This document shows, in pieces, positions 1-64,000 of a stretch of 64,000 bases of DNA. The notes beneath the pieces are model-generated. The model made no database searches, was not told where the DNA came from, and saw only the letters and a list, made by a program, of their open reading frames with translations. Numbering within the stretch: position 1 is the first letter of the stretch; each line of letters opens with the position of its first letter. The stretch covers positions 124,001 to 188,000 of the forward strand of contig NZ_JAEQNA010000006.1 of NCBI RefSeq assembly GCF_016722895.1, in the 5' to 3' direction. A program made the translations under genes and the position numbers. This DNA is from Ramlibacter aurantiacus (GTDB taxonomy: Bacteria; Pseudomonadota; Gammaproteobacteria; Burkholderiales; Burkholderiaceae_C).

Positions 1-231
1 GGTGACGACGGCGCCGCGGTTGGGCCGGATGGTCACCAGCCCTTCGGCGTCGAGCTGTCGCAAGGCCTCGCGCGCGGGCATGCGGCTGATGCCCAGTTCA
101 TCGCCGATGTCGGCGGGGTTGATGCGCTCGCCGCCCGCGAACTCGCCGGACAGGATCTTGTTGCGGATGTGGCCGTAGGCCTGCCAGTAGGCCTGCGTCG
201 CGGTGGAGGGGTCCGTGGAATGGGATGGCAT
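1..231 (-). CDS. GntR-family transcriptional regulator, N-terminal part (cut by window edge)
   Basis: The first 77 residues are visible; the rest lies beyond base 1. The sequence shows the winged helix of GntR regulators: a helix with GHIRNKILSGEF, the recognition region DELGISRMPAREALRQL and the wing ending LVTIRPNRGAVV. This is typical of the FadR/VanR branch, whose C-terminal FCD domain would bind an organic acid. It lies on the same strand as, and just downstream of, the ring-hydroxylating dioxygenase genes, so it may control them or the divergent ABC operon. That target is inferred. The ATG at 231 gives a normal start directly before the HTH. Confidence 0.88.
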   Translation of the reverse strand, partial: MPSHSTDPSTATQAYWQAYGHIRNKILSGEFAGGERINPADIGDELGISRMPAREALRQLDAEGLVTIRPNRGAVVT

Positions 232-246
232 GGGGTGGGGGGCGCT

Positions 247-720
247 TCAGATCGGCGTGGAGAGCAAGGTGCGGATGGCCGCAGTGTCGGTGATGACCAG
301 CCTGCGCTTGAACTTCGGGGCACCGCCCGTGAACACCACGGTGTCCTGGTACACGCCGACGCTGAAGACGAAGCTCTGTCCTTCCTGGCTGGTCTGGAAC
401 AGGGCGTAGCTCGTCTCCACCTGCCATTCGTCGCCGGCCTGTGCCGTCACGCGCGGTTCGCTGATCACGTGGCGGTCGGTGTGGATGTTGTAGATGTTGG
501 CCTGGCGCAGCGATGCCACGCGGTCGCGGATCATGGCCTTGTTGTCGCACGTGAGCAGCGACAGCGGCAGCCCGCGCACGTGGTTCTCGCGGGCGACGAT
601 GCGGTAGACGGCGTCTTCGGTGAAGCAGTCGCTCCACCTTTCCAGCTGGCCGTCGTCCAGGTGGGCGCAGCAGTCGGCGAGCAGGCGCCGCACCTGCTCC
701 ATGAGCTGGGTCTCGGTCAT
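247..720 (-). CDS. Aromatic-ring-hydroxylating dioxygenase, beta (small) subunit
   Basis: This 157-residue protein matches the small subunit of Rieske ring-hydroxylating dioxygenases in length and pattern. It has an N-terminal helix region and then the cone-shaped NTF2-like fold with DDGQLERWSDCFTEDAVYRI and a basic C-terminus. In these enzymes the beta subunit is structural and pairs with the catalytic alpha subunit in an alpha3beta3 complex in the cytoplasm. Its ATG overlaps the stop of the alpha gene (ATGA, 717-720), so the two are translationally coupled. The substrate cannot be read from the sequence. Confidence 0.88.
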   Translation of the reverse strand: MTETQLMEQVRRLLADCCAHLDDGQLERWSDCFTEDAVYRIVARENHVRGLPLSLLTCDNKAMIRDRVASLRQANIYNIHTDRHVISEPRVTAQAGDEWQVETSYALFQTSQEGQSFVFSVGVYQDTVVFTGGAPKFKRRLVITDTAAIRTLLSTPI

Positions 721-1973
721 GGCCGCTCCTGCGGGGTCGAAGGCGTGGACATGAGTTCGCGCCAGGCCATCCAGAAGCCGCGCATCGGCACCTCGGTCAC
801 CAGCGTGTCCTGGTCTGCCGGCTCGCCGCGGCCGCCGATCTCGACGAAGGAATACGCGTCCTGCTCGCGCACCAGCGCCTTATGTACCAGCTCGATCGCT
901 TCGCCGTCTTCCATGGAGATGTAGCCGCCGGGTCCCGCCAGGTTGGCCTGCTGCAGGCGGTGCTCGGTCATGGACTCGTCGTCGTCGGGGTAGCCGTAGT
1001 AGGTCCAGTAGATCTCGAACTCGGATTCGCTGCGCGTGCGGATCTGCCGGGTGGCCAGGCTGTTGCCGATCTGGTGGAACACCACGTTGGGAAAGATCGA
1101 CATGATCGACAGGCTCATGGGGTCGGGGAATTCGGGCCGGTAATGCAGCATGGCTGCGTTCTCCAGCTTGATCTGGCCGTCACCGCGGCTGGTCTGCTGG
1201 TAATCGTCCTTGCCCAGCGTGGCCGTGCTCTCGGCGGTGAAGGAGATGTTGTGGCGATGCCGGCGGTCCATGCGCGCGCCGCCCCAGTTGCTCAGGCGGG
1301 CGATGCCGAAGGTGATCTGGAACATGTGCAGCAGCCCGCCGTGGTTGGGGTCGCGCAGGTTGTCCGCATACAGCTTCCAGTTGCCGTGCACCACCTGGCG
1401 CTGGTAACCCAGCACGCGAACCGGCTTGTGCAGCAGGCGTTCGAGCTGCGCGCACATCGGCTCGTCGAGGTAGTCCTCCAGCGGCTCCACGTCGGGCGAG
1501 AGGGTGCCGAAGATCGCGCCCGAATACGACTGCACCCTGAGCTTGCGCAGCGAATGCCTGGCGGTGTCGAAGTCCGGTGGCAGCCCGCCCTTGCCCTTGA
1601 CACCGCGCCTGAACGGCACGGCGATCAGGTCGCCCTGCAGGTTGTAGGTCCACTGGTGGTAGCAGCAGACATGCTCGTTGGCCTGGCCCTGCGCTTCGCG
1701 CCGCACGATGGCGCCCCGGTGGGCGCAGCGGTTCACGAAGGCATGCAGTTGGCCGTCGGCATCGCGGCTCACCACCACCGGGGTATCGCCCAGGTAGCTG
1801 GTGACATAGCTGCCGGGATCGGGCACTTCGGCTTCCAGCGCCAGGTAGTTCCAGGTGCGCCCGCGAAAGATGCGCTCCTGCTCCTGTTCGTAGATGGCGC
1901 GTTCGCGGTACGCGGCAAAGGGAATGCGCGTCATGTCGGCCGCGGGCCAACGCAGGTCTTCGAAGGTTCGCAT
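717..1973 (-). CDS. Aromatic-ring-hydroxylating dioxygenase, alpha (Rieske) subunit
   Basis: A 418-residue catalytic subunit. The Rieske [2Fe-2S] ligands are visible as C83-x-H85 and C103-x2-H106. The mononuclear iron site is in DNLRDPNHGGLLHMF, with the two histidines five residues apart. The family adds both atoms of O2 to an aromatic ring using electrons from a ferredoxin or reductase, which is not encoded nearby. I chose the ATG at 1973 (MRTFEDLRW) with GGAGG just upstream; an in-frame start at 2054 would add 27 residues unlike the family. It is followed by the beta gene with an ATGA overlap and faces the ABC operon across about 260 bases. Confidence 0.9.
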   Translation of the reverse strand: MRTFEDLRWPAADMTRIPFAAYRERAIYEQEQERIFRGRTWNYLALEAEVPDPGSYVTSYLGDTPVVVSRDADGQLHAFVNRCAHRGAIVRREAQGQANEHVCCYHQWTYNLQGDLIAVPFRRGVKGKGGLPPDFDTARHSLRKLRVQSYSGAIFGTLSPDVEPLEDYLDEPMCAQLERLLHKPVRVLGYQRQVVHGNWKLYADNLRDPNHGGLLHMFQITFGIARLSNWGGARMDRRHRHNISFTAESTATLGKDDYQQTSRGDGQIKLENAAMLHYRPEFPDPMSLSIMSIFPNVVFHQIGNSLATRQIRTRSESEFEIYWTYYGYPDDDESMTEHRLQQANLAGPGGYISMEDGEAIELVHKALVREQDAYSFVEIGGRGEPADQDTLVTEVPMRGFWMAWRELMSTPSTPQERP

Positions 1974-2171
1974 GGGCCTCCATGGATGCAGATGCTGCTG
2001 CTCTAGCTGCTCCAAGCCGCAATGGCGTGAAACTGTATCCAATATAGGCCTCACTCCTGGGGGGCGTCAACGCGAACAAGCACCAGAAACTCGGCTTCGA
2101 CGGACCGGCATGGGGGCGGCCGATGCGCCGAGTCTTCGCGTTTCCCCGAAGAAAAGGGCCAGAAAACCGCC

Positions 2172-2199
2172 TTGACATTTGTGGGTCCGCTTCTACGAT
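2172..2199 (+). promoter_or_regulatory. Sigma70-type promoter for the ABC-transporter operon
   Basis: A perfect -35 box TTGACA (2172-2177) and -10 TACGAT (2194-2199) are separated by 16 bases, ahead of the ATP-binding-protein gene. This places the transcript start near 2206 and argues against the in-frame start at 2179, supporting the ATG at 2236. The intergenic stretch 1974-2235 holds no other gene. Confidence 0.6.
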
Positions 2200-2203
2200 G
2201 AAT

Positions 2204-2218
2204 CGTATCCGCGTATCC
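2204..2218. promoter_or_regulatory. Tandem CGTATCC repeat at the transcription start, possible operator
   Basis: Two copies of CGTATCC (2204-2210 and 2212-2218) lie immediately after the -10 box, over the expected transcription start. A related GTATCC sits at 2036-2041 near the divergent dioxygenase gene. A repressor bound here, such as the GntR protein at the left edge, would block the promoter. The pairing is inference. Confidence 0.35.
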
Positions 2219-2235
2219 ACTTTTGCAGGGGACGT

Positions 2236-3141
2236 ATGCGACGCGAGCTCGAGGCAAGCAGGATCCCGGCACAGGCGGCCGGGGCCGGCGTTGACGAGGT
2301 GCCCCTGGCGCCCCTCGGCGCCGCACGCGCGCACCTGCACCCGCGCGTTCCCCACGTCAGCCTGGAAGGCGTGAGCCGCGTCTTCGGCACCGAAGGCAGT
2401 GCCGGCGCCGTCGTGGCGGTGGACGACGTGCACATCGACGCCTACCCGGGCGAGTTCCTCACCATCGTCGGCCCCAGCGGCTGCGGCAAGAGCACCGTGC
2501 TGAACCTGCTCGCCGGGCTGGACCAGCCCACCCGCGGGCGCATCCGCATCCACGGCGAAGAGGCGGGCGAGCGCCGCGGCCGCTTCGGCTACATGTTCCA
2601 GAAAGACCTGCTGCTGCCCTGGCGCACCATCGTCGAGAACGTGGCCCTCGGGCTGGAGGTGCATGGCGTGTCGGGGTCCGCCGCACGCGCAAAGGCGCTC
2701 GCGCTGCTGCAACGCTTCGAGCTCGCGGCCTTCGCCGACAAGTACCCCTCGCAGCTGTCCGGGGGCATGCGCCAGCGGGTGGCGCTGATGCGCACCCTGG
2801 TGCTCGACACCGATTGCCTGCTGCTCGACGAACCCTTCGGCGCGCTCGATGCGCTCACGCGCTCGGTCATGCAGGCCTGGCTGCTGGGCATCTGGGAGAA
2901 GGAGCACCGCACCGTGGTGTTCATCACCCACGACATCGAGGAGGCCGTGTTCCTGTCCGATCGCGTGCTCACGATGTCGGCCCGGCCTGGCCGCATCAAG
3001 GGCGAGTTCACCATCGACCTGCCGCGCCCGCGACACCGCGAGATGCTCACGTCCGACGCCTTCGTGCGGCTGAAGAAGGACATCCTCGAGCAGATCTACG
3101 ACGACAGCCTGCGTGCCGAGCAGATGGCCGACCGCCCTTAG
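2236..3141 (+). CDS. ABC transporter ATP-binding protein (NitT/TauT type)
   Basis: The 301-residue ATPase of an importer. Visible in order are Walker A GPSGCGKST, the Q-loop (MFQKDLLLPW), the signature LSGGMRQR, Walker B LLLDEPFGALD and the switch histidine in FITHD. The Q-loop sequence and the C-terminal IDLPRPRHRE are typical of the nitrate/sulfonate/taurine family. The first about 40 residues are a longer leader than usual. The start at 2236 has GGGGA upstream and lies downstream of the promoter. It is the first gene of an operon with a binding protein, RidA-like protein, permease and two hydrolases, so the cargo is probably an organic nitrogen or aromatic compound. Confidence 0.92.
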   Translation: MRRELEASRIPAQAAGAGVDEVPLAPLGAARAHLHPRVPHVSLEGVSRVFGTEGSAGAVVAVDDVHIDAYPGEFLTIVGPSGCGKSTVLNLLAGLDQPTRGRIRIHGEEAGERRGRFGYMFQKDLLLPWRTIVENVALGLEVHGVSGSAARAKALALLQRFELAAFADKYPSQLSGGMRQRVALMRTLVLDTDCLLLDEPFGALDALTRSVMQAWLLGIWEKEHRTVVFITHDIEEAVFLSDRVLTMSARPGRIKGEFTIDLPRPRHREMLTSDAFVRLKKDILEQIYDDSLRAEQMADRP

Positions 3142-3183
3142 TTCACCCCCCCCGCGCCCTCTTTTCCTGAAGGAGCCTGCCCC

Positions 3184-4200
3184 ATGAAAGTCCCAGCCCT
3201 ACCGAAGTTGGCGCTCGTCGCCCTTGCGATGGCCGCCGCCCCCTTGTCGGCGCAGACGCAGGCGGCCTCCGCCTGCGACCGTCCGCCGGAGGCCAAGGAG
3301 ATCAGCGTCATGGCCGACTGGCTGCCCTGGGCCTCGCAGGGGCCGATCGTGGCGGCGCAGCTCAAGGGCTTCTACAAGGATGAGGGCATCACGGTGAACC
3401 TGATGTCGCCGGCCAACCCCGCCGATCCCATCCGCCTGGTCGCCGCGGAGCGCGTGACCTTCAGCCTCACCTACGTGCCCGAAGTGATGATGGCGCGCGA
3501 GCAGGGCATTCCGATCGTGTCGGTCGGCACCACCATGCGCGTGCTGTCCTCGGGCCTGTTCTTCAAGGGCGAAAAGCCCATCAAGTCGGCGGCCGACCTC
3601 AAGGGCATGACGCTGGGCGTCGGGCCCAAGCAGGACGCTCAGGCGTTCCTGAGCACCGTGCTCGAGGCCGGCGGCCTGACCCGCAACGACGTGAAGATCG
3701 TCGACCCCGGCTTCGCCCACAAGGAAATGATCCTGACCGACCGCATCGACGCGGCGCATGGCCTGACCTACGGCGAGGGCATGGTCGCCAACGACCAGAT
3801 GATCGCGCAGGGCAACAAGGGCGCCGGCTGGCTGATGTACACCGACTTCGGCGTGCCCAAGATGTACTACCAGCTCCTGGTGGGCAACGAGAACTGGATC
3901 GAGAAGAACGCCGCCACCACCTGCCGCTTCCTGCGCGCCACGCGCAAGGGCGTGGAGGAATGGCGCACCAACCCCCAGGAAGCGATCTCGTGGATTGCCG
4001 CCAAGAACACGCAGTTCACCAAGCCGCAGCACGAGAAGATGCACCAGATGACGGCCACGCACTGGACGGGCCCGAGCGGCGAGGTGTTCCGCCAGGACGA
4101 GAAGGTCTGGGCCGAGGCGCGCGACTGGGCGCTCAAGCGCCAGATCATCAAGAAGACGGTGCCGGCCACCACCTACTTCACCAACCGCTTCGTGAACTGA
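3184..4200 (+). CDS. ABC transporter periplasmic substrate-binding protein (NMT1/THI5-like)
   Basis: A 338-residue exported binding protein. It has a signal peptide (about residues 1-27, ending SAQTQA), then the NMT1-type core: ISVMADWLPWASQGPI, the lobe sequence GFYKDEGITVNLM and DLKGMTLGVGPK, typical of thiamine-precursor, nitrate and sulfonate binding proteins. It captures the ligand in the periplasm for the permease at 4702. AAGGAG lies upstream of the ATG. The ligand is unknown; riboflavin, pyrimidine and phthalate importers share this fold. A GC-rich hairpin follows the gene. Confidence 0.9.
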   Translation: MKVPALPKLALVALAMAAAPLSAQTQAASACDRPPEAKEISVMADWLPWASQGPIVAAQLKGFYKDEGITVNLMSPANPADPIRLVAAERVTFSLTYVPEVMMAREQGIPIVSVGTTMRVLSSGLFFKGEKPIKSAADLKGMTLGVGPKQDAQAFLSTVLEAGGLTRNDVKIVDPGFAHKEMILTDRIDAAHGLTYGEGMVANDQMIAQGNKGAGWLMYTDFGVPKMYYQLLVGNENWIEKNAATTCRFLRATRKGVEEWRTNPQEAISWIAAKNTQFTKPQHEKMHQMTATHWTGPSGEVFRQDEKVWAEARDWALKRQIIKKTVPATTYFTNRFVN

Positions 4201-4213
4201 AACCCATCGGGCG

Positions 4214-4251
4214 CGACGGCAGCCGGGGTGCCCGCCACCGGCTGCGCCGTC
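4214..4251 (+). other. GC-rich stem-loop between binding protein and the rest of the operon
   Basis: GCAGCCGG pairs with CCGGCTGC around an 11-base loop; GACG and CGTC add four more pairs beyond a two-base bulge. No T-tract follows, so it is not a classical terminator. Hairpins at this place in importer operons often stabilise the upstream binding-protein message or attenuate downstream expression. That role is inferred. Confidence 0.4.
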
Positions 4252-4276
4252 CGCCGCGATCCACCAGGACCCACCG

Positions 4277-4687
4277 ATGCCGATGACCGCCTCCAACCCG
4301 CAACGCCAGGAATACTCCGCCCCGGGCGTGAACCCGCCCATCAGCCACTACTGCGACGCCGTGCGTTTCGGCGACCTGCTGTTCGTCTCCGGCATGGCGC
4401 CGCTGGACGAGGAAGGCCGCGTGGTAGGGGGTGACGACGTGGCCGCCCAGACCCGACAGGTCTTCGAGAACATGCGCAAGGCGCTGGCCGCCGCGGGCGC
4501 ATCCTTCGCCGACATCCTGAAGGTCACCGTGTACCTCACCGACGTGAACGACCGCCAGTTGATCAACCCGGTGCGGCAGGAGTACTTCGGCGAGCACCGC
4601 CCCGCCAGCACCCTGTTCGCGGTGCACCAGCTTGCGGTGCCCGGCATGAAGGTGGAGATCGAGGCCGTCGCCGGCATCCCCCGCTGA
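4277..4687 (+). CDS. RidA/YjgF/YER057c-family protein
   Basis: A 136-residue trimeric Rid-fold protein. The family pattern is clear: FGDLLFVSGMAPLD, AAQTRQVFENMRKALAAAG, DILKVTVYLTDV and a C-terminal KVEIEAVA. RidA enzymes hydrolyse reactive enamines and imines. The arginine normally found in the PARS motif seems to be serine here (RPASTLF), as in the non-RidA subgroups that often sit in amine and aromatic catabolic operons. It lies between the binding protein and permease genes, suggesting that the imported compound is processed through an enamine or imine, or that the protein catalyses an amide or tautomer step. Confidence 0.85.
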   Translation: MPMTASNPQRQEYSAPGVNPPISHYCDAVRFGDLLFVSGMAPLDEEGRVVGGDDVAAQTRQVFENMRKALAAAGASFADILKVTVYLTDVNDRQLINPVRQEYFGEHRPASTLFAVHQLAVPGMKVEIEAVAGIPR

Positions 4688-4701
4688 CCCGCTCCCGAGC
4701 C

Positions 4702-5478
4702 ATGCGAATGAACCACCGGCTGCGCCAGGCGCTTCCCAGCGTCGTGACCATCCTCGGGCTGATCGCGCTGTGGGAGCTGTTCGTCATCATCACCAGGCAG
4801 CCGGCCTACATCGTGCCGGCCTTCCACGACATCGTGGGGGCGATCTGGCAGCGCACCGACGTGCTGCTGCCCGCGTCGTGGGTCACGCTGCAGGAGATGC
4901 TGGTCGGCTTCGCCTTCGGCGCAAGCGTGGGCTTGTGGGCCGGCACCGCCATCCATTTCTCGCAGCTGCTTCGCAGCGGCCTGCTGCCCATCGTGATCGG
5001 CTCGCAGGCCATCCCGGTGATCGCCATCGCCCCCATCCTGATCATCTGGTTCGGCTTCGGCATGACGCCCAAGGTGATCGTGGTGGCGCTGATCACCTTC
5101 TTCCCGGTCGCGGTCAACACCGTCGCGGGGCTGGCCTCGGTGGATCGCGAGACCGTGCAGCTCATGGACGCGTTCGGCGCCTCGCGCAGGCAGATCTACA
5201 CCAAGGTGTACGTACCGGCTTCGATGCCCTTCGTGTTCGCGGGGCTGAAGAACGCCGCATCGATCAGCGCCATCGGCGCCATCGTGGGCGAATGGGTCGG
5301 CGCCCATGAAGGGCTCGGGCCACTGATGATCTCGGCCATCGCCGGCTTCCAGACCACGCTGGTGTTCGCGGCCATCTTCTACCTGGCTTTCATGGCCATG
5401 TCGATGTTCCTGCTGGTGAGCCTGGCCGAACGGCTGGTGATGCCCTGGTATTTCGTTTCCAAGGTGGCTCCACGATGA
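4702..5478 (+). CDS. ABC transporter permease (NitT/TauT type)
   Basis: A 258-residue inner-membrane permease with about six hydrophobic segments. The cytoplasmic coupling loop is seen at VDRETVQLMDAFGASRRQIY, the EAA-type motif that docks onto the ATPase. The N-terminal helix begins VVTILGLIALWELFVII. It forms the pore of the importer with the ATPase at 2236 and the binding protein at 3184. Its stop overlaps the start of the amidohydrolase gene (ATGA, 5475-5478), which ties transport to hydrolysis of the imported compound. Confidence 0.9.
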   Translation: MRMNHRLRQALPSVVTILGLIALWELFVIITRQPAYIVPAFHDIVGAIWQRTDVLLPASWVTLQEMLVGFAFGASVGLWAGTAIHFSQLLRSGLLPIVIGSQAIPVIAIAPILIIWFGFGMTPKVIVVALITFFPVAVNTVAGLASVDRETVQLMDAFGASRRQIYTKVYVPASMPFVFAGLKNAASISAIGAIVGEWVGAHEGLGPLMISAIAGFQTTLVFAAIFYLAFMAMSMFLLVSLAERLVMPWYFVSKVAPR

Positions 5479-6842
5479 CAAACACCACAGGCGACACCAC
5501 GGTCCTGCGCGGACAGGTGCTGGACGGCACGCTCGGCAGCCCGATTGCCGACGGCGCGGTCGTCGTGAGCGGCGAGCGCATCGCCTGGGTGGGTGATGCC
5601 GCCCGCCTGCCCGACGCCTATCGCTCACCCGGCATTCGTGTGCTGGGTGGCCCCGGGCACACGGTGATGCCGGGCCTGATCGACGGGCACATCCACATCT
5701 CGTTCGGCGAGGCGCGCTCCGAAGAGGAACTGGCGCTCTACACCCCGGTGGAATATCGGGCCATTCGCGCCGTGTGGAACGCCCGCAAGGTGCTGCGCGC
5801 CGGCGTCACCAGCGCCTTCGACGCCGCCACCACCTACAACGTGGCGGCCAGCGTGCGCGACGCCATCGAAGCCGGCATGTTCGAGGGTCCCCGGCTTGCG
5901 GTCGCGGGGCGGCAGCTGACCACGCACCAGGGGCTGGAGGATTCGTTCCCCAGCTCGATGCAGTTCCCGCCCGGCCAGGCGGGCGTGTTGGTGCGAAGCC
6001 GCGACGAAATCGTCGAGGCGATCCGCCTGCAGGTGAAGGACGGCGTGGACGTGATCAAGGTCTCGGGCTCCAGCGATTCCGCCATCACCGACGAGCCGCT
6101 GGACAGCGCGGCCTTCACGGCCGAGGAGTTCCAGCTGATCGCGCAGGAAACCCACCGGCTGCAGCGCAAGTGCACCGTGCATGCGCGCTCTCGCGAATCG
6201 GTGCTGCATGCGGCCCGCGCCGGCTTCGACTGGATCATGCATGCCTCGTACATCGACGACGAAGGCATCGAGCTGTGCCTGAAGAACAGGATCGGCATCA
6301 CGCCCACGCTGACCCTGTTGGCCAACATCGTCGACTCGGCGGGCGAATCCGCTGGCGCGTCCATCATCGATGTGTTCAAGGCCGAGATGGACGCGGCCGC
6401 CGAAAACCTCGGCCGCGCGTACCGGGCTGGCGTGCCCCTGGTCTGCGGGTCCGAAAGCGGCTGGTCGCTCGTGCCGTACGGGCAGTGGCATGCCAAGGAA
6501 CTGGAGATCTTCGTCAAGCTGCTGGGCCTCACGCCGCTGCAGGCCATCCACGCGGCCACCGACGCTGCCAGCCGCTGCCTGCCCCGCTGGAGCGGGCGCA
6601 TCGGCCGGCTGCAGGAGAACTATCTTGCCGACGTGCTGCTGGTGAGCGGCGATCCCCTGCAGGACATCCGCACCCTGCAGGATCCGCAGCGCATCGCCAC
6701 CGTGATGAAGGGCGGGCGCATCGTCGACACCACCACGCCGATCCCGCCGCGTCGCGTGTGGCCGTACGAGAAGCACAGGACCTTCCTGCCCGGAACCTTC
6801 CACTACAACCGGGAAACCCGCTCAGGCGAGGTGAAGCCGTGA
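5475..6842 (+). CDS. Metal-dependent amidohydrolase (imidazolonepropionase/prolidase-like)
   Basis: A 455-residue TIM-barrel hydrolase of the amidohydrolase superfamily, cytoplasmic (no signal peptide). The metal ligands visible are H-x-H in LIDGHIHISFG, the bridging lysine in DVIKVSGSS and histidines in CTVHARSRES and WIMHASYID. The usual last ligand, aspartate in a GTDSG-like motif, appears as glutamate here (VCGSESGW). Relatives act on cyclic amides, Xaa-Pro dipeptides or organophosphates. It is translationally coupled to the permease and to the following hydrolase, so it probably acts on the imported ligand. The exact reaction is unknown. Confidence 0.85.
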   Translation: MTNTTGDTTVLRGQVLDGTLGSPIADGAVVVSGERIAWVGDAARLPDAYRSPGIRVLGGPGHTVMPGLIDGHIHISFGEARSEEELALYTPVEYRAIRAVWNARKVLRAGVTSAFDAATTYNVAASVRDAIEAGMFEGPRLAVAGRQLTTHQGLEDSFPSSMQFPPGQAGVLVRSRDEIVEAIRLQVKDGVDVIKVSGSSDSAITDEPLDSAAFTAEEFQLIAQETHRLQRKCTVHARSRESVLHAARAGFDWIMHASYIDDEGIELCLKNRIGITPTLTLLANIVDSAGESAGASIIDVFKAEMDAAAENLGRAYRAGVPLVCGSESGWSLVPYGQWHAKELEIFVKLLGLTPLQAIHAATDAASRCLPRWSGRIGRLQENYLADVLLVSGDPLQDIRTLQDPQRIATVMKGGRIVDTTTPIPPRRVWPYEKHRTFLPGTFHYNRETRSGEVKP

Positions 6843-7669
6843 CCACCCCCTGCGTGATCCAGTACCCCATCGGCAGCGGCGCGCTGCAGACCCGTGTGCT
6901 GCAGGCCCGCGCCGACGGTCCGGTCGTGCTGTGCCTGCACGGCCTGGGTGCGCGCGCCGATCGCTGGCGCACGACCTTGCCCAGCCTGGCCGAGCACGGC
7001 TTCAATGCCTTCGCGGTCGACTTCCCGGGACATGGATTCGCCGGCAAGGGCGCCCACATCCCCGCCACCGTGCCCGCGCTCGCGGCCTTCGTGGCCGACG
7101 TCTGCCGCGCGATGGGGTGGTCCGAATTGCACCTGGTCGGCACCTCGCTGGGTGGCCACGTCGCCGCGCACGTGGCGCTCGATCACCCGCGCCTGTGCAA
7201 GTCACTGGTGCTGGTCGGCAGTCTCGGCCTGGTGCCCATCGGCGCGGCCGCCGGAGCGAACATCCGCGCCAACGTTCGCGAGACCTCGCGCGAGAAGATC
7301 GCCGCCAAGATGAACTTCGTCTTCGCGCAGCCGGGACTGGTCGACGACCAGATGCTGGAAGAGGAATACCGCATCAACAACTCGCCGGGTGCGGCCGAGA
7401 GCTTCCGGGTGCTGGGCGACTACATCGCCGATGCGGTGGACACGCACGTGGTGGGTCCGCGGCTCGCGGCGATGCGTGAGCGGCTGCCCATGCTGCTGGT
7501 GTGGGGTGCGCTCGATCGCGCGGTCCCGCTGGCGGTCGGCCGCGAGGCGCGGGCGCTGTTGCCCGGCGTCGAACTGGTCGAGATCGCGAACGCCGGGCAC
7601 GCGCCCTACGCCGAGCAACCCACGGACTTCCAGCAGGCGCTGCTGCCGTTTCTTCGGGCCCATCGCTGA
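6839..7669 (+). CDS. Alpha/beta hydrolase (meta-cleavage-product-hydrolase-like)
   Basis: A 276-residue hydrolase starting at a GTG at 6839 that overlaps the previous stop (GTGA). The frame is open far upstream, but only from here does it read as this fold. The oxyanion region is LCLHGLGARADRW, the nucleophile elbow GTSLGG, the acid WGALDRAVP and the base NAGHAPY. Similarity is to C-C hydrolases and esterases of aromatic pathways (MhpC/BphD group). As the last gene of the ABC operon it may finish degradation of the imported compound. Substrate unknown. Confidence 0.85.
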   Translation: MTTPCVIQYPIGSGALQTRVLQARADGPVVLCLHGLGARADRWRTTLPSLAEHGFNAFAVDFPGHGFAGKGAHIPATVPALAAFVADVCRAMGWSELHLVGTSLGGHVAAHVALDHPRLCKSLVLVGSLGLVPIGAAAGANIRANVRETSREKIAAKMNFVFAQPGLVDDQMLEEEYRINNSPGAAESFRVLGDYIADAVDTHVVGPRLAAMRERLPMLLVWGALDRAVPLAVGREARALLPGVELVEIANAGHAPYAEQPTDFQQALLPFLRAHR

Positions 7670-7756
7670 CGCCAGGGCCCGGCCGGCGCCTAGGCGGGCA
7701 GGCGGCTTGTTGCCCCATGCTGTCTCTTTGGGCTTCCGGCCCGATCGGATCTGCAA

Positions 7757-7957
7757 GTGAACAATCCCTGGCTAAAGAAAAACCCTTTCATGAGCATGTG
7801 GCTCACCGCTGCCAACCGGGCCGCGGGTACCGCGAGTGGGCACGCGATGAGCGCTGGACGCAGCCAGGTGGCGGCCGCCCGGGCCGAGGCCACCCGGCAG
7901 GTGCTCGAGTTCTGGACGGGCGGGCCCCGCAAGACCACGGGCAAGAAGCGGCGATAG
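7757..7957 (+). CDS. Small basic conserved protein, function unknown
   Basis: A 66-residue protein starting at GTG. It begins NNPWLKKNPFMSMWLTAANRA, continues with an alanine-rich amphipathic helix and ends FWTGGPRKTTGKKRR. I recognise this overall pattern from small proteins common in Comamonadaceae, but no function can be given. The short helix with VLEFWTG resembles helices of phasin-like or granule-associated proteins, which is a guess. It lies alone in the same direction as the ABC operon, 87 bases after it. Confidence 0.65.
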   Translation: MNNPWLKKNPFMSMWLTAANRAAGTASGHAMSAGRSQVAAARAEATRQVLEFWTGGPRKTTGKKRR

Positions 7958-8042
7958 ACCGGCAGCGCGAGCCGGGCGGCGTTCGTGCGCTCACCGAACG
8001 CGTGAGAAAGAGCGCATGCTCGGATCTTTCGAAGGAGTGGCC

Positions 8043-8261
8043 ATGAACAAGCCCACGACCGAGCCGAACGGCCACCTCGGCGACGCCCGCGAAGATCACG
8101 AAGAGCCCTGGGCCTGGGAACAGGAGGTCCGCGCGGGGCTGGAGCCCTGGCGGCATCCCTTGAACTGGCTGGGATCGGCCATCGTCATCGCCATCGCGGT
8201 GGCCATCGGCATCACGATCTGGCCCGGCTGGGACCGCGTTCTCGCGCTGTCGAGTCCTTAG
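8043..8261 (+). CDS. Small single-pass membrane protein, function unknown
   Basis: A 72-residue protein. The ATG at 8043 has AAGGAG at the right distance, favouring it over the in-frame ATG at 8016. Residues 1-40 are polar and acidic (EDHEEPWAWEQEVRAGLEP), and one membrane helix follows (about 45-66, SAIVIAIAVAIGITIWPGW). No family is recognised. It ends 30 bases from the convergent oxidoreductase gene. Confidence 0.6.
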   Translation: MNKPTTEPNGHLGDAREDHEEPWAWEQEVRAGLEPWRHPLNWLGSAIVIAIAVAIGITIWPGWDRVLALSSP

Positions 8262-8290
8262 CGCCATGGGATCGGCGCCGCCGGCTGAGG

Positions 8291-9286
8291 CTAGGGCCGC
8301 AGCAGGACCTTCCCGCTCTGCTCGCCGCTGTCCATCAGCGCATGCGCGGCCCGCACCTCGGCCAGCGGGTAGACCGAATGGACCAGCGGCTTGATCCGGC
8401 CTGCGACATCGGGCCATACCGACTCGCGCAGTTCGCGCGCCAGCGCGTGCTTCTTGTCGCTCTCCAGTCCGCGCATCAGTGAACCCGTGACGACCGCGCG
8501 CTTGCGGATGATCGACGACAGCGCCACCTTGAACTCGGGTCCGTTGGCGTGGGTGAGATGGACCAGATGGCCGTCCATCGCGAGCGTGTCCACGTTCTTC
8601 TGTGCGTACAGGCCGCCCACCATGTCGAGGATGACGTCCACGCCACGGCCGTCCGTGAACTTCATGGCTTCGGCTTCGAAGTCGGCCGTCCTGTAGTTCA
8701 GCGCGTGGTCGGCGCCGAGCGCGAGGCAGGCCCGGCACTTCTCCTCGGTACCCGAGGTGGTGATGACCCGCGCGCCCAGCCACTTGGCCACCTGGATACC
8801 CAGGCTGCCCACGCCGCTGCTGCCGCCATGAACGAGCAGCCACTTGCCCGCCGTCAACCCGCCCAGGGTGACGACGTTGAACCAGAAGGTGAACAGGCCT
8901 TCCGGCACGGCTGCCGCGTGCTCCAGCGGCATGCCGGCCGGCACGTCCAGGCACAAGGCGGCCTCGGCCAGGCAGTAGTCGGCGTAGCCGCCGCCATTGA
9001 CCAGCGCGCAGACCCGGCGCCCCAGCAGGTCTTGTGCAACGCCGGGTCCGATGGCCACCACCTCGCCGGCCACTTCCAGCCCCAGGATCGGCGTGGCTCC
9101 CGCAGGCGGATGCCCCCGCTTGCGCTGGCCCACGTCGTGGCGATTGATGCCGGCGAATGCAACCCGGATCAGCACCTCGCCGGCCTGCGGCGTGGAAACG
9201 TTCACCTGCCGGAGGTCGAGCACTTCGGGGCCGCCGCCTGCCGTGGGGATCACGGCGTTCATCGTCGAGGGGATCGGGGACATCAT
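8291..9286 (-). CDS. Quinone oxidoreductase-like NAD(P)H-dependent dehydrogenase (MDR family)
   Basis: About 331 residues of a zinc-free medium-chain dehydrogenase/reductase. The N-terminal GroES-like domain has PEVLDLRQVNVSTP and FAGINRHDVGQRKRG; the nucleotide-binding loop is VHGGSSGVGSLGIQVAKW, and GADHALNYRTADF follows, as in the PIG3/QOR group that reduces quinones. The start is uncertain: ATG pairs at 9286/9283 have a weak AAGG upstream, while ATG 9262 (MNAVIPTAGG) gives the tightest family fit. It stands alone between a small-protein gene and a Bug receptor on the same strand. Confidence 0.85.
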   Translation of the reverse strand: MMSPIPSTMNAVIPTAGGGPEVLDLRQVNVSTPQAGEVLIRVAFAGINRHDVGQRKRGHPPAGATPILGLEVAGEVVAIGPGVAQDLLGRRVCALVNGGGYADYCLAEAALCLDVPAGMPLEHAAAVPEGLFTFWFNVVTLGGLTAGKWLLVHGGSSGVGSLGIQVAKWLGARVITTSGTEEKCRACLALGADHALNYRTADFEAEAMKFTDGRGVDVILDMVGGLYAQKNVDTLAMDGHLVHLTHANGPEFKVALSSIIRKRAVVTGSLMRGLESDKKHALARELRESVWPDVAGRIKPLVHSVYPLAEVRAAHALMDSGEQSGKVLLRP

Positions 9287-9409
9287 CGTCAACTGCCTTG
9301 TGTGGAAGGTGTGCCGACGCAAGAAATGGCCGGCAAGCGGCGATTATCGGCAGCGTGACGATGGCCTCGCCAAGCGCGGCATCGCGTCCGCGCAGGCGAA
9401 GCGTGCGGT

Positions 9410-10393
9410 TCAGTCGAGCAAGATGTTGGCCCGCGTGCTCACGTCGCGGTACCGCCGCGAATCCGCCGCGATCGCATCGGCCAGCGTCCTGGCATTGCCA
9501 GGCAGCGGCACGAAGCCCATCACGCCCAGCTTCTGCCGCACGTCCGGCTCCTCGAGTGCCTTGGCCACGTCGCGCGTGATGCGGTCCGTGATCTCGGTCG
9601 GCACGCCGCGCGGCGCGAACAGGCCCGTGACGGCACGGGCCTCGAAGTTCGGCGGTCCGCCGGACTCGCTGACCGTCGGCACATCCGGGTAGTTCGCAAG
9701 CCGCTGCGGCGCGGCGATGGCCAGGTACTTCAGCTTCCTGGCCTGGTGCAGCGCGCTGGTGGTGCCTGCGCTGCCGAGTGCCCACGACACGTCGCCGTTG
9801 GCGACACCGCTATAGAGCTGGCCCAGTTCCTTGAACGGTACGTGCGTCATCTCCGTCCTGGCCGACTGGTCGAGCAGCGCGCCCGCCAGGTGGCCCAGGC
9901 TGCCGGTCCCCCACGATCCGTAGGTGAGTTGCCCGGAGCGGCCTTTCGCGGCGGCCATGAGGTCGTTCAGGTTGTTCCACGGCGAATTCGCGCTGGCCGT
10001 GATGAAGAAGTGCGTGCTGTAGACCGGCGTGATCGGCTCGAAGTCCTTGTCGAAATCGAATGGCAGCTTGCGGAACACGTGCGGCTGGATGGAGAACTGC
10101 TCGTTGGTCGAGAGCATGAGCGTGTAGCCGTCCGCCGGTGCCTTCTTGGCCGCTTCCATGCCGATCCAGCCGCTGGCACCCGGCCGGTTGTCGATGATGA
10201 CCGGCTGGCCCCAGGCCCGCGAGAGCTTCTCGCCGACCATGCGCATGGCGACGTCGGGGCCGCTGCCGGCGGAGAAGTGCACGATCACGCGGACCGGCTT
10301 GGTGGGGTATTGCTGGGCCATGGCTGCGGGTGCGGCGATGAGCGCCGACAACCCCAGCAGGATCGCGCCGCGGCGCGGGATGCTCGAGGACAT
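9410..10393 (-). CDS. Tripartite tricarboxylate transporter (Bug/TctC) periplasmic receptor
   Basis: A 327-residue exported binding protein: signal peptide ending APAAMAQQ, then the Bug signatures YPTKPVRVIVHFSAGSGPD and RVIDNRPGASGWIGMEAA-like text, and late domain RGVPTEITDRITRDVAKAL. Bug proteins bind carboxylates such as dicarboxylates, nicotinate or terephthalate. GGAG lies upstream of the ATG at 10393; an in-frame ATG at 10444 is less likely. No TctA or TctB membrane genes are nearby. It is divergent from the Rieske oxygenase at 10551, suggesting that it captures that enzyme's substrate. Confidence 0.88.
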   Translation of the reverse strand: MSSSIPRRGAILLGLSALIAAPAAMAQQYPTKPVRVIVHFSAGSGPDVAMRMVGEKLSRAWGQPVIIDNRPGASGWIGMEAAKKAPADGYTLMLSTNEQFSIQPHVFRKLPFDFDKDFEPITPVYSTHFFITASANSPWNNLNDLMAAAKGRSGQLTYGSWGTGSLGHLAGALLDQSARTEMTHVPFKELGQLYSGVANGDVSWALGSAGTTSALHQARKLKYLAIAAPQRLANYPDVPTVSESGGPPNFEARAVTGLFAPRGVPTEITDRITRDVAKALEEPDVRQKLGVMGFVPLPGNARTLADAIAADSRRYRDVSTRANILLD

Positions 10394-10436
10394 GCTTGTC
10401 TCCAGTTCGAATTCAGAAATGCGAAGCCGGCGCGAT

Positions 10437-10456
10437 GCTGCCATGGGGGTGGCAGC
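10437..10456. promoter_or_regulatory. Inverted repeat in the Bug/oxygenase divergent region
   Basis: GCTGCCA and TGGCAGC flank a six-base centre, a perfect 7-base inverted repeat 43 bases before the Bug start codon. A second small palindrome, CACTGTAGTG, lies at 10500-10509 close to the oxygenase. Either could be an operator of a shared regulator; none is adjacent except the broken LysR gene at 12289. Confidence 0.35.
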
Positions 10457-10550
10457 GCCGGAAGATCGCAGTTTTCCGTCGCCGATGCTGCTTTTCGATC
10501 ACTGTAGTGCCAGGCAGGGTTGATGCTGTGCACCCGGCCCTTCGTCGCCC

Positions 10551-11624
10551 ATGATCCCGGCGTTTTCGCGCGGGCCTCGCTCCAGGCGGGGTTCGGCGCG
10601 GAACGCCTGGTACGCCGCTGCGTGGCAGGACGAGATCGCCGGCGGCGCGATCGCCAGGACCATCCTGGACCAGCCCATCGTGTTCTATCGCGACGCCGCC
10701 GGCGCAGCCGTTGCCCTGGCCGACCGTTGTCCGCACCGGTTCGCTCCGCTGTCCAAGGGCAAGCTGGTCGAGGGCGCCATCGAGTGCCCCTACCACGGCC
10801 TGCGCTTCGGGTCGCAGGGCGACTGCGTCCACAACCCGCATGGGCCCATTCCCAAGGCGGCGCGGGTGCAGACCTTTGCGCTGCTGGAGCGCCACGACAT
10901 GCTCTGGATCTGGATGGGCGAGCCGCATGCGGCGGACCCGTCGCGGCTGCCTGATTTCAGCGTCATGGCCGACCATGAACACCATGCGGTGGTCCGGGGC
11001 TACCTCAACGTTCCGGCCAGCTACGACCTGATCACCGACAACCTGCTCGACCTGAGCCACGCGCAGTTCATCCACCAATTCATCGGCAACAAGGATTCGA
11101 GCACCCGCAACATCTTCGAGATGAAGCAGGAGGGCCACACGGTCTGGGCCCGCAACAGCATGCCCGGCGAGCCGCTGACGCCGCTGTTCCGCATGATGTG
11201 GGACACGCCATCGCAGGTGGGTGACCGGCGCGCGCACATGCGCTGGGATCCGCCTTCGCACCTGCTGCTGGACGTGGGCTTCACCGAATGCGGCGCGCCG
11301 GTTTCCGATGGGCCGTCCATGCCAAGCGCCCACCTGCTCACCCCCGAGACCGCCCACCGCACGCACTACTTCTGGGCCGCCGCCCGCGACTGCAAGCGGG
11401 ACGACCAGGGCCTGAGCGAGAAGATCCGCGCCGGCATCGACGCCGCGTTCCGACTGGAGGACGAGCCCATGATTCGCGACTGCCAGGCGCGCATGGCCGG
11501 CGCCGAGCTGATGTCGCTGAACCCGGTGCTGCTCACGACGGACGCGGCCGCGGTGCGCGCGCGCCGCGTGCTGGCCGAGCTGATCGCGCAGGAGCAGCGG
11601 GCGCAAGCGGCTAGTCGGCCTTGA
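10551..11624 (+). CDS. VanA-type Rieske oxygenase (aromatic O-demethylase/dioxygenase alpha subunit)
   Basis: A 357-residue single-component-type oxygenase. Rieske ligands are C60-x-H62 and C79-x2-H82 (IECPYHGL). The iron site is DNLLDLSHAQFIHQ. Length and the opening ARNAWYAAAWQDE match vanillate O-demethylase oxygenase and related phenoxybenzoate or toluate oxygenases, which act as homotrimers with a flavin/ferredoxin reductase. No reductase gene is next to it. The start at 10551 lacks a clear ribosome site and gives about 16 extra N-terminal residues, so the true start is uncertain. Its 3' end overlaps a Bug fragment on the other strand by 14 bases. Confidence 0.87.
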   Translation: MIPAFSRGPRSRRGSARNAWYAAAWQDEIAGGAIARTILDQPIVFYRDAAGAAVALADRCPHRFAPLSKGKLVEGAIECPYHGLRFGSQGDCVHNPHGPIPKAARVQTFALLERHDMLWIWMGEPHAADPSRLPDFSVMADHEHHAVVRGYLNVPASYDLITDNLLDLSHAQFIHQFIGNKDSSTRNIFEMKQEGHTVWARNSMPGEPLTPLFRMMWDTPSQVGDRRAHMRWDPPSHLLLDVGFTECGAPVSDGPSMPSAHLLTPETAHRTHYFWAAARDCKRDDQGLSEKIRAGIDAAFRLEDEPMIRDCQARMAGAELMSLNPVLLTTDAAAVRARRVLAELIAQEQRAQAASRP

Positions 11625-11874
11625 TGCCGGCGGTGTCCACGACCTTCTGCCAGCGCGCGATGTCGCTGCGGATCAAGGCGTCGAGTTGCTCCGGCGTCCC
11701 GGTGCGCACCAGCAGCCCTTGCCGTGCAAGCTCGGTTTTCACCTCGTCGGTGTTCATCACCTCCGCGAAATCCCGGTTGAGCCGGGCCACCAGCTCGGGT
11801 GAGGTCTTGGCGGGACCGGCGAGCAGCGCAGCACGCTGATCCCGGACGTGCGCACTTTCCGCGAGCAGGGCCAT
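11611..11874 (-). pseudogene. Remnant: C-terminal end of a Bug/TctC receptor
   Basis: An 87-residue open frame whose last 65 residues are the C-terminal lobe of a Bug receptor: AKTSPELVARLNRDFAEVM, DEVKTELARQGLL and a final IARWQKVVDTAGIKAD. The signal peptide and the first about 240 residues of the family are missing. The residues before AKTSP do not fit the family. It follows an amidohydrolase fragment on the same strand, so a deletion seems to have joined the two. It is probably not functional. Confidence 0.75.
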
Positions 11875-11914
11875 GCCGCGATGGATGCGGTGGACGCGTG
11901 GTACGCCGTACTCG

Positions 11915-12160
11915 CGAGAGCACCTGCACGTCGATGTCGGCGCGATCCATCTCGGCGATGCGCATGTCGCCGATCTCGCCCAGGCCGGGTACGCGTGCCG
12001 GCGAGAGCAGGGCGCGGTCGGTGTCGTCGTAGGTGGCCAGCAGCCCGTCGTAGAGGAAGTGCTCTTCCAGCGCGACCAGTCGCACCGGGGGCGGCACGTA
12101 GACCTGCGTGAGCTGGGCTTTGCCCTCGGGCTTGGCCGCGGCGTCTCGTGCGTTCGTCAT
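11915..12160 (-). pseudogene. Remnant: N-terminal end of an amidohydrolase (ACMSD/resorcylate-decarboxylase-like)
   Basis: From the ATG at 12160 the frame reads VRLVALEEHFLYDG, then LGEIGDMRIAEMDRADIDVQVLS, which is the typical first about 80 residues of amidohydrolase-2 family proteins (the E-x-H metal motif and the M-D-x-x-G/D-I-D-V-Q helix). Beyond about 11915 the similarity stops and the frame becomes arginine-rich nonsense. The remaining three quarters of the barrel are lost. Intact relatives act as non-oxidative decarboxylases or hydrolases in aromatic catabolism. Confidence 0.72.
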
Positions 12161-12288
12161 GCTCGGTTTCTCGTGAAGGTCGAGGGGGGAGGGGACAGGC
12201 CCGTGCGAAGCCGGGAATCTAAGGACCGTCCGGGGTCTGCGCCACTGAAACTTTGTCGGACCACTATTCCCTCTGGTTATAGTCACGG

Positions 12289-13089
12289 ATGCCCTCGATG
12301 GACCGCATCAAGCTTCGCCACCTGCGCAGCCTCATCGCCCACGCGCGGGGTCGAGCTGACCCCGACCGCGCCTGGTGCGCTATGCGGGCAGCAGCCTGCG
12401 CACCTTGAAGGACGGGCTGGACAGCATTGCGCGGGAGCGCGCGGCCGACGCCCCGGTCATCGTGGTCGGTGCTCCGCCCAACGTGGCCGCCGGCCTGTTG
12501 CCACGGGCGCGGCGCATCTTTGCCGAGGTCGAGTCGATGGCGAAGGTCCGCGTGGTCACCGGCAGCAAATGCACACCTGCTCGCCGGTCTGCGCCAGGAG
12601 CAGGTCGATTTCGTCATCGGCCGCCTGGTCGATCCATCCGGCATGCAGGGCCTGAGCTTCGAGCCGCTTTACAGCGAATGCCTGATCTTCGTGGTTCGCG
12701 ACGGGCATCCCCTCGCGCGCCAGGGGCGCGTTTCGCCTGCGTCATTGGACCAGTGGCGGCTGGTGCTGCCGGATGCGGGCACCCGCATCCGGGAGTCGGC
12801 CGACCGCTTTTTCCTGGGGTCGGGCATCGGCCTGCCGGAACGGGTGGTGGAGACGATCGACGCGTCGTTCGGGCGCAGCTACGTGCGGCAGACCGATGCC
12901 GTCTGGTTCGTGCCGGAAGGGGCCGTGGAGGCCGACCTGCGGGAAGGCCGCTTGCTGCGCCTGCCGGTGGACACGAGGTCTACTGAAGGGGCGGTCGGCC
13001 TCACCGTCCGCGCGGGCTACCTGCCATCCGCGGCCGTGCAGCGCCTGTTGGAAGACATCAGGAGGTGTGTGCCTGCTGCCAGGGCCTGA
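12289..13089 (+). pseudogene. Degenerate LysR-family regulator (internal deletion and frameshifts)
   Basis: The start reads MDRIKLRHLRSLIAHA, as in PcaQ/GbpR-type LysR proteins, but the sequence then jumps to the RGVELTP segment that normally follows the HTH, so about 35 residues of the DNA-binding domain are missing. The frame also changes near 12380 (into VRYAGSSLRTLKDGL) and again near 12565 (into HLLAGLRQEQVDFVIGRL). The effector domain is then readable to the end at 13089. A TATAGT-like -10 lies at 12278-12283. Lesions this extensive make a working regulator unlikely. Confidence 0.82.
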
Positions 13090-13501
13090 TCGCCATCCGG
13101 ATCCGGCGCTCCTGGATGCGCCAGCCTTGCGGCGTGCGCCGGTAGCGGTCGTGGTACTCCACCACGCCGGGGGCGCCGGTCGCGGTGGCGGGTCCGCCCG
13201 GTCCGTCGCTCGTGCCCTGGAAGAACAGGGCATAGCAGAAGCCGGTGGCCTCATCGGCGGAGGTGAGTTCCACGCGGACGTTGGTGCACAGGTGGCGCGT
13301 CTCCACCATGGCGGGGCGCGCCTGCAGGAAAGCCGCGAGCCCGGCCCGGCCCGTGACGGGCGTGCCCATGCGATCGAGCACCCCGTCCTCGGTGAAGAGA
13401 TCTAACCATTCGTTATATCGGCGTGCGTCGATGTGGTTGCAGAAGTCGATGCACAGGCGCGTGCAGGCCGCCTCGTCCAGCCAGGCATCGGGCTGGCTCA
13501 T
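13058..13501 (-). CDS. NTF2/SnoaL-like protein
   Basis: A 147-residue protein of the NTF2-like cone fold: an N-terminal helix CTRLCIDFCNHIDARRYNEW, then LDLFTEDGVLDRMGTPVTGR and beta-rich VVEYHDRYRRTPQGWRIQER. The same fold serves as dioxygenase beta subunit, ketosteroid isomerase-like enzyme or dehydratase. GAAGG lies ahead of the ATG at 13501, which overlaps the stop of the GST gene (ATGA). It is the last gene of the operon starting at 15637. Its role, perhaps an isomerase or dehydratase, is not defined. Confidence 0.8.
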   Translation of the reverse strand: MSQPDAWLDEAACTRLCIDFCNHIDARRYNEWLDLFTEDGVLDRMGTPVTGRAGLAAFLQARPAMVETRHLCTNVRVELTSADEATGFCYALFFQGTSDGPGGPATATGAPGVVEYHDRYRRTPQGWRIQERRIRMAIRPWQQAHTS

Positions 13502-14190
13502 GGCGCCACCTTCGCACGGGCCGCGCGCTGCTGGGCGAGCGTGGCCCGGGACTGTTCCTCGATCTCCAGCATGCGCCGGAACGCGGGCAGTTCGGACAAT
13601 CGTGCCTGCAGCCCTTCGAGCCGGGCGTAGCCGCTGAAGTCGAAGCCCGCGTTGCGGGCGACCGAGACCGCCCAGTTCAGGTAGACGTCGACCACCGAGA
13701 AGGTGTCCAGCCACCATCCGCTCTTCGCCAGCCGCTGGTCGGCCACCTTGAACGACTTGGCGGCCAGTTCCGCGGACTTGCGCCGCACGCCTTCGGGGTC
13801 CCCGTCGGTGATGCGCTGCGGATTGGCCAGCCCGCGCACCGTCGGATGGAGCGCGCCGCCGCAGAAGGACAGGCCGGCCTGCAGCCGGGCGGCCTCCAGC
13901 GGCGACCGAGGCTCGGGGAAAAGCCCGGCCTGCGGGCGCAGGGCCGCGATGTAGGTCTGGATGGCGGCGTTCTCGGTGAGCACCTCGCCGTCGACGATCA
14001 GCGCCGGCACCTTGCCCAGCGGCGAGATGGCGCCGTAGGCCGGCTGCGACTGCTCGCCCGATGCGAGATCGACCAGCCGCAGCTGGTAGGGCAGGCCGGC
14101 GTGCTCGAGGGCGAACACGCAGACCTGTGAGCAGGCGCCGGGGAAGTGGTGGAGCGTCAGCTCGGGGGTGGGGCCGCGCGTCGTCGTCAT
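13498..14190 (-). CDS. Glutathione S-transferase
   Basis: A 230-residue GST. The thioredoxin-like N-terminal domain starts LTLHHFPGACSQVCVFALEH, continues with the cis-proline in GKVPALIVDG and the glutathione-binding LTENAAIQTYIAAL; the helical C-terminal domain carries WWLDTFSVVDVYLNWAV. In aromatic operons such GSTs act as maleylpyruvate/maleylacetoacetate isomerases, dehalogenases or thioether cleavage enzymes. Start and stop overlap its neighbours by ATGA (14187-14190 and 13498-13501). Next to an FAH-family enzyme, a glutathione-dependent cis-trans isomerase is the most natural guess. Confidence 0.87.
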   Translation of the reverse strand: MTTTRGPTPELTLHHFPGACSQVCVFALEHAGLPYQLRLVDLASGEQSQPAYGAISPLGKVPALIVDGEVLTENAAIQTYIAALRPQAGLFPEPRSPLEAARLQAGLSFCGGALHPTVRGLANPQRITDGDPEGVRRKSAELAAKSFKVADQRLAKSGWWLDTFSVVDVYLNWAVSVARNAGFDFSGYARLEGLQARLSELPAFRRMLEIEEQSRATLAQQRAARAKVAP

Positions 14191-14768
14191 GCCATCAGGG
14201 AACCACGGATGTCGGACACGGGCAATTGCTCGCGCCGCGGCAGCAGCTCGGACTCGGGCACGCCGGCGCGCAGCTTGGCCCCCATGACCTCGGGGTCGAA
14301 CTCCACCCCGATCGGGTTGGTCTCGAAGTGCGGGCCGTGCATGAAGTCGTTGGCGCCTTCCACGGTGTCGAAGCAGTCGGCCTGGAACTCCATCTGGTTG
14401 CCGTCGGGGTCGGCGTAGTACAGCGAGATGGTCACGCCGTGATGGATGCACCAGTAGGGCATCACGTCCTTTTCCTTGAGCTCGACGTATTTGTCCATCA
14501 GCTCGGTGAGGCTGCGGTAGCCGTAGGCCACGTGGTCCATGCCCGGCTTGCCGCGGGGCGCGCGCTCGTCGGACTCGCCCTTGATGATGCCCAGGTTGAG
14601 CAGCGCCACGCGGTGGTGCTCGTCGTCGTAGGTCACGAACGCGATCACCGGGTTCTGGTACTGCACCTTCCCGTTGAACACCTTGGTGTACCAGTCCAGC
14701 ATCTGCTGGAAGCGGTAGGTGCGGTAGACGACATGCGCGAAGGTCTTGGGTCGGATGGCGGTGGTCAT
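14187..14768 (-). CDS. VOC-family protein, type I extradiol dioxygenase-like
   Basis: A 193-residue vicinal-oxygen-chelate protein with one full pair of beta-alpha-beta modules. The three likely iron ligands are H12 (FAHVVYRT), H79 (GMDHVAYG) and E127 (GNQMEFQ), matching the facial triad of extradiol ring-cleavage enzymes. It is shorter than the two-domain BphC type and resembles the one-domain biphenyl-2,3-diol dioxygenase III group. It lies between the FAH-family and GST genes. Ring cleavage of a catechol is likely; a glyoxalase role cannot be excluded. Confidence 0.83.
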   Translation of the reverse strand: MTTAIRPKTFAHVVYRTYRFQQMLDWYTKVFNGKVQYQNPVIAFVTYDDEHHRVALLNLGIIKGESDERAPRGKPGMDHVAYGYRSLTELMDKYVELKEKDVMPYWCIHHGVTISLYYADPDGNQMEFQADCFDTVEGANDFMHGPHFETNPIGVEFDPEVMGAKLRAGVPESELLPRREQLPVSDIRGSLMA

Positions 14769-14797
14769 GGCTTGTCTCCTCGGGGTCTCGAAACGGT

Positions 14798-15637
14798 TCA
14801 GACGACCTTCTGCCGCTGGGTGCCCAGCGGGCCGGCACTGAGCGTCATCACGTCGCCGCGCTTGAGGAACACGGGGGTGGGCTTGATGCCCAGGCCCACG
14901 CCTTCGGGCGTGCCGGTGATCACGATGTCGCCCGGCAGCAGCGTCATGAACTGGGTCAGGTGCGCGATGATTTCGGCCACCGGGAAGATCATGTCGGCGG
15001 TGTTGCTGCGCTGGCGAACCTGGTCATTCACCTTCAGTTCCAGCGGAATGTTCTGCGGGTCGGGCACCTCGTCGGCGGTCACCAGCCACGGGCCCACCGG
15101 GCCGAAGCCGTCGAAGCTCTTGCCCTTGCCCCATTGGCCGCCGCGCCTGGCCTGCCAGTTGCGCTCGGACACGTCGTTGGCCAGGCAGTAGCCGGCCACG
15201 TGCGCCAGGGCGCGGTCGCGCGGCACGTGCCGGGCCTGGGTGCCGATCACGAAGCCCAGCTCGACTTCCCAGTCGGTCTCTTCCGATCCTTCGGGCAGCC
15301 GCACGTCATCGTCGGGGCCGGCCAGCGAGGTGATGGCCTTGGTGAAGACGACCGGGTCCTTGGGGATATCCATGCCGGCTTCGAGCGCGTGCTTGCGGTA
15401 GTTCAGGCCGATGCAGACGAACTGCCGGGTGCCGGCCACGGGGGTGCCCAGGCGGCTGCCTTGGGGGACCAGCGGCATGCGCTGCAGGTCGATGGCCGTG
15501 AGCGCCCGCAGCTTGTCGGGGGCGAGCCACTCGGGGGTGAAGTCGGGGACCAGCAGCGACAGGTCGCGTACCTGGCCGTCGGCATCCAGGGCACCGGGCC
15601 TTTCCTGGCCGATCGGGCCGTGGCGGAGCAGTTTCAT
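14798..15637 (-). CDS. Fumarylacetoacetate hydrolase (FAH) family protein
   Basis: A 279-residue FAH-fold enzyme. The family marks are GLNYRKHALEAG, the metal ligands in DWEVELGFVIG, the DVSERNWQ loop and ITGTPEGVG near the end. Members hydrolyse or isomerise ring-cleavage products (fumarylpyruvate hydrolase, oxo-heptene-dioate isomerase/decarboxylase) with a divalent metal in the cytoplasm. It is the first gene of the leftward operon with the VOC, GST and NTF2-like genes, and lies just downstream of a LysR gene on the same strand. Confidence 0.88.
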   Translation of the reverse strand: MKLLRHGPIGQERPGALDADGQVRDLSLLVPDFTPEWLAPDKLRALTAIDLQRMPLVPQGSRLGTPVAGTRQFVCIGLNYRKHALEAGMDIPKDPVVFTKAITSLAGPDDDVRLPEGSEETDWEVELGFVIGTQARHVPRDRALAHVAGYCLANDVSERNWQARRGGQWGKGKSFDGFGPVGPWLVTADEVPDPQNIPLELKVNDQVRQRSNTADMIFPVAEIIAHLTQFMTLLPGDIVITGTPEGVGLGIKPTPVFLKRGDVMTLSAGPLGTQRQKVV

Positions 15638-15768
15638 GTTCGAGCCTTCAAGAGCGGGCGCGCGACCAGCCGCGCGACCTCAGCGGCGTGGATGGTAGAC
15701 ACGGCCCGGCGCCCGCGCCAGATGCAGAAAATCGCGCACCGATCGCACCTGCGCATCAGGGCGACCTC

Positions 15769-16689
15769 TCAGGCCCGCAATGCCGCGACCGCCAAGGCCT
15801 CCTGGTGCGCCGCCGCGCGCCGCGTCATGTCACAGAAGTACTCACCGGCGGGCGTCAGGGGCAGCCCCGACCGGCGAACGATGCAGATCGGCGGCGCCCA
15901 CAGCGGTTCGCGCACCGGCACCCGCACCAGCAGCGAGTTGAACGGCGGCGACTGCAGCCACTGCACCGGCAGCATCATGAGCAGGTCCGAGTAGGCCACC
16001 GACAGGAAGAAGGTGAGGGCCGAGTGGCCCTGCACCACCATGCGTGGCGCGGGCAGGCCGAGCCGCTCGAACACCGGGGACAGCTCGTCCTCGGCGCGGT
16101 GGGTCACCGACGTGGTCACCCATTCGGCGCCCACCAGCTGGGCCAGCGAGGTCGCGCCGGCCAGGGGATGGCCCTTGCGGGCCAGCACCACGCGCTGGTT
16201 GTCGAAGAGCTTTTCCACGGTCAGTTCGGTGCTCACGTCGTCATACGAGGGACCGATGTACAGGTCGAGCGTGCCGTCCAGCAGCTCGCGCTCGATCCGG
16301 GGCAGCACCGCGTCGATGATCTCCAGGGTGACGTCGGGGTAGCGCTGGCGGAAGGGCCGCAGCGCCTGCGGCAACAAGGCCATGTGGGCACCGCTGGACA
16401 GGCAGATGCGCAGGTGGCCGTGCAGCTTGCCCTTGAGCTGGTCGATCTCGTCCTGGGCCCGGCGCATTTCGCTGCGCAACGCCTGGGCGCGCCGCAGGAA
16501 CACCTCGCCCATGGGCGTGAGCGCCACGCCCCGCGTGCGCCGCTCGAACAACTCCGCACCGAGCTCCTTTTCCAGCTCCTGGATGCTGCGGGTCATGGCC
16601 GGTTGCGACAAGCGCAACTGCCGGGCCGCCGCGCGGACACTGCCGCGCTCGGCAACGGCCAGGAAGTCGCGCAAGGCGTTGAGCTTCAT
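15769..16689 (-). CDS. LysR-family transcriptional regulator
   Basis: A 306-residue LysR regulator. The N-terminal winged HTH reads LRDFLAVAERGSVRAAARQL and SQPAMTRSIQELEKELG; the effector-binding domain starts near residue 90 (HLRICLSSGAHMALLPQAL). I chose the ATG at 16689 (MKLNALRDF); upstream in-frame starts add a non-family leader. It diverges from the flavin hydroxylase at 16893 and precedes the FAH operon, so it probably controls both in response to a pathway intermediate. A textbook LysR box lies at 16788-16802 between the genes. Confidence 0.9.
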   Translation of the reverse strand: MKLNALRDFLAVAERGSVRAAARQLRLSQPAMTRSIQELEKELGAELFERRTRGVALTPMGEVFLRRAQALRSEMRRAQDEIDQLKGKLHGHLRICLSSGAHMALLPQALRPFRQRYPDVTLEIIDAVLPRIERELLDGTLDLYIGPSYDDVSTELTVEKLFDNQRVVLARKGHPLAGATSLAQLVGAEWVTTSVTHRAEDELSPVFERLGLPAPRMVVQGHSALTFFLSVAYSDLLMMLPVQWLQSPPFNSLLVRVPVREPLWAPPICIVRRSGLPLTPAGEYFCDMTRRAAAHQEALAVAALRA

Positions 16690-16787
16690 CTCGTGATCCG
16701 TTTTCAGTATCAGTGGCGCCGATTTTCGCCGGCGCCGCGATGCCGGACGCGGGGGCAATCCCGCAAGCGCGCGCAGGCTGGGCAGTG

Positions 16788-16802
16788 ATGCCACGGCGGC
16801 AT
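16788..16802. promoter_or_regulatory. LysR-type operator (T-N11-A dyad)
   Basis: ATGCC-ACGGC-GGCAT is a perfect inverted repeat with the T-N11-A arrangement of LysR binding sites (T at 16789, A at 16801); the arms extend to GATGCC/GGCATC. It lies 99 bases upstream of the regulator's start and 90 bases upstream of the hydroxylase gene, where an autoregulating LysR activator usually binds. Confidence 0.5.
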
Positions 16803-16892
16803 CGCCAGCGCATTCCTGCCATCTGTTGCGCCGTGGTGGCGCTCCGTAGCATGCGCGCACCTCGAATCTCGCCTTCGCAGAAGGATTGCGTC

Positions 16893-18509
<1,617 letters not shown>

Positions 18510-18533
18510 CACATCGACCAAGGAGACAGGGCC

Positions 18534-19493
18534 ATGACCCTTGCAGACTTTCCCCGGCGCCCAGGTGCCGTCGGCGTCCATTCGGTGGAACGCTTCGTGT
18601 TCTCGGTCCCCGACCTCGCCGAGGCGCGCCGGTTCTACACGGCCTTCGGCCTCGACGTGCGCGAGGTGGACGGGCACCTGGACCTGTACACCTTCGGCCA
18701 CCCGCACTGCTGGGCCTCGATCCACGCCAGCGGCGTTCCCAAGCGACTCGAGTACGTGAGCTTCGGCGTGCATGCCGACGAGCTGCCCGTGCTGCGCGAG
18801 CGCATCGAGCGGCGGGGCCTGGCCTGCGAGCCGCACCGGCTCGCCCGCCCGGGCGGCCTGTGGCTGCGCAACCCCGACGGCACGCCGCTGCAGTTGATCG
18901 AATCACCCAAGGTCTCGCCGGCCGCGAAATGCCGGCCGAGCGAACGTGAACCGGTGGCGCCGGGGCAGGGGGCGGCACCGGTCCGCAGCAAGGTGCGCCC
19001 GGTGCGGCCGCGCGCACTGTCGCACGTGCTGTTCTTCACCCCCGATGTGCCGCGCATGATCGAGTTCTGCAGCGAGGTGCTGGGGCTGCGGCTGTCGGAC
19101 CGGTCCGGCGACATCATCGCCTTCATGCACGGCGCGCACGGCAGCGACCATCATCTGGTGGCCTTCGCCAAGTCGCACGGGCCGGGCTTGCACCACTCCA
19201 GCTGGGACGTGGGCAGCATCGACGAGGTGGGGGCGGGCGCCGAGCAGATGCGCATCGCCGGATTCGACCAGGGCTGGGGTGTCGGGCGCCACGTGCTGGG
19301 ATCCAACTACTTCCACTACGTGCGCGACCCGTGGGGCAGCTTCGCCGAGTACTCGTTCGACATCGACTTCGTGCCGCACGACCTGGAGTGGCCCGCCGCC
19401 GACCATCCGCCGGAGGACTCGCTCTATGTCTGGGGCCCGCCGGTGCCGCCGGATTTCGTCACCAACCACGAGCAGGCCGCGGCCACCCCGTGA
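18534..19493 (+). CDS. Two-domain extradiol (type I, VOC) ring-cleavage dioxygenase
   Basis: A 319-residue protein with two VOC domains joined by a basic, proline-rich linker (about residues 120-165). The C-terminal domain carries the iron triad: histidine in ALSHVLFFTPD, histidine in GPGLHHSSWDV and glutamate in GSFAEYSFD. Length and layout match catechol 2,3-dioxygenase and 2,3-dihydroxybiphenyl 1,2-dioxygenase. AAGGAG precedes the start. It follows the flavin hydroxylase by 24 bases and likely cleaves its product. The linker is longer than usual. Confidence 0.87.
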   Translation: MTLADFPRRPGAVGVHSVERFVFSVPDLAEARRFYTAFGLDVREVDGHLDLYTFGHPHCWASIHASGVPKRLEYVSFGVHADELPVLRERIERRGLACEPHRLARPGGLWLRNPDGTPLQLIESPKVSPAAKCRPSEREPVAPGQGAAPVRSKVRPVRPRALSHVLFFTPDVPRMIEFCSEVLGLRLSDRSGDIIAFMHGAHGSDHHLVAFAKSHGPGLHHSSWDVGSIDEVGAGAEQMRIAGFDQGWGVGRHVLGSNYFHYVRDPWGSFAEYSFDIDFVPHDLEWPAADHPPEDSLYVWGPPVPPDFVTNHEQAAATP

Positions 19494-19524
19494 GCCCCCA
19501 TCGAGAAGAAGAACGGAGACACGA

Positions 19525-21003
19525 ATGAACATCCGGAACCGACGCCCGCGCGCCGGCCGCGTGCCGGCGCCGGCCATCCTGGCGAGCTGCGTGCTGCTGG
19601 TGGCCTGCGCCTCCGAGACGCCCACCCCGCTGGACGTGACGGGCGGCACGGTGGTGCGCAATGCCGCCGTGGTCGACACCCGCACCGGGCGCATCGCGTC
19701 CGGCATGTCCGTGGTGCTGCAGGAGGGGCGCATCTCGGCGGTGACCGACCGGCCGGTGCGCGTGGGCGGTGCGGCCCGGGTGGTGGACGGCTCGGGCAAG
19801 TTCGTCGTGCCGGGCTACCTGGACATGCACACGCACACGCTGGTCCACGCCGACCGGCAGCCGCCGTGGCCGCTGCTGTTGTCGCACGGCATCACCGGCA
19901 TCCGCGAGATGTCGGGCACCCCGCCGGCCCTGATCGAGCGGGCTCGCCGGCTCAATGCCGACCGCGCGGCGGGCCGCGTCGACGCGCCCGAGGTCGTGCA
20001 GATCGCGGGCCCCTTGTTCGTCGGCGCTCCCACGCCGCAGGCGGCGGCTCAGCACGTGGAGGCCACGCAGAAGCTGCGGGCCGACTTCGTCAAGGTCGTC
20101 GGCGGCTCGCCGCCCGCCATCATGGCGGTGCTCAGGGAAGCGAAGGCGCGGAACATCCCGGTCGCCGGCCATCTGCCGCCGCTGATCGATTCGGCTGCCG
20201 CCTCGGAAGTGGGGTTCCGGTCGATGGAACACCTGGGCGCCGGCGTCGGCGTTCCGCTGGACTGCGCCGCCGAGCGCGCGGCCATCCGCCGCGACATCGC
20301 AGCCGCCCAGGCCACGCCGCCGGTGCTCTCGCCGCTGGCCATCCTCAGCCCGCTGCTGTTCCGCGTGAACGACGCCCCCATCTACGCACGCGTGATGGCC
20401 AGCTTCGATCCGAAGGCCTGCGAGGCCCTGGGCCGCACCTTCGCTCGCAACCAGACCTGGCAGGTGCCCACGCTGATCCGGCTGCGCACCATGCACTTCA
20501 GCGACGACCCGCAGTACCGCAACAACCCGAACCTGGCCTACCTCGACCCATCGACCCGCGCGATGTGGGAGCGGGCCGCGCAGCAATGGGAGCAGACCGT
20601 GCCCGGCGACACCGCGCGCACCTTCCGCGACTACTACAAGCTGCAGCTGCAGGCGGTGAAGCTGCTCAAGCAGCAGGGCGTGAAGATGATGGCCGGGTCC
20701 GACTACGGCGGCATCTGGGTGCTGCCGGGCTTTGGCCTTCACCAGGAATTCCGCGAGCTCGCGGCGGCCGGCTTGACGCCGCTGGAGGTGCTGCAGATGA
20801 CCACGCTCAACCCGGCCGAGTACCTGGGGCGTGAGTCCAGCCACGGCACCGTCGAGGCCGGCAAGCAGGCCGACCTGGTGCTGCTCGACGCCAACCCGCT
20901 GGCCGACGTGGCCAACCTCGACCGCATCGCGGGCCTCTTCCTCGATGGGCGCTACTTCGACCGCGAGGCGCTGAAGGCCATGAAGGAACAGGCTAGGCGC
21001 TAG
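19525..21003 (+). CDS. Exported amidohydrolase with lipoprotein signal
   Basis: A 492-residue amidohydrolase-superfamily protein. The N-terminus is basic, then hydrophobic, and ends in the lipobox LLVAC, so the mature protein should be lipid-anchored in the envelope. Metal ligands visible are H-x-H (YLDMHTHTLV), the lysine of DFVKVVGGS, histidines in VAGHLPP and SMEHLGAG, and aspartate in MMAGSDYGG. The late PAEYLGRESSHGTVEAGKQA stretch is a family hallmark. Substrate unknown. Placed last in the hydroxylase/dioxygenase operon, it may release the aromatic substrate from a larger amide or ester outside the cytoplasm. Confidence 0.85.
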   Translation: MNIRNRRPRAGRVPAPAILASCVLLVACASETPTPLDVTGGTVVRNAAVVDTRTGRIASGMSVVLQEGRISAVTDRPVRVGGAARVVDGSGKFVVPGYLDMHTHTLVHADRQPPWPLLLSHGITGIREMSGTPPALIERARRLNADRAAGRVDAPEVVQIAGPLFVGAPTPQAAAQHVEATQKLRADFVKVVGGSPPAIMAVLREAKARNIPVAGHLPPLIDSAAASEVGFRSMEHLGAGVGVPLDCAAERAAIRRDIAAAQATPPVLSPLAILSPLLFRVNDAPIYARVMASFDPKACEALGRTFARNQTWQVPTLIRLRTMHFSDDPQYRNNPNLAYLDPSTRAMWERAAQQWEQTVPGDTARTFRDYYKLQLQAVKLLKQQGVKMMAGSDYGGIWVLPGFGLHQEFRELAAAGLTPLEVLQMTTLNPAEYLGRESSHGTVEAGKQADLVLLDANPLADVANLDRIAGLFLDGRYFDREALKAMKEQARR

Positions 21004-21664
21004 GCTCGCTTTCGAGCAGGGGCTGCAGTTCCTCGTTGAAATAGTCGTCCAGGAACCGCCGCGACATGGCGGGGGCCTGGGCGCACAGCTGCGCATCGCA
21101 ACCCAGCGCCTGCAGCCACAGGTGAATGGCGCTGTCGATGTAGGCCACCGGATCGGCCACGCCGTGGTGCAAGGCCGAGATGCAGGCGTCCAGCAGGCCA
21201 CGCAGCACGTCGAGCGCGACACGGTCGTCCAGCACGCGGTATTCACCGCTGGCGCGCCCTTCGGCCAGGTCCTGCATGACGATGGTCCCCAGCAGCGGGT
21301 CATGCGCGAAAGCCCGCGTGCGCAGCACGAAGGCAGCCCAGGTGCGGTCCAGCAGCGCGCGCGTGAGCACCACGCGCAGCACCACCGCGGTGCTCTTCCA
21401 CTTCTCCTTGAACACGCAGCGAAAGCGCTCGCCCTCCAGCAAGCCCCTGCGGGTGATCTCCTCGCCGAGCGCGGCCAGGGCCTGTTCGATGGAATCGAAG
21501 TGGTTGTAGAAGGTGCCGCGCGAGACGCGGGCGATGTCGGTGATCTGCTCGACGGTGGGGACGGCGCGTAGCTGGGCCGTGCACGTGGTCAGCATGGCTT
21601 GCAGCAGGCGCGCCCGCATGCGCGCGCGGCGTTTGTCGGCGGTTTCAGTGCGGTGGTCGGGCAT
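20993..21664 (-). CDS. TetR-family transcriptional regulator
   Basis: A 223-residue TetR regulator. The N-terminal HTH is seen at RARMRARLLQAMLTTC, PTVEQITDIARVSRGTFYNHF, and the rest is a helical ligand domain with no recognisable pocket. Its last bases overlap the 3' end of the amidohydrolase gene by 11 on the opposite strand. The upstream gene on the same strand is an alpha/beta hydrolase 54 bases away, a probable target or partner. The ATG at 21664 fits better than the in-frame one at 21706. Confidence 0.85.
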   Translation of the reverse strand: MPDHRTETADKRRARMRARLLQAMLTTCTAQLRAVPTVEQITDIARVSRGTFYNHFDSIEQALAALGEEITRRGLLEGERFRCVFKEKWKSTAVVLRVVLTRALLDRTWAAFVLRTRAFAHDPLLGTIVMQDLAEGRASGEYRVLDDRVALDVLRGLLDACISALHHGVADPVAYIDSAIHLWLQALGCDAQLCAQAPAMSRRFLDDYFNEELQPLLESEPSA

Positions 21665-21718
21665 GGCTCGGTGCAAGGGCTGGGCCCCACACCCTAGCAT
21701 CGGCACCTCGCCCTGGCC

Positions 21719-22600
21719 CTAGGCCGCCGCACTGGCGCATTCGAGCGCGAACCCCAACTGCTGCAACTGCAGCGCCCTGCCCACGTGATGGAAGTCCATG
21801 CAATGGCCGACGCCGCGCACCATCGCCGCGTCGACACGGGGGGATCGCTTCAAGGCGCGGCGGAACGCCTCCACCTCGTCGGCGCTCATGATCCACAAGT
21901 GGTCGACCTCGGCCTGCCGGTAGTGCACCGGTACCTCGATGCGCCCCAGCACCTCGGGCGCCTGGTCTTGCCAGGTGCTCACGATATCGACCAGCTCGGC
22001 CTTGGGTGCGGCGGTGTTGGCGGCGCGGCTGGCATCGACCATCTTCGGATCGAAGCTGCCTTGGGGACCGAACATGACGAAGTCCTTCACCGGAGGCGGA
22101 ATCTCCACCGTGGGCGTGTCGGGCAGTTGCGCCCACTGCTCCTTGTGCTCGGGCGGCGTGCGCATGCAGATGCCGGACACCGCAAGGCCCAGCAGGGGCA
22201 CGTCGGAGGAACCTCCGGCCATCTCGGCAGCCATGGTGGCCGCGATCGCACCGCCGATCGAATGGCCGATCAGCACGATGCCGGCCGTGCCTTCGCCATG
22301 GCGTGACCAGGCATCGCGCAAGGTGCCGATCAGGTGCCTGGCCTGTCCCTTGATGGTCATCTCGCCGGCAGCCCGCATGGGGCTGTCGCCATAGCCGGGC
22401 CGGTCGGGCGCCAGGACCGGAATGCGGTTGGCCCGGGCCCGCGCGAGCAAGGATGCGCCGGGCACGTCGAAGTAGGCCGAGGTGTAGGTGCCGCCGTGGA
22501 TCGCAATGACCAGCGGCGTGCGCGGCTGCAGTTCAGGCGGGCACTGATGGCGGCCGGACAGGCCGCCGAACAGGGAGGGTTGCCAGGGCGAGGTGCTCAT
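21719..22600 (-). CDS. Alpha/beta hydrolase
   Basis: A 293-residue hydrolase. The oxyanion strand is LVIAIHGGTYTSAYFD, the nucleophile elbow IGHSIGGAIAA and the terminal histidine GVGHCMDFHH. The cap region between has a loop with PDTPTVEIPPPVKDF. No signal peptide. Similar enzymes are esterases, haloperoxidase-like hydrolases and C-C hydrolases. It precedes the TetR gene on the same strand and could be its target. Substrate unknown. Confidence 0.82.
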   Translation of the reverse strand: MSTSPWQPSLFGGLSGRHQCPPELQPRTPLVIAIHGGTYTSAYFDVPGASLLARARANRIPVLAPDRPGYGDSPMRAAGEMTIKGQARHLIGTLRDAWSRHGEGTAGIVLIGHSIGGAIAATMAAEMAGGSSDVPLLGLAVSGICMRTPPEHKEQWAQLPDTPTVEIPPPVKDFVMFGPQGSFDPKMVDASRAANTAAPKAELVDIVSTWQDQAPEVLGRIEVPVHYRQAEVDHLWIMSADEVEAFRRALKRSPRVDAAMVRGVGHCMDFHHVGRALQLQQLGFALECASAAA

Positions 22601-22657
22601 GATCGATGTCTCTGTTGCGGGTGGAGATCGTAGGCAGGCCCTGCGCCGGACAGGTGT

Positions 22658-23806
22658 TCAATGTGAGTCCGGGAATACACCGTCCCCAGGGCCGCACTTG
22701 GCGGCCGCGGGCCCGCGACGCCAGCGTGCCCATCTCGGCCACGTGGGCGCGGGCACCTCGGTGAATCGATGCAGCAGCGAACCCGCCGCGAGGGACAGCG
22801 ACACGGCCAGCAGCATCCCCACGCCGTTGAGGTAGACACCTTGGTACCCCTGCAGGTGGAACCCGGCGTTGACCAGCAGGCTCACGGGAAAGTGAATCAG
22901 GAAGATGGAGTAGGAGCGCTCGCCGACCCAGCTCAGTGGCCGGGCATGCCAGCGCCTGACGCGTCGGGGCCACCTGGCATGGGCGGCAACGACGACGAGC
23001 AGTGCCATGGCCAAGGCGACGGCGATGCGTGTGCGCCATTCGATCACCAGCGCGACGCAGCCGATGATGGCCAGCGCCAGCGTCCACCCGAGGCGGTGGC
23101 TGGCCTGGGGGCTGCGCGAGGCCCACCAGGCCATCATGCCCAGGCCATGGGAGCCCACGAAGTACAAGGCCCAGACGTCCAGGGCGGCGTGCCGGTTCCA
23201 CCACCACAGGGAAGCCGCGGTCACGGTGGCAACGACCGCCTGCGCGGTCGTGGGGACCACGCCGGCTCGCCGACAGAGCCAGAACCACAGCAGCACCAGG
23301 CCGTACAGCTGGAAGTCGATGGCGACGTACCACACGCCGGCAGACAGCGATTCGAACCCACCGATGCTGTGAAGCAGTGCCAGGTGCGCCAGCACCGAGC
23401 GCCACGTGGGCGTGGCCGACACGGATTCGTGGTCGAACCCCGCCGTGCGGACGATCTCGTTGACCACGATGGCGAGGGCAAGGGCTGCCGCGTAGGGCAG
23501 GGCCAGGCGCACATAGCGCTTGCCCAGGGCCGGCCAGAAGGCCTCCTGCCTGGCGATGCCGTGCGGCGCGATTGCCGCCGCCGCGAAGTAGCCCCCCAGG
23601 ACCAGGAAGACCTGCACGGCCATGCGGCCGTAATCGTCGAGCCAGCCGATCAGGGCCGGCAGCGCCGGACGCACCGCGTCGGCCATGGGACCGTAGAACG
23701 CCAGGTGGTGACCCACGATGGCGAGGCAGGCGAGGGCCTTGATCTGGTCGAGCCAGGGGTTTCGGGTGGACACGGGGCGGGATTCTTGCAGAAGGGATGC
23801 TGGCAT
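22658..23806 (-). CDS. Membrane acyltransferase (OafA/YrhL, acyltransferase-3 family)
   Basis: A 382-residue integral membrane protein with about ten hydrophobic segments. It begins with the family pattern LDQIKALACLAIVGHHLAFYG, containing the conserved histidine near the first helix, and later has VWYVAIDFQLYGLVLLWFW and RSYSIFLIHFPVS, all typical of O-acyltransferases that modify sugars or lipids of the envelope. It does not fit the surrounding catabolic genes functionally and is separated from the hydrolase gene by 57 bases. Confidence 0.87.
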   Translation of the reverse strand: MPASLLQESRPVSTRNPWLDQIKALACLAIVGHHLAFYGPMADAVRPALPALIGWLDDYGRMAVQVFLVLGGYFAAAAIAPHGIARQEAFWPALGKRYVRLALPYAAALALAIVVNEIVRTAGFDHESVSATPTWRSVLAHLALLHSIGGFESLSAGVWYVAIDFQLYGLVLLWFWLCRRAGVVPTTAQAVVATVTAASLWWWNRHAALDVWALYFVGSHGLGMMAWWASRSPQASHRLGWTLALAIIGCVALVIEWRTRIAVALAMALLVVVAAHARWPRRVRRWHARPLSWVGERSYSIFLIHFPVSLLVNAGFHLQGYQGVYLNGVGMLLAVSLSLAAGSLLHRFTEVPAPTWPRWARWRRGPAAAKCGPGDGVFPDSH

Positions 23807-23829
23807 GAAGGCCGGCGAACGCTCGCCAC

Positions 23830-24759
23830 CTACTCGTGCGCCACCTCGAACACCAGCTCGCGCAGGAAGCGCACGGCCGGATCACTGGCCAGGCGTGGGT
23901 GCCAGTACTGGTGGATGTCGATCGATGGAATCGCCCGCGTCAGCCGCACGGCGCGCACGCGGGCGATCGGCCGGAAGATGTCGAACACCTCGCGCGGCAC
24001 CACCGCCACCAGTTCGCTCGCGGCCACGATGAAGGGAATGGCGGCGACGTGGTGCGTGGTCATGGGCGCTTTGGAAAGCTGCCCCGACTGCTCCAGCAGG
24101 GTGCGCACCCACCGGTTGGTCGCCGGCACGCCGGGGGACTCCAGCAGTTGCTCTTGCCCGAGCTGCCGCACCGTAAGCGTCTCGCCCACGCGCGGATGGT
24201 CCTGGCTCACGATGCAGGTGTAGTCGCGCCGGTACAGGCGCTGGCGCAGCAAGCCCTTGTCCAGCTCGGGCAGGTGGCCGGCGGCGAGGTCCATGGCGCC
24301 GTCCTGCAACTGCGTCGCCATCTCCTCGGGCCGCACCTGCATCTGCGCGAGGGTGGCGCGCGGCGCCAGTTGCCCCAGCCGCTTGATGACCTTGGGCACC
24401 AGCACGATGGCGCCTATCTCGTTGACTCCAAGCCGAAACGTGCGGGTGCTGGTCGCCGGATCGAAGCGGCCCAGTTGCGAGATCTCGCCGTCCACGATCT
24501 GCAGCACGCGCGTCGCCGGGTCCGCCAGGCGCTGCGCGAAGGGCGTCGCCGCCATGCGGTTTCCCACCCGCACGAAGAGCTGGTCGCCGAAGGTCTTTCG
24601 CATGCGATCGAGCTGATAGCTCAGCGCCGATTGCGTCAGGCCCAGGCCTTGCGCCGCGCTGGTGACCGTGCCGTCGCGCAGCACGGCCATGAGGGCGCGC
24701 AGGTCGGACAGCTGGATGGGGTGATCGAATTCGCTCATAACCTGTATCGAATCCATCAT
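23830..24759 (-). CDS. LysR-family transcriptional regulator (NodD-like branch)
   Basis: A 309-residue LysR protein. The HTH reads LSDLRALMAVLRDGTVTSAA and LTQSALSYQLDRMRKTFGD, and LFVRVGNRMAATPFA follows; the style resembles the NodD/SyrM/NahR branch. The effector domain begins around residue 95 (RTFRLGVNEIGAIVLVP). Starts are possible at 24759, 24756 and 24738. It is divergent from the flavin hydroxylase at 24826 with a gap of only 66 bases and probably activates that operon. Confidence 0.9.
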   Translation of the reverse strand: MMDSIQVMSEFDHPIQLSDLRALMAVLRDGTVTSAAQGLGLTQSALSYQLDRMRKTFGDQLFVRVGNRMAATPFAQRLADPATRVLQIVDGEISQLGRFDPATSTRTFRLGVNEIGAIVLVPKVIKRLGQLAPRATLAQMQVRPEEMATQLQDGAMDLAAGHLPELDKGLLRQRLYRRDYTCIVSQDHPRVGETLTVRQLGQEQLLESPGVPATNRWVRTLLEQSGQLSKAPMTTHHVAAIPFIVAASELVAVVPREVFDIFRPIARVRAVRLTRAIPSIDIHQYWHPRLASDPAVRFLRELVFEVAHE

Positions 24760-24825
24760 ATTTCAGGATGACGGCGCAACTCCTAGCATCCCACCCTCGA
24801 GCGAACGATCCGTGCGAGGAACGAT

Positions 24826-26490
24826 ATGGAGCGAGCACAGTCCGTGCCTTTGGAAGTTGAAGTCATGGTCGTGGGCGCCGGCCCGGCCGGCCTGTCGATG
24901 GCGCTGGAGCTGGGGCTGCACGGCCGCCGCTGCCTGGTGATCGAGGGCCAGGCCCGCACCGGCCTGGCGCCACGCGCCAAGACCACCAACGTGCGCACCC
25001 GCGAGCTGATGCGCCGCTGGGGCATGGCCGACCGGCTGGCGCAGCTGGCGCCGTTCGGCGTGGACTACCCGTCGGACGTCGTGTTCGCCAGCAGCATGGT
25101 CGGGCCCGAGCTGGCCCGCTTCCACAACGCCATGTACTGCTCGCCGCGGCGCGACGACCGCTTCTCCGAGCATGCCCAGTGGATTCCCCAGTACAAGGTG
25201 GAACAGGCCCTGCGCGAGCGGGCCCTGGCGTTTCCCGGCGTGAGCCTGAGCGAGCCGACGCGGCTGGTCTCGTTCTCGCAGGACGGGGAAGGCGTGCTGG
25301 CCCAACTGCAGGACGGGGAGGGCGGACGCAGCTGGCAGGTCAGGGCGCGGTACCTGGTGGGCGCCGACGGTGCGCGCAGCACGGTTCGCGAGCTGCTGGG
25401 CATCCGCATGGACGGCACGTCGCCGCTCGGGCAGCACCGCAACTACATCTTCCATGCGCCCGGCCTGGCCGGGCGCACGCCGCTCGGCCCCGGCGTCATG
25501 TACTGGCTGGTCAACGACCGCTTTCCGGCGGTGGTGGCGCCGCTCGATGCCGGTGACCTCTGGACTTTCGGCTGCCCGCGCGGCGCGGTCAGCGGCGATC
25601 CGGCCGACATGATCCGCAGTGCGATGGGCCTGGACATCGAACTGGAGATCCTCACCGAGGACGACTGGACCGCCCACGAATTGATCGCGCGCCAGTACCG
25701 CCAGGGACGCGTGTTCCTGGTGGGGGACGCCTGCCACCTGCATCCGCCGTTCGGCGGGCATGGCATGAACATGGGCATCGGCGACTCGGTGGACCTGGGC
25801 TGGAAGCTGCACGCCACGCTGGCCGGCTGGGGCGGCCCGCGGCTGCTGGACAGCTACGAGATCGAGCGGCGCCAGGTGCACCGCCGCGTGGTGGATGAAT
25901 CGGTGTCCAACCACCGCCACCTGTCCTCGTCCTTCTACGCTCCGGGACTCGCTGCACCCGGGCCGCAGGGCGACGCGCTGCGCGCCTCGACGCGCGAGCG
26001 CATCCTGGCCAGCAAGCGGCCCGAGTTCGATTCGCTGGGCATCGTGATCGGCTACCACTACGAGCGGTCGCCGGTGTTGCTGCGCGAAGTGGCGGACGAG
26101 CCGGAGCGCCAACCCGCCGCCCCCTACCAGCCTTCGGCCCGCCCGGGCTGCCGGTCGCCGCATGCCTGGCTGTCGGCAGGGCGTGGCGAAGGCGCCTCGC
26201 TGTTCGACCACTACGACCCCAGCGGCATGACCCTGCTCGCCACCGGCGCACGCGTGACCGACGAGATGCGGCGCCTGGCGGCTGACGCGGCCGCAGCCGG
26301 CATTCCACTGCGCTGCATCGCACCCGAGGCTGCGGGCCTGGCCGAGCTGTTCGGCGCCGACTACGCGTTGATCCGCCCCGACCACCATGTGGCCTGGCGC
26401 GGTGACGACCTCGACCGCGCAGCCCTGGCGCTGCGCGTGGCCTGCGGGCAGGCGGTGCAGTCCCCCCAAAGCGCCACCCAGCCCGCGTGA
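24826..26490 (+). CDS. FAD-dependent aromatic hydroxylase (PheA/TfdB/MhpA family), second copy
   Basis: A 554-residue flavoprotein monooxygenase with VMVVGAGPAGLSMALELG, GADGARSTVRELLG and GDACHLHPPFGGHGMNMG. It is a clear paralog of the protein at 16893: both share PRAKTTNVRTRE, ARFxNAxYC and SEHAQWIPQY near the N-terminus and HVAWRGD near the C-terminus. The reaction should be NAD(P)H-dependent ring hydroxylation. It heads a module with Bug receptor, VOC, FAH, BKACE and Rieske genes, so its substrate is probably a carboxylated aromatic related to that of the first copy. Confidence 0.9.
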   Translation: MERAQSVPLEVEVMVVGAGPAGLSMALELGLHGRRCLVIEGQARTGLAPRAKTTNVRTRELMRRWGMADRLAQLAPFGVDYPSDVVFASSMVGPELARFHNAMYCSPRRDDRFSEHAQWIPQYKVEQALRERALAFPGVSLSEPTRLVSFSQDGEGVLAQLQDGEGGRSWQVRARYLVGADGARSTVRELLGIRMDGTSPLGQHRNYIFHAPGLAGRTPLGPGVMYWLVNDRFPAVVAPLDAGDLWTFGCPRGAVSGDPADMIRSAMGLDIELEILTEDDWTAHELIARQYRQGRVFLVGDACHLHPPFGGHGMNMGIGDSVDLGWKLHATLAGWGGPRLLDSYEIERRQVHRRVVDESVSNHRHLSSSFYAPGLAAPGPQGDALRASTRERILASKRPEFDSLGIVIGYHYERSPVLLREVADEPERQPAAPYQPSARPGCRSPHAWLSAGRGEGASLFDHYDPSGMTLLATGARVTDEMRRLAADAAAAGIPLRCIAPEAAGLAELFGADYALIRPDHHVAWRGDDLDRAALALRVACGQAVQSPQSATQPA

Positions 26491-26525
26491 TCCATTCCAT
26501 GACCACCCCAAGAAGGAGACAAACC

Positions 26526-27521
26526 ATGACCGCATCCCGCCGCCGCCTCGTCGCAGCCGGCATCGCCACCCTGGCGCTGGCCGGCTTCACCACCACCTCC
26601 TGGGCCCAGCAGCCCGCCGCCTGGCCGACCAAGCCGGTGAAGATCATCCTGCCCGCCGCGGCCGGCACCGCGCCGGACATCATGGCGCGCATCCTTGGCG
26701 ACAAGCTCGGCAAGGTATGGGGGCAGTCGGTGGTGGTCGAGAACAAGCCCGGCGCCGGCGGCGTGATCGGCATGGTCACCGCGCGCGGCGCCGAACGCGA
26801 CGGCCACACCCTGGTGCTGGCGCCGGCTTCGGTGCTGACGATGACGCAGTACATGTACCGGCCCACGCAGGTGGACATTCCCAAGGACTTCACCGCCGTG
26901 TCCCTGGTGGCGGTCGGTCCGATGATGATGGCGGTGGCTGCCAACAGCCCGATCAACACCTTGGCCGACCTGGTGGCCGCTGCCCGCAAGGATCCCGACA
27001 AGTACGTCGCGGCCACCACCTTCCAGTATTCGGTGCCGCACCTCACGGCCGACATGCTCGCCAAGGCGACCGACATGCCGCTGCGGTCGGTGCCGTTCGC
27101 GTCCAGTGCACAGAGCATCTCGGCCGTGGTGAACGGCGACGCGCAGGTGGTGATCGACGGCATTCCGCCGCTGGAGGCCATGGTCAAGGGCGGGCGGCTG
27201 AAGGCGATCGCGGTGTTCAGCGAGAGCCGCATTCCCAACCGCCCGCAGTTGCCTGCGGTGGCCGAGGCCTACCCGTCGATGGTGGTCAACGGCTGGTTCG
27301 GCGTGGTGGCGCCCAACGGCACGCCGCCCTCGGTGGTCGACAAGGTGCACCGCGACCTGGCCTCCGTGCTGGCGCAACCCGACGTGGTCGAGCGGCTGGA
27401 CGGCTTCGGCGTCTACCCCCGTCCCATGAGCTCGGCGCAGTTCGCCACCTTCTGGAACCAGGAACGCCAGCGCTGGGAGAAGGCGCTGAAGGACGTCGGC
27501 GCCCAGCCGGTTCAGCAGTAA
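26526..27521 (+). CDS. Bug/TctC periplasmic receptor
   Basis: A 331-residue exported receptor with an RR-rich signal peptide (RRRLVAAGIATLALAG, cleavage near SWAQQ) and the Bug text PTKPVKIILPAAAGTAPDIM, VVENKPGAGGVIG and VVAPNGTPPSVVDKVHRDL. AAGGAG is placed ideally before the ATG at 26526, so the in-frame ATG at 26487 is rejected. Set between the hydroxylase and the ring-cleavage gene, it likely senses or delivers that pathway's acid. No membrane subunit is encoded in the window. Confidence 0.9.
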   Translation: MTASRRRLVAAGIATLALAGFTTTSWAQQPAAWPTKPVKIILPAAAGTAPDIMARILGDKLGKVWGQSVVVENKPGAGGVIGMVTARGAERDGHTLVLAPASVLTMTQYMYRPTQVDIPKDFTAVSLVAVGPMMMAVAANSPINTLADLVAAARKDPDKYVAATTFQYSVPHLTADMLAKATDMPLRSVPFASSAQSISAVVNGDAQVVIDGIPPLEAMVKGGRLKAIAVFSESRIPNRPQLPAVAEAYPSMVVNGWFGVVAPNGTPPSVVDKVHRDLASVLAQPDVVERLDGFGVYPRPMSSAQFATFWNQERQRWEKALKDVGAQPVQQ

Positions 27522-27531
27522 GGGCGCGGCC

Positions 27532-28461
27532 ATGAGCTTCCAGTTGGAAACCGCCTACATCGGGCTGGAGAGCCCCGACCCCGCTCGCATCGGCGCCTAC
27601 CTCACCGACGTCATCGGCCTGATGCCGGCCGAGCCGTTGGCGGACGGCAGCCTGGCCTGGCGTGTCGACGGCAAGGCCCATCGCGTCTTCGCACGCCAGG
27701 GCGCTCGCGCCGACGCCATCTGCACCGGATTCGAGGCACGCGACGAACGGGCCTTCGACCGCATCTGCACCTCGCTGCGCGGCGCCGGCGCGACGCTCAC
27801 CGAAGGCGACGCGGCGACGCTGCGGGCCCGGCGGGTGCGTGCGCTGGTGCGCTGCGACACCCCGTGGCGGGTGCCGCTCGAAGTGGTGCTCGGCCTGGAA
27901 CAGGCGCGCACGCCGTTCGCCAGTGCCGCCTTCCCGAACGGCTTCGTCACCCAAGGGCAGGGCTTCGGGCACTTCGTCTTCGCGGTGAACGACAAGGCCG
28001 ACTACGAAGCCGCCCGCCACCTGGCCCTGCAGGGCCTGGGCATGGGCTTGTCGGACTGGCTGCGGATGCCGCTCGGGCCGGGCGCCGAGATGCACGTGAG
28101 CTTCCTGCACTGCAACCCGCGCCACCATTCGCTGGCCATCGCGCTCGTCCCGGCGCCCGAGTTGCCGCAGCGCCTGCACCACGTCAACTTCGAGGTGAGC
28201 CAGGTGGTCGATGTCGGAACGGCGTTCGAGCGTGCGCTCCGAAGCGGCACGCGGATCACCAACACCATGGGCCAGCACGCCAACGACCGCATGGTCAGCT
28301 TCTACAGCGCCAGCCCCGATGGCTGGCAGGTGGAGATCGGCGCCACCGGCAAGGTGGTGCACGAAGACTGGACCGGCGCGCAGGAATACGACCGCATCAG
28401 CGAGTGGGGCCACCAGCCACCGCAGGTGCTCGGCGAGCTGCTGGGCGTTGCGGCGGCCTGA
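27532..28461 (+). CDS. Two-domain VOC protein, extradiol dioxygenase-like
   Basis: A 309-residue protein with two VOC domains, arranged like 2,3-dihydroxybiphenyl 1,2-dioxygenase. Likely iron ligands are histidine in GFGHFVFAVND, histidine in RLHHVNFEVS and glutamate in DGWQVEIGA, in the right order and spacing for the C-terminal domain. The N-terminal domain begins LETAYIGLESPDP. It should open the ring made by the hydroxylase at 24826. The FAH-family gene follows 17 bases later. Confidence 0.87.
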   Translation: MSFQLETAYIGLESPDPARIGAYLTDVIGLMPAEPLADGSLAWRVDGKAHRVFARQGARADAICTGFEARDERAFDRICTSLRGAGATLTEGDAATLRARRVRALVRCDTPWRVPLEVVLGLEQARTPFASAAFPNGFVTQGQGFGHFVFAVNDKADYEAARHLALQGLGMGLSDWLRMPLGPGAEMHVSFLHCNPRHHSLAIALVPAPELPQRLHHVNFEVSQVVDVGTAFERALRSGTRITNTMGQHANDRMVSFYSASPDGWQVEIGATGKVVHEDWTGAQEYDRISEWGHQPPQVLGELLGVAAA

Positions 28462-28478
28462 ACCCCTCGAGGACATCC

Positions 28479-29345
28479 ATGAAACTCGTCACTTTCTCGC
28501 GGCAGGGCCGCGTCTCCATCGGCAAGGTGCTCGGTCGGCGCGTGATCGACCTGCCCGCCTCCGATCCCGGCCTGCCCCGCGACATGCGCAGCTTGCTCGA
28601 AGGCGGCCAGCCCCTGCTGCAGCGCGCCCGCGCGGTGAGCGAACACGCCGTGGGCTACCCGCTGGCCGACGTGCGGCTGGAAGCGCCGGTGCCCAACGCC
28701 AGCAAGTTCCTGGCCATCGGCATGAACTACAGCCAGCACGCGGAAGAAGCGCGCCGCGCCGGCGTGGACGTGCCCGAATACCAGGTGTGGTTCAACAAGC
28801 AGGTCTCGTGCATCAACGGGCCGTACGACCCGGTGCACATGCCCAGTGTGTCCGACAAGCTCGACTACGAAGCCGAGCTGGGCGTGGTGATCGGCCAGCG
28901 CTGCCGCCACGTCAAGGTCGAGGATGCACGCACGGTGGTTGCCGGCTACCTGTGCGTCAACGACGTGTCGGTGCGCGACTGGCAGCGCCGGACCGCCACC
29001 ATGACGCTGGGCAAATCGTTCAACACCACCGGCCCCATCGGCCCCTGGATCGTGACCGACGACGAGGTGCGCGACCCGATGGACCTGGAGTTGCGCATGA
29101 CGATCAACGGCCAGGAGCGCCAGCGGGTCAACACCGGCCAGATGATCTTCGGCATCTGGGAGCAGATCGCCTACCTCTCCACCGTCATGACGCTGGAGCC
29201 GGGCGACCTGATCGCCACCGGCACGCCGGCGGGCGTTGGCGCGGCCATGCAGCCGCCGCAGTTCGTGAAGGTGGGCGACGTGATGCGCGTCGAGATCGAC
29301 GGCATCGGCCACATCGAAAACCTCGTCATCCCCGAACCCGCCTGA
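28479..29345 (+). CDS. Fumarylacetoacetate hydrolase (FAH) family protein
   Basis: A 288-residue FAH-fold enzyme with FLAIGMNYSQHAEEARRAG, metal ligands in LDYEAELGVVIG, the NDVSVRDWQ loop and ATGTPAGVGAA. It carries an extra about 70-residue N-terminal domain, as in fumarylpyruvate hydrolases and ureidoglycolate-lyase-like enzymes. It probably hydrolyses or isomerises the ring-cleavage product. Its counterpart in the first module is the gene at 14798. Confidence 0.88.
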   Translation: MKLVTFSRQGRVSIGKVLGRRVIDLPASDPGLPRDMRSLLEGGQPLLQRARAVSEHAVGYPLADVRLEAPVPNASKFLAIGMNYSQHAEEARRAGVDVPEYQVWFNKQVSCINGPYDPVHMPSVSDKLDYEAELGVVIGQRCRHVKVEDARTVVAGYLCVNDVSVRDWQRRTATMTLGKSFNTTGPIGPWIVTDDEVRDPMDLELRMTINGQERQRVNTGQMIFGIWEQIAYLSTVMTLEPGDLIATGTPAGVGAAMQPPQFVKVGDVMRVEIDGIGHIENLVIPEPA

Positions 29346-29350
29346 ACGCC

Positions 29351-30286
29351 ATGGCCGCACGCAAAGTCATCATCACCTGCGCCGTCACCGGATCGGTGCA
29401 CACGCCCAGCATGTCCGAGTACCTGCCGGTCACGCCGGACCAGATCGCCGAACAGGCCATCGCCGCGGCCGAGGCCGGCGCGGCCATCCTGCACCTGCAC
29501 GCGCGCAACCCGCAGGACGGCCGCCCGTCCTTCGAGCCCGAGGTGTACCGCCAGTTCCTGCCGCGCATCCACCGCGCCACCGACGCGGTGATCAACATCA
29601 CCACCGGCGGCTCGCACACCATGACGCTGGACCAGCGGCTGGCCGGCGCGCTGGATGTCTCGCCCGAGATGGCCTCGTGCAACATGGGCTCGATGAACTT
29701 CGGCTTCTTCACCGTGCTGGACAAGATGAAGGCCTTCAAGCATGAGTGGGAGCCGCAGCACCTGGAGAACACGCGCAGCGCGATCTTCCGCAACACCTTC
29801 GCCGACATCGAGTCGGTGTTCGCCCGCCTGGGCGAGGTGCACGGCACGCGCTTCGAATTCGAGTGCTACGACGTGGGGCACCTCTACAACCTCAAGCACT
29901 TCGTCGACCGCGGCCTGGTCAAGGCGCCCATCTTCCTTCAGTTCGTGATGGGCATCCTGGGCGGCATCGGCGCCGACCCGGAAAACCTGGTGCACATGAA
30001 GCGCATCGCCGACAAGCTGTTCGGCGATAGCTACCAGTGGTCGGTGCTGTGCGCCGGCCGCCACCAGATGCCGCTGGTCACGCAGGCCGCGCTGATGGGT
30101 GGCAACGTGCGCGTGGGCCTGGAGGATTCGCTCTCGGTGGGCCGCGGCCGCCTGGCGACTTCCAACGCCGAACAGGTGCGCATGATCCGCGGCGTACTCG
30201 AGTCTCTGGGCCTGGAGGTCGCCTCGCCCGACGAAGCGCGCGCCATGCTCGGACTCAAGGGCCGCGAGCGGGTCCACCTGCCCTGA
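29351..30286 (+). CDS. BKACE-family beta-keto acid cleavage enzyme (DUF849)
   Basis: A 311-residue zinc enzyme. Visible marks are KVIITCAVTGSVHTPSMS, the zinc ligands in AILHLHARNPQDGRPS, the MASCNMGSMNFG loop and the late NVRVGLEDSL. BKACE enzymes condense a beta-keto acid with acetyl-CoA, giving acetoacetate and a new CoA ester; 3-keto-5-aminohexanoate cleavage enzyme is the founding case. In this operon it could act on a beta-keto acid left after ring cleavage, an unusual end step compared with aldolases. The start is only 5 bases after the FAH stop. Confidence 0.9.
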   Translation: MAARKVIITCAVTGSVHTPSMSEYLPVTPDQIAEQAIAAAEAGAAILHLHARNPQDGRPSFEPEVYRQFLPRIHRATDAVINITTGGSHTMTLDQRLAGALDVSPEMASCNMGSMNFGFFTVLDKMKAFKHEWEPQHLENTRSAIFRNTFADIESVFARLGEVHGTRFEFECYDVGHLYNLKHFVDRGLVKAPIFLQFVMGILGGIGADPENLVHMKRIADKLFGDSYQWSVLCAGRHQMPLVTQAALMGGNVRVGLEDSLSVGRGRLATSNAEQVRMIRGVLESLGLEVASPDEARAMLGLKGRERVHLP

Positions 30287-30300
30287 CGGAAGGCCGCTCC

Positions 30301-31323
30301 ATGTTCGTTCGTCAAAGCTGGTACGTGGCCGCCTGGGCCGACGAGATCGGGCCGGGCGGCATGCTCGCGCGCACCTTGCTCGGTGATGCCGTGATGCTGT
30401 ATCGCACCGGGGAGGGTCGCGCCGGCGCGCTCGAGGATCGATGCTGCCATCGGGGGCTGCCGCTGTCGCACGGCCGCGTGCTCGGCGATCGGATCGAATG
30501 CGGCTACCACGGCCTCGTGTTCGACGCCCGCGGCGCCTGCGTGAAGGTGCCGGGCCAGGACCGCATTCCGCCGAATGCCCGCGTGCGGCATTACGAGGTG
30601 GTCGAGCAGGACCACCTGCTGTGGATCTGGATGGGGGACGAGGGCCGCGCGGATCCGGCGCGCATCCCGCGCCACCCCTGGCACGACGATCCGGCCTGGG
30701 AATGGGTCAAGGACCGCTACCCGATCGCGGCCAACTACCAGCTGATCACCGACAACCTGATGGACCTCACGCACGTGGGCTATGTGCACGGCCGCACCAT
30801 CGGCGGCACGCCGCAGGCGCACTCGCAGGCGCAGACCACGGTGAAGGAAACCGAGCAAGGCGTGCGGGTCGAGCGCTGGATGCTCGACTCCATTCCGCCG
30901 CCGACCTACACCGCCGCCTGCAGGTTCAACACCGAGCGGGTCGATCGCTGGATGGAGATCGACTTCTTCGCACCCTCCACCGTGCGCATCCACACCGGCG
31001 CGGTCGATGCCGGCACCGGCGCCACCGAGGGGCGGCGCGACGGCGGCTTCGCCTTCCTGGGCCTGAACACCATGACGCCGGAGACCGAGTCGAGCACGCA
31101 CTACTTCTGGTCGGGCGCCAACAAGCGGCAACCGGGCGGGCCCAGCGGCTGCGATCGCCTGCGCGCCAGCCTGGAAGTCACCTTCGGCGAGGACAAGGTG
31201 GTGGTCGAAGCCCAGCAGAAGTCGCTGGAGCGGCAGCCCGAGCCGCTGGTGATGATCGCCTCGGACGCCGGGATGGTGCGGGCACGGCGGCTGGTGCAGG
31301 CGATGCTGCAGGCGCAGGGATGA
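30301..31323 (+). CDS. VanA-type Rieske oxygenase
   Basis: A 340-residue oxygenase. Rieske ligands are C48-x-H50 and C67-x2-H70 (IECGYHGLVFD). The iron site is DNLMDLTHVGYVHGRT. The opening FVRQSWYVAAWADEI is typical of vanillate and related O-demethylases. It is the last gene of the second module, 14 bases after BKACE. A reductase partner is missing. It may prepare the substrate by removing a methoxy group or hydroxylating the ring ahead of the flavin hydroxylase. Confidence 0.88.
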   Translation: MFVRQSWYVAAWADEIGPGGMLARTLLGDAVMLYRTGEGRAGALEDRCCHRGLPLSHGRVLGDRIECGYHGLVFDARGACVKVPGQDRIPPNARVRHYEVVEQDHLLWIWMGDEGRADPARIPRHPWHDDPAWEWVKDRYPIAANYQLITDNLMDLTHVGYVHGRTIGGTPQAHSQAQTTVKETEQGVRVERWMLDSIPPPTYTAACRFNTERVDRWMEIDFFAPSTVRIHTGAVDAGTGATEGRRDGGFAFLGLNTMTPETESSTHYFWSGANKRQPGGPSGCDRLRASLEVTFGEDKVVVEAQQKSLERQPEPLVMIASDAGMVRARRLVQAMLQAQG

Positions 31324-31381
31324 GCCGGCATGGGCAACGCCGGCTTCCATGCCTCGTCACAGGGGAGGTGGCGTGCAGGCC

Positions 31382-32407
31382 TCAGGCACGGTGGAGCAGC
31401 TGGCCGTCGAGTGGCTGCAGGGGGCGGCGGGTCCGCGGCCGCGCGGCCGGTGTCGGGGACGGGATGCGTGGCGCGCCGGCGGCCGCCTCGTCCGGCGCCG
31501 CCTGCAGGTCGGGGTGCCGCGTGAGCTGGTCGTAGAGGAAGTCGGCCAGCAGCCGGTTCTTGCGCGGCATGTGCAGGCGGTTGGGCAGGTACAGGTACAG
31601 CCCGATGGGCGGGGCGGTGTAGCCCAGCCCGCCCAGTGCCTGCAAGTGGCCGCTGCGCACCTGCGGCGCGACGAAGAAGCTGGCGAGTTGGCCGATGCCC
31701 GCGCCATTGAGCACGGCGCGGCGGTGCGATTCGGTGTCGTCCACCGTGAGGGCGCCGGGCAGGTCCAGCGTGACCACCTCGTCGCCGCGCTGGAAGGTCC
31801 AGGGCAGGTTCTTGCCGGTGCGGTGGTGGCGCAGGTGGACGCAGCGGTGGTGTCGCAGGTCCTCCAGCGTCTGCGGCACGCCGTGGCGCTGCAGGTAGCT
31901 GGTGGCCGCGCACAGCACCAGGCGGAACGAGGCGATGCGCCGGACGACCAGCGAGGCCATGGGCACCTCCCCGCCGACGATGCCGACATCGATGGACTGG
32001 CCCACCACGTCGGGCAGCTCGTTGCCGATGATGAGTTCGATGGCGATGCGCGGGTGCTGCTCCATGAACTGCGGCAGCAGGTCGACCAGCAGGGCCTGCG
32101 ACAGCCCGAAGGGCACCGCCAGCCGCACCAGGCCCGCCGCGGCCTCGTTGCGCTCGCGCAGCTGGCGCACGCCGTCCTCGATGGTTTCCATGCCCTGGTT
32201 GCAGCGCTCGAACAGCGCGCTGCCTTCGGCGGTGAGGCTGATCTTTCGCGTGGTGCGGTTGAACAGGCGCACGTCCAGCCAGCTCTCCAGCTGGCTGACC
32301 TGGTGGCTCACGGCCTGCGGCGTGATGTGCAGGTGCCGCGCGGTCGCGCTGAAGTTGCCGTACTTGACCGCCTGCAGGAAGGTGTGGATCGCTCGGAGGT
32401 ACTCCAT
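31382..32407 (-). CDS. LysR-family transcriptional regulator
   Basis: A 341-residue LysR protein of the CrgA/DsdC style: HTH IHTFLQAVKYGNFSATARHL and TPQAVSHQVSQLESWLD, then FNRTTRKISLTAEG. The effector domain begins near residue 92 (VRLAVPFGLSQALLVDLL). The last about 40 residues are a proline/arginine-rich tail beyond the usual length. It diverges from the DapA-family gene at 32520. The AT-rich intergenic region holds promoters for both and a motif shared with 41314-41326. Confidence 0.9.
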   Translation of the reverse strand: MEYLRAIHTFLQAVKYGNFSATARHLHITPQAVSHQVSQLESWLDVRLFNRTTRKISLTAEGSALFERCNQGMETIEDGVRQLRERNEAAAGLVRLAVPFGLSQALLVDLLPQFMEQHPRIAIELIIGNELPDVVGQSIDVGIVGGEVPMASLVVRRIASFRLVLCAATSYLQRHGVPQTLEDLRHHRCVHLRHHRTGKNLPWTFQRGDEVVTLDLPGALTVDDTESHRRAVLNGAGIGQLASFFVAPQVRSGHLQALGGLGYTAPPIGLYLYLPNRLHMPRKNRLLADFLYDQLTRHPDLQAAPDEAAAGAPRIPSPTPAARPRTRRPLQPLDGQLLHRA

Positions 32408-32416
32408 GGGCCGGCC

Positions 32417-32429
32417 CGATTTACAAGCT
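32417..32429. promoter_or_regulatory. CCGATTTACAAGC motif, copy 1
   Basis: The 13 bases CCGATTTACAAGC lie in the LysR/DapA divergent region, followed within 20 bases by GTTGATGCAAGC. The same 13 bases, also followed by GTTGATGC and CAAGC, occur upstream of the hydrolase at 41193 on the other strand. It may be a site for the LysR protein at 31382. Confidence 0.4.
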
Positions 32430-32449
32430 GGGGTTGCGGTTGATGCAAG
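32421..32449 (-). promoter_or_regulatory. Candidate promoter of the LysR gene
   Basis: On the minus strand TTGCAT (32449-32444) and TGTAAA (32426-32421) are separated by 17 bases, 14 bases ahead of the LysR start codon. Confidence 0.4.
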
Positions 32450-32462
32450 CCAGCCTACGCTA
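32435..32462 (+). promoter_or_regulatory. Candidate promoter of the DapA-family gene
   Basis: TTGCGG (32435-32440) and TACGCT (32457-32462) are separated by 16 bases, 57 bases ahead of the start codon, overlapping the regulator's promoter face to face. Confidence 0.4.
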
Positions 32463-32519
32463 CCGCCACGGAATGCGTTTCAGTAAATTCCCTGCGCCTG
32501 GCCACCCCTGGAGCACCGC

Positions 32520-33425
32520 ATGCCTGCCGCACTCGAATCGCAGACCCGCCTGAAGGGCGTGATCGCCGCCGTCGCCACGCCCTTCGATGCGTCCGGCGAG
32601 CCCGACCTGCCGCGTTACGTGGACTGGTGCGAGTGGCTGCTGTCGCACGGTTGCGATGCCCTCAACCTTTGCGGCACCACCGGCGAGGCCACCTCGATGC
32701 CGGTGGCGCAGCGCATGGCCCTCATGAGCGCCGCGGCCGAGCGCCTGCCGCGCGAACGCCTGATGGTGGGCACCGGCGCCGCCGCCGTGGCCGACGCGGT
32801 GGAACTCACGCGGCACGCGGCGCGACTCGGATTCGGCGCCGCGCTGGTGCTGCCGCCGTTCTTTTATCCGGATCCGAGTCCCCAGGGCCTGGCCGACTAC
32901 TTCGAGCGCCTGGCCGACGCGACCGCTGCGCAGGCGCTGCCGATCTACCTGTATCACATCCCGGCCAATACCAAGGTCCCGTTCACGCTGGAGGTGATCG
33001 GGCTGCTGCGGCATCGGCTGGGTGGGAGGCTGCGGGGGCTGAAGGACTCGGCAGGGGACATGGGGTATGCGCGAAGCGTGGCGGCGATCGCTCCCGATTT
33101 CGATGTGTTCCCCAGCAATGAAGCGGTGCTGCTGGAAGCTCGCGGCGGCGCGTTCGCCGGCTGCATCTCGGCCAGTGCCAATGTGAACAGCGAACTGTGC
33201 GCGCGGGCCTGGCGCGAAGGGGATGACCGCGCGCTGGAGGTCGCCAAGGCGATGCGCGCGGCGGTGAGCCGTCACAACCTGGTGGCGAGCGTGAAGGCGG
33301 TGGTGGCCGATTTGCGCAGCGACCCGGTGTACGAGAAGCCGCTGCCCCCGCTGGTGGCGCTTTCGCAAGAGGCGCGGCAATGGGTGGTGCAGGAGGTGCG
33401 GCGCTTGCGGGGTTCTTCGCTCTGA
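32520..33425 (+). CDS. Dihydrodipicolinate synthase (DapA) family lyase
   Basis: A 301-residue TIM-barrel class I aldolase. The substrate loop CGTTGEATSM, the catalytic tyrosine in LYHIPANTKVPF and the Schiff-base lysine in RGLKDSAGD are all visible. Family members include dihydrodipicolinate synthase, N-acetylneuraminate lyase, KDG aldolase and hydratase-aldolases that split aromatic side chains. As it stands apart from lysine genes and faces a LysR gene amid catabolic operons, a pyruvate-releasing or hydratase-aldolase role is more likely than lysine synthesis. That is inference. Confidence 0.88.
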   Translation: MPAALESQTRLKGVIAAVATPFDASGEPDLPRYVDWCEWLLSHGCDALNLCGTTGEATSMPVAQRMALMSAAAERLPRERLMVGTGAAAVADAVELTRHAARLGFGAALVLPPFFYPDPSPQGLADYFERLADATAAQALPIYLYHIPANTKVPFTLEVIGLLRHRLGGRLRGLKDSAGDMGYARSVAAIAPDFDVFPSNEAVLLEARGGAFAGCISASANVNSELCARAWREGDDRALEVAKAMRAAVSRHNLVASVKAVVADLRSDPVYEKPLPPLVALSQEARQWVVQEVRRLRGSSL

Positions 33426-33463
33426 GCGGGTGCAGCCGCCTTCATCCGCGCGACAGGCCTCCC

Positions 33464-35614
33464 TCAGGCCAGCTCCAGGATCCGCTCCCGCGTGATCGGC
33501 AGGTCGCGCACCCGAAGCCCCAGTGCGTGGTGGACGGCGTTGCCGATGGCCGCCGCCACCGGACCCATGGTGATCTCTCCTGCGCCCAGCGGCTCGTCGT
33601 CGGGTCGGTCGATCAGGTGCACCTCGATCTCGGGAATCTCCGCGAAGCCGAGGATCGGGTAGTCCGCCCACCCCTGCGTGTGGATGCCCTGCGCGTCGAA
33701 GCGCACCTGCTCCTTCAGCGTCCAGCTGATGGCCTGCACGATGCCGCCTTCCACCTGGTTGCGAAGGCCGTCCGGGTTGATCACCTGGCCCACGTCGACC
33801 GCAGCCACCACCCGCTGCACGCGCAGGTCGGGATCGACGCCGAGCCGGACCACCACGGCGAAATGGCCCAGGTGGTTGCAGTACTGCGCGCAGGCCAGGC
33901 CCCAGCCGGTGGTGCCATCGCTCGGCCGGCCCGGCCGCCAGCCGCCAGCCGCGGCCGCACGTTCCAGCACGGCACGGGCCCGCTCGTCCCGCAGGTGCTG
34001 CATGCGGAAGGCCAGCGGGTCGACTCCGGCGAGTTCGGCCAGCTCGTCCATGAACGATTCGATGGCAAAGATGTTGGCGTAGGCCCCGATCGATCGCAGT
34101 GACGACGCGCGAAGGGGCAAGGCGTCCACGCGGTGGGTGAGGACGCGCTGGTTCGGCAGCGCGTAGATGGCCGTGGCGGCGTTGCGTCCGATGCCGCCGT
34201 GCTCGATGCCGTTGACCATGGGCGGATCGACCTGCGGAGCGCGGGGCATCGGGTGATCGAGCTGCCAGGCCGCCAGCAGGGCCGAGGCCGGCTCTGCGCT
34301 GCCCTTGGAGACGGCGGGCCGTGACAGGTGCCCGTTGCTCCACGCATCGAGCGACCAGTCGACGATGCGGCGTGCTGCGTCCAGCCCGGCCTGCAGTTCC
34401 ACCACCATCGCCGGCCCATAGGGCTCCCAGGCGAATTCGTCCTCGCGCATCCACTGCAGCTTCACCGGCTGGCCGTCCACCGCCTTGGACAGCAGCACGG
34501 CGTCCAGGGCCGCGTCGTCGGCGCCGTTGTGGCCATAGCAGCCCGCGCCCTGTGCATGGTGCACGGTGATCCGCTCGCGAGGCAGGCGCAGCACGCGCGA
34601 GAGGTCCTCGCGCAGCAGGTGGATGCTCTGGCTGTGCGTCCAGACCTCCACCCGGCCCTCGATGATCCGCGCCACCGCGCACGACGGGCCGAGCGCCGCG
34701 TGCGCGATGTAGGGGCGCGTGTAGCGGGCGCGGTGCCGCTGCACCGCCCGGGCGCGCGCGGCCTCGTCGACCTGCTGCAGCACCACGCCGTCCACGGTCG
34801 GCTGGGCTTGCAGCCACTCGTGCACCGCGGCATCGGACGTGAAGCGCTCGCGCCGGCTCCAGCGTGCGCTGTCCAGTGCGTGCTGGCGCGCGCGCACGGC
34901 CTGCTCTTCGCGCCGGGCGATCACGCCGACGAAGTCGCCGTCGCGCACCACCGCCACCACGCCGGGAAGGCCGGCGGTGCCCGCCAGGTCGATCGACGCG
35001 AGCGCCTCGTGCCCCTGCGGCGATCGCACGACGCGGCCGAACAGCATGCCGGGCAGCACCAGGTCGTGCACGAACGCCGGTCGACCCATCACCTTGGCCG
35101 GCAGGTCCAGCCGCGGCACGCTGCGGCCCACGACGGACCGCGGCGGGGGGCCGGCAGGCGCGGTGTCGCCGGCCCGCAGGTCGCCGTCGAGCCAGCCGGG
35201 GCCCAGGCTCCAGTAGTCGATGCCCGTTGTCGTGCCGCCATGAAGGACGGCGCCATCCACCACCGCCAGCGCGCCAGGCTCGATGTCCAGTTGCCGGCCG
35301 GCCGCGTGCAGCAGCCGTGCGCGTGCGTGCGCGCCGACGCGCCGCAGCACCGCTGCGCTCTCGTGGACCGAGCGGCTGCCGGAGGTGATGCCCTCGTCGG
35401 GCGACTCGGTGCTGGCCGGCACCATGGCCACCCGCTCCAGCGACACGCCCAGCGCGTCGGCGGCGACCTGCGCCAGCGCGGTGACGATGCCCTGGCCGAT
35501 CTCGACCTTGCCGGTGCGCACCTGCACCCGCCCGTCGGCGAACCGCAGCCAGGCCGACAGGTGGGGCTGCAGGGCCAGGGCGGCCGGCAAGGGCAGGGGG
35601 GCGGTGGCGGTCAT
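33464..35614 (-). CDS. Molybdenum hydroxylase large subunit (xanthine dehydrogenase family, IorB/NicB-like)
   Basis: A 716-residue molybdopterin-binding subunit. It starts with LSAWLRFADGRVQVRTGKVE and EIGQGIVTALAQVAADALGV, continues with NGADDAALDAVLLSKAVDGQ, then SIGAYANIFAIESFMDELAE, and has the active-site glutamate in GAGEITMGPVAAAIGNAVHH. Two-subunit enzymes of this kind (isoquinoline oxidoreductase, nicotinate dehydrogenase) hydroxylate N-heteroaromatic rings with water and pass electrons to a cytochrome; there is no FAD subunit and no cytochrome gene nearby. The ATG overlaps the small-subunit stop (35611-35614). A longer frame upstream to 35938 is noise. Confidence 0.9.
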   Translation of the reverse strand: MTATAPLPLPAALALQPHLSAWLRFADGRVQVRTGKVEIGQGIVTALAQVAADALGVSLERVAMVPASTESPDEGITSGSRSVHESAAVLRRVGAHARARLLHAAGRQLDIEPGALAVVDGAVLHGGTTTGIDYWSLGPGWLDGDLRAGDTAPAGPPPRSVVGRSVPRLDLPAKVMGRPAFVHDLVLPGMLFGRVVRSPQGHEALASIDLAGTAGLPGVVAVVRDGDFVGVIARREEQAVRARQHALDSARWSRRERFTSDAAVHEWLQAQPTVDGVVLQQVDEAARARAVQRHRARYTRPYIAHAALGPSCAVARIIEGRVEVWTHSQSIHLLREDLSRVLRLPRERITVHHAQGAGCYGHNGADDAALDAVLLSKAVDGQPVKLQWMREDEFAWEPYGPAMVVELQAGLDAARRIVDWSLDAWSNGHLSRPAVSKGSAEPASALLAAWQLDHPMPRAPQVDPPMVNGIEHGGIGRNAATAIYALPNQRVLTHRVDALPLRASSLRSIGAYANIFAIESFMDELAELAGVDPLAFRMQHLRDERARAVLERAAAAGGWRPGRPSDGTTGWGLACAQYCNHLGHFAVVVRLGVDPDLRVQRVVAAVDVGQVINPDGLRNQVEGGIVQAISWTLKEQVRFDAQGIHTQGWADYPILGFAEIPEIEVHLIDRPDDEPLGAGEITMGPVAAAIGNAVHHALGLRVRDLPITRERILELA

Positions 35615-36087
35615 GGAGCGGCGGCGCGTTCGATGGCCCGCACGATGCGCGGATGGGTGCCGCACCGGCACAGGTTGCGTTCCAGCGCCTGGACGATGTC
35701 GGCGCGGGCTGGGCGAGGCTGCCGCTTGAGCAGCGCGGCGGCCGACATGATCATGCCGGCGGTGCAGTAGCCGCACTGGGCTGCCTGCTCGTGGACGAAG
35801 GCTTGCTGCAGCGGGTGCGGTGGCCCGTCGCCGGCCAGGCCTTCGACCGTGGTGACGGACTTGCCGGCCACCGCCCACAGCGGCACGTCGCACGAGCGCA
35901 GGGCCTGGTCGTCCACGAGCACGGTGCAGGCGCCGCACAGCCCCTGGCCGCAGCCGAACTTGGCGCCCACCAGCCCCAGGTCGTTGCGCAGCACGTAGAG
36001 CAGGGGCGTGGCCGGTGCCGCGTTCACGCGCACCGGGCGGCCGTTGACGGTCAGCGCCAGGTCGGGGGCGGAAGCATCGGCGGCCAT
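35611..36087 (-). CDS. Molybdenum hydroxylase small subunit, two [2Fe-2S] clusters
   Basis: A 158-residue iron-sulfur subunit. The plant-ferredoxin-type cluster is bound by cysteines in FGCGQGLCGACTVLVDD and RSCDVP; the second cluster by CGYCTAGM and NLCRCGTHPRI. Size and order match the small subunits of isoquinoline oxidoreductase and nicotinate dehydrogenase. It relays electrons from the molybdenum site. Coupled by ATGA to the large subunit. Maturation would need an XdhC-like factor that is not in the window. Confidence 0.92.
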   Translation of the reverse strand: MAADASAPDLALTVNGRPVRVNAAPATPLLYVLRNDLGLVGAKFGCGQGLCGACTVLVDDQALRSCDVPLWAVAGKSVTTVEGLAGDGPPHPLQQAFVHEQAAQCGYCTAGMIMSAAALLKRQPRPARADIVQALERNLCRCGTHPRIVRAIERAAAP

Positions 36088-36091
36088 GGTG

Positions 36092-37276
36092 TCAGCGGTC
36101 GGCGGGCGGCAGGTTGTCGGTGATCCAGTCGGCGATGTAATCGACGCCGACCTGCCGGTTGTCCATCTGGCAGTGGTAGCGGCTGCCGGTCTCGGCGGTG
36201 AAGACCTTCAGGTGCTTGCGCGGCGAGGCGATGGCCTCGTACAGCTTGCGGGCCGAGGGCGCAGGGACCACCTTGTCCTCTTCGGCATGCACGATCAGGA
36301 AGGGTCGGGTGATGCGCTGCGCGACATCGGCCAGGTTGAAGCTTCTAGCCTTCTCGATGGCGGCCTCGGCGGTGTCGCAACCCATGATCCAGCGGAAGTG
36401 GAAGGTCGATTGCGCGGTGGCCTTGGGGTCGGCGTCCTGGCGCCGCTTGATCTCGGCCTGCCAGCCGGCCAGGTCCCAGTGCAACGCGGCGAAGGCCACG
36501 CCCAGCGCGTAGCGGTGCTCCATGGCCGCGATGCGGCCGGCGTAGTAGCCGCCGAAGCTGTAGCCCAGCACCACCACGCGCGCGGCGTCGACCTCGGGCC
36601 GCGCCGCCACCCAGTCGTAGGCCGCGGCGCCGGGCACTTCGTAGTCGTGCCGCGCGAACAGGCCCCGCAGGCGCAGCGACTCGCCCTGGCCCGGGCCGTC
36701 GATGGCGAGGGTGTGCCAGCCGCGCCGGGCGAACTCCAGCCCGGCGAACAGCACGCTCATCTCCTTGCAGTTGTCCATGCCGTTGAACATCACCACCGTC
36801 GGCCGCGGACCGTCGGCGCCCGGCGCCTTCAGGAACAGCGCGGGCAGGGTGGTGCCTTCATAGGGCACCTCGACCTTCTCCATCGTCGGATAGCGGCGCA
36901 GCAGGCCGGCCTGCTGCAGACGCAGCGCCTTTTCGCCGATGGAGCGCTTGAGCTCGCCGGGCTCGACGAAGCGCTCGGCGGTGAACCAGTACATGCCGGC
37001 ACGCAGCCAGTAATTGGCCGCCGTGAGCGGGTGCCCGGCAGCCTCGGCCTCGTCACCGAAGGCCTGCACCCGCTCGCCCATGGCGCACCACTCCTGGCGC
37101 CAGGCATCGGGCTCGGACTGGCGCACCCGCAGGCGCTCGCAGACCGCGTCCACCTCGGCCATGGCCACGGCGTTGTAGTGGGCCATGCCCTTGGTGATCA
37201 GCGTGGCGTTGGACCACACCATGTTGCCGGGGAAGGTCTCGACCCAGGGCCCGGCGCCGGTTGGGGCGCCGCTCAT
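36092..37276 (-). CDS. Alpha/beta hydrolase, 2,6-dihydropseudooxynicotine hydrolase-like
   Basis: A 394-residue hydrolase with an N-terminal helical cap domain (about residues 1-130, AEAAGHPLTAANYWLRAGMY) followed by the catalytic domain. The nucleophile elbow is LGYSFGGYYAG, the acid VHAEEDKVVP and the histidine GSRYHCQMD. This layout is that of the C-C bond hydrolase of nicotine breakdown and related FrsA-like esterases. It follows the molybdenum hydroxylase gene pair's promoter-proximal side with only 4 bases between genes, in keeping with a heteroaromatic pathway. A second such hydrolase lies at 40033. Confidence 0.87.
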   Translation of the reverse strand: MSGAPTGAGPWVETFPGNMVWSNATLITKGMAHYNAVAMAEVDAVCERLRVRQSEPDAWRQEWCAMGERVQAFGDEAEAAGHPLTAANYWLRAGMYWFTAERFVEPGELKRSIGEKALRLQQAGLLRRYPTMEKVEVPYEGTTLPALFLKAPGADGPRPTVVMFNGMDNCKEMSVLFAGLEFARRGWHTLAIDGPGQGESLRLRGLFARHDYEVPGAAAYDWVAARPEVDAARVVVLGYSFGGYYAGRIAAMEHRYALGVAFAALHWDLAGWQAEIKRRQDADPKATAQSTFHFRWIMGCDTAEAAIEKARSFNLADVAQRITRPFLIVHAEEDKVVPAPSARKLYEAIASPRKHLKVFTAETGSRYHCQMDNRQVGVDYIADWITDNLPPADR

Positions 37277-38004
37277 GCCGCGCTCCGTGCGGCGGCAGCT
37301 TCCGCGGAGGAGCCACGGGCTGACGCGGCCAGCTTGTCCTGCAGTTGCGGGAGGTCCAGCACCCAACCCAGGCGGCGCTGGATGTTCTCCAGCGAGAAGC
37401 GGTGCAGGTCTTCCCCATAGGCCGAGGCCACGCAATCGGACACCACCACCGCCCGATAGCCACGGTTGTAGGCGCCGAAGGTGGTGGACAGCACGCACGT
37501 GTTGGTGTTGCAGCCGGCCAGCAGCAGGGTGTCCTTGCCCATGGCGCGCAGCAGCCGGTCCAGGGGCGTGCCCTCGAAGCTGTCGAAGGTGCGCTTGCTG
37601 TCCACCAGCAGGTCGCCTCGCCAGTCGACCTCGAGCGCGGCGACGATCTGCGCCTCGGGCGAGCCGGGGCTCTTGTGGCGGGCGAAGTCGCTTTGCCCGC
37701 CCGGCACGAAGGACTGCCGCAGGGCCAGCATGGCCCGCTCGAACGGGTGCCGGGCCAGCAGCGGCGGCTCCCACGCGGTGGTCACGTGAACGATGGCGAT
37801 GCCGTGCGCCCGGGCCAGCCGCAGCAGGGTATTGGTGCCGGCGATCACGCGTGCGCACTCGGCGGGTGGCACCGGCAGCGAGGCGATGCCCGGCTCGAGG
37901 TTGCCGCGCTGGCAGTCGATGGTGACCACGGCGCAGCGGGCCGGGTCGAGCGTGAGGGCCTCGCGCATGCGCGAGACCATGTCGGAGCGGTCGATGGGGG
38001 TCAT
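37273..38004 (-). CDS. Isochorismatase-family cysteine hydrolase
   Basis: A 243-residue cysteine hydrolase. The catalytic triad is visible: aspartate in VVTIDCQRGNLEPG, lysine in VDSKRTFDSF and cysteine in LLAGCNTNTCVLST. Relatives are amidases (maleamate, nicotinamide, N-carbamoylsarcosine, biuret) and isochorismatases. Here a ring-opened amide from an N-heterocycle is an attractive substrate, releasing ammonia. It overlaps both neighbours by ATGA (37273-37276 and 38001-38004). A C-terminal alanine-rich tail of about 20 residues is extra. Confidence 0.88.
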   Translation of the reverse strand: MTPIDRSDMVSRMREALTLDPARCAVVTIDCQRGNLEPGIASLPVPPAECARVIAGTNTLLRLARAHGIAIVHVTTAWEPPLLARHPFERAMLALRQSFVPGGQSDFARHKSPGSPEAQIVAALEVDWRGDLLVDSKRTFDSFEGTPLDRLLRAMGKDTLLLAGCNTNTCVLSTTFGAYNRGYRAVVVSDCVASAYGEDLHRFSLENIQRRLGWVLDLPQLQDKLAASARGSSAEAAAARSAA

Positions 38005-38915
38005 GTCGGGAATCCGTAGAGGGCGGCCGGGTTGTCCACCAGCACCTGGCGGCGCTGTCCGGCGTCGGGCACCCAGCGGGCCAGCAGGTCCAGCAGGTCG
38101 CCGTCGTTGGGCATGGGAATGTTCCACTGGAGCATCACGTGCGGCCAGTCGCTGCCCCACAGCAGGCGCCGGGGCGCCGTTTCGCGCAGGGCCTGCGCGA
38201 AGGCCTCGATGTCGGGGTGCGGCAGCCCCTGCGAGGAGATGCGGTAGGGGCCGGTGAGCTTGGCCCAGGCCCGGCCGTCGCGCAGCAGGCGCAGGAAGGC
38301 CTGGAAGCCGGGCTCGTCGACACCGCGGCCCTTGCGCACATAACCCAGGTGGCCGAAGACCAGCGGCACCGGCAGGTCGGCCAGCAGGCGGTCCAGCCCG
38401 GGGAACTCGTCCACGTGCATCAGCAGCTCCAGGTGCCACCCGAAGGGACGGATGCGTCCAGCCAGGGCGCGCAGGCGGTCCACCGGCAACTGCCCCTTGC
38501 CGTCGGCCAGGTCCACGATGTTGACCCGGGCGCCGCGCACCCCGGCTTCGTGCAGGCGTTCCAGCGTGCGCGCGTCGTCGGCATCGCCGAGCACGGCGAC
38601 CCCGCGCATGCGGCCGTTGCCCGCCGCCATCGCATCCAGCAGCGCCCGGTTGTCGGTGCCGTAGAAGCTGGGCTGCACCAGGACCGCGCGCTCGATGCCC
38701 AGGCGGGCCCGCAGCCCGGCGTACTCGGCGGCGCCGGTGGCCTCGGGCGGGCTGTAGATGCGGCGGGCGAACAGCGGGTAGCGGGTGGCCGGCCCGCACA
38801 CGTGGGCATGGCAGTCGCAGGCGCCAGGCGGCACGGTGAACCCGGGCGCACGGGGCTGCGGGTCGGGCGCGGCGACGACCGGCGCGGCGTCGCCGGAGGT
38901 GGCGGGAGCGGCCAT
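38001..38915 (-). CDS. TIM-barrel amidohydrolase, pyrone-dicarboxylate-lactonase-like
   Basis: A 304-residue amidohydrolase-2 type protein. It begins after a flexible leader with PGACDCHAHVCGP, the H-x-H metal pair, then YSPPEATGAAEYAGLRARLG, RGARVNIVD, a histidine in VFGHLGYV and the late WGSDWPHVM. This resembles 2-pyrone-4,6-dicarboxylate lactonase (LigI) and related dicarboxylate lactonases, which hydrolyse lactones without a tightly bound metal. Coupled to the isochorismatase-family gene by ATGA. It could open a lactone intermediate of the same pathway. Confidence 0.86.
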   Translation of the reverse strand: MAAPATSGDAAPVVAAPDPQPRAPGFTVPPGACDCHAHVCGPATRYPLFARRIYSPPEATGAAEYAGLRARLGIERAVLVQPSFYGTDNRALLDAMAAGNGRMRGVAVLGDADDARTLERLHEAGVRGARVNIVDLADGKGQLPVDRLRALAGRIRPFGWHLELLMHVDEFPGLDRLLADLPVPLVFGHLGYVRKGRGVDEPGFQAFLRLLRDGRAWAKLTGPYRISSQGLPHPDIEAFAQALRETAPRRLLWGSDWPHVMLQWNIPMPNDGDLLDLLARWVPDAGQRRQVLVDNPAALYGFPT

Positions 38916-38929
38916 CGGTCGGGTCGCGC

Positions 38930-39979
38930 CTACTCGAACTTCACGCCGGCCGCCGATGCCGCCGAACGCCAGGTCTCCAGCTCGGTCTCGAGGAACTTCT
39001 TCAGCTCCGTGGGCGAGCTGCCGATGGGCTCGGCGCCGAAACTCATCATCTTGTCGCGCACGGCGGGATCCTTCAGCACGCCGGACAGCGTCTTGTGCAG
39101 CTTGTCCAGGACCTCGGGCGGCGTGCCGGCCGGCGCCACCACCGCATGCCAGGAGCCGGCGAGCATCCGGGGCATGCCGGCCTCGGCGGCCGTGGGCACG
39201 TCGGGCAGCGCGGTGGAGCGCCGGTCGGCCGTGATCATCAAGGGTCGCAACTTGCCGTCCTTGACCTGCGGCAGGAAGGTGATGGGATAGAAGACCAGCT
39301 GCACGTTGCCGGCGATGAGTTCGGGCAGCGCCAGGCTGACGCCCTTGTAGGGCACATGGACGATGTCCACCCCGGCCACGTTCTTGAACAGCTCGCCGGC
39401 CAGGTGCACGCCCGAGCCGATGCCCGTGGAGGCGAAGTTCAGCTTGCCGGGGTTCTTCTTCGCGTAGTCCACCACGCCCTGCGCGTTGGTGAAGGGCGTC
39501 TGCGCGCTCACGAACATGAAGAAGGGCACGTTCGACACCTGCGACACGGGAGCGAAGTCGCGCATCAGGTTGTAGGGCGTCTTGGCGTTGGTGGCCGGGA
39601 TGATGGACAGCCCGCCCACGTTGCCCATGAGGAGGGTGTAGCCGTCGGGCGCCGACTTGGCCACCTGGTCGGTGCCGATCATGCCGCCGGCGCCGCCGCG
39701 GTTCTCGACCACGATGTTCTGGCCCAGCGCCGTCGACCAGCGCTCGGCGATGATGCGCGCGATCACGTCGATGGACTCGCCCGCCGGGAAGGGCACGACC
39801 ATCCGGATCGGCCGGTTCGGGTAATTGGATGCCTGTGCGGCGGCCGGTCCCGACCACGCCAGCATCGAGCTGGCGGCGGCCAGCAGGACCATTGCCGCGC
39901 GGCGGCGCAGGCCGCTTCGGCGACGCTTGTTCGCGGGGGCGGAGTCGGTGCCGCAGGCCAGGTCGAAGGTGTGCTTCAT
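38930..39979 (-). CDS. Bug/TctC periplasmic receptor
   Basis: A 349-residue exported receptor. The signal region is long (about 48 residues, basic RRRSGLRRRAAMVLLAAASS, cleavage near AAAQASN). Then come YPNRPIRMVVPFPAGESIDV, IVVENRGGAGGMIGTDQVA and VVAPAGTPPEVLDKLHKTL. It is inside the molybdenum hydroxylase operon, between two hydrolase genes, so it likely binds the pathway's heteroaromatic acid. TctA/TctB partners are absent. Confidence 0.9.
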   Translation of the reverse strand: MKHTFDLACGTDSAPANKRRRSGLRRRAAMVLLAAASSMLAWSGPAAAQASNYPNRPIRMVVPFPAGESIDVIARIIAERWSTALGQNIVVENRGGAGGMIGTDQVAKSAPDGYTLLMGNVGGLSIIPATNAKTPYNLMRDFAPVSQVSNVPFFMFVSAQTPFTNAQGVVDYAKKNPGKLNFASTGIGSGVHLAGELFKNVAGVDIVHVPYKGVSLALPELIAGNVQLVFYPITFLPQVKDGKLRPLMITADRRSTALPDVPTAAEAGMPRMLAGSWHAVVAPAGTPPEVLDKLHKTLSGVLKDPAVRDKMMSFGAEPIGSSPTELKKFLETELETWRSAASAAGVKFE

Positions 39980-40032
39980 GGCGTTTCCTCAGGGCTCGGT
40001 TGACGAAAGGGACACTCGGTGACTGGGATGGC

Positions 40033-41193
40033 TCAGCGCGCCGCGTGGTCGACGCGGCGGGCGTGGCCGGCCGCGAACCTGCCGTCGAGCGCATCGCGCA
40101 TCCAGTCGGCCACGTGCAGGTAGAAGTCGGGCAGCCGGTTGCCGAAGGTGTGGGTCTCGTTCTCGTACACCCACAGCTCCTTGGGGCAGGTGAGCTGGTC
40201 GAACAGGGCCTCGGCGTCTTCCAGCGGGCACAGCTCGTCGAACTCACCCATGGCCAACAGGGTGGGGCAGCGGATCGCCTCGGCCAGCGGCTCCAGCGAC
40301 ATCTGGTCGGTCATCGCGTCGAAGGCCTCTTCGTCACGCGTGTTCGACATGTACATGTAGTTGGCGCGATAGGCCGGCTTGCTGTGCTTGAAGAGGGTGT
40401 CCTTCTGGCCATAGACGCCCATCGCGCCCACCAGCGCCTTCACGCGCGGATCGAAGGCCGCGATGCGGGGCGCCCAATAGCTGCCCATGCTCCAGCCGTA
40501 GGCGCCGATGCGGTCGCCATCGATCTCGGGCAGCGCCTGCAGGTAGTCGATCGCCGCGCGGCCGGAGCGCTCGAAGTTGTCCAGCGTCACCCAGTTCTCC
40601 CGGATGTTGCTTTCGCCCTGCCCGGGCCCGTCGATGGTGAGGGTGGCCATGCCGCGCCGCCGGAAGTGGTTGTGGTAGGGGCTGGGCATGTACTCCTTGA
40701 TGGTGTCCATGCCCGGCACCACCAGCACGCAGGGCGCCTGGCGACCCGGGATCGTCTGCAGGATGCCGGGGATGGTCTTGCCGTTCTCGAACGGGATCTC
40801 CACCCGGCGCACCCAGCCTTCCTCGAACAGCTCCGTGAAGCGGGTGTAGCAGTGCACCAGCCTGCCGTACAGCTCGAGCTTGCGCGGCGTGTTGGCGTGG
40901 ATCACGCCGCAGGCCGGGCCGTAGTAGAGCGCGGCGCGGTAGTAGAACTCGGCCGCGCTTTCGCGGTGGCCCGCGGCCTCGGCCTCCTGCGCCAGGGCTT
41001 CTTCCTGGCGCGCGGTGCGCACCCATTCCTTGACGACCTGGCCGGGGATCTTGATGCGCTCGGTGGTGCGCTTCACGTCCGCGGGGCGGAAGCCCCACTC
41101 CACGAACATCACGGCGCGGAAGCCGAAGATGTCGAGGACCTTGTAGAACTCCTCGGTGATCCATTTCTGGCCACGACGGGCGTGGTCGATCAT
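40033..41193 (-). CDS. Alpha/beta hydrolase, second 2,6-dihydropseudooxynicotine hydrolase-like protein
   Basis: A 386-residue hydrolase of the same type as that at 36092: an N-terminal helical cap (AEAAGHRESAAEFYYRAALY), then TLTIDGPGQGESN, the elbow YGWSMGSYW, the acid AMGEFDELCP and the histidine YENETHTFGN. The ATG at 41193 has AGGAGA upstream. It is the first gene of the leftward operon, with the CCGATTTACAAGC motif in its leader. Two cap-type hydrolases in one operon suggest two distinct C-C or ester cleavages, or a divided substrate range. Confidence 0.87.
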   Translation of the reverse strand: MIDHARRGQKWITEEFYKVLDIFGFRAVMFVEWGFRPADVKRTTERIKIPGQVVKEWVRTARQEEALAQEAEAAGHRESAAEFYYRAALYYGPACGVIHANTPRKLELYGRLVHCYTRFTELFEEGWVRRVEIPFENGKTIPGILQTIPGRQAPCVLVVPGMDTIKEYMPSPYHNHFRRRGMATLTIDGPGQGESNIRENWVTLDNFERSGRAAIDYLQALPEIDGDRIGAYGWSMGSYWAPRIAAFDPRVKALVGAMGVYGQKDTLFKHSKPAYRANYMYMSNTRDEEAFDAMTDQMSLEPLAEAIRCPTLLAMGEFDELCPLEDAEALFDQLTCPKELWVYENETHTFGNRLPDFYLHVADWMRDALDGRFAAGHARRVDHAAR

Positions 41194-41313
41194 CGCGTGT
41201 CTCCTGGTTCTTGTGCCGGCCCGGAGCGTCTCGGGAAGGCCGGTGCCAGGGCAATGTACGGAAAGCACGTGCGCGCCGGTAGCCGGGCGGCGCTTGGATC
41301 AGCATCAACGCCC

Positions 41314-41326
41314 GCTTGTAAATCGG
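41314..41326. promoter_or_regulatory. CCGATTTACAAGC motif, copy 2 (minus strand)
   Basis: Read on the minus strand, CCGATTTACAAGC is followed by GGGCGTTGATGCTGATCCAA, matching the order of elements at 32417. It lies about 120 bases upstream of the hydrolase start at 41193. A related TTACAAG is at 42347-42353 before the class II aldolase gene. Confidence 0.4.
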
Positions 41327-41354
41327 TGCGGGCGGACGGGCCCGCGGGCAGGCC

Positions 41355-42257
41355 TCAGTCGCCCGACCCGCCGAACAGCTCCGCGATCGTCCGGCGCAAC
41401 CAGATGTTGGCCGGGTCGGCGTGGAAGCGTGCGTGCCAGTGCTGCTTGACCGCGTACCGCGGCAGTTCGCAGGGCAGCTCCAGCAGGCGCACCTGCTCCT
41501 GCGTGCCCATGGCTTCGCCCAGGCGGTCGGGCACGATCACCATCAGTTCGGTCTGGGCCACGATCCGCGCCACGCCCAGGTAGCTCGACACGCGCAAGGC
41601 GATGTTGCGCTGCACGCCCTGCAGGGACAGCACGCGATCGATGATCGAGTGGCCCGTACCGGGCATGTCCACCAGGATGTGCTGTTCGGACTGGAAGGCA
41701 TCCCATGTGAGCCGGTCGCCGATGCGCGGGTGGTCCCTGGCCGCCAGGCCGACGAAGCGCTGCATGAACAGCGTCTGCTGGTAGAAGCCCGCCTCCAGGT
41801 GCGGCATGAAGCCCAGGGCCAGGTGGATCTCGCCCGATTCGAGCCGCTTGGGGGCGTCCGGCGTGATCTTCTCCGACTCGATGCAGATGCCGGGCGCGAC
41901 GCGCCGCAGGTGGTTCAGCAGCGTCGGCAGGATCACCACGTCGGAGATGTCGGCCATGCACAGGCGGAAGGCGCGCCGGGCGCGCAGCGGGTCGAACTCG
42001 GCCGATGCGCCGCGCGCGGCCTCGAGGGTGTCGAGGACCAGGCGCAGTTGCGGCTGCAGCTGCTGCGCGCGCGGGGTCGGTTCCATGCCGCGGGACGTGC
42101 GGATGAACAGCGGGTCGCCGAAATGCGTGCGCAGCTTGTTCAACGCGATGCTGGCCGTCGCCTGCGCCACGCCCAGCTCCTCCGCGCTGCGCGACACGCT
42201 GCCGGTGGTGTAGATGCGGTCGAAGACGGCGAGCCATTCGACATCCAGCTTGGCCAT
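41355..42257 (-). CDS. LysR-family transcriptional regulator
   Basis: A 300-residue LysR protein with HTH VEWLAVFDRIYTTGSVSRSA and VAQATASIALNKLRTHFGD, then FIRTSRGMEPTPRA, resembling the NahR/LinR/DntR branch that responds to aromatic acids. The effector domain begins about residue 92 (RAFRLCMADISDVVILP). ATG 42257 is chosen; upstream in-frame starts add unrelated sequence. It faces the class II aldolase operon across 240 bases containing a perfect LysR-type dyad. Confidence 0.9.
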   Translation of the reverse strand: MAKLDVEWLAVFDRIYTTGSVSRSAEELGVAQATASIALNKLRTHFGDPLFIRTSRGMEPTPRAQQLQPQLRLVLDTLEAARGASAEFDPLRARRAFRLCMADISDVVILPTLLNHLRRVAPGICIESEKITPDAPKRLESGEIHLALGFMPHLEAGFYQQTLFMQRFVGLAARDHPRIGDRLTWDAFQSEQHILVDMPGTGHSIIDRVLSLQGVQRNIALRVSSYLGVARIVAQTELMVIVPDRLGEAMGTQEQVRLLELPCELPRYAVKQHWHARFHADPANIWLRRTIAELFGGSGD

Positions 42258-42290
42258 GTCTTCCTGTTCCCCTTGCAAAAGGCCGCGGAT

Positions 42291-42307
42291 TATTGCAAAA
42301 CGCAATA
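42291..42307. promoter_or_regulatory. LysR-type operator TATTGC-N5-GCAATA
   Basis: A perfect 6-base inverted repeat, TATTGC-AAAAC-GCAATA, with T-N11-A spacing inside it, lies 34 bases before the LysR start codon. A second TTGCAAAA is found 20 bases away (42273-42280 versus 42293-42300), about two helical turns, as expected for a LysR tetramer. The rest of 42258-42497 contains a TTACAAG motif and no gene. Confidence 0.55.
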
Positions 42308-42497
42308 CGCCTGATCGGGCGCTTGATTTGACCGGCCGGCGGTGGCTTACAAGAATGGGCGCCGCCCAGGGAGGGTACCCATCGGGTCGAATGACGAATT
42401 CTTTCCGAAGCCAGACCGGCCCTGGTTCAAGAACAAGGAAGGCTTGCATTGACGGCGCCCGTCGTCCCGGTGCCTACGCTTGCAAAGAGAGACAACC

Positions 42498-43313
42498 ATG
42501 AATATCCCCACCCCCGAGCGCGACTTCACGCAGCAGGCGCAGGACCTTGCCGCCGATGGCCACCAGCCCGACACCAACCTCATCGGCGACCTGGTCACGG
42601 CCAACCACATCCTGTTCGACCAGGGCGTGCTCGATTCCTTCGGCCACGTGAGCGTGCGTGACAGCCGCCGGCCCGACCGCTTCCTGCTGGCCCGCAACAT
42701 GGCGCCCGGCCTGGTCGGCGCCGCGGACATCATCCAGTTCGACCTGGACGGCCAGCCCGTCGATGCGGCCGGCCGGGGCATCTACCTCGAGCGCTTCATC
42801 CACGGCGAGATCTACAAGGCCCGCCCCGACGTGATGGCCGTGGTGCACAGCCACTCGCCGGCGGTCGTTCCGTTCAGCGTGTCCAAGACCTCCACGCTGC
42901 GGGCCACTTGCCACATGGCCGGCTTCATCGGCCTGGGCACGCCGATCTTCGAGATCCGCAAGTACGCGGGCGACACCAACAGCCTGCTGATCACCGATAA
43001 CGAGCTGGGCCGGGGCCTGGCCGAGGTGCTGGGCCAGCGCTCGCTGGTGCTGATGCGCGGCCACGGTTCCACCGTGGTCGCCGACGACCTCAAGCGCGCC
43101 GTGTACCGCGCCGTGTACACCGAGGTCAACGCCAAGATCCAGTCGTCGGCCATGGCGCTGGGCGAGGTGGAGTTCCTGTCCGAGGGCGAGATCGCCGAGA
43201 CCGTGCGCGTGATCGAGACGCAGGTCATGCGCGCCTGGAATTTCTGGAAGCTCAAGGCCACCGCCACCGCGCGGGCCTTCGCCGAGCAGCAGCAGGCGAT
43301 GCAGCAGCCCTGA
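42498..43313 (+). CDS. Class II aldolase/adducin-family protein (possible dihydroxyphthalate-type decarboxylase)
   Basis: A 271-residue protein of the class II aldolase fold. Zinc ligands are seen in MAVVHSHSPAVV (two histidines) and in LVLMRGHGSTVV; the acid residue lies in ERFIHGEIYKARPDV. Besides fuculose-phosphate aldolase, the family includes 3,4-dihydroxyphthalate decarboxylase of phthalate breakdown. The next gene resembles a 4,5-dihydroxyphthalate decarboxylase, so decarboxylation of an aromatic dicarboxylate is a reasonable guess. Start at 42498 (MNIPTP), not the in-frame 42480. Confidence 0.86.
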   Translation: MNIPTPERDFTQQAQDLAADGHQPDTNLIGDLVTANHILFDQGVLDSFGHVSVRDSRRPDRFLLARNMAPGLVGAADIIQFDLDGQPVDAAGRGIYLERFIHGEIYKARPDVMAVVHSHSPAVVPFSVSKTSTLRATCHMAGFIGLGTPIFEIRKYAGDTNSLLITDNELGRGLAEVLGQRSLVLMRGHGSTVVADDLKRAVYRAVYTEVNAKIQSSAMALGEVEFLSEGEIAETVRVIETQVMRAWNFWKLKATATARAFAEQQQAMQQP

Positions 43314-43348
43314 CCCGCCGCGGCCTTCAAGACCTTCATCGTTTCACC

Positions 43349-44332
43349 GTGAACAAGCTCTCCCTTTCGCTCGCCATCGGCGACTACGACCACGTGCGCG
43401 ACCTGGTGTCGGGACGCGTGCGCGCCGAAGGCATCGACCTGCTGCCGACCAACCTGCCGGTGGAGGAAATCTTCTACCGCTTCACCAAGTTCCGCGAGTG
43501 GGACATCTCGGAGATGTCCTTCGGCAAGTACGTGTCCTTCGTGTCGCAGGACGCCGGCAGGTACGTGGCGATCCCGGTGTTCCCCTCGCGCGTGTTCCGC
43601 CAGTCTTCGTTCTACGTGCGAGCCGGCGAGCGGCCTGCCGGACCCGAGTGGCTGGCGGGCAAGCGCGTCGGCGTGCCCGAGTGGGCGCAGACGGCGTCCA
43701 TCTACAGCCGTGGCTGGCTGGCCCACACCGTGGGCATTGCGCTCACGGACATCGACTGGGTGCAGGCGGGCGTGAACGACGCCGGCCGCGCCGAGAAGGT
43801 GGCCCTGAAACTGCCGGCCGGCATCCGCCTCACGCCGGTGCCGGACCGCTGCCTCGACGAGATGCTGCTGGCCGGCGACATCGACGCCATCATGTCGGCA
43901 CGCCCGCCGCGCGGCCTGGCCGAGGGGCGCATCGAACGGCTGTTCGCATCGCCCCGCGAGGTGGAGCGCCGCTATTTCGAGAGCACCGGCATCTTCCCCA
44001 TCATGCATGTGGTCGCGATGCGCAAGGAGGTGCTGGACCGCCATCCCTGGGTGGCGATGAACCTGGTCAAGGCCTTCACCGAAGCCAAGGAGCGCAGCAT
44101 CGAGCGTGCGCTCGACATCACCTGCTCGCACTTCCCGCTGCCGTGGATTCCCGATGCCATCGAGGACTCCCGGGCGCTGTTCGGCGCCGATCCCTGGCCC
44201 TACGGCATCGAGCCGAACCGCCGCACGCTGCAGGCCTTCGTCGATTTCGCCCATGAACAGGGCGTGTGCCATCGGCGCGTGAGCGTCGATGAGTTGTTCC
44301 CGGAGCAGGTGCGCAGCACCTTCAAAGTCTGA
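43349..44332 (+). CDS. 4,5-dihydroxyphthalate decarboxylase-like protein (binding-protein fold)
   Basis: A 327-residue cytoplasmic protein with the type 2 periplasmic-binding fold but no signal peptide. It starts LSLSLAIGDYDHVRDLVSGR, then RFTKFREWDISEMSFGKYV, VFPSRVFRQSSFYVR, and a late CSHFPLPWIPDAI, all characteristic of 4,5-dihydroxyphthalate decarboxylase (Pht5/OphC). That enzyme removes CO2 to give protocatechuate. The start is a GTG at 43349. Neighbouring Bug receptor and SDR genes suit phthalate-like substrates. No phthalate dioxygenase is adjacent, so the true substrate may differ. Confidence 0.88.
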   Translation: MNKLSLSLAIGDYDHVRDLVSGRVRAEGIDLLPTNLPVEEIFYRFTKFREWDISEMSFGKYVSFVSQDAGRYVAIPVFPSRVFRQSSFYVRAGERPAGPEWLAGKRVGVPEWAQTASIYSRGWLAHTVGIALTDIDWVQAGVNDAGRAEKVALKLPAGIRLTPVPDRCLDEMLLAGDIDAIMSARPPRGLAEGRIERLFASPREVERRYFESTGIFPIMHVVAMRKEVLDRHPWVAMNLVKAFTEAKERSIERALDITCSHFPLPWIPDAIEDSRALFGADPWPYGIEPNRRTLQAFVDFAHEQGVCHRRVSVDELFPEQVRSTFKV

Positions 44333-44358
44333 GGTTCATTGGAAAACGAGACAGAGAC

Positions 44359-45327
44359 ATGAAAGCCAATTGGTTCAAGCATTTGATCGGCGCGATGGCG
44401 CTGGTGGGGGCCGGCCTGGCGGGCGCACAGCCGTTCCCGAGCAAGCCGATACGCCTGGTGGTGCCGATCCCGCCGGGCGGGGCGCCGGATATCGCGGCCC
44501 GCGTGGTGGGGCAGTACCTGGGCGAGGCGCTGAAGCAGCCGGTGGTGGTCGAGAACAAGCCGGGCAGCAACGGCAACATCGCCGCCGACTTGGTGGCCAA
44601 GGCGCCCGCCGACGGGCATACGCTGCTGCTCTCGATGGACAGCGCCATCGTGATCAATCCGCACCTCTTCGCCCGGATGCCCTTCAACCCGCAGACCGAC
44701 CTGGTGCCGGTGTCGAGCATCGGCTCCAACAAGTTCGTGCTGACGGTCAACCCGCAGCTGCCGGTCAAGAACCTGCAGGAGTTCGTCGAGTACGCGCGCA
44801 AGGCCAACCCGCCCATCCACTACGCCTCGGGCGGCAATGGCAGCCAGCATCACCTGATGATGGAAATGCTCAAGCAGCGCGCCGGCATCCGCATGGACCA
44901 CGTGCCCTACAAGGGCGGCTCGCCGGCCACGCTGGCCACGGTCTCGGGTGAGACCTCGGTCATGTTCGCCGGCAGCTCGAACGCCGGGCAGATCAAGACC
45001 GGCAAGCTGCGCCCCATCGCGGTCACCAGCAGCAAGCGCGCCGACGATTACCCCGAGCTGCCGGCCATCGCCGAGATGTTCCCCGGCTTCGAGGCCAAGA
45101 TCTGGCTGGCCCTGTTCGCCCCGGCCGGCACGCCGCAGCCGGTGATCGACCGGCTGCGCGAGGAGACCCACAAGGTGCTGCAGCTGCCTGCCGTGAAGGA
45201 GCGCTTCAACACCGCGGGCGGGCTGGACACCTGGATCGCCACGCCCAGGGAGCTGGACGAGGTGATCAAGAGCGACCTGGCCAAGTACGGCAAGGCCGTG
45301 AAGGAGATCGGGCTCAAGATCGACTGA
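44359..45327 (+). CDS. Bug/TctC periplasmic receptor
   Basis: A 322-residue exported receptor: signal peptide ending LAGAQPFPS, then SKPIRLVVPIPPGGAPDIAA, VVVENKPGSNGNIAADLVA, HVPYKGGSPATLAT and LFAPAGTPQPVIDRLREET. Encoded between the decarboxylase and SDR genes, it probably binds the aromatic dicarboxylate consumed by this operon. No cognate membrane genes. Confidence 0.9.
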   Translation: MKANWFKHLIGAMALVGAGLAGAQPFPSKPIRLVVPIPPGGAPDIAARVVGQYLGEALKQPVVVENKPGSNGNIAADLVAKAPADGHTLLLSMDSAIVINPHLFARMPFNPQTDLVPVSSIGSNKFVLTVNPQLPVKNLQEFVEYARKANPPIHYASGGNGSQHHLMMEMLKQRAGIRMDHVPYKGGSPATLATVSGETSVMFAGSSNAGQIKTGKLRPIAVTSSKRADDYPELPAIAEMFPGFEAKIWLALFAPAGTPQPVIDRLREETHKVLQLPAVKERFNTAGGLDTWIATPRELDEVIKSDLAKYGKAVKEIGLKID

Positions 45328-45359
45328 GTCGGGCTCGTCGACCTGGAGGCCCCCTGACG

Positions 45360-46181
45360 ATGGATTCCAGCGCGCGTGATCCGTTGGACGACGATGGCCT
45401 GACCGGCCGCGCGGCCATCGTCACCGGTGGCGGCGCCGCCGGCGACGGCATCGGCAACGGCCGGGCCGCATGCATCCTGCTGGCTCGGCGGGGTGTGAAG
45501 GTGCTGGTGGTCGATCGTGACGGCGCGCTGGCCGGGCGCACCGTGGCCATGATCGCGGCCGAGGGCGGGCAGGCCCGGGCCTTCACTGGGGACGTGACCG
45601 ACGACGACACCTGCAAGGCCATGGTCGCGGCCGCGCGCGCCGGCTTCGGCCGCGTCGACTTCCTGGTCAACAACGTCGGCATCGGCAGCAAGGGGCCGGT
45701 GACGCAGGAGCCACTCGGCGACTGGCAGCGGGTGCTGCGCACCAACCTCGACTCGATGTTCCTGGCCTCGCGCCACGCCATTCCGGCGATGCGCGAGACC
45801 GCCGGCGGTGGCGCCATCGTGAACGTCTCGTCCATCTCCGCGCTGCGCCCGCGCGGCATGACTTCATACGCGGTGAGCAAGGGTGGCGTGATCTCGCTGA
45901 CGCGGGCGATGGCCGTGGACCATGGGCCCGAGCACGTGCGCGTCAACTGCGTGCTGCCCGGCGCGGTGTACACGCCGCTGTCCTACGGGGGTGGCATGAG
46001 CGAGCAGGCCCGCGAGCAGCGCCGCAAGGCCTCGGTCCTCGGCGTCGAGGGCAATGGCTGGGACGTGGGCATGGCGGTGCGCTTCCTGCTTTCGCAGCAG
46101 GCCCGGTTCATCACGGGCCAGGTGCTGGTGGTGGACGGCGGGCAGACGCTGGTGGGGCCGGCGCGCGACCACCAGGGTTGA
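45360..46181 (+). CDS. Short-chain dehydrogenase/reductase (SDR)
   Basis: A 273-residue classical SDR. The nucleotide loop is VTGGGAAGDGIGNGRA, longer than the usual TGxxxGxG; NNVGIGSKGP follows, the catalytic serine is in VNVSSISALRP and the Y-x3-K in SYAVSKGGV. It oxidises or reduces an alcohol with NAD(P). Closing the decarboxylase operon, it may act like a cis-dihydrodiol dehydrogenase or on a side-chain alcohol. Confidence 0.86.
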   Translation: MDSSARDPLDDDGLTGRAAIVTGGGAAGDGIGNGRAACILLARRGVKVLVVDRDGALAGRTVAMIAAEGGQARAFTGDVTDDDTCKAMVAAARAGFGRVDFLVNNVGIGSKGPVTQEPLGDWQRVLRTNLDSMFLASRHAIPAMRETAGGGAIVNVSSISALRPRGMTSYAVSKGGVISLTRAMAVDHGPEHVRVNCVLPGAVYTPLSYGGGMSEQAREQRRKASVLGVEGNGWDVGMAVRFLLSQQARFITGQVLVVDGGQTLVGPARDHQG

Positions 46182-46227
46182 CCCCGGGACGCGCGCCAGT
46201 TGGTGGCGATGCATACCTTCGCCTTCG

Positions 46228-46266
46228 TTGCGGCTGCTGGACCCCCTGTGTAGGATTCACTGAATC
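46228..46266 (+). promoter_or_regulatory. Promoter with overlapping operator for the IPNS-like gene
   Basis: TTGCGG (46228-46233) and TAGGAT (46251-46256) are 17 bases apart. The inverted repeat GATTC-ACT-GAATC (46254-46266) overlaps the -10 box and the expected start of transcription, a classical repressor position. The coding start is 21 bases further. Confidence 0.45.
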
Positions 46267-46286
46267 AAATCGACTGGAGGTTCCGG

Positions 46287-47348
46287 GTGCATACCCCTTC
46301 CAAGGCTTCGGGCGCGACCGAGATCCCCGTGATCGACATCGCCCCCTTCATCGCCCGGGACCCCGTGCGCAGCCGCCGGGTGGTCCAGGAGGTCAAGGAC
46401 GCGTGTGAAAGCATCGGCTTCCTCGTACTGCGCGGGCACCAGGTCCCGCCAGCGTTGGTCGAGGAGGTGTTCTCGCAGCTGCGCGCGTTCTTCGCGCTGC
46501 CCGACGAGGAGAAGCTGCGGGTCGAGAAGCCCAAGGGCACCGATTTCCGCGGCTATTCGCCGCAGGGCGTGAAGACCATCGGCCGCGACCGCGACGCCAC
46601 GCTCAAGCCCTCGCTGCACGAGAGCTTCGCCATCGGGCCGCTGGACATCGGCGACGGCCCGTACTTCCACGGCGAGGCCGCGGGCATCAGCTTCAGGCCC
46701 AACCTGTGGCCGGAACGACCGCCCGCGCTGAAGCCGGCCCTGACCGCGTACTACCGCGAGATGGAGCGGCTGGCGCGCGAGATCCTCAGCATCTTCGCGG
46801 ACGCACTCGACGTGCCGCATTCGTACTTCCTGGAGCGCGTGGCGCGGCACAACAGCATCCTGCGCGTGATGCACTACCCGGCGCTGCATCGCGAGCCGCA
46901 GGCCGGCGAGGAGCGCGCCGCCGCGCACACCGACACCACGGCCATCACCATCCTGCGCATCGACGACGCACCGGGCGGGCTGCAGGTGCAGCGGCCCGGC
47001 GGCGGCTGGATCGACGTGGTGAAGGTCCCCGACACCTACATCGTCAACATCGGCGACATCATGATGCGGTGGACCAACGACCGGTTCGTGTCCACCATGC
47101 ATCGCGTGGCCAACCCGCCGCCGGAGGTGGCGGCCCGCGCCGCGCGGATGTCCATTCCGTACTTCTGCATGCCCAACTACGACGCGGTGATCGAGTGTGT
47201 CCCGAGCTGCGCGCACGAGGGCGCGAAGTACCCGCCCATCACCTCGGGCTCCATGCTGTCCAACCGCTATGTCAAGGTGTACTCGGTGGACCCGGCCACC
47301 GAGGCGCCCGCCGAGTCGGCCCCCTCCCGAACCCAGGAGCTGCAATGA
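46287..47348 (+). CDS. Isopenicillin-N-synthase-like 2-oxoglutarate/Fe(II) oxygenase
   Basis: A 353-residue double-stranded-beta-helix oxygenase starting at GTG 46287, with GGAGG ahead. The N-terminal DIOX_N region begins IPVIDIAPFIARDP; the iron ligands are H-x-D in AAHTDTTAITIL and the distal histidine in STMHRVANP, and the 2-oxoglutarate arginine is in ARMSIPYFCMP. Such enzymes hydroxylate, demethylate or desaturate small molecules. It overlaps the next Bug gene by ATGA, so its substrate is probably an acid imported with that receptor. Confidence 0.9.
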   Translation: MHTPSKASGATEIPVIDIAPFIARDPVRSRRVVQEVKDACESIGFLVLRGHQVPPALVEEVFSQLRAFFALPDEEKLRVEKPKGTDFRGYSPQGVKTIGRDRDATLKPSLHESFAIGPLDIGDGPYFHGEAAGISFRPNLWPERPPALKPALTAYYREMERLAREILSIFADALDVPHSYFLERVARHNSILRVMHYPALHREPQAGEERAAAHTDTTAITILRIDDAPGGLQVQRPGGGWIDVVKVPDTYIVNIGDIMMRWTNDRFVSTMHRVANPPPEVAARAARMSIPYFCMPNYDAVIECVPSCAHEGAKYPPITSGSMLSNRYVKVYSVDPATEAPAESAPSRTQELQ

Positions 47349-48322
47349 CGATGAAGAACAAGCTGGCCTTCATGGCCCTGGCGATGACGTTCGCCGTGGC
47401 GCCCCTGCAGGAGGCCAGGGCCGACTGGAAGCCCGCCAAGCCGATCCGCCTGGTGGTGCCGTTCGCCGCCGGCGGTGGGGCCGACCTCATCGCGCGCAAG
47501 CTCGCGGAAGGGGCCAAGCAGCACTTCGACCAGCCGGTCATCGTGGAGAACCGGCCGGGCGCGGGCACGGCGGTGGCCGCCCAGTTCGTGGCCCGGTCGC
47601 CGGCCGATGGCTACACGCTGCTGCTGGCGACCTCCACCACGCTGTGCGTGAACCCGATCTTGCGCAGCAACCTGCCGTACAAGGCCGACGACTTCGCGCC
47701 CGTGGCCGTCCTGGAATCCGTCCCCTTCATGCTGGTCGTGCCCAAGGACTCGCCGGCCGGCTCGCTGCGTGAGTTGGTGCAGATGGGGCAGCAGCGCCAG
47801 GGGCAGGTGTTCTACGGCACGCTGGGTATCGGCAGCTCCAACCATGTGCTGGGCGGGACCTTGGCCAAGCGTGCGAACGTCGAGCTCAGCCCGGTGCACT
47901 ACAACAGCGGCGCGCCGGCCATGCTGGCGCTGATGCGCAACGACATCCAGTTCTATTTCGACGGCATCTCCACCTCGGTGCCGCGCGTGAAGAACGGCGA
48001 ACTCAGGGGCCTCGCGGTCACCAGCCGGGAGCGCGTGCCGGCCATGCCCAACCTGCCCACCGTGGCCGAGGCCGGCTACCCGGACCTGTCGCTATCGGTG
48101 TGGTACGGCGTGGTGGCGCCGGCCGGCACGCCGGCCGATGTGGTGCAGGCGCTGAACACGGTGTTCAACAAGGTGATGGCCACGCCCGACATCGTGGCCA
48201 GCATGGCCGCAGGCGGCACGCGGCCATTGCCCATCAGCCCGGCGCAGTTCGGCAAGCTGATCGCCGACGACAGCGCGCTGTGGAAGAAGGCGATCGAGCC
48301 GCTGAACCTGAAGCTCGAGTAG
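47345..48322 (+). CDS. Bug/TctC periplasmic receptor
   Basis: A 325-residue exported receptor: signal peptide MKNKLAFMALAMTFAVAP-type ending near ARADW, then PAKPIRLVVPFAAGGGADLI, VIVENRPGAGTAVAAQFVA, and VVAPAGTPADVVQALNTVF. Translationally coupled to the IPNS-like oxygenase, forming a two-gene import/oxidation unit. Fifth intact Bug gene of the window and again without TctA/TctB. Confidence 0.9.
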   Translation: MTMKNKLAFMALAMTFAVAPLQEARADWKPAKPIRLVVPFAAGGGADLIARKLAEGAKQHFDQPVIVENRPGAGTAVAAQFVARSPADGYTLLLATSTTLCVNPILRSNLPYKADDFAPVAVLESVPFMLVVPKDSPAGSLRELVQMGQQRQGQVFYGTLGIGSSNHVLGGTLAKRANVELSPVHYNSGAPAMLALMRNDIQFYFDGISTSVPRVKNGELRGLAVTSRERVPAMPNLPTVAEAGYPDLSLSVWYGVVAPAGTPADVVQALNTVFNKVMATPDIVASMAAGGTRPLPISPAQFGKLIADDSALWKKAIEPLNLKLE

Positions 48323-48337
48323 CGGGGCCGAGGCGCT

Positions 48338-48847
48338 TCAGTTGCCTCGTTCCGGGGCCGCACCGGCACCCATGCGCGTGGTGCCGTCCGGCATGGGCAC
48401 TTCGATCGGGGCCACTTCCACCTCGGCCAGGCCTTGTTCGCGGCTGAGGCCGATTTCATCGGCGCTGGCCGGCGACAGGTCGACGATGCGGCCATCCACG
48501 TAGGGCCCGCGGTCTTCGATGGTCACGACGGTGCTCTGGCCGGTCTCCAGGTTGGTCACGCGGGCTGTCGTGCCCAGGGGCAGGGTGCGGCTGGCGGCGT
48601 TGTCGCCGTCGAGTTCCATGGGTTCGCCGTTGGCCATCTTGCGGCCGCCGAAACGGTCGTGATAGAAGCTCGCCTTGCCGACCTGGCGCCGTCCGGAGTG
48701 GTCCAGCTTCTTCTTCTTGCTGGCCGCCTCGGCTTTCGGTTCGGACGGTGTCGACGCGGCATGGCGCTCGCGTTCATGGCCCCACGCGGAGGCGGCGGCG
48801 AGCGGACCCGCCAGCAAAATCGGTACAAGAAAACGAGCGGACTTCAT
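48338..48847 (-). CDS. RlpA-like double-psi beta-barrel (septal ring lytic transglycosylase) protein
   Basis: A 169-residue exported protein. A signal peptide (about 1-23) is followed by a lysine/alanine-rich spacer and then the RlpA barrel: GKASFYHDRFGGRKMANGE, AASRTLPLGTTARVTNLET and VVTIEDRGPYVDGRIVDLS, including the aspartate thought to be catalytic in glycan cleavage. It is shorter than E. coli RlpA, lacks a SPOR domain and has no lipobox. It is probably a cell-wall enzyme, unlinked to the catabolic genes. Confidence 0.87.
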   Translation of the reverse strand: MKSARFLVPILLAGPLAAASAWGHERERHAASTPSEPKAEAASKKKKLDHSGRRQVGKASFYHDRFGGRKMANGEPMELDGDNAASRTLPLGTTARVTNLETGQSTVVTIEDRGPYVDGRIVDLSPASADEIGLSREQGLAEVEVAPIEVPMPDGTTRMGAGAAPERGN

Positions 48848-49003
48848 GGTCGAACCCCTGAAACGAATTTCCCCGATTCTTTGGCCTCGGCGGCGGGAGG
48901 AGGCTGTGCGCGCTTGCAGGCATCGCGGGTAGGAACAGGCGCCCGTCGCGTGTCTTCGCACGCCCCATGACTCGGCCTTTGGCGGTGGCCTTGTCGGACT
49001 TTG

Positions 49004-49774
49004 TCAAGCCAGGTCTTCGTGGTGTTCCGACGCGCCTTGCTTCCAGTAGGCCGATACGCGCATGGCTTCGCGCGGATGGTGCTTCTGGTCGAGCAGCACA
49101 CGCCGCACGCGGGCCATGACCGACGCCTCGCCCGCGCCCCAGGCGAAGCCCTCTCCCGGGGGCAGTTGCAGGGCCGCGATGGCTGCCGGCAGCTCGTCGG
49201 GCGTGTCCAGCCAGTGCAGCTCGAGCTCGGCGCTGCTGGCCAGCGGGCGTCGATCGGCTTCGGGCACTTGCAGCAGCACGATGACCCGGGCCCGGGCCGG
49301 CAGTTCGGCCAGGCGACGCTGGACCGCGGGCAGGGCGGTGGCATCGCCGGCGAGCAGGTGCCAGTCGTAGTCGACGGGGATGATCATGGAGCCGCGCGGG
49401 CCCCCGACGGTGGCGGTCTGTCCGACCACGGCCCGGCGGGCCCAGCGGGACGCCGGGCCGTCGCCGTGGATGGCGAACTCGATGGTGAGCTCGCGGGCCG
49501 CGGCGTCGAAATGCTTGGGGGTGTAGTCGCGCCGCACGGGCTGCCCGGCGTCGTCGGTGACGATGAACTTCACGTGGTCGTCGAAGGAGGCGGAGACGAA
49601 GTCGGCCAGCTCGTCGCCGGCGAAGGTCAGGTCGATCTGGTGGGCGCCGAGCGGCGTGATGCGCACGAGCCGGAGCTCGCGCCGCTTGAGTTCGTGGCGC
49701 ACGCGCTGCACGCGGCGCTGGGTGGGGGTGGAGGTCAAGGTGTGCCAGGGAATATGGTTGATAATGTCAGGCAT
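49004..49774 (-). CDS. Siderophore-interacting protein (FAD-binding ferric reductase, ViuB/YqjH-like)
   Basis: A 256-residue flavoprotein. The FAD-binding motif is RRDYTPKHFD, preceded by VKFIVTDDAGQP; the pyridine-nucleotide half has WHLLAGDATALPAVQRRL and GEASVMARVRR. The family reduces ferric siderophores inside the cell to release iron. It is divergent from the MarR gene and their start codons overlap (ATGs at 49777/49774 against 49776), so the promoter of each gene lies in the other. This recalls E. coli YqjH and its divergent regulator YqjI. Confidence 0.9.
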   Translation of the reverse strand: MPDIINHIPWHTLTSTPTQRRVQRVRHELKRRELRLVRITPLGAHQIDLTFAGDELADFVSASFDDHVKFIVTDDAGQPVRRDYTPKHFDAAARELTIEFAIHGDGPASRWARRAVVGQTATVGGPRGSMIIPVDYDWHLLAGDATALPAVQRRLAELPARARVIVLLQVPEADRRPLASSAELELHWLDTPDELPAAIAALQLPPGEGFAWGAGEASVMARVRRVLLDQKHHPREAMRVSAYWKQGASEHHEDLA

Positions 49775-49802
49775 CATGCGCCATACAGTTGATGATGTCA
49801 AC
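49757..49802. promoter_or_regulatory. Paired GTTGAT(A/G)ATGTCA sites over the divergent starts
   Basis: GTTGATAATGTCA (49757-49769) and GTTGATGATGTCA (49788-49800) are direct repeats 31 bases apart; the second extends to the perfect inverted repeat GTTGA-N5-TCAAC (49788-49802). They bracket the overlapping start codons of the flavoprotein and MarR genes and are a strong candidate for the MarR operator. Confidence 0.5.
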
Positions 49803-50249
49803 CAACCGCCCGTCGCGTCGGCCGACGACGTGATCGAACGCATCCATGCCGTGATGCACCTGTACCGGTCCCGGCAGCATCGCGCCTTGCGCGACGGGGG
49901 GGAAGGCGTGACGCATCTTGAAATGCGCGTGCTGGGATTCTTCGCCCGGCACCCGGGGGCCGGGCAGAGCGAACTGGTGGCGCATTCGGGGCGTGACAAG
50001 GGCCAGCTGGCTCGGCTGGTGGCGGGGCTGCGGGAGCGCGGGCTGCTCGAGGCCCGGGCGGACGAGAGCGACCGGCGGATCCAGCGCCTGTTCCTGACCG
50101 AGCCGGGGCAGCAGGCTTGGCAGGTGCTGCGTCGCCAGGGCCGCAAGCTGGCGGCGGTGGCGGTGAAGGGGTTGAGCGAAACGGAGCGGGGGCGGTTGGC
50201 GGGGCTGCTGGACCGGCTGCTGGAGAACCTGGGGCAGGCGGAAGATTGA
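49776..50249 (+). CDS. MarR-family transcriptional regulator
   Basis: A 157-residue winged-helix protein: dimer helix DDVIERIHAVMHLYRSRQH, then THLEMRVLGFFARHPGAGQ, the recognition region SELVAHSGRDKGQLARLVAG and the wing LEARADESDRRIQRLFLTE. The start could be 49764 or 49776. It probably represses the siderophore-interacting gene and itself from the repeats at 49757-49802. What it senses (iron, redox or a ligand) cannot be seen. Confidence 0.85.
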   Translation: MRHTVDDVNQPPVASADDVIERIHAVMHLYRSRQHRALRDGGEGVTHLEMRVLGFFARHPGAGQSELVAHSGRDKGQLARLVAGLRERGLLEARADESDRRIQRLFLTEPGQQAWQVLRRQGRKLAAVAVKGLSETERGRLAGLLDRLLENLGQAED

Positions 50250-50288
50250 GCCAGCTTGTCCGGATCGCCGCTGTTCGCCTGTCTTTCT

Positions 50289-52652
50289 TCAGGCCGACTG
50301 CGGCTCCCCGCCCAGGTGATCCAGTTCCTCGAGCGTGGCGACCAGCTCGTCGCGGTCCACCGGTTTCGACAGGAAGCGGTCGGCGCCGGCCTCCAGGGCG
50401 CGGGCCGCGGACGCCTCGTCGTCGTGGCCGGACAGCATCACCACGTGGCAGCGGCGGCGGCCGTGCGCGGCTTCCTGGGAGCGGATCCACTGCAGCGTCG
50501 CCAGGCCGTCCATCAGCGGCATTTCCATGTCGAGCAGCACATGGTCGGGCCAGCGTTCGACCATGGCTTGCGTGGCCGCCTGGCCGTCGGGGGCCGTCTC
50601 GACGGTGAATGGCGGCTGCGGCACCAGGTGCGAGACCACCATGCGGCTGATGTCGTCGTCGTCGACCAGCAGCAGGTGGCGCGGGGGCAGCGTCCTGGGA
50701 ATGGCCCGGGCCGGCGCCGCGGTGGGCGGCTGGCCGGCGGCGGGTTGCAGGCTGAGCGTGAAGGTGGTGCCCTCGGCAGGTCCGGTGCGCACCTGCAGGT
50801 CGCCCTGCTGGGCCCGCGCCATCAGCCGCGCCGAGTAGGTGCCCAGGCCGGTGCCGCCCTGGCCCGGGCGGCTCGTGACGTACTTCTGGAACATGCGGGC
50901 CTCGATGTGGGGCGGCACCTCGGCGCGGTTGTGGACGGCCAGGCGCACGGGGTCGCCACGGTGCAGCGAAGCCACCACCTCCTGACCGGCGGCGCTCGCC
51001 TCGACGGCGTTCTTCACCAGGTTGGCCAGGATGGAGTAGCAAAGCAGTTCCTCGGCCCGCACCCACACCGGCAGATGGTCCGGTGCCTCGGTGCGCAGGC
51101 GCACGCCGCGCGCCTTGGCGTAGCCGCGAAGGTCCACCAGCACCCGGGCCAGCACCTCGCGCAGGTCCACGGTTTCCGGCTGGAGGGTGTAGGTGCCGGT
51201 TTCCATCTTGTAGAGGTGCAGCGAGAGGTTGACCATTTCCAGCATGCGCAAGGCGGCGCGTTGCAGCAGCTTGACCAGCGCGCGCTGCTCGCCATCGAGC
51301 CGGCTGTCCGACTGCAGCAGCCGGGCGGCGCCGAGGATGCCGCTCAGGGGCGCCTTCAGGTCGTGCCGCGAGATGCGCTCCACGTCTTCGCGCAGCCGCG
51401 CGTTTTCCTCGAGGGTGCGGTTGCGCACCTCGGCGTTCAAGGCGTGGCTCATGCGCCGCGCGATCACCAGGGCGGGCGACAGCATGAAGAGCGCGAAGCC
51501 GATGGGCGCGAGCTTGTGGTCCGGCTCGGCCACGTCCATCAGCGCCAGGTCGGCGACGAGCGCGACCACGATGGCAAGCATGCCGCCCAGCACGATCCGT
51601 GCGTCGGCCTGGTCGGCCTGGCCCGGGCGCAGCAGCGCGGCGGCGAGCACCAGCGCCACCACGATGGCCGTGGCCTGTCCGGGCCCGGTGATGTGCGAAT
51701 ACAGGTCGGGGGGCAACAGCGTCGCGCTGGCCGCGCCCATCGCCAGCAGCGCCATGACCACCCCCACCGCGCGCCGGCGGATCGCGGCCGGGAACAGGCC
51801 GCGCAGGGTCACGGTGAACAGGGCCATGGCGGCGATCCACGCCAGGTACTCCAGGCGCATGAAGCTCCACCAGTCGACTTCGGGGCCGGCCCACAAGCGC
51901 AGGAACAGGCGCTCGCCCAGCAGGTCCGTGTAGACGGCCATCGCCAGGCAGAACAGGCCATAGGTGAGCGACACGCGGTCCTGCGGGCGCACGGCGAAGA
52001 AGATCAGGGCCACCAGGGCGGTGAGCAGGTAGGCCGAGAGGAGGGCGGTCTGGTAGACCACCCGGGATTCGCGGGCGCGCGCCAGCACGTCGGCCGGCCC
52101 CACCGCCATCGCCCGCACGAAGCCCCCGGCGCGGTGGTCGAAGTTGGCGATGTGCAGGGTCAGGCGCAGCGGGCAGGCGAACTCGGGCGTGATCGGCACC
52201 CGCTGGCCCACCGCCGCCCGCGTGGTCGCCGCCGAAGAGCCGGGTTCGCCGTGGCCGGCCACCCGCCGGCCGTTCACGAACAGGCGCGATGCGGTGCGCT
52301 GGCCATCGGCTTCCACGGCGAGCGACTGGCCCGCCGGGCAGTCCACCTGCAGCACGTAGCTGCCCCACCCGTGGCGGCCAGGCGGCTTGCCGTCGGCCGT
52401 GAGGTCGTTCCAGGCCTCGGGGACCGTGGCCACGGCCGCCGTGGGCAGCGACTGCCAGGCCGGATCGACGAACCGGTGCCAGGCGAAGCCCCATTCGCCC
52501 TGCAGCGGTACCGGCTTGTCGATGGGGCCGGCCAGCTCCAGCCGGCCTTGCGTCGCGGGGGGAGATGGGTGTGCAGCAGGCGCCTCAGTGACGGCGAACA
52601 CGAGCATGAGGACAGCGAGCCAGCAGGCCAGCAGGGGCCGGGGGAACTTCAT
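50289..52652 (-). CDS. Hybrid sensor histidine kinase with 7TMR-DISM sensor and receiver
   Basis: A 787-residue membrane kinase. In order: signal peptide (about 1-27), an extracytoplasmic beta-sandwich domain (about 40-190), seven membrane segments (about 195-400, 7TMR-DISM), a histidine box ISRHDLKAPLSGILG, the ATP-binding domain with NLVKNAVEAS and GGTGLGTYSARL, and a C-terminal receiver with LLLVDDDDISRM, the phospho-acceptor aspartate in HVLLDMEMPLMDG and the lysine of LSKPVD. DISM sensors often bind carbohydrates or organic compounds. No separate response regulator is next to it. Confidence 0.9.
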   Translation of the reverse strand: MKFPRPLLACWLAVLMLVFAVTEAPAAHPSPPATQGRLELAGPIDKPVPLQGEWGFAWHRFVDPAWQSLPTAAVATVPEAWNDLTADGKPPGRHGWGSYVLQVDCPAGQSLAVEADGQRTASRLFVNGRRVAGHGEPGSSAATTRAAVGQRVPITPEFACPLRLTLHIANFDHRAGGFVRAMAVGPADVLARARESRVVYQTALLSAYLLTALVALIFFAVRPQDRVSLTYGLFCLAMAVYTDLLGERLFLRLWAGPEVDWWSFMRLEYLAWIAAMALFTVTLRGLFPAAIRRRAVGVVMALLAMGAASATLLPPDLYSHITGPGQATAIVVALVLAAALLRPGQADQADARIVLGGMLAIVVALVADLALMDVAEPDHKLAPIGFALFMLSPALVIARRMSHALNAEVRNRTLEENARLREDVERISRHDLKAPLSGILGAARLLQSDSRLDGEQRALVKLLQRAALRMLEMVNLSLHLYKMETGTYTLQPETVDLREVLARVLVDLRGYAKARGVRLRTEAPDHLPVWVRAEELLCYSILANLVKNAVEASAAGQEVVASLHRGDPVRLAVHNRAEVPPHIEARMFQKYVTSRPGQGGTGLGTYSARLMARAQQGDLQVRTGPAEGTTFTLSLQPAAGQPPTAAPARAIPRTLPPRHLLLVDDDDISRMVVSHLVPQPPFTVETAPDGQAATQAMVERWPDHVLLDMEMPLMDGLATLQWIRSQEAAHGRRRCHVVMLSGHDDEASAARALEAGADRFLSKPVDRDELVATLEELDHLGGEPQSA

Positions 52653-52978
52653 GCGCTGGAGGTCGGGGGGCGAAATGCGGTGCGGCATTCTAGGAGCCCG
52701 GCCTGCGCGACCCCCGCCATTCGTCATTCGCCATTCGACAGGCCGCCCAGCGGCTGCGGCAGGCGGACGCCCTCGTGGTCGCCGCTGGAGCCAGCCTGGA
52801 CTGGCATGGCGCCGCAGGCGGTCGCGGATGCCGCGATGGCTGCCTCCTGGGCCGTGCCAGCCGTCGCCGCAGGCAATTGCGCATGCCATGGCCCGCGCTC
52901 GAGTCGGCTTGGGCTTCGGGCCGGGTGCGGGCCAGACCTACACAGCCGCTCGGCCCGGAGGGTGAAGATCGACCGCAA
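52653..52978. other. Non-coding gap between two divergent kinase genes
   Basis: These 326 bases hold no convincing gene. ATTCGTCATTCGCCATTCGAC near 52720-52738 is a short repetitive ATTCG stretch that might be an operator. I see no clear -35/-10 pair. The in-frame opening upstream of the second kinase (from 52775) is rich in glycine and arginine and looks like noise. Confidence 0.5.
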
Positions 52979-55033
<2,055 letters not shown>

Positions 55034-55043
55034 GGCGATCGTC

Positions 55044-55349
55044 CTACGACGCCTGGGCGGTCGCCAGCTGGTCGACGTCGAGCGATTCGGCGTCGTCGGC
55101 GCCGTCGCCCTTGATAGGCATGAGGTATCCGTCGGGGACCGGCCCGTTGGTGCGGCAGATGCGCTGTCCATTGCGCGCCCAGGTCAGCGGCGCGGCCGCC
55201 TCGACCCACCAGACCGCGTCGCCGGCATGGCGCAGCACCAGGTCGCCGCGGCCGTCGTGCAGGTGCAGCACGCGCACGATGCGCCCGAGGTTGGCCTCGA
55301 TCTCGGCCCGCACGACGATGGCCAGGTCGCCGGGTGCGCAACGGCTCAT
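55044..55349 (-). CDS. Conserved small protein, function unknown
   Basis: A 101-residue protein: PGDLAIVVRAEIEANLGRIV, LHDGRGDLVLRHAGDAVWWV and CRTNGPVPDGYLMPIKG, then an acidic tail. The GDLAIV..ANLGRIVRV pattern resembles a small beta-barrel seen in short bacterial hypotheticals, with no known role. The ATG overlaps the stop of the preceding small gene by four bases, so the two are co-translated. It ends 11 bases from the stop of the kinase gene. Confidence 0.7.
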   Translation of the reverse strand: MSRCAPGDLAIVVRAEIEANLGRIVRVLHLHDGRGDLVLRHAGDAVWWVEAAAPLTWARNGQRICRTNGPVPDGYLMPIKGDGADDAESLDVDQLATAQAS

Positions 55350-55624
55350 ATCGGGAACTCCGAGCGGCCGCCGTCGTGCCCGCCATAGTCCTGCAGCGTG
55401 CCGTAGTCGAGGCGGCCGTCGTTGAGCGCCTGCACGATCCGCTGGAGCTGGTCGCCCTCCGGCCAGATGTAGACCATCTTCTGGTCCACCGCGTCCGCCC
55501 ACTTCGGCTGGTAGGGCACCTGCTCCTCGCGCATCACCTCGGCGGCGTAGCTGCCGTTCTCCAGCCGCCCGAACACGGTCACGATCGGCAGGTCCGCGTT
55601 CGAGTTGTTGACCCAAAGACCCAT
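55346..55624 (-). CDS. Small hypothetical protein
   Basis: A 92-residue protein beginning MGLWVNNSNADLPIVTVFGR, then YAAEVMREEQVPYQPKWAD and IVQALNDGRLDYGTLQDYGG. AGGAG six bases ahead supports the ATG at 55624 over the ATG at 55630. No family is recognised. Coupled to the downstream small gene (55346-55349), the two probably work together. Confidence 0.65.
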   Translation of the reverse strand: MGLWVNNSNADLPIVTVFGRLENGSYAAEVMREEQVPYQPKWADAVDQKMVYIWPEGDQLQRIVQALNDGRLDYGTLQDYGGHDGGRSEFPI

Positions 55625-55965
55625 GGTCATCTCCTGAGCATGGGGAACGATTGTTCCGCGCCGGCCGGCCCGGGCGGGAGGGGCATCGTCCGGGGCGCGC
55701 GTAGGCGATCTCCGACGCCGCGCCGCCTGACTCGCCGAGCCGGTGCCGGCTGCGGCCACCCAGATTGACATGATGGAAAGGTTCTAATGGCCGAGCCGGT
55801 TTCGGCCCGCCACGACGCCGCATGAGGGTAAGCAGGGGTCAGCGCGCTTGCCGCTTTTCAAAGAGCGCTTGTAGGATGCGGCGGGTCCGGGGCCGCTGGC
55901 TCTTCATCCTTTCCGCGGATCCGGACCATCCCAGTCACCTGATCGGCCACGGAAGAAGACCAGCC
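55625..55965. other. Intergenic region with a possible promoter for the permease
   Basis: No gene seen in 341 bases. A possible rightward promoter is TTGCCG (55848-55853) and TAGGAT (55872-55877) with an 18-base spacer, about 90 bases before the permease start. A TTGACA at 55765-55770 has no matching -10. Confidence 0.3.
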
Positions 55966-57405
55966 ATGAGTTCCAGCCCCGCGCAGCCCACTGCGGCCAA
56001 CCGCTCACCCGCCGCCGTGCTCACGCTGCGCCATGCACTGGTCCTCATCGTCGGGGTGGTGGTGGGCGCCGGCATCTTCAAGGTGCCGTCGCTGGTGGCG
56101 CAGATGACCGGCAGCGTCGGATGGATGTTCACCGCCTGGCTGCTGGGAGGCCTGGTGTCGCTGGTTGGCGTGCTCTGCTATGCCGAACTCGCCACCGCCT
56201 ACCCCAGCGTGGGAGGCGACTACCACTTCCTGCACCGGGCCTACGGGCGTCGCATCTCCTTCCTGTTCGCCTGGGCGCGGTTCTCGGTCATCACCACGGG
56301 GTCGATCGCGTTGCTCGCGTTCGTATTCGGTGACTACATGCACCAGGTGCTGCCGCTCCATGCCAACGGGGCGCTGGGCTCGGCCCTCTGGGCCACGGCG
56401 GTCGTCGTGGCCCTGTGGATCGTCAACTCGCGCGGCATCCTGGCGGGAGCCTCGGCGCAGACCTGGCTCACGGTGGTCGAGGTCGGTGGGCTCCTGCTGG
56501 TGGTGGCGGCGGCTCTGTACTGGGTGGCCGGCGGCGTGCCCGCGGCCGCGGGCAGCGCCGCGCCGCAGCCCGCGATGTTCGGCGCCACGCCCAGCCTGGC
56601 GGGCTTCGGGCTGGCGATGGTCTTCGTGCTGCTGGCCTACGGCGGCTGGAACGAGGCCGGCTACATCAGCGCAGAGCTCAAGGACAACCGGCGCAACATG
56701 GTTCGGGCGCTGGTCGCGTCCATCCTGGTCATCACCGTGCTGTACGTGGGCGTCACCTGGGCGTACTGGCGGGTGCTCGGCCTGGAAGGCATGGGCAAGT
56801 CGGAGGCCGTCGCCGCCGACGTGATGAACCGGGTCTTCGGCACCGGCGGCCAGACCTTGATCTCCGTGCTGGTCGCCATCGCGGCGCTCAGCTCCATCAA
56901 CGCCACCATGATCGTGGGCGCGCGCACCAACTACGCCGTCGGCTGCGACTGGGCCGCGCTCGACCGGCTGGCGCGCTGGGACCACGGCCGCAGCACGCCC
57001 ACCACCGCCCTGGCGGTGCAGAACGTGCTGGCGCTGCTGCTGATCGGGCTGGGCGCGTGGAGCGGCAACGGCTTTCGTTCGATGGTCGAGTTCACCGCGC
57101 CGGTGTTCTGGCTCTTCTTCCTGCTGACCGGCATCGCGCTGTTCATCCTGCGCGGCCACGAGCCGGCGGCGCCGAATCCGTTCCGGGTGCCGCTCTATCC
57201 GCTGCTGCCGGCGATCTTCTGCCTGACCTGCGCCTACATGCTGTGGTCCAGCCTCTCGTACGTGTCCACCCAGACGCTGGGCGGCGTGAACGCCGCCTGG
57301 ACCGGCGTGGTGGTGCTGGCGGTCGGGGTCGTGCTGATGTGGTTCATCGGCACCGGCCAGCCGGGCCCCGCCGCCCGTGGAGCCATTTCTGAAAGGAGAT
57401 CGTGA
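55966..57405 (+). CDS. APC-superfamily amino acid permease
   Basis: A 479-residue inner-membrane transporter with about twelve membrane helices. The first helix carries VVVGAGIFKVPSLVA, the glycine-rich substrate-binding break of the family; LVSLVGVLCYAELATAYPS and AYGGWNEAGYISAELKDNRR match the LAT/AdiC-like group. It imports or exchanges an amino acid or similar cation. AAGAAG lies upstream of the ATG. The stop overlaps the start region of the methyltransferase gene (57402-57405). Confidence 0.88.
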   Translation: MSSSPAQPTAANRSPAAVLTLRHALVLIVGVVVGAGIFKVPSLVAQMTGSVGWMFTAWLLGGLVSLVGVLCYAELATAYPSVGGDYHFLHRAYGRRISFLFAWARFSVITTGSIALLAFVFGDYMHQVLPLHANGALGSALWATAVVVALWIVNSRGILAGASAQTWLTVVEVGGLLLVVAAALYWVAGGVPAAAGSAAPQPAMFGATPSLAGFGLAMVFVLLAYGGWNEAGYISAELKDNRRNMVRALVASILVITVLYVGVTWAYWRVLGLEGMGKSEAVAADVMNRVFGTGGQTLISVLVAIAALSSINATMIVGARTNYAVGCDWAALDRLARWDHGRSTPTTALAVQNVLALLLIGLGAWSGNGFRSMVEFTAPVFWLFFLLTGIALFILRGHEPAAPNPFRVPLYPLLPAIFCLTCAYMLWSSLSYVSTQTLGGVNAAWTGVVVLAVGVVLMWFIGTGQPGPAARGAISERRS

Positions 57406-58013
57406 TGGAGTTTCGTGAATCCGCCCATGGCGTGCTGCATCCCGTGGGACTCGAACGGCGGCGTGCGCTGTTCGCCGGGGCCGCCTTGCTGGCGCTTCCC
57501 CAGCTGGGCTGGTCCCAGCGCAGCGACCAGACGCCGGCCCTGGACGTGCCCTACGTGCCGACGCCGCAGCCGGTGGTGGACAAGATGCTCGAGATGGCCA
57601 AGGTCGGTTCCAGCGACGTCGTGTACGACCTGGGCTGCGGCGACGGCCGCATCGTGATCACGGCGGCCAAGGTGCACGGCGCGCGCGGCGTGGGCGTGGA
57701 CCTGAACCCGGTGCGCATCCAGGAGGCCCAGGCCAACGCGAAGAGCGCCGGCGTGACCGACAAGGTGCAGCTGCGCGTGGCCAACATCTTCGAGACCGAC
57801 GTCTCACCCGCCAGCGTGGTCACGCTCTACCTGCTGCCCACCATCAACCGCAAGCTGCGCCCGCAGCTGTGGCGCCAGCTGCGCGTGGGCACGCGCGTGG
57901 TCTCGCATGCCTTCGACATGGGCGACGAGTGGCCGCCCGAGCGCACCGAGCAGGTGGACCACCGGACCGTCTACTACTGGACGATCAAGGAAGAGCACAA
58001 GAAGAGGGCGTAA
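57405..58013 (+). CDS. SAM-dependent methyltransferase-fold protein with export signal
   Basis: A 202-residue protein. Residues 1-40 look like a twin-arginine export signal (LERRRALFAGAALLALPQLG, cleavage near WSQRS). Then comes a class I methyltransferase core: motif I VVYDLGCGDGRIVITAA, motif II region GARGVGVDLNP and RVANIFETDVSPASVVTLYL. No SAM is known in the periplasm, so the combination is odd; the fold may have another role or the helix may only anchor it. AAAGGAG is well placed for ATG 57405. Coupled to the permease. Confidence 0.85.
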   Translation: MEFRESAHGVLHPVGLERRRALFAGAALLALPQLGWSQRSDQTPALDVPYVPTPQPVVDKMLEMAKVGSSDVVYDLGCGDGRIVITAAKVHGARGVGVDLNPVRIQEAQANAKSAGVTDKVQLRVANIFETDVSPASVVTLYLLPTINRKLRPQLWRQLRVGTRVVSHAFDMGDEWPPERTEQVDHRTVYYWTIKEEHKKRA

Positions 58014-58187
58014 GTCGCGGGCGGAAGAAGGCGCCGCCTTCTGCTGCGGAGGTCCGGCTGACGAGCCACCAGTACGCCGACCTGATGCCGCTGCTGGCAA
58101 CGAGCTGGCAACCAGTGGCCGCGTGAGCGGCCGATCCAAGATCCAGGGTCGGAGCGGGAGGCCATGGGGCACGCCTCCTAGCCGCCC

Positions 58188-59468
58188 CTAGCCCCTGGCC
58201 CCCAAGCCTTGGTATTGCCCCCGCGGCCGTATCGGGAAGCCCGCCAGGCGCTGTTCCATCACATGCGCGATCCAGCCGGCCGTGCGGCCGATGCCCCAGA
58301 GCGCGCTGGCCGTGCGCGCGGGCATCTGCCAGGCGATCGCCATCACCACCAGCGCCAGTTCGATGTTGGGCTCGATGCCCAGCCGCTCGCGCGCACGATC
58401 GACGAAGCGGTAGGCCAGGTCGGCCGGGCGGGACTTGGGTGCGATGCGTTTCGTCAGCTCGATCAGGCATGACGCGCGCGGATCGCCCCGCGGGTAGATC
58501 TGCAGCGCGAAGCCGGGCAGGCGTTCGCGGCGCATCTCGGCGTCGGCCAGGCGCTGGTCGATCTCAGCCACGGTGCCCAGGCCGCAGATCAGGTCTTCAG
58601 CCGCGTCGCACCCACCCGCGAGCTGGGTGCCCTGGTGGGCCGCCAGGGCCGCGACCACGCAGGCGTGCAGCGTGGCGCCGGTGGACGCCGCGATGCGGGC
58701 GGCGAAGGTGCTCGACGACAGCTCATGGTCGGCGCCCAGGATGAGGGCCGCCTGGATCGCCTGCTCGGCGGGGTCGGTCACGCGCACCTGCAACGAACGC
58801 AGGATGTGCTGGGCCAGCGGCCGGTCGCCGTCGACCGGCGCGAAGCGCCGCTGCGGCCCCAGGATGCCGCAGCAGCCGGCGAAGGCGAACAGCATCTGAC
58901 GCGCGAAACGCATGGTGGAGTTGCTGCGCAGCTCCTCGGCCAGCGAGCCGCCGCCCAAAGCCGTGGCCGCGATGGAGAACACGCGCATCATCCGCGGCTT
59001 GACCCGGCCGTCCTGCAGCATGCCGTCGAGCGCCCGAGTCAGGTCCACGTGCGGCGGCTCCACCGGCCAGGTGTGGGCGCCGTCGGGCAGCACGCCCGTC
59101 CACAGCAGCTCCGCCACGCTCTCGAACACGCCCGGATGCCGCACGAGGTCGGTGGCCAGGTGGCCGCGGTAACTCGGCCCGGCTTCACTGATCTCGCACA
59201 CGCTGGTCGTCATCACCGGCTGGCCCCAGCGCATGGCCGTGGCGGCCACCGCGCCGTGGCCCTGGCGGGCGCTGCTGCGGATGCGCAAGCCCTCCACGTC
59301 TTCCCGCAGGTAGCGGTTCTCCTTCTGCTGCGACAGGCGCACCGGCTTGAGCAGGCCGCGGCTGACGTAGGTGTAGAGCGTGGCCGGCTTGATGCCCAGC
59401 ACGACACTCGCCTCCTGCGAGCTCAGGAGGTCTTTTCGGTCCGGCGAGGGCGAGGGATCAGGCGACAT
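58188..59468 (-). CDS. HTH domain fused to a catalytically degenerate citrate synthase-like domain
   Basis: A 426-residue protein. Residues 12-65 form a MerR/excisionase-type HTH (SSQEASVVLGIKPATLYTYV, then RYLREDVEGLRIRS). The rest is citrate synthase fold with GADHELSSSTFAAR, YPRGDPRA and ASALWGIGRTAGWIAH conserved. Ungapped comparison with E. coli citrate synthase puts L283 at His264, L322 at His305 and E370 at Asp362, so all three catalytic residues are changed, while H248 and R331 of the oxaloacetate site remain. It is more likely a ligand-sensing DNA-binding regulator than an enzyme. It diverges from the SDR-TRAP operon at 59615, its probable target. Confidence 0.85.
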   Translation of the reverse strand: MSPDPSPSPDRKDLLSSQEASVVLGIKPATLYTYVSRGLLKPVRLSQQKENRYLREDVEGLRIRSSARQGHGAVAATAMRWGQPVMTTSVCEISEAGPSYRGHLATDLVRHPGVFESVAELLWTGVLPDGAHTWPVEPPHVDLTRALDGMLQDGRVKPRMMRVFSIAATALGGGSLAEELRSNSTMRFARQMLFAFAGCCGILGPQRRFAPVDGDRPLAQHILRSLQVRVTDPAEQAIQAALILGADHELSSSTFAARIAASTGATLHACVVAALAAHQGTQLAGGCDAAEDLICGLGTVAEIDQRLADAEMRRERLPGFALQIYPRGDPRASCLIELTKRIAPKSRPADLAYRFVDRARERLGIEPNIELALVVMAIAWQMPARTASALWGIGRTAGWIAHVMEQRLAGFPIRPRGQYQGLGARG

Positions 59469-59504
59469 GGAGGCAGGGCCGGCAAGGGGCTAGGGGTTTA
59501 CGTA

Positions 59505-59552
59505 GATCGATCATCGAATCGAGATTGATCCGATATCGACAGGTCCTAGACT
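59505..59552 (+). promoter_or_regulatory. Promoter and dyad operator of the SDR-TRAP operon
   Basis: TTGATC (59525-59530) and TAGACT (59547-59552) are 16 bases apart. Upstream and overlapping the -35 lies GATCGAT (59505-59511) with its imperfect mirror ATTGATC (59524-59530), in an AT-richer stretch full of TCGAT/ATCGA. This is a good place for the HTH-citrate-synthase protein to bind. Confidence 0.45.
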
Positions 59553-59614
59553 AGCCGCGAGACAGGCGTGGCGTCAATGCGCAAGCCACCGCCCAACGAC
59601 AAGGAGACCCGCTC

Positions 59615-60388
59615 TTGAACCAGCCATCCCATCAGCCACGCACCTCGCGCGTGATCGTGATCACCGGCGCCGCCCAGGGCCTGGGCCGGGCCTATGCGTT
59701 GCGCTTCGGGCGCGAGGGCCATCGCGTCGTCGCCCTGGACATCCACGGCGAGGCGGTGCAGCGGGTGGCGGCCGAGATCGAGGCCGCCGGCGGCGAGTGC
59801 CTGGCCCTCACGGCCGACATCGGTGACGAGGCCAGCGTGGCCGATGCGGCCCGCCGCATCGACGAGCGCTTCGGCCGCTGCGATGTGCTGGTGAACAACG
59901 CGGCCATCTTCTCCACCATCAAAATGCGCCCGTTCGAGCAGATCCCGCTGGACGAGTGGATGCGCGTGCTGCACGTGAACATCACCGGCACCTTCCTCAT
60001 GACCCGCGCCCTGGTGCCGCTGATGCGCCGCAACCGCTGGGGCCGCGTGATCCACGTGTCCTCGGCCGCCGTGGCCATGGGGCGGGCGCACTACCTGCAC
60101 TACACCACCTCCAAGGCGGCCCTGATCGGCATGACCCGGTCGATGGCGCGCGAGCTCGGCGCCGACGGCATCACCGTGAACGCGCTGCTGCCGGGTGCCA
60201 CCGACACCGAGGTGCCGCGCGAGACGGTGACGCCCGCGCAGAAGCAGGCGCAGATCGCGATGCGCAGCATCCCGCGCGAGGAAGGCCCGCAGGACCTGGA
60301 AGGCGTGGTGGCCTTCCTGGCTTCGGACGACAGCGGCTTCGTCACCGGCCAGTCGCTGGTGGTCGACGGCGGCCTGAGCTTCCTCTGA
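59615..60388 (+). CDS. Short-chain dehydrogenase/reductase (SDR)
   Basis: A 257-residue classical SDR: VIVITGAAQGLGRAYALRFG, NNAAIFSTIKM, the serine in IHVSSAAVAMGRA, Y-x3-K in LHYTTSKAALIG and the C-terminal FVTGQSLVVDGGLSFL. The start is TTG at 59615 with AAGGAG eight bases ahead; no ATG fits. First gene of an operon with a TRAP transporter and an isochorismatase-family amidase, so it probably oxidises the imported hydroxy acid or a breakdown product. Confidence 0.87.
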   Translation: MNQPSHQPRTSRVIVITGAAQGLGRAYALRFGREGHRVVALDIHGEAVQRVAAEIEAAGGECLALTADIGDEASVADAARRIDERFGRCDVLVNNAAIFSTIKMRPFEQIPLDEWMRVLHVNITGTFLMTRALVPLMRRNRWGRVIHVSSAAVAMGRAHYLHYTTSKAALIGMTRSMARELGADGITVNALLPGATDTEVPRETVTPAQKQAQIAMRSIPREEGPQDLEGVVAFLASDDSGFVTGQSLVVDGGLSFL

Positions 60389-60456
60389 TTCGTTCCCCCC
60401 AAGCGCCGCCGTCGATGCGGCGCCCCTTTCGCATCCCACTCCAGGAGACAAGCAGC

Positions 60457-61431
60457 ATGAAGATGTTCAAGCAACTCGGGCGCGTCGCGCTCGCCTGCAC
60501 GCTGGCCGCCGGCATCGGCCAGGCCGCCGCGCAGGAGGCCACCATCCGCGCGGTGAGCGCCTGGCCCGAAGGCAACTTCTTCTCGATGAACTTCGAGAAG
60601 TTCATCCAGCGCGTGAACGAGCAGGGCAAGGGCGTCATCAAGATCAACTATCTCGGCGGCGGCCAGAAGGTCATGCCTCCGTTCGAGGTGGGCAACGCCA
60701 TCAAGTCCGGCGTGGTCGACATGGCCAACGTGACCGGCAACTTCTACACCAACCTGCTGCCCGAGTCGGACGCGCTGTCGGTGAGCACGGTGCCCGTGCA
60801 GGAGTGGCGCAAGAACGGTGCCTACGACTACATCAACAAGCTGTGGGGCCAGAAGCTCAATGCCCATTACCTGGGCCGCGCCATCGACAACATGCCCTAC
60901 CACCTGTTCCTGAAGAAGCCGGTGAGCAAGCCCGACCTCTCGGGCATGCGCCTGCGCGGCATCCCGATCTACCGGGAGTTCTTCCAGAGCATGGGCGGCA
61001 CCGTGCTCACGATCCCGCCGGGCGAGACCTACACCGCGCTGGAGCGCGGCGTGATCGACGGCTACGGCTGGCCGGTCTCGGGCATCTTCGACCTGAGCCT
61101 GCAGGAGCACACGCGCTTCCGCGTCGAGCCCGGCTTCTACAACACCGAAGTCGGCGTGCTGGTGAACCTCAACACCTGGAACCGCCTGAACGCCAAGCAG
61201 AAGCAGGTGCTGACCGACGCCGCAGTCTGGATGGAGAACCTCAACCTCGACAACGCCAAGATGTGGGAAGCGGAGAAGAAGAAGCAGGCCGAGGCCGGCA
61301 TCAAGGCGATCGAGTTCCCGCCGGCCGAGGCGGCCGCCTATTCCAAGCGCGCCACCGAGACCATCTGGAGCAGCATCAACCAGCGCAGCCCCGAGCACGG
61401 CCCCAAGCTGCGCCAGCTGCTGACCCGCTGA
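60457..61431 (+). CDS. TRAP transporter periplasmic receptor (DctP type)
   Basis: A 324-residue exported binding protein. The signal peptide ends GIGQAAAQEA; then come IRAVSAWPEGNFFSMNFEKF, the DctP ligand region MRLRGIPIYREFFQSMGGTV, TIPPGETYTALERGVIDGY and GFYNTEVGVLVNLNTWNRL. The arginine that salt-bridges the ligand carboxylate should be in GMRLRG. It gives the TRAP system specificity for an organic acid. AGGAG precedes the ATG. Confidence 0.92.
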   Translation: MKMFKQLGRVALACTLAAGIGQAAAQEATIRAVSAWPEGNFFSMNFEKFIQRVNEQGKGVIKINYLGGGQKVMPPFEVGNAIKSGVVDMANVTGNFYTNLLPESDALSVSTVPVQEWRKNGAYDYINKLWGQKLNAHYLGRAIDNMPYHLFLKKPVSKPDLSGMRLRGIPIYREFFQSMGGTVLTIPPGETYTALERGVIDGYGWPVSGIFDLSLQEHTRFRVEPGFYNTEVGVLVNLNTWNRLNAKQKQVLTDAAVWMENLNLDNAKMWEAEKKKQAEAGIKAIEFPPAEAAAYSKRATETIWSSINQRSPEHGPKLRQLLTR

Positions 61432-61438
61432 TCGCCGC

Positions 61439-61978
61439 ATGAACGCACCCGCCACTGGCCTGGCCAATCGCTTCGACCGCGGCTGGGGTCACCTGCTCAC
61501 CGCGCTGGGCCTGGTCGCCTGCGCGCTGATCGCGGTGATGGTCATCGTGATCTGCGCCGACGTGGCGGTGCGCAACCTCCGCCTGGGCAACGTGCCCTGG
61601 GCGCCCGAGGTGGCCGAGTACACCCTGTACCTGTCCACCTTCCTGGCCGCTCCCTGGTTGCTGCGCCAGGGGGCGCATGTGCGGATGGACATGGTGCTCA
61701 AGGCGCTGCCTTCGGGCATGGCCTGGGTGCTGGAGCTGGTGGCCGATGCGATCGGCATCCTCGCCAGCCTCACCCTGATGGTGGCCAGCGGCAACGCGGT
61801 CCTGGCCAGTGCGCGCCAGGGTTCGCTGATCTTCAAGATCTTCGTGTTTCCCGAATGGTGGCTGCTGGCGCCGGCCGCCGTGATCTTCGGTGTGCTGGCC
61901 GTCGAATTCGCCTTGCGCATGCGCCGCCAGTGGCTGGGCCCGCGCACCGTGCGCGAGGAAGCCACCTCGGTGGCCTGA
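61439..61978 (+). CDS. TRAP transporter small membrane subunit (DctQ type)
   Basis: A 179-residue protein with four hydrophobic helices, starting after about 15 polar residues (LLTALGLVACALIAVMVIVI) and including VPWAPEVAEYTLYLSTFLA and LLRQGAHVRMDMV, the typical DctQ pattern. It scaffolds the large permease in the inner membrane. It begins 7 bases after the receptor gene. Confidence 0.9.
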   Translation: MNAPATGLANRFDRGWGHLLTALGLVACALIAVMVIVICADVAVRNLRLGNVPWAPEVAEYTLYLSTFLAAPWLLRQGAHVRMDMVLKALPSGMAWVLELVADAIGILASLTLMVASGNAVLASARQGSLIFKIFVFPEWWLLAPAAVIFGVLAVEFALRMRRQWLGPRTVREEATSVA

Positions 61979-62003
61979 TGAACCCCCCAACGAAAGGCCC
62001 CCG

Positions 62004-63320
62004 GTGGACTGGACCCTGAGCCTGAGCCTGCTGCTCGGATCGGTGATGCTGCTGATGATGATCGGGCTGCCGGTCGCATTGGCCTTCCTGGTGACCAACG
62101 TCATCGGCGCCTTCATCTTCATGGGCGGGGTGGCCGGCGTCGACCAGCTCGCGCGCAACTCGATCGCCTCGGTGATCAGCCTGTCGCTCACGCCCATTCC
62201 GCTGTTCATCCTGATGGGCGAGGTGCTGTTCCAGACCGGCCTGGCGCTGAAGGTGATCGACGGCTTCGACCGCATCATCCACAAAGTGCCGGCGCGGCTG
62301 CCGGTGGTCTCGGTCGTGGCGGGCACCGCGTTCTCGGCCGTGTCGGGCTCGACCATCGCCACCACGGCGATGCTGGGCCGCTCGATGACGCCGCTGATGC
62401 TGGAGAAGAACTACCACCCGTCGCTGGCCATGGGGCCCATCATCGCCATCGGCGGGGTGGACATGCTGATCCCGCCGTCGGCGCTGATCGTGCTGTTCGG
62501 CAGCCTCGCCAACATCTCCATCACCAAGCTGCTGTTCGCCGGCATCGTGCCGGGGCTGCTGCTGTCCGTCGCGTTCGTGGCCTACATCGTGGGATACGCG
62601 CTGCTGGTGCCTGGCAGCTCTCCCAAGGACGATGAGGGCACGCGCTATCACGGCTGGCAGAAGTGGCGGCCGCTGGTCGTGTATGTGCTGCCGCTGATGT
62701 CGATCTTCGTGGTCGTGATCGGGGCCATGTCCACCGGCATTTCCACGCCCACCGAGGCAGCGGCACTGGGCGCGGCGGCCACCGTGCTGCTGGCGGCGTG
62801 CTACCGCGCGCTGACCTGGCAGAACATGCTCTCGTCGCTCAAGGGCACGGTGCAGATCTCGGGCATCGTGCTGTTCATCATCGTGGGCGCTACGGCGTTC
62901 TCGCAGCTGCTCGGATTTTCCGGTGCGACCAACGGCTTTCTCGGCGCCATCGGCAAGATGGAGCTGTCGACGAACATGCTGCTGCTGTCCATGATCGTGG
63001 TGCTGATCGTGCTGGGCTGCTTCGTCGATCAGGTCAGCATGATGCTGCTCACGCTGCCGTTCTTCATGCCGCTGGTGCTGGGCGCGCAGATCGACACCAT
63101 CTGGTTCGGCGTGTTGTTCCTGATCTCCATGCAGCTGGGGCTGATGACGCCGCCATTCGGGCTGCTGCTGTTCACGATGAAGAGCGTGGTGCCCTCGCAC
63201 ATCAGCCTGCCGCAGGTGTTCCGTTCGGCGCTTCCGTTTGTGGCCATCGGTGTGCTGATGCTGGTGGCCGTCTTCTTCTACAGCCCCATTGCCACCTGGT
63301 TGCCCAATCTGCTGGGTTGA
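62004..63320 (+). CDS. TRAP transporter large membrane subunit (DctM type)
   Basis: A 438-residue permease with about twelve membrane segments: MMIGLPVALAFLVTNVIGAF, AVSGSTIATTAMLGRSM, GGVDMLIPPSALIVLFGSLA, TPTEAAALGAAAT and GLMTPPFGLLLF, all hallmarks of the sodium-driven DctM subunit. The start is GTG 62004 with GAAAGG nearby; the frame upstream overlaps DctQ and is noise. It works with DctP and DctQ. Confidence 0.91.
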   Translation: MDWTLSLSLLLGSVMLLMMIGLPVALAFLVTNVIGAFIFMGGVAGVDQLARNSIASVISLSLTPIPLFILMGEVLFQTGLALKVIDGFDRIIHKVPARLPVVSVVAGTAFSAVSGSTIATTAMLGRSMTPLMLEKNYHPSLAMGPIIAIGGVDMLIPPSALIVLFGSLANISITKLLFAGIVPGLLLSVAFVAYIVGYALLVPGSSPKDDEGTRYHGWQKWRPLVVYVLPLMSIFVVVIGAMSTGISTPTEAAALGAAATVLLAACYRALTWQNMLSSLKGTVQISGIVLFIIVGATAFSQLLGFSGATNGFLGAIGKMELSTNMLLLSMIVVLIVLGCFVDQVSMMLLTLPFFMPLVLGAQIDTIWFGVLFLISMQLGLMTPPFGLLLFTMKSVVPSHISLPQVFRSALPFVAIGVLMLVAVFFYSPIATWLPNLLG

Positions 63321-63330
63321 AGGGCGTGAG

Positions 63331-63978
63331 ATGACGAACCAAAGCGAACAGGACTTCTTCCGCGCGCGCGGCTTCGGCCAGGCCATCGGCTTCGGCCGCA
63401 GCCCGGCCGTGCTGGTGATCGACATGATCCGCGCCTTCAGCGACCCGGCCATGATGCTGGGCGCCAACCTGGACGACGAGATCGCCGCCACGCGCACGCT
63501 GCTGGCCGCCGCCCGCAAGGCCGGCTGGCCGGTGATCTTCTCCACCGTGGCCTACGACGACCTCGACTTCAAGGACGCCGGCATCTGGGCCCTGAAGCAA
63601 AAGGGCGTGATGACGCTGCGCGCGGGCACGCCCGAAGTCGAGCTCGACCCGCGCCTGACGCGCGAGCCCGGCGACAGCTGGCTGGTGAAGAAATACGCCT
63701 CGTGCTTCTTCGGCACCGACCTGCCGTCGCGGCTGGTGTCGCGCGGGGTGGACACCCTGCTGCTGGCCGGCTGCACCACCAGCGGCTGCGTGCGCGCCAC
63801 CGCCGTCGATGCCTGCCAGAACGGCTTCAGGCCCATGGTGGTGCGCGAGTGCGTGGGCGACCGCTCGCGCGCCGCACACGAGCAGAGCCTGTTCGACCTG
63901 CAAGCCAAGTACGCCGACGTGGTCGGCCTCGACGACGCCTGCCGCTATCTCGAAACCACACCCCGCCCACCGCGATGA
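63331..63978 (+). CDS. Isochorismatase-family amidase (N-carbamoylsarcosine/maleamate-amidase-like)
   Basis: A 215-residue cysteine hydrolase with aspartate in VLVIDMIRAFSDP, lysine in LVKKYASCFFGTDL and cysteine in LLAGCTTSGCVRATAVDA, followed by FRPMVVRECVGDRS. The wording is closest to N-carbamoylsarcosine amidase and maleamate amidohydrolase, which release ammonia from an amide. It closes the TRAP operon, so an imported or derived amide acid is a likely substrate. It differs from the isochorismatase-family protein at 37273 in motif detail. Confidence 0.88.
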   Translation: MTNQSEQDFFRARGFGQAIGFGRSPAVLVIDMIRAFSDPAMMLGANLDDEIAATRTLLAAARKAGWPVIFSTVAYDDLDFKDAGIWALKQKGVMTLRAGTPEVELDPRLTREPGDSWLVKKYASCFFGTDLPSRLVSRGVDTLLLAGCTTSGCVRATAVDACQNGFRPMVVRECVGDRSRAAHEQSLFDLQAKYADVVGLDDACRYLETTPRPPR

Positions 63979-64000
63979 CGACGACCACCATGCAAGCCGA
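63975..64000 (+). CDS. Start of a further gene (cut by window edge)
   Basis: An ATG at 63975 overlaps the preceding stop (ATGA) and opens a frame reading MTTTTMQA before the window ends. The coupling style is the same as elsewhere in the window, so it is probably the next gene of the TRAP operon. Nothing can be said of its function. Confidence 0.5.

Follow-up and report, generated by a model that had tools for sequence, protein, structure and literature searches.

The gene at positions 58188 to 59468 (minus strand) of the window, as we call the whole 64,000 nt stretch of Ramlibacter aurantiacus DNA analysed here, raises the question whether a protein with the fold of a citrate synthase works as an enzyme or as a regulator. 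The open reading frame encodes 426 aa with an HTH_17 and a Citrate_synt domain, and its AlphaFold model has a pLDDT of 91.7. Residues 13 to 68 form a winged helix-turn-helix (HTH; 59265–59432, minus strand), the second helix of which is near-invariant (T30, L31, Y32, Y34, V35, S36, R37, G38). Residues 81 to 426 (58191–59228, minus strand) have a citrate synthase fold according to domain, sequence and fold matches. HTH_17 scored above its cut-off in the N-terminal domain, and the structural neighbours of the HTH model are proteins of the MerR/Xis type (SoxR, CarH, BldC, Xis), all of them weak matches.

The first-pass annotation had claimed that the entire catalytic triad is replaced in this fold behind the HTH. 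Alignment with GltA and PrpC by phmmer and MAFFT, together with the fold match, confirmed this: the positions of GltA His264, His305 and Asp362 are occupied by Leu283 (58620–58622), Leu322 (58503–58505) and Glu370 (58359–58361). Residues of the oxaloacetate site, in a pocket assessed from the alignment alone, are all present, namely His248 (GltA His229; 58725–58727), Arg331 (GltA Arg314; 58476–58478), Arg395 (GltA Arg387; 58284–58286) and Arg414 (GltA Arg407; 58227–58229; all seven codons on the minus strand). Misaligned catalytic positions were ruled out, since both methods agreed residue by residue and the fold match spans the entire domain. The window protein is about 25% identical to PrpC and type II citrate synthases of solved structure (6s6f, 3tqg, 3o8j), and differs from these enzymes by the added N-terminal HTH and by the replacement of His264, His305 and Asp362. 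It stayed below the cut-off of every NCBIfam model for citrate synthase or citryl-CoA lyase, the best score being 125.2 bits for TIGR01800 (cut-off 421.3). Considering that the triad is replaced and that an ordinary gltA is found elsewhere in the genome, it is unlikely that the window protein acts as a citrate synthase, and the condensation was probably lost with the triad.

Eight citrate-synthase-like genes are present in the genome: the ordinary GltA gene (L001), three genes without an HTH (L005, L007, L008), which by eye appear citryl-CoA-lyase-like, and four HTH-fused genes. The latter are the window gene and the paralogues C9, C22 and C1, with Leu, Thr, Val and Leu, respectively, at the position of His264, and each of them is divergent to a different catabolic gene set. 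As read from the translations, C9 seems to face a Bug protein, an aldehyde dehydrogenase (ALDH), Rieske subunits, a 4,5-dihydroxyphthalate-decarboxylase-like protein and a Gfo/Idh/MocA oxidoreductase; C22 a Bug protein, a TPP enzyme and a cupin; and C1 a gentisate-dioxygenase-like protein, an NADPH-FMN-reductase-like protein and an ABC importer. A transposase-like ORF (assigned by eye, L128:4284-4559) adjoins the C9 paralogue on a short contig of 15.7 kb.

A scan of genome contigs that combined patterns for the HTH and for the citrate synthase domain returned at least 534 relatives, and the 78 best matches to the window protein were kept. Further loci were collected by searching 200 genomes of the family, 398 of the phylum and 250 of the order as well as plasmid records; a member at an E value of 1e-45 or better was present in 23 of the 398 phylum genomes and in 13 of the 250 order genomes. 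Of 65 members subjected to a domain scan, 64 had HTH_17 and all had Citrate_synt. We aligned 144 non-identical HTH-fused members, in which His264 is absent from 93 and present in 51; these and the following family frequencies rest on the best 78 of at least 534 relatives and are therefore not those of a random sample.

Members with His264 also have His305 (50/51) and Asp362 (51/51). The His264-less set is defined by the residue at 264 and includes L102, which lies outside the nested clade of the tree described below. Leu, Ile, Val or Thr replaces His264 in 87/93 of these members, His305 is kept in 57/93 and Asp362 in 3/93, and Glu stands at 362 in 68/93. Arg314 is retained in 93/93, Arg387 in 90 of 91 and Arg407 in 88 of 90 ungapped sequences, while the position of His229 holds His in 78 and Asn in 15. 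The HTH helix at residues 28–36 is near-invariant, and each of the eight residues named above is conserved to at least 99% in His264-less members and to 86–100% in the others. The carboxylate-binding arginines are among the best-conserved positions of the family, and F320 and Y325 in the loop near position 305 are conserved to at least 95%.

Asn at the His229 position combined with Thr/His/Ala at 264/305/362 occurs in Pandoraea (L064, L066-L068, L071-L074, L076, L081) and also in L052, L053, L080 and L126. At 12 Thr/His/Ala loci the first divergent gene comes from one protein cluster (cluster 5), probably of MFS transporters, and this common neighbour suggests that these members read a different ligand. 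Some genomes contain several HTH-fused copies, partly clustered (G056 C1 at ~4.05–4.27 Mb, G672, L031), and one HTH-fused copy of G056 has an internal TAG. Outside Proteobacteria and Myxococcota, where no search was targeted at a phylum, few members were found, on a Deinococcus plasmid (L124) and in a Geobacter-labelled MAG (L056). Plasmid homologues are annotated as 'citrate synthase', 'citrate/2-methylcitrate synthase' or 'citrate synthase family protein'. The homologue on Acidovorax carolinensis plasmid pACP3.2 (L120:11992-13214) is annotated as two overlapping genes just 3′ of an IS5 transposase gene, and the copy on the Massilia WG5 plasmid (L121) as a single gene.

A tree was built from 106 of 174 rows that remained after thinning at ≥72% identity, and was rooted on canonical citrate synthases; fragments, L120, L060, L022, L106 and L005 were excluded. 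This was a quick tree without bootstrap, and seven trait columns were retained in the alignment while building it. All 95 HTH-fused rows form a single clade (SH-aLRT 100), in which a clade of 60 rows, none of them with His264, is nested (SH-aLRT 99). Next to the latter are five intact rows (four from Myxococcota, one from the taxonomic family of the window), which together with it make up a 65-row clade (95). The remaining 30-row clade (96) is intact except for L102 (Asn at 264, Val at 407) and L138 (Asn at 305). The most parsimonious history has 2 changes at position 264, 4 at 362 and 5 at 305. Since the His264-less clade is nested beside intact HTH-fused members, the tree indicates that the HTH fusion is older than the loss of the triad, which followed later and mostly once. 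The initial assumption that the fusion was accompanied by catalytic loss has to be corrected accordingly: some HTH-fused members still have a complete or almost complete triad, and part of these have a related operator.

An HTH-less citrate synthase gene on the opposite strand adjoins 22 of the 51 members with His264 versus none of the 93 members without it (flanks mostly ~1.5 kb). All 19 HTH-less partners that aligned over the site have His264, His305 and Glu at 362, and three more were cut off. Pairs of this kind were seen at L069, L075, L086, L097, L123, L134 and L138-L150. The two proteins of a pair possibly form a heteromer with split roles, or a regulator may lie opposite its target enzyme. 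His264-less members instead adjoin catabolic genes: the 56 first divergent genes that were scanned comprise 12 that match MFS_1, 11 SDR and 9 TctC, with small numbers for Rieske, cupin, ALDH and other families; of the 26 families matched, the 25 that were listed include none for citrate synthase.

Divergent to the window gene lies an operon on the plus strand. It starts with an SDR oxidoreductase gene (59615–60388; syntenic in the orthologues), followed by genes for the TRAP substrate-binding protein DctP (60457–61431, start codon inferred), the small permease DctQ (61439–61978), the large permease DctM (62004–63320) and an isochorismatase-fold hydrolase (63331–63978), all assigned by family matches. 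Past the end of the window (L127) the operon continues with an ALDH, a PYC/OADA carboxyltransferase, BCCP and a biotin carboxylase. At L127:4332-9834, a three-part biotin-dependent carboxylase (PYC/OADA carboxyltransferase, separate AccB-like carrier, biotin carboxylase) thus stands behind the ALDH and the TRAP importer.

The order SDR, DctP, DctQ, DctM divergent to the regulator gene was found in 8 loci of the window's clade (L009-L013, L016, L017, L020), the SDR, DctP and DctM proteins of which are 68–82% identical, L009 and L010 being near copies. In L021 the SDR-TRAP gene set is present and interrupted by an insertion, L022 (a 4-kb contig) contains SDR and DctP only, L019 has SDR alone beside the regulator, L023 has SDR and ALDH with a different gene in front, and in L018 just the hydrolase cluster adjoins the regulator; for L014 and L015 little or no sequence is available on the operon side. 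Over the family, 57 of the 75 non-edge loci that were scored (85 loci minus 8 without a gene from the GC-based caller and minus 2 at contig edges) have a divergent first upstream gene, a raw share from loci that are not independent, 10 of them being Pandoraea.

The intergenic region contains a predicted operator (59505–59531, no strand assigned) that is composed of the palindrome GGATCAATCTCGATTC (59516–59531) and a third half-site, ATCGATC (59505–59511). Conservation in orthologues, uniqueness in the genome and unseeded motif discovery support it. Upstream regions of the window's clade have GAATCAATCTCGATTC in common, followed by rTCGATC. Of 15 upstream regions, 14 (12 of 13 distinct ones) have the hexamer AGTCTA (on the other strand) at a distance of 21–22 bp to the operator, in the form AGTATA in L017 and AGTGTA in L021; L015 is the exception, without a hexamer and also without an operator match (10/16). 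Read toward the SDR gene, the arrangement is TTGATT or similar, 16–17 bp and TAGACT (hand-counted), which we infer to be a promoter with its −35 box inside the palindrome. In the window the putative boxes of the SDR operon are TTGATC (−35; 59525–59530, plus strand; hand-counted, with fixed spacing across orthologues) and TAGACT (−10; 59547–59552, plus strand; a conserved hexamer in orthologues). Counted by hand from this −10 box, the palindrome extends from ~−43 to −28 with its centre at ~−35, and the whole element 59505–59531, centred near −41, from ~−54 to −28. Operator and boxes fall in the stretch 59505–59552 to which the first-pass annotation had drawn attention. A consensus promoter and terminator scan of 59440–59640 found no sigma-70 site or anything else, so the proposed promoter derives from conservation alone.

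With up to 3 mismatches allowed over its 21 specified positions, the window operator pattern has a single match in the 5.1-Mb genome, and with up to 2 mismatches one match in the window (mean of shuffles 0.14). A related site, TTGATCAATCTTGATT, is found 22 bp before the start of C22 and has no second match in the genome when up to 2 mismatches are allowed; the region upstream of C9 has a looser operator match and that of C1 half-sites only.

For motif analysis over the family, 143 upstream regions were thinned to 117, comprising 22 of Leu/Leu-or-Ile members, 53 of other His264-less members (L102 among them before thinning) and 42 of intact members. Unseeded EM on each subset resulted in ATCAATCTCGATTCnATAATCGAT for the 22, ATTGATCAATATTGATT for the 53 and TCAATCTTGAT for the 42, which are related operators of about the form TTGATCAATnTTGATTnnnnAATCAAT. 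With the threshold set at the 99% level reached in 300 controls, namely upstream regions of neighbouring genes, the motif trained on the 53 others matched 16/42 held-out intact and 12/22 Leu/Leu regions, the motif trained on intact members 28/53 others and 9/22 Leu/Leu, and the motif trained on Leu/Leu members 8/42 intact and 19/53 others. A seeded version compared with dinucleotide shuffles gave, for the corresponding sets, 16/42, 10/22, 28/53, 10/22, 9/42 and 19/53. The predicted operator was not seen in every member: it is found in a minority of intact members (16/42, 8/42) and in about half of the others. The TTGATCAATnTTGATT-type operator upstream of HTH-fused genes is present at the window, and it transfers between groups in part of the members. 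A common operator across members fits the near-invariant HTH helix, and the occurrence of the same kind of HTH and in part of a related operator in intact members argues that DNA binding is independent of the loss of the triad.

We consider it very likely that the window protein is a one-component regulator with the citrate synthase fold as sensor, which binds the dyad and induces the divergent operon in response to a ligand. The proposal that the fold is no longer a citrate synthase and controls the SDR-TRAP operon was made before, and comparison of sequences supports it: the conserved predicted operator lies in the putative promoter, the divergent synteny, the arginines and the HTH helix are maintained, and a separate gltA is present. 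The single nested His264-less clade, the four divergent HTH-fused paralogues and purifying selection point in the same direction. The regulator is probably a repressor, and its ligand a small 2-oxo/dicarboxylic acid that occupies the site where oxaloacetate used to bind. Its N-terminal winged HTH would bind the TTGATT/TCGATT-type dyad in the 146-bp intergenic region, and the citrate synthase fold, with condensation lost, would be the sensor and probably also the dimerisation domain, so that the two HTHs of the dimer would face the dyad. Since the three arginines and His229 are kept and the catalytic residues are lost, the pocket should remain able to bind such an acid, and the most likely one is an intermediate from the SDR-TRAP-hydrolase-ALDH-biotin carboxylase pathway. 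The arginines could also be retained for structure instead of ligand binding. Closure of the two domains is known for citrate synthases; closure on the ligand would shift the geometry or spacing of the two HTHs, the operator over the −35 box would be released, and the operon would be induced.

Repression is mildly preferred over activation for the sole reason that the operator covers the putative −35 box. The position of the whole element, centred near −41, would also suit a class II activator that recruits RNA polymerase from beside or upstream of the −35 box once ligand is bound. The boxes are weak and escaped the consensus scan, a further point for activation, but the palindrome itself covers the −35 box and the ordinary spacer of 16–17 bp does not call for untwisting of the MerR type; we regard activation as a tentative second possibility. 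Promoters controlled by MerR have a spacer of 19–20 bp, and such an over-long spacer was not found here; the hand-counted spacer of ordinary length, with the operator over the −35 box, rules out the classic MerR mechanism. The nature of the ligand can be read in another way, too. F320 and Y325 are kept in the loop near position 305 and a biotin-dependent carboxylase stands at the end of the operon, as would fit a sensor of an acyl-CoA instead of a free organic acid, with the CoA loop in use and the acid site vestigial. The strong conservation of the carboxylate-binding arginines speaks against this, as does the match of the carboxyltransferase to PYC_OADA, the pyruvate carboxylase/oxaloacetate decarboxylase kind, and we find an acyl-CoA rather doubtful. 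Enzymes of this kind have keto acids as substrates; the carboxyltransferase of the operon suggests that the pathway handles a keto acid, and thereby weakly favours a keto acid as ligand.

Residual catalysis was considered as well. Asp362-to-Glu may leave some chemistry in relatives with His305 (57/93), and intact relatives share the HTH and partly a related operator, both of which would agree with a bifunctional trigger enzyme that combines some reaction (e.g., a lyase step) with DNA binding. For the window protein itself this is improbable, considering that no triad residue is left and that all NCBIfam citrate synthase and citryl-CoA lyase cut-offs were missed. The loss of catalytic residues would also be expected of a decaying, functionless citrate synthase gene, but dN/dS values of 0.02–0.125 in 7 of 9 pairs indicate purifying selection, and open frames as well as a conserved predicted operator are found across many genera. 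Purifying selection together with the intact frames of relatives rules out a pseudogene, and we give decay practically no credence. A regulator that represses the operon until a small acid is bound is the reading that we prefer.

The N-terminal domain may be of the kind found in MerR/Xis-type proteins (SoxR, CarH, BldC, Xis), to which HTH_17 and weak structural neighbours point; the sensor differs from that of MerR proteins by its citrate synthase fold. In MocR/PdxR-GabR regulators a winged HTH is fused to an aminotransferase fold, so that an enzyme fold serves as ligand sensor, and their genes are often divergent from the regulated genes. The window protein can be likened to them in the plan of an enzyme-fold sensor behind an N-terminal HTH. 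It differs in that the fold is unrelated, with no aminotransferase fold found here, and in HTH class and ligand chemistry. PutA and BirA are trigger enzymes in which a metabolic enzyme fold is coupled to operator binding; the window protein, unlike these, is without catalytic residues, and by analogy the intact HTH-fused relatives might be trigger enzymes of this kind. Among the open-access titles listed, we found none on HTH-fused citrate synthases. A citrate synthase-like protein of Streptomyces is mentioned as a possible target of regulation and not as a regulator (PMC9739823).

The HTH-fused proteins appear to be a new family within the known class of enzyme-derived one-component regulators, with an unusual sensor fold that stems from central metabolism. 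On balance we think that they represent an unrecognised family of transcription factors, which arose from a MerR/Xis-type HTH and an active citrate synthase divergent to a second one. One lineage would have lost the triad, kept the arginines and become local switches of catabolic operons mainly in Burkholderiales, with positions 264/305/362 (LLE, LIE, VHE, IHE, THA, others) setting the acid that is read. Database names such as 'citrate synthase' imply an enzyme, while the residues and the predicted operator point to a regulator. If this is true, a large number of genes now listed as citrate synthases, most of them in Proteobacteria, would be pathway switches, and metabolic reconstructions that count those genes as enzymes would be wrong. 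Many catabolic operons, among them phthalate-like and gentisate-like ones, would have a local regulator from this family, and its members could possibly supply biosensor parts for organic acids. The family offers a readable series from enzyme to HTH-fused enzyme to pseudo-enzyme regulator, together with an operator, in which the change from enzyme to sensor can be tested step by step.
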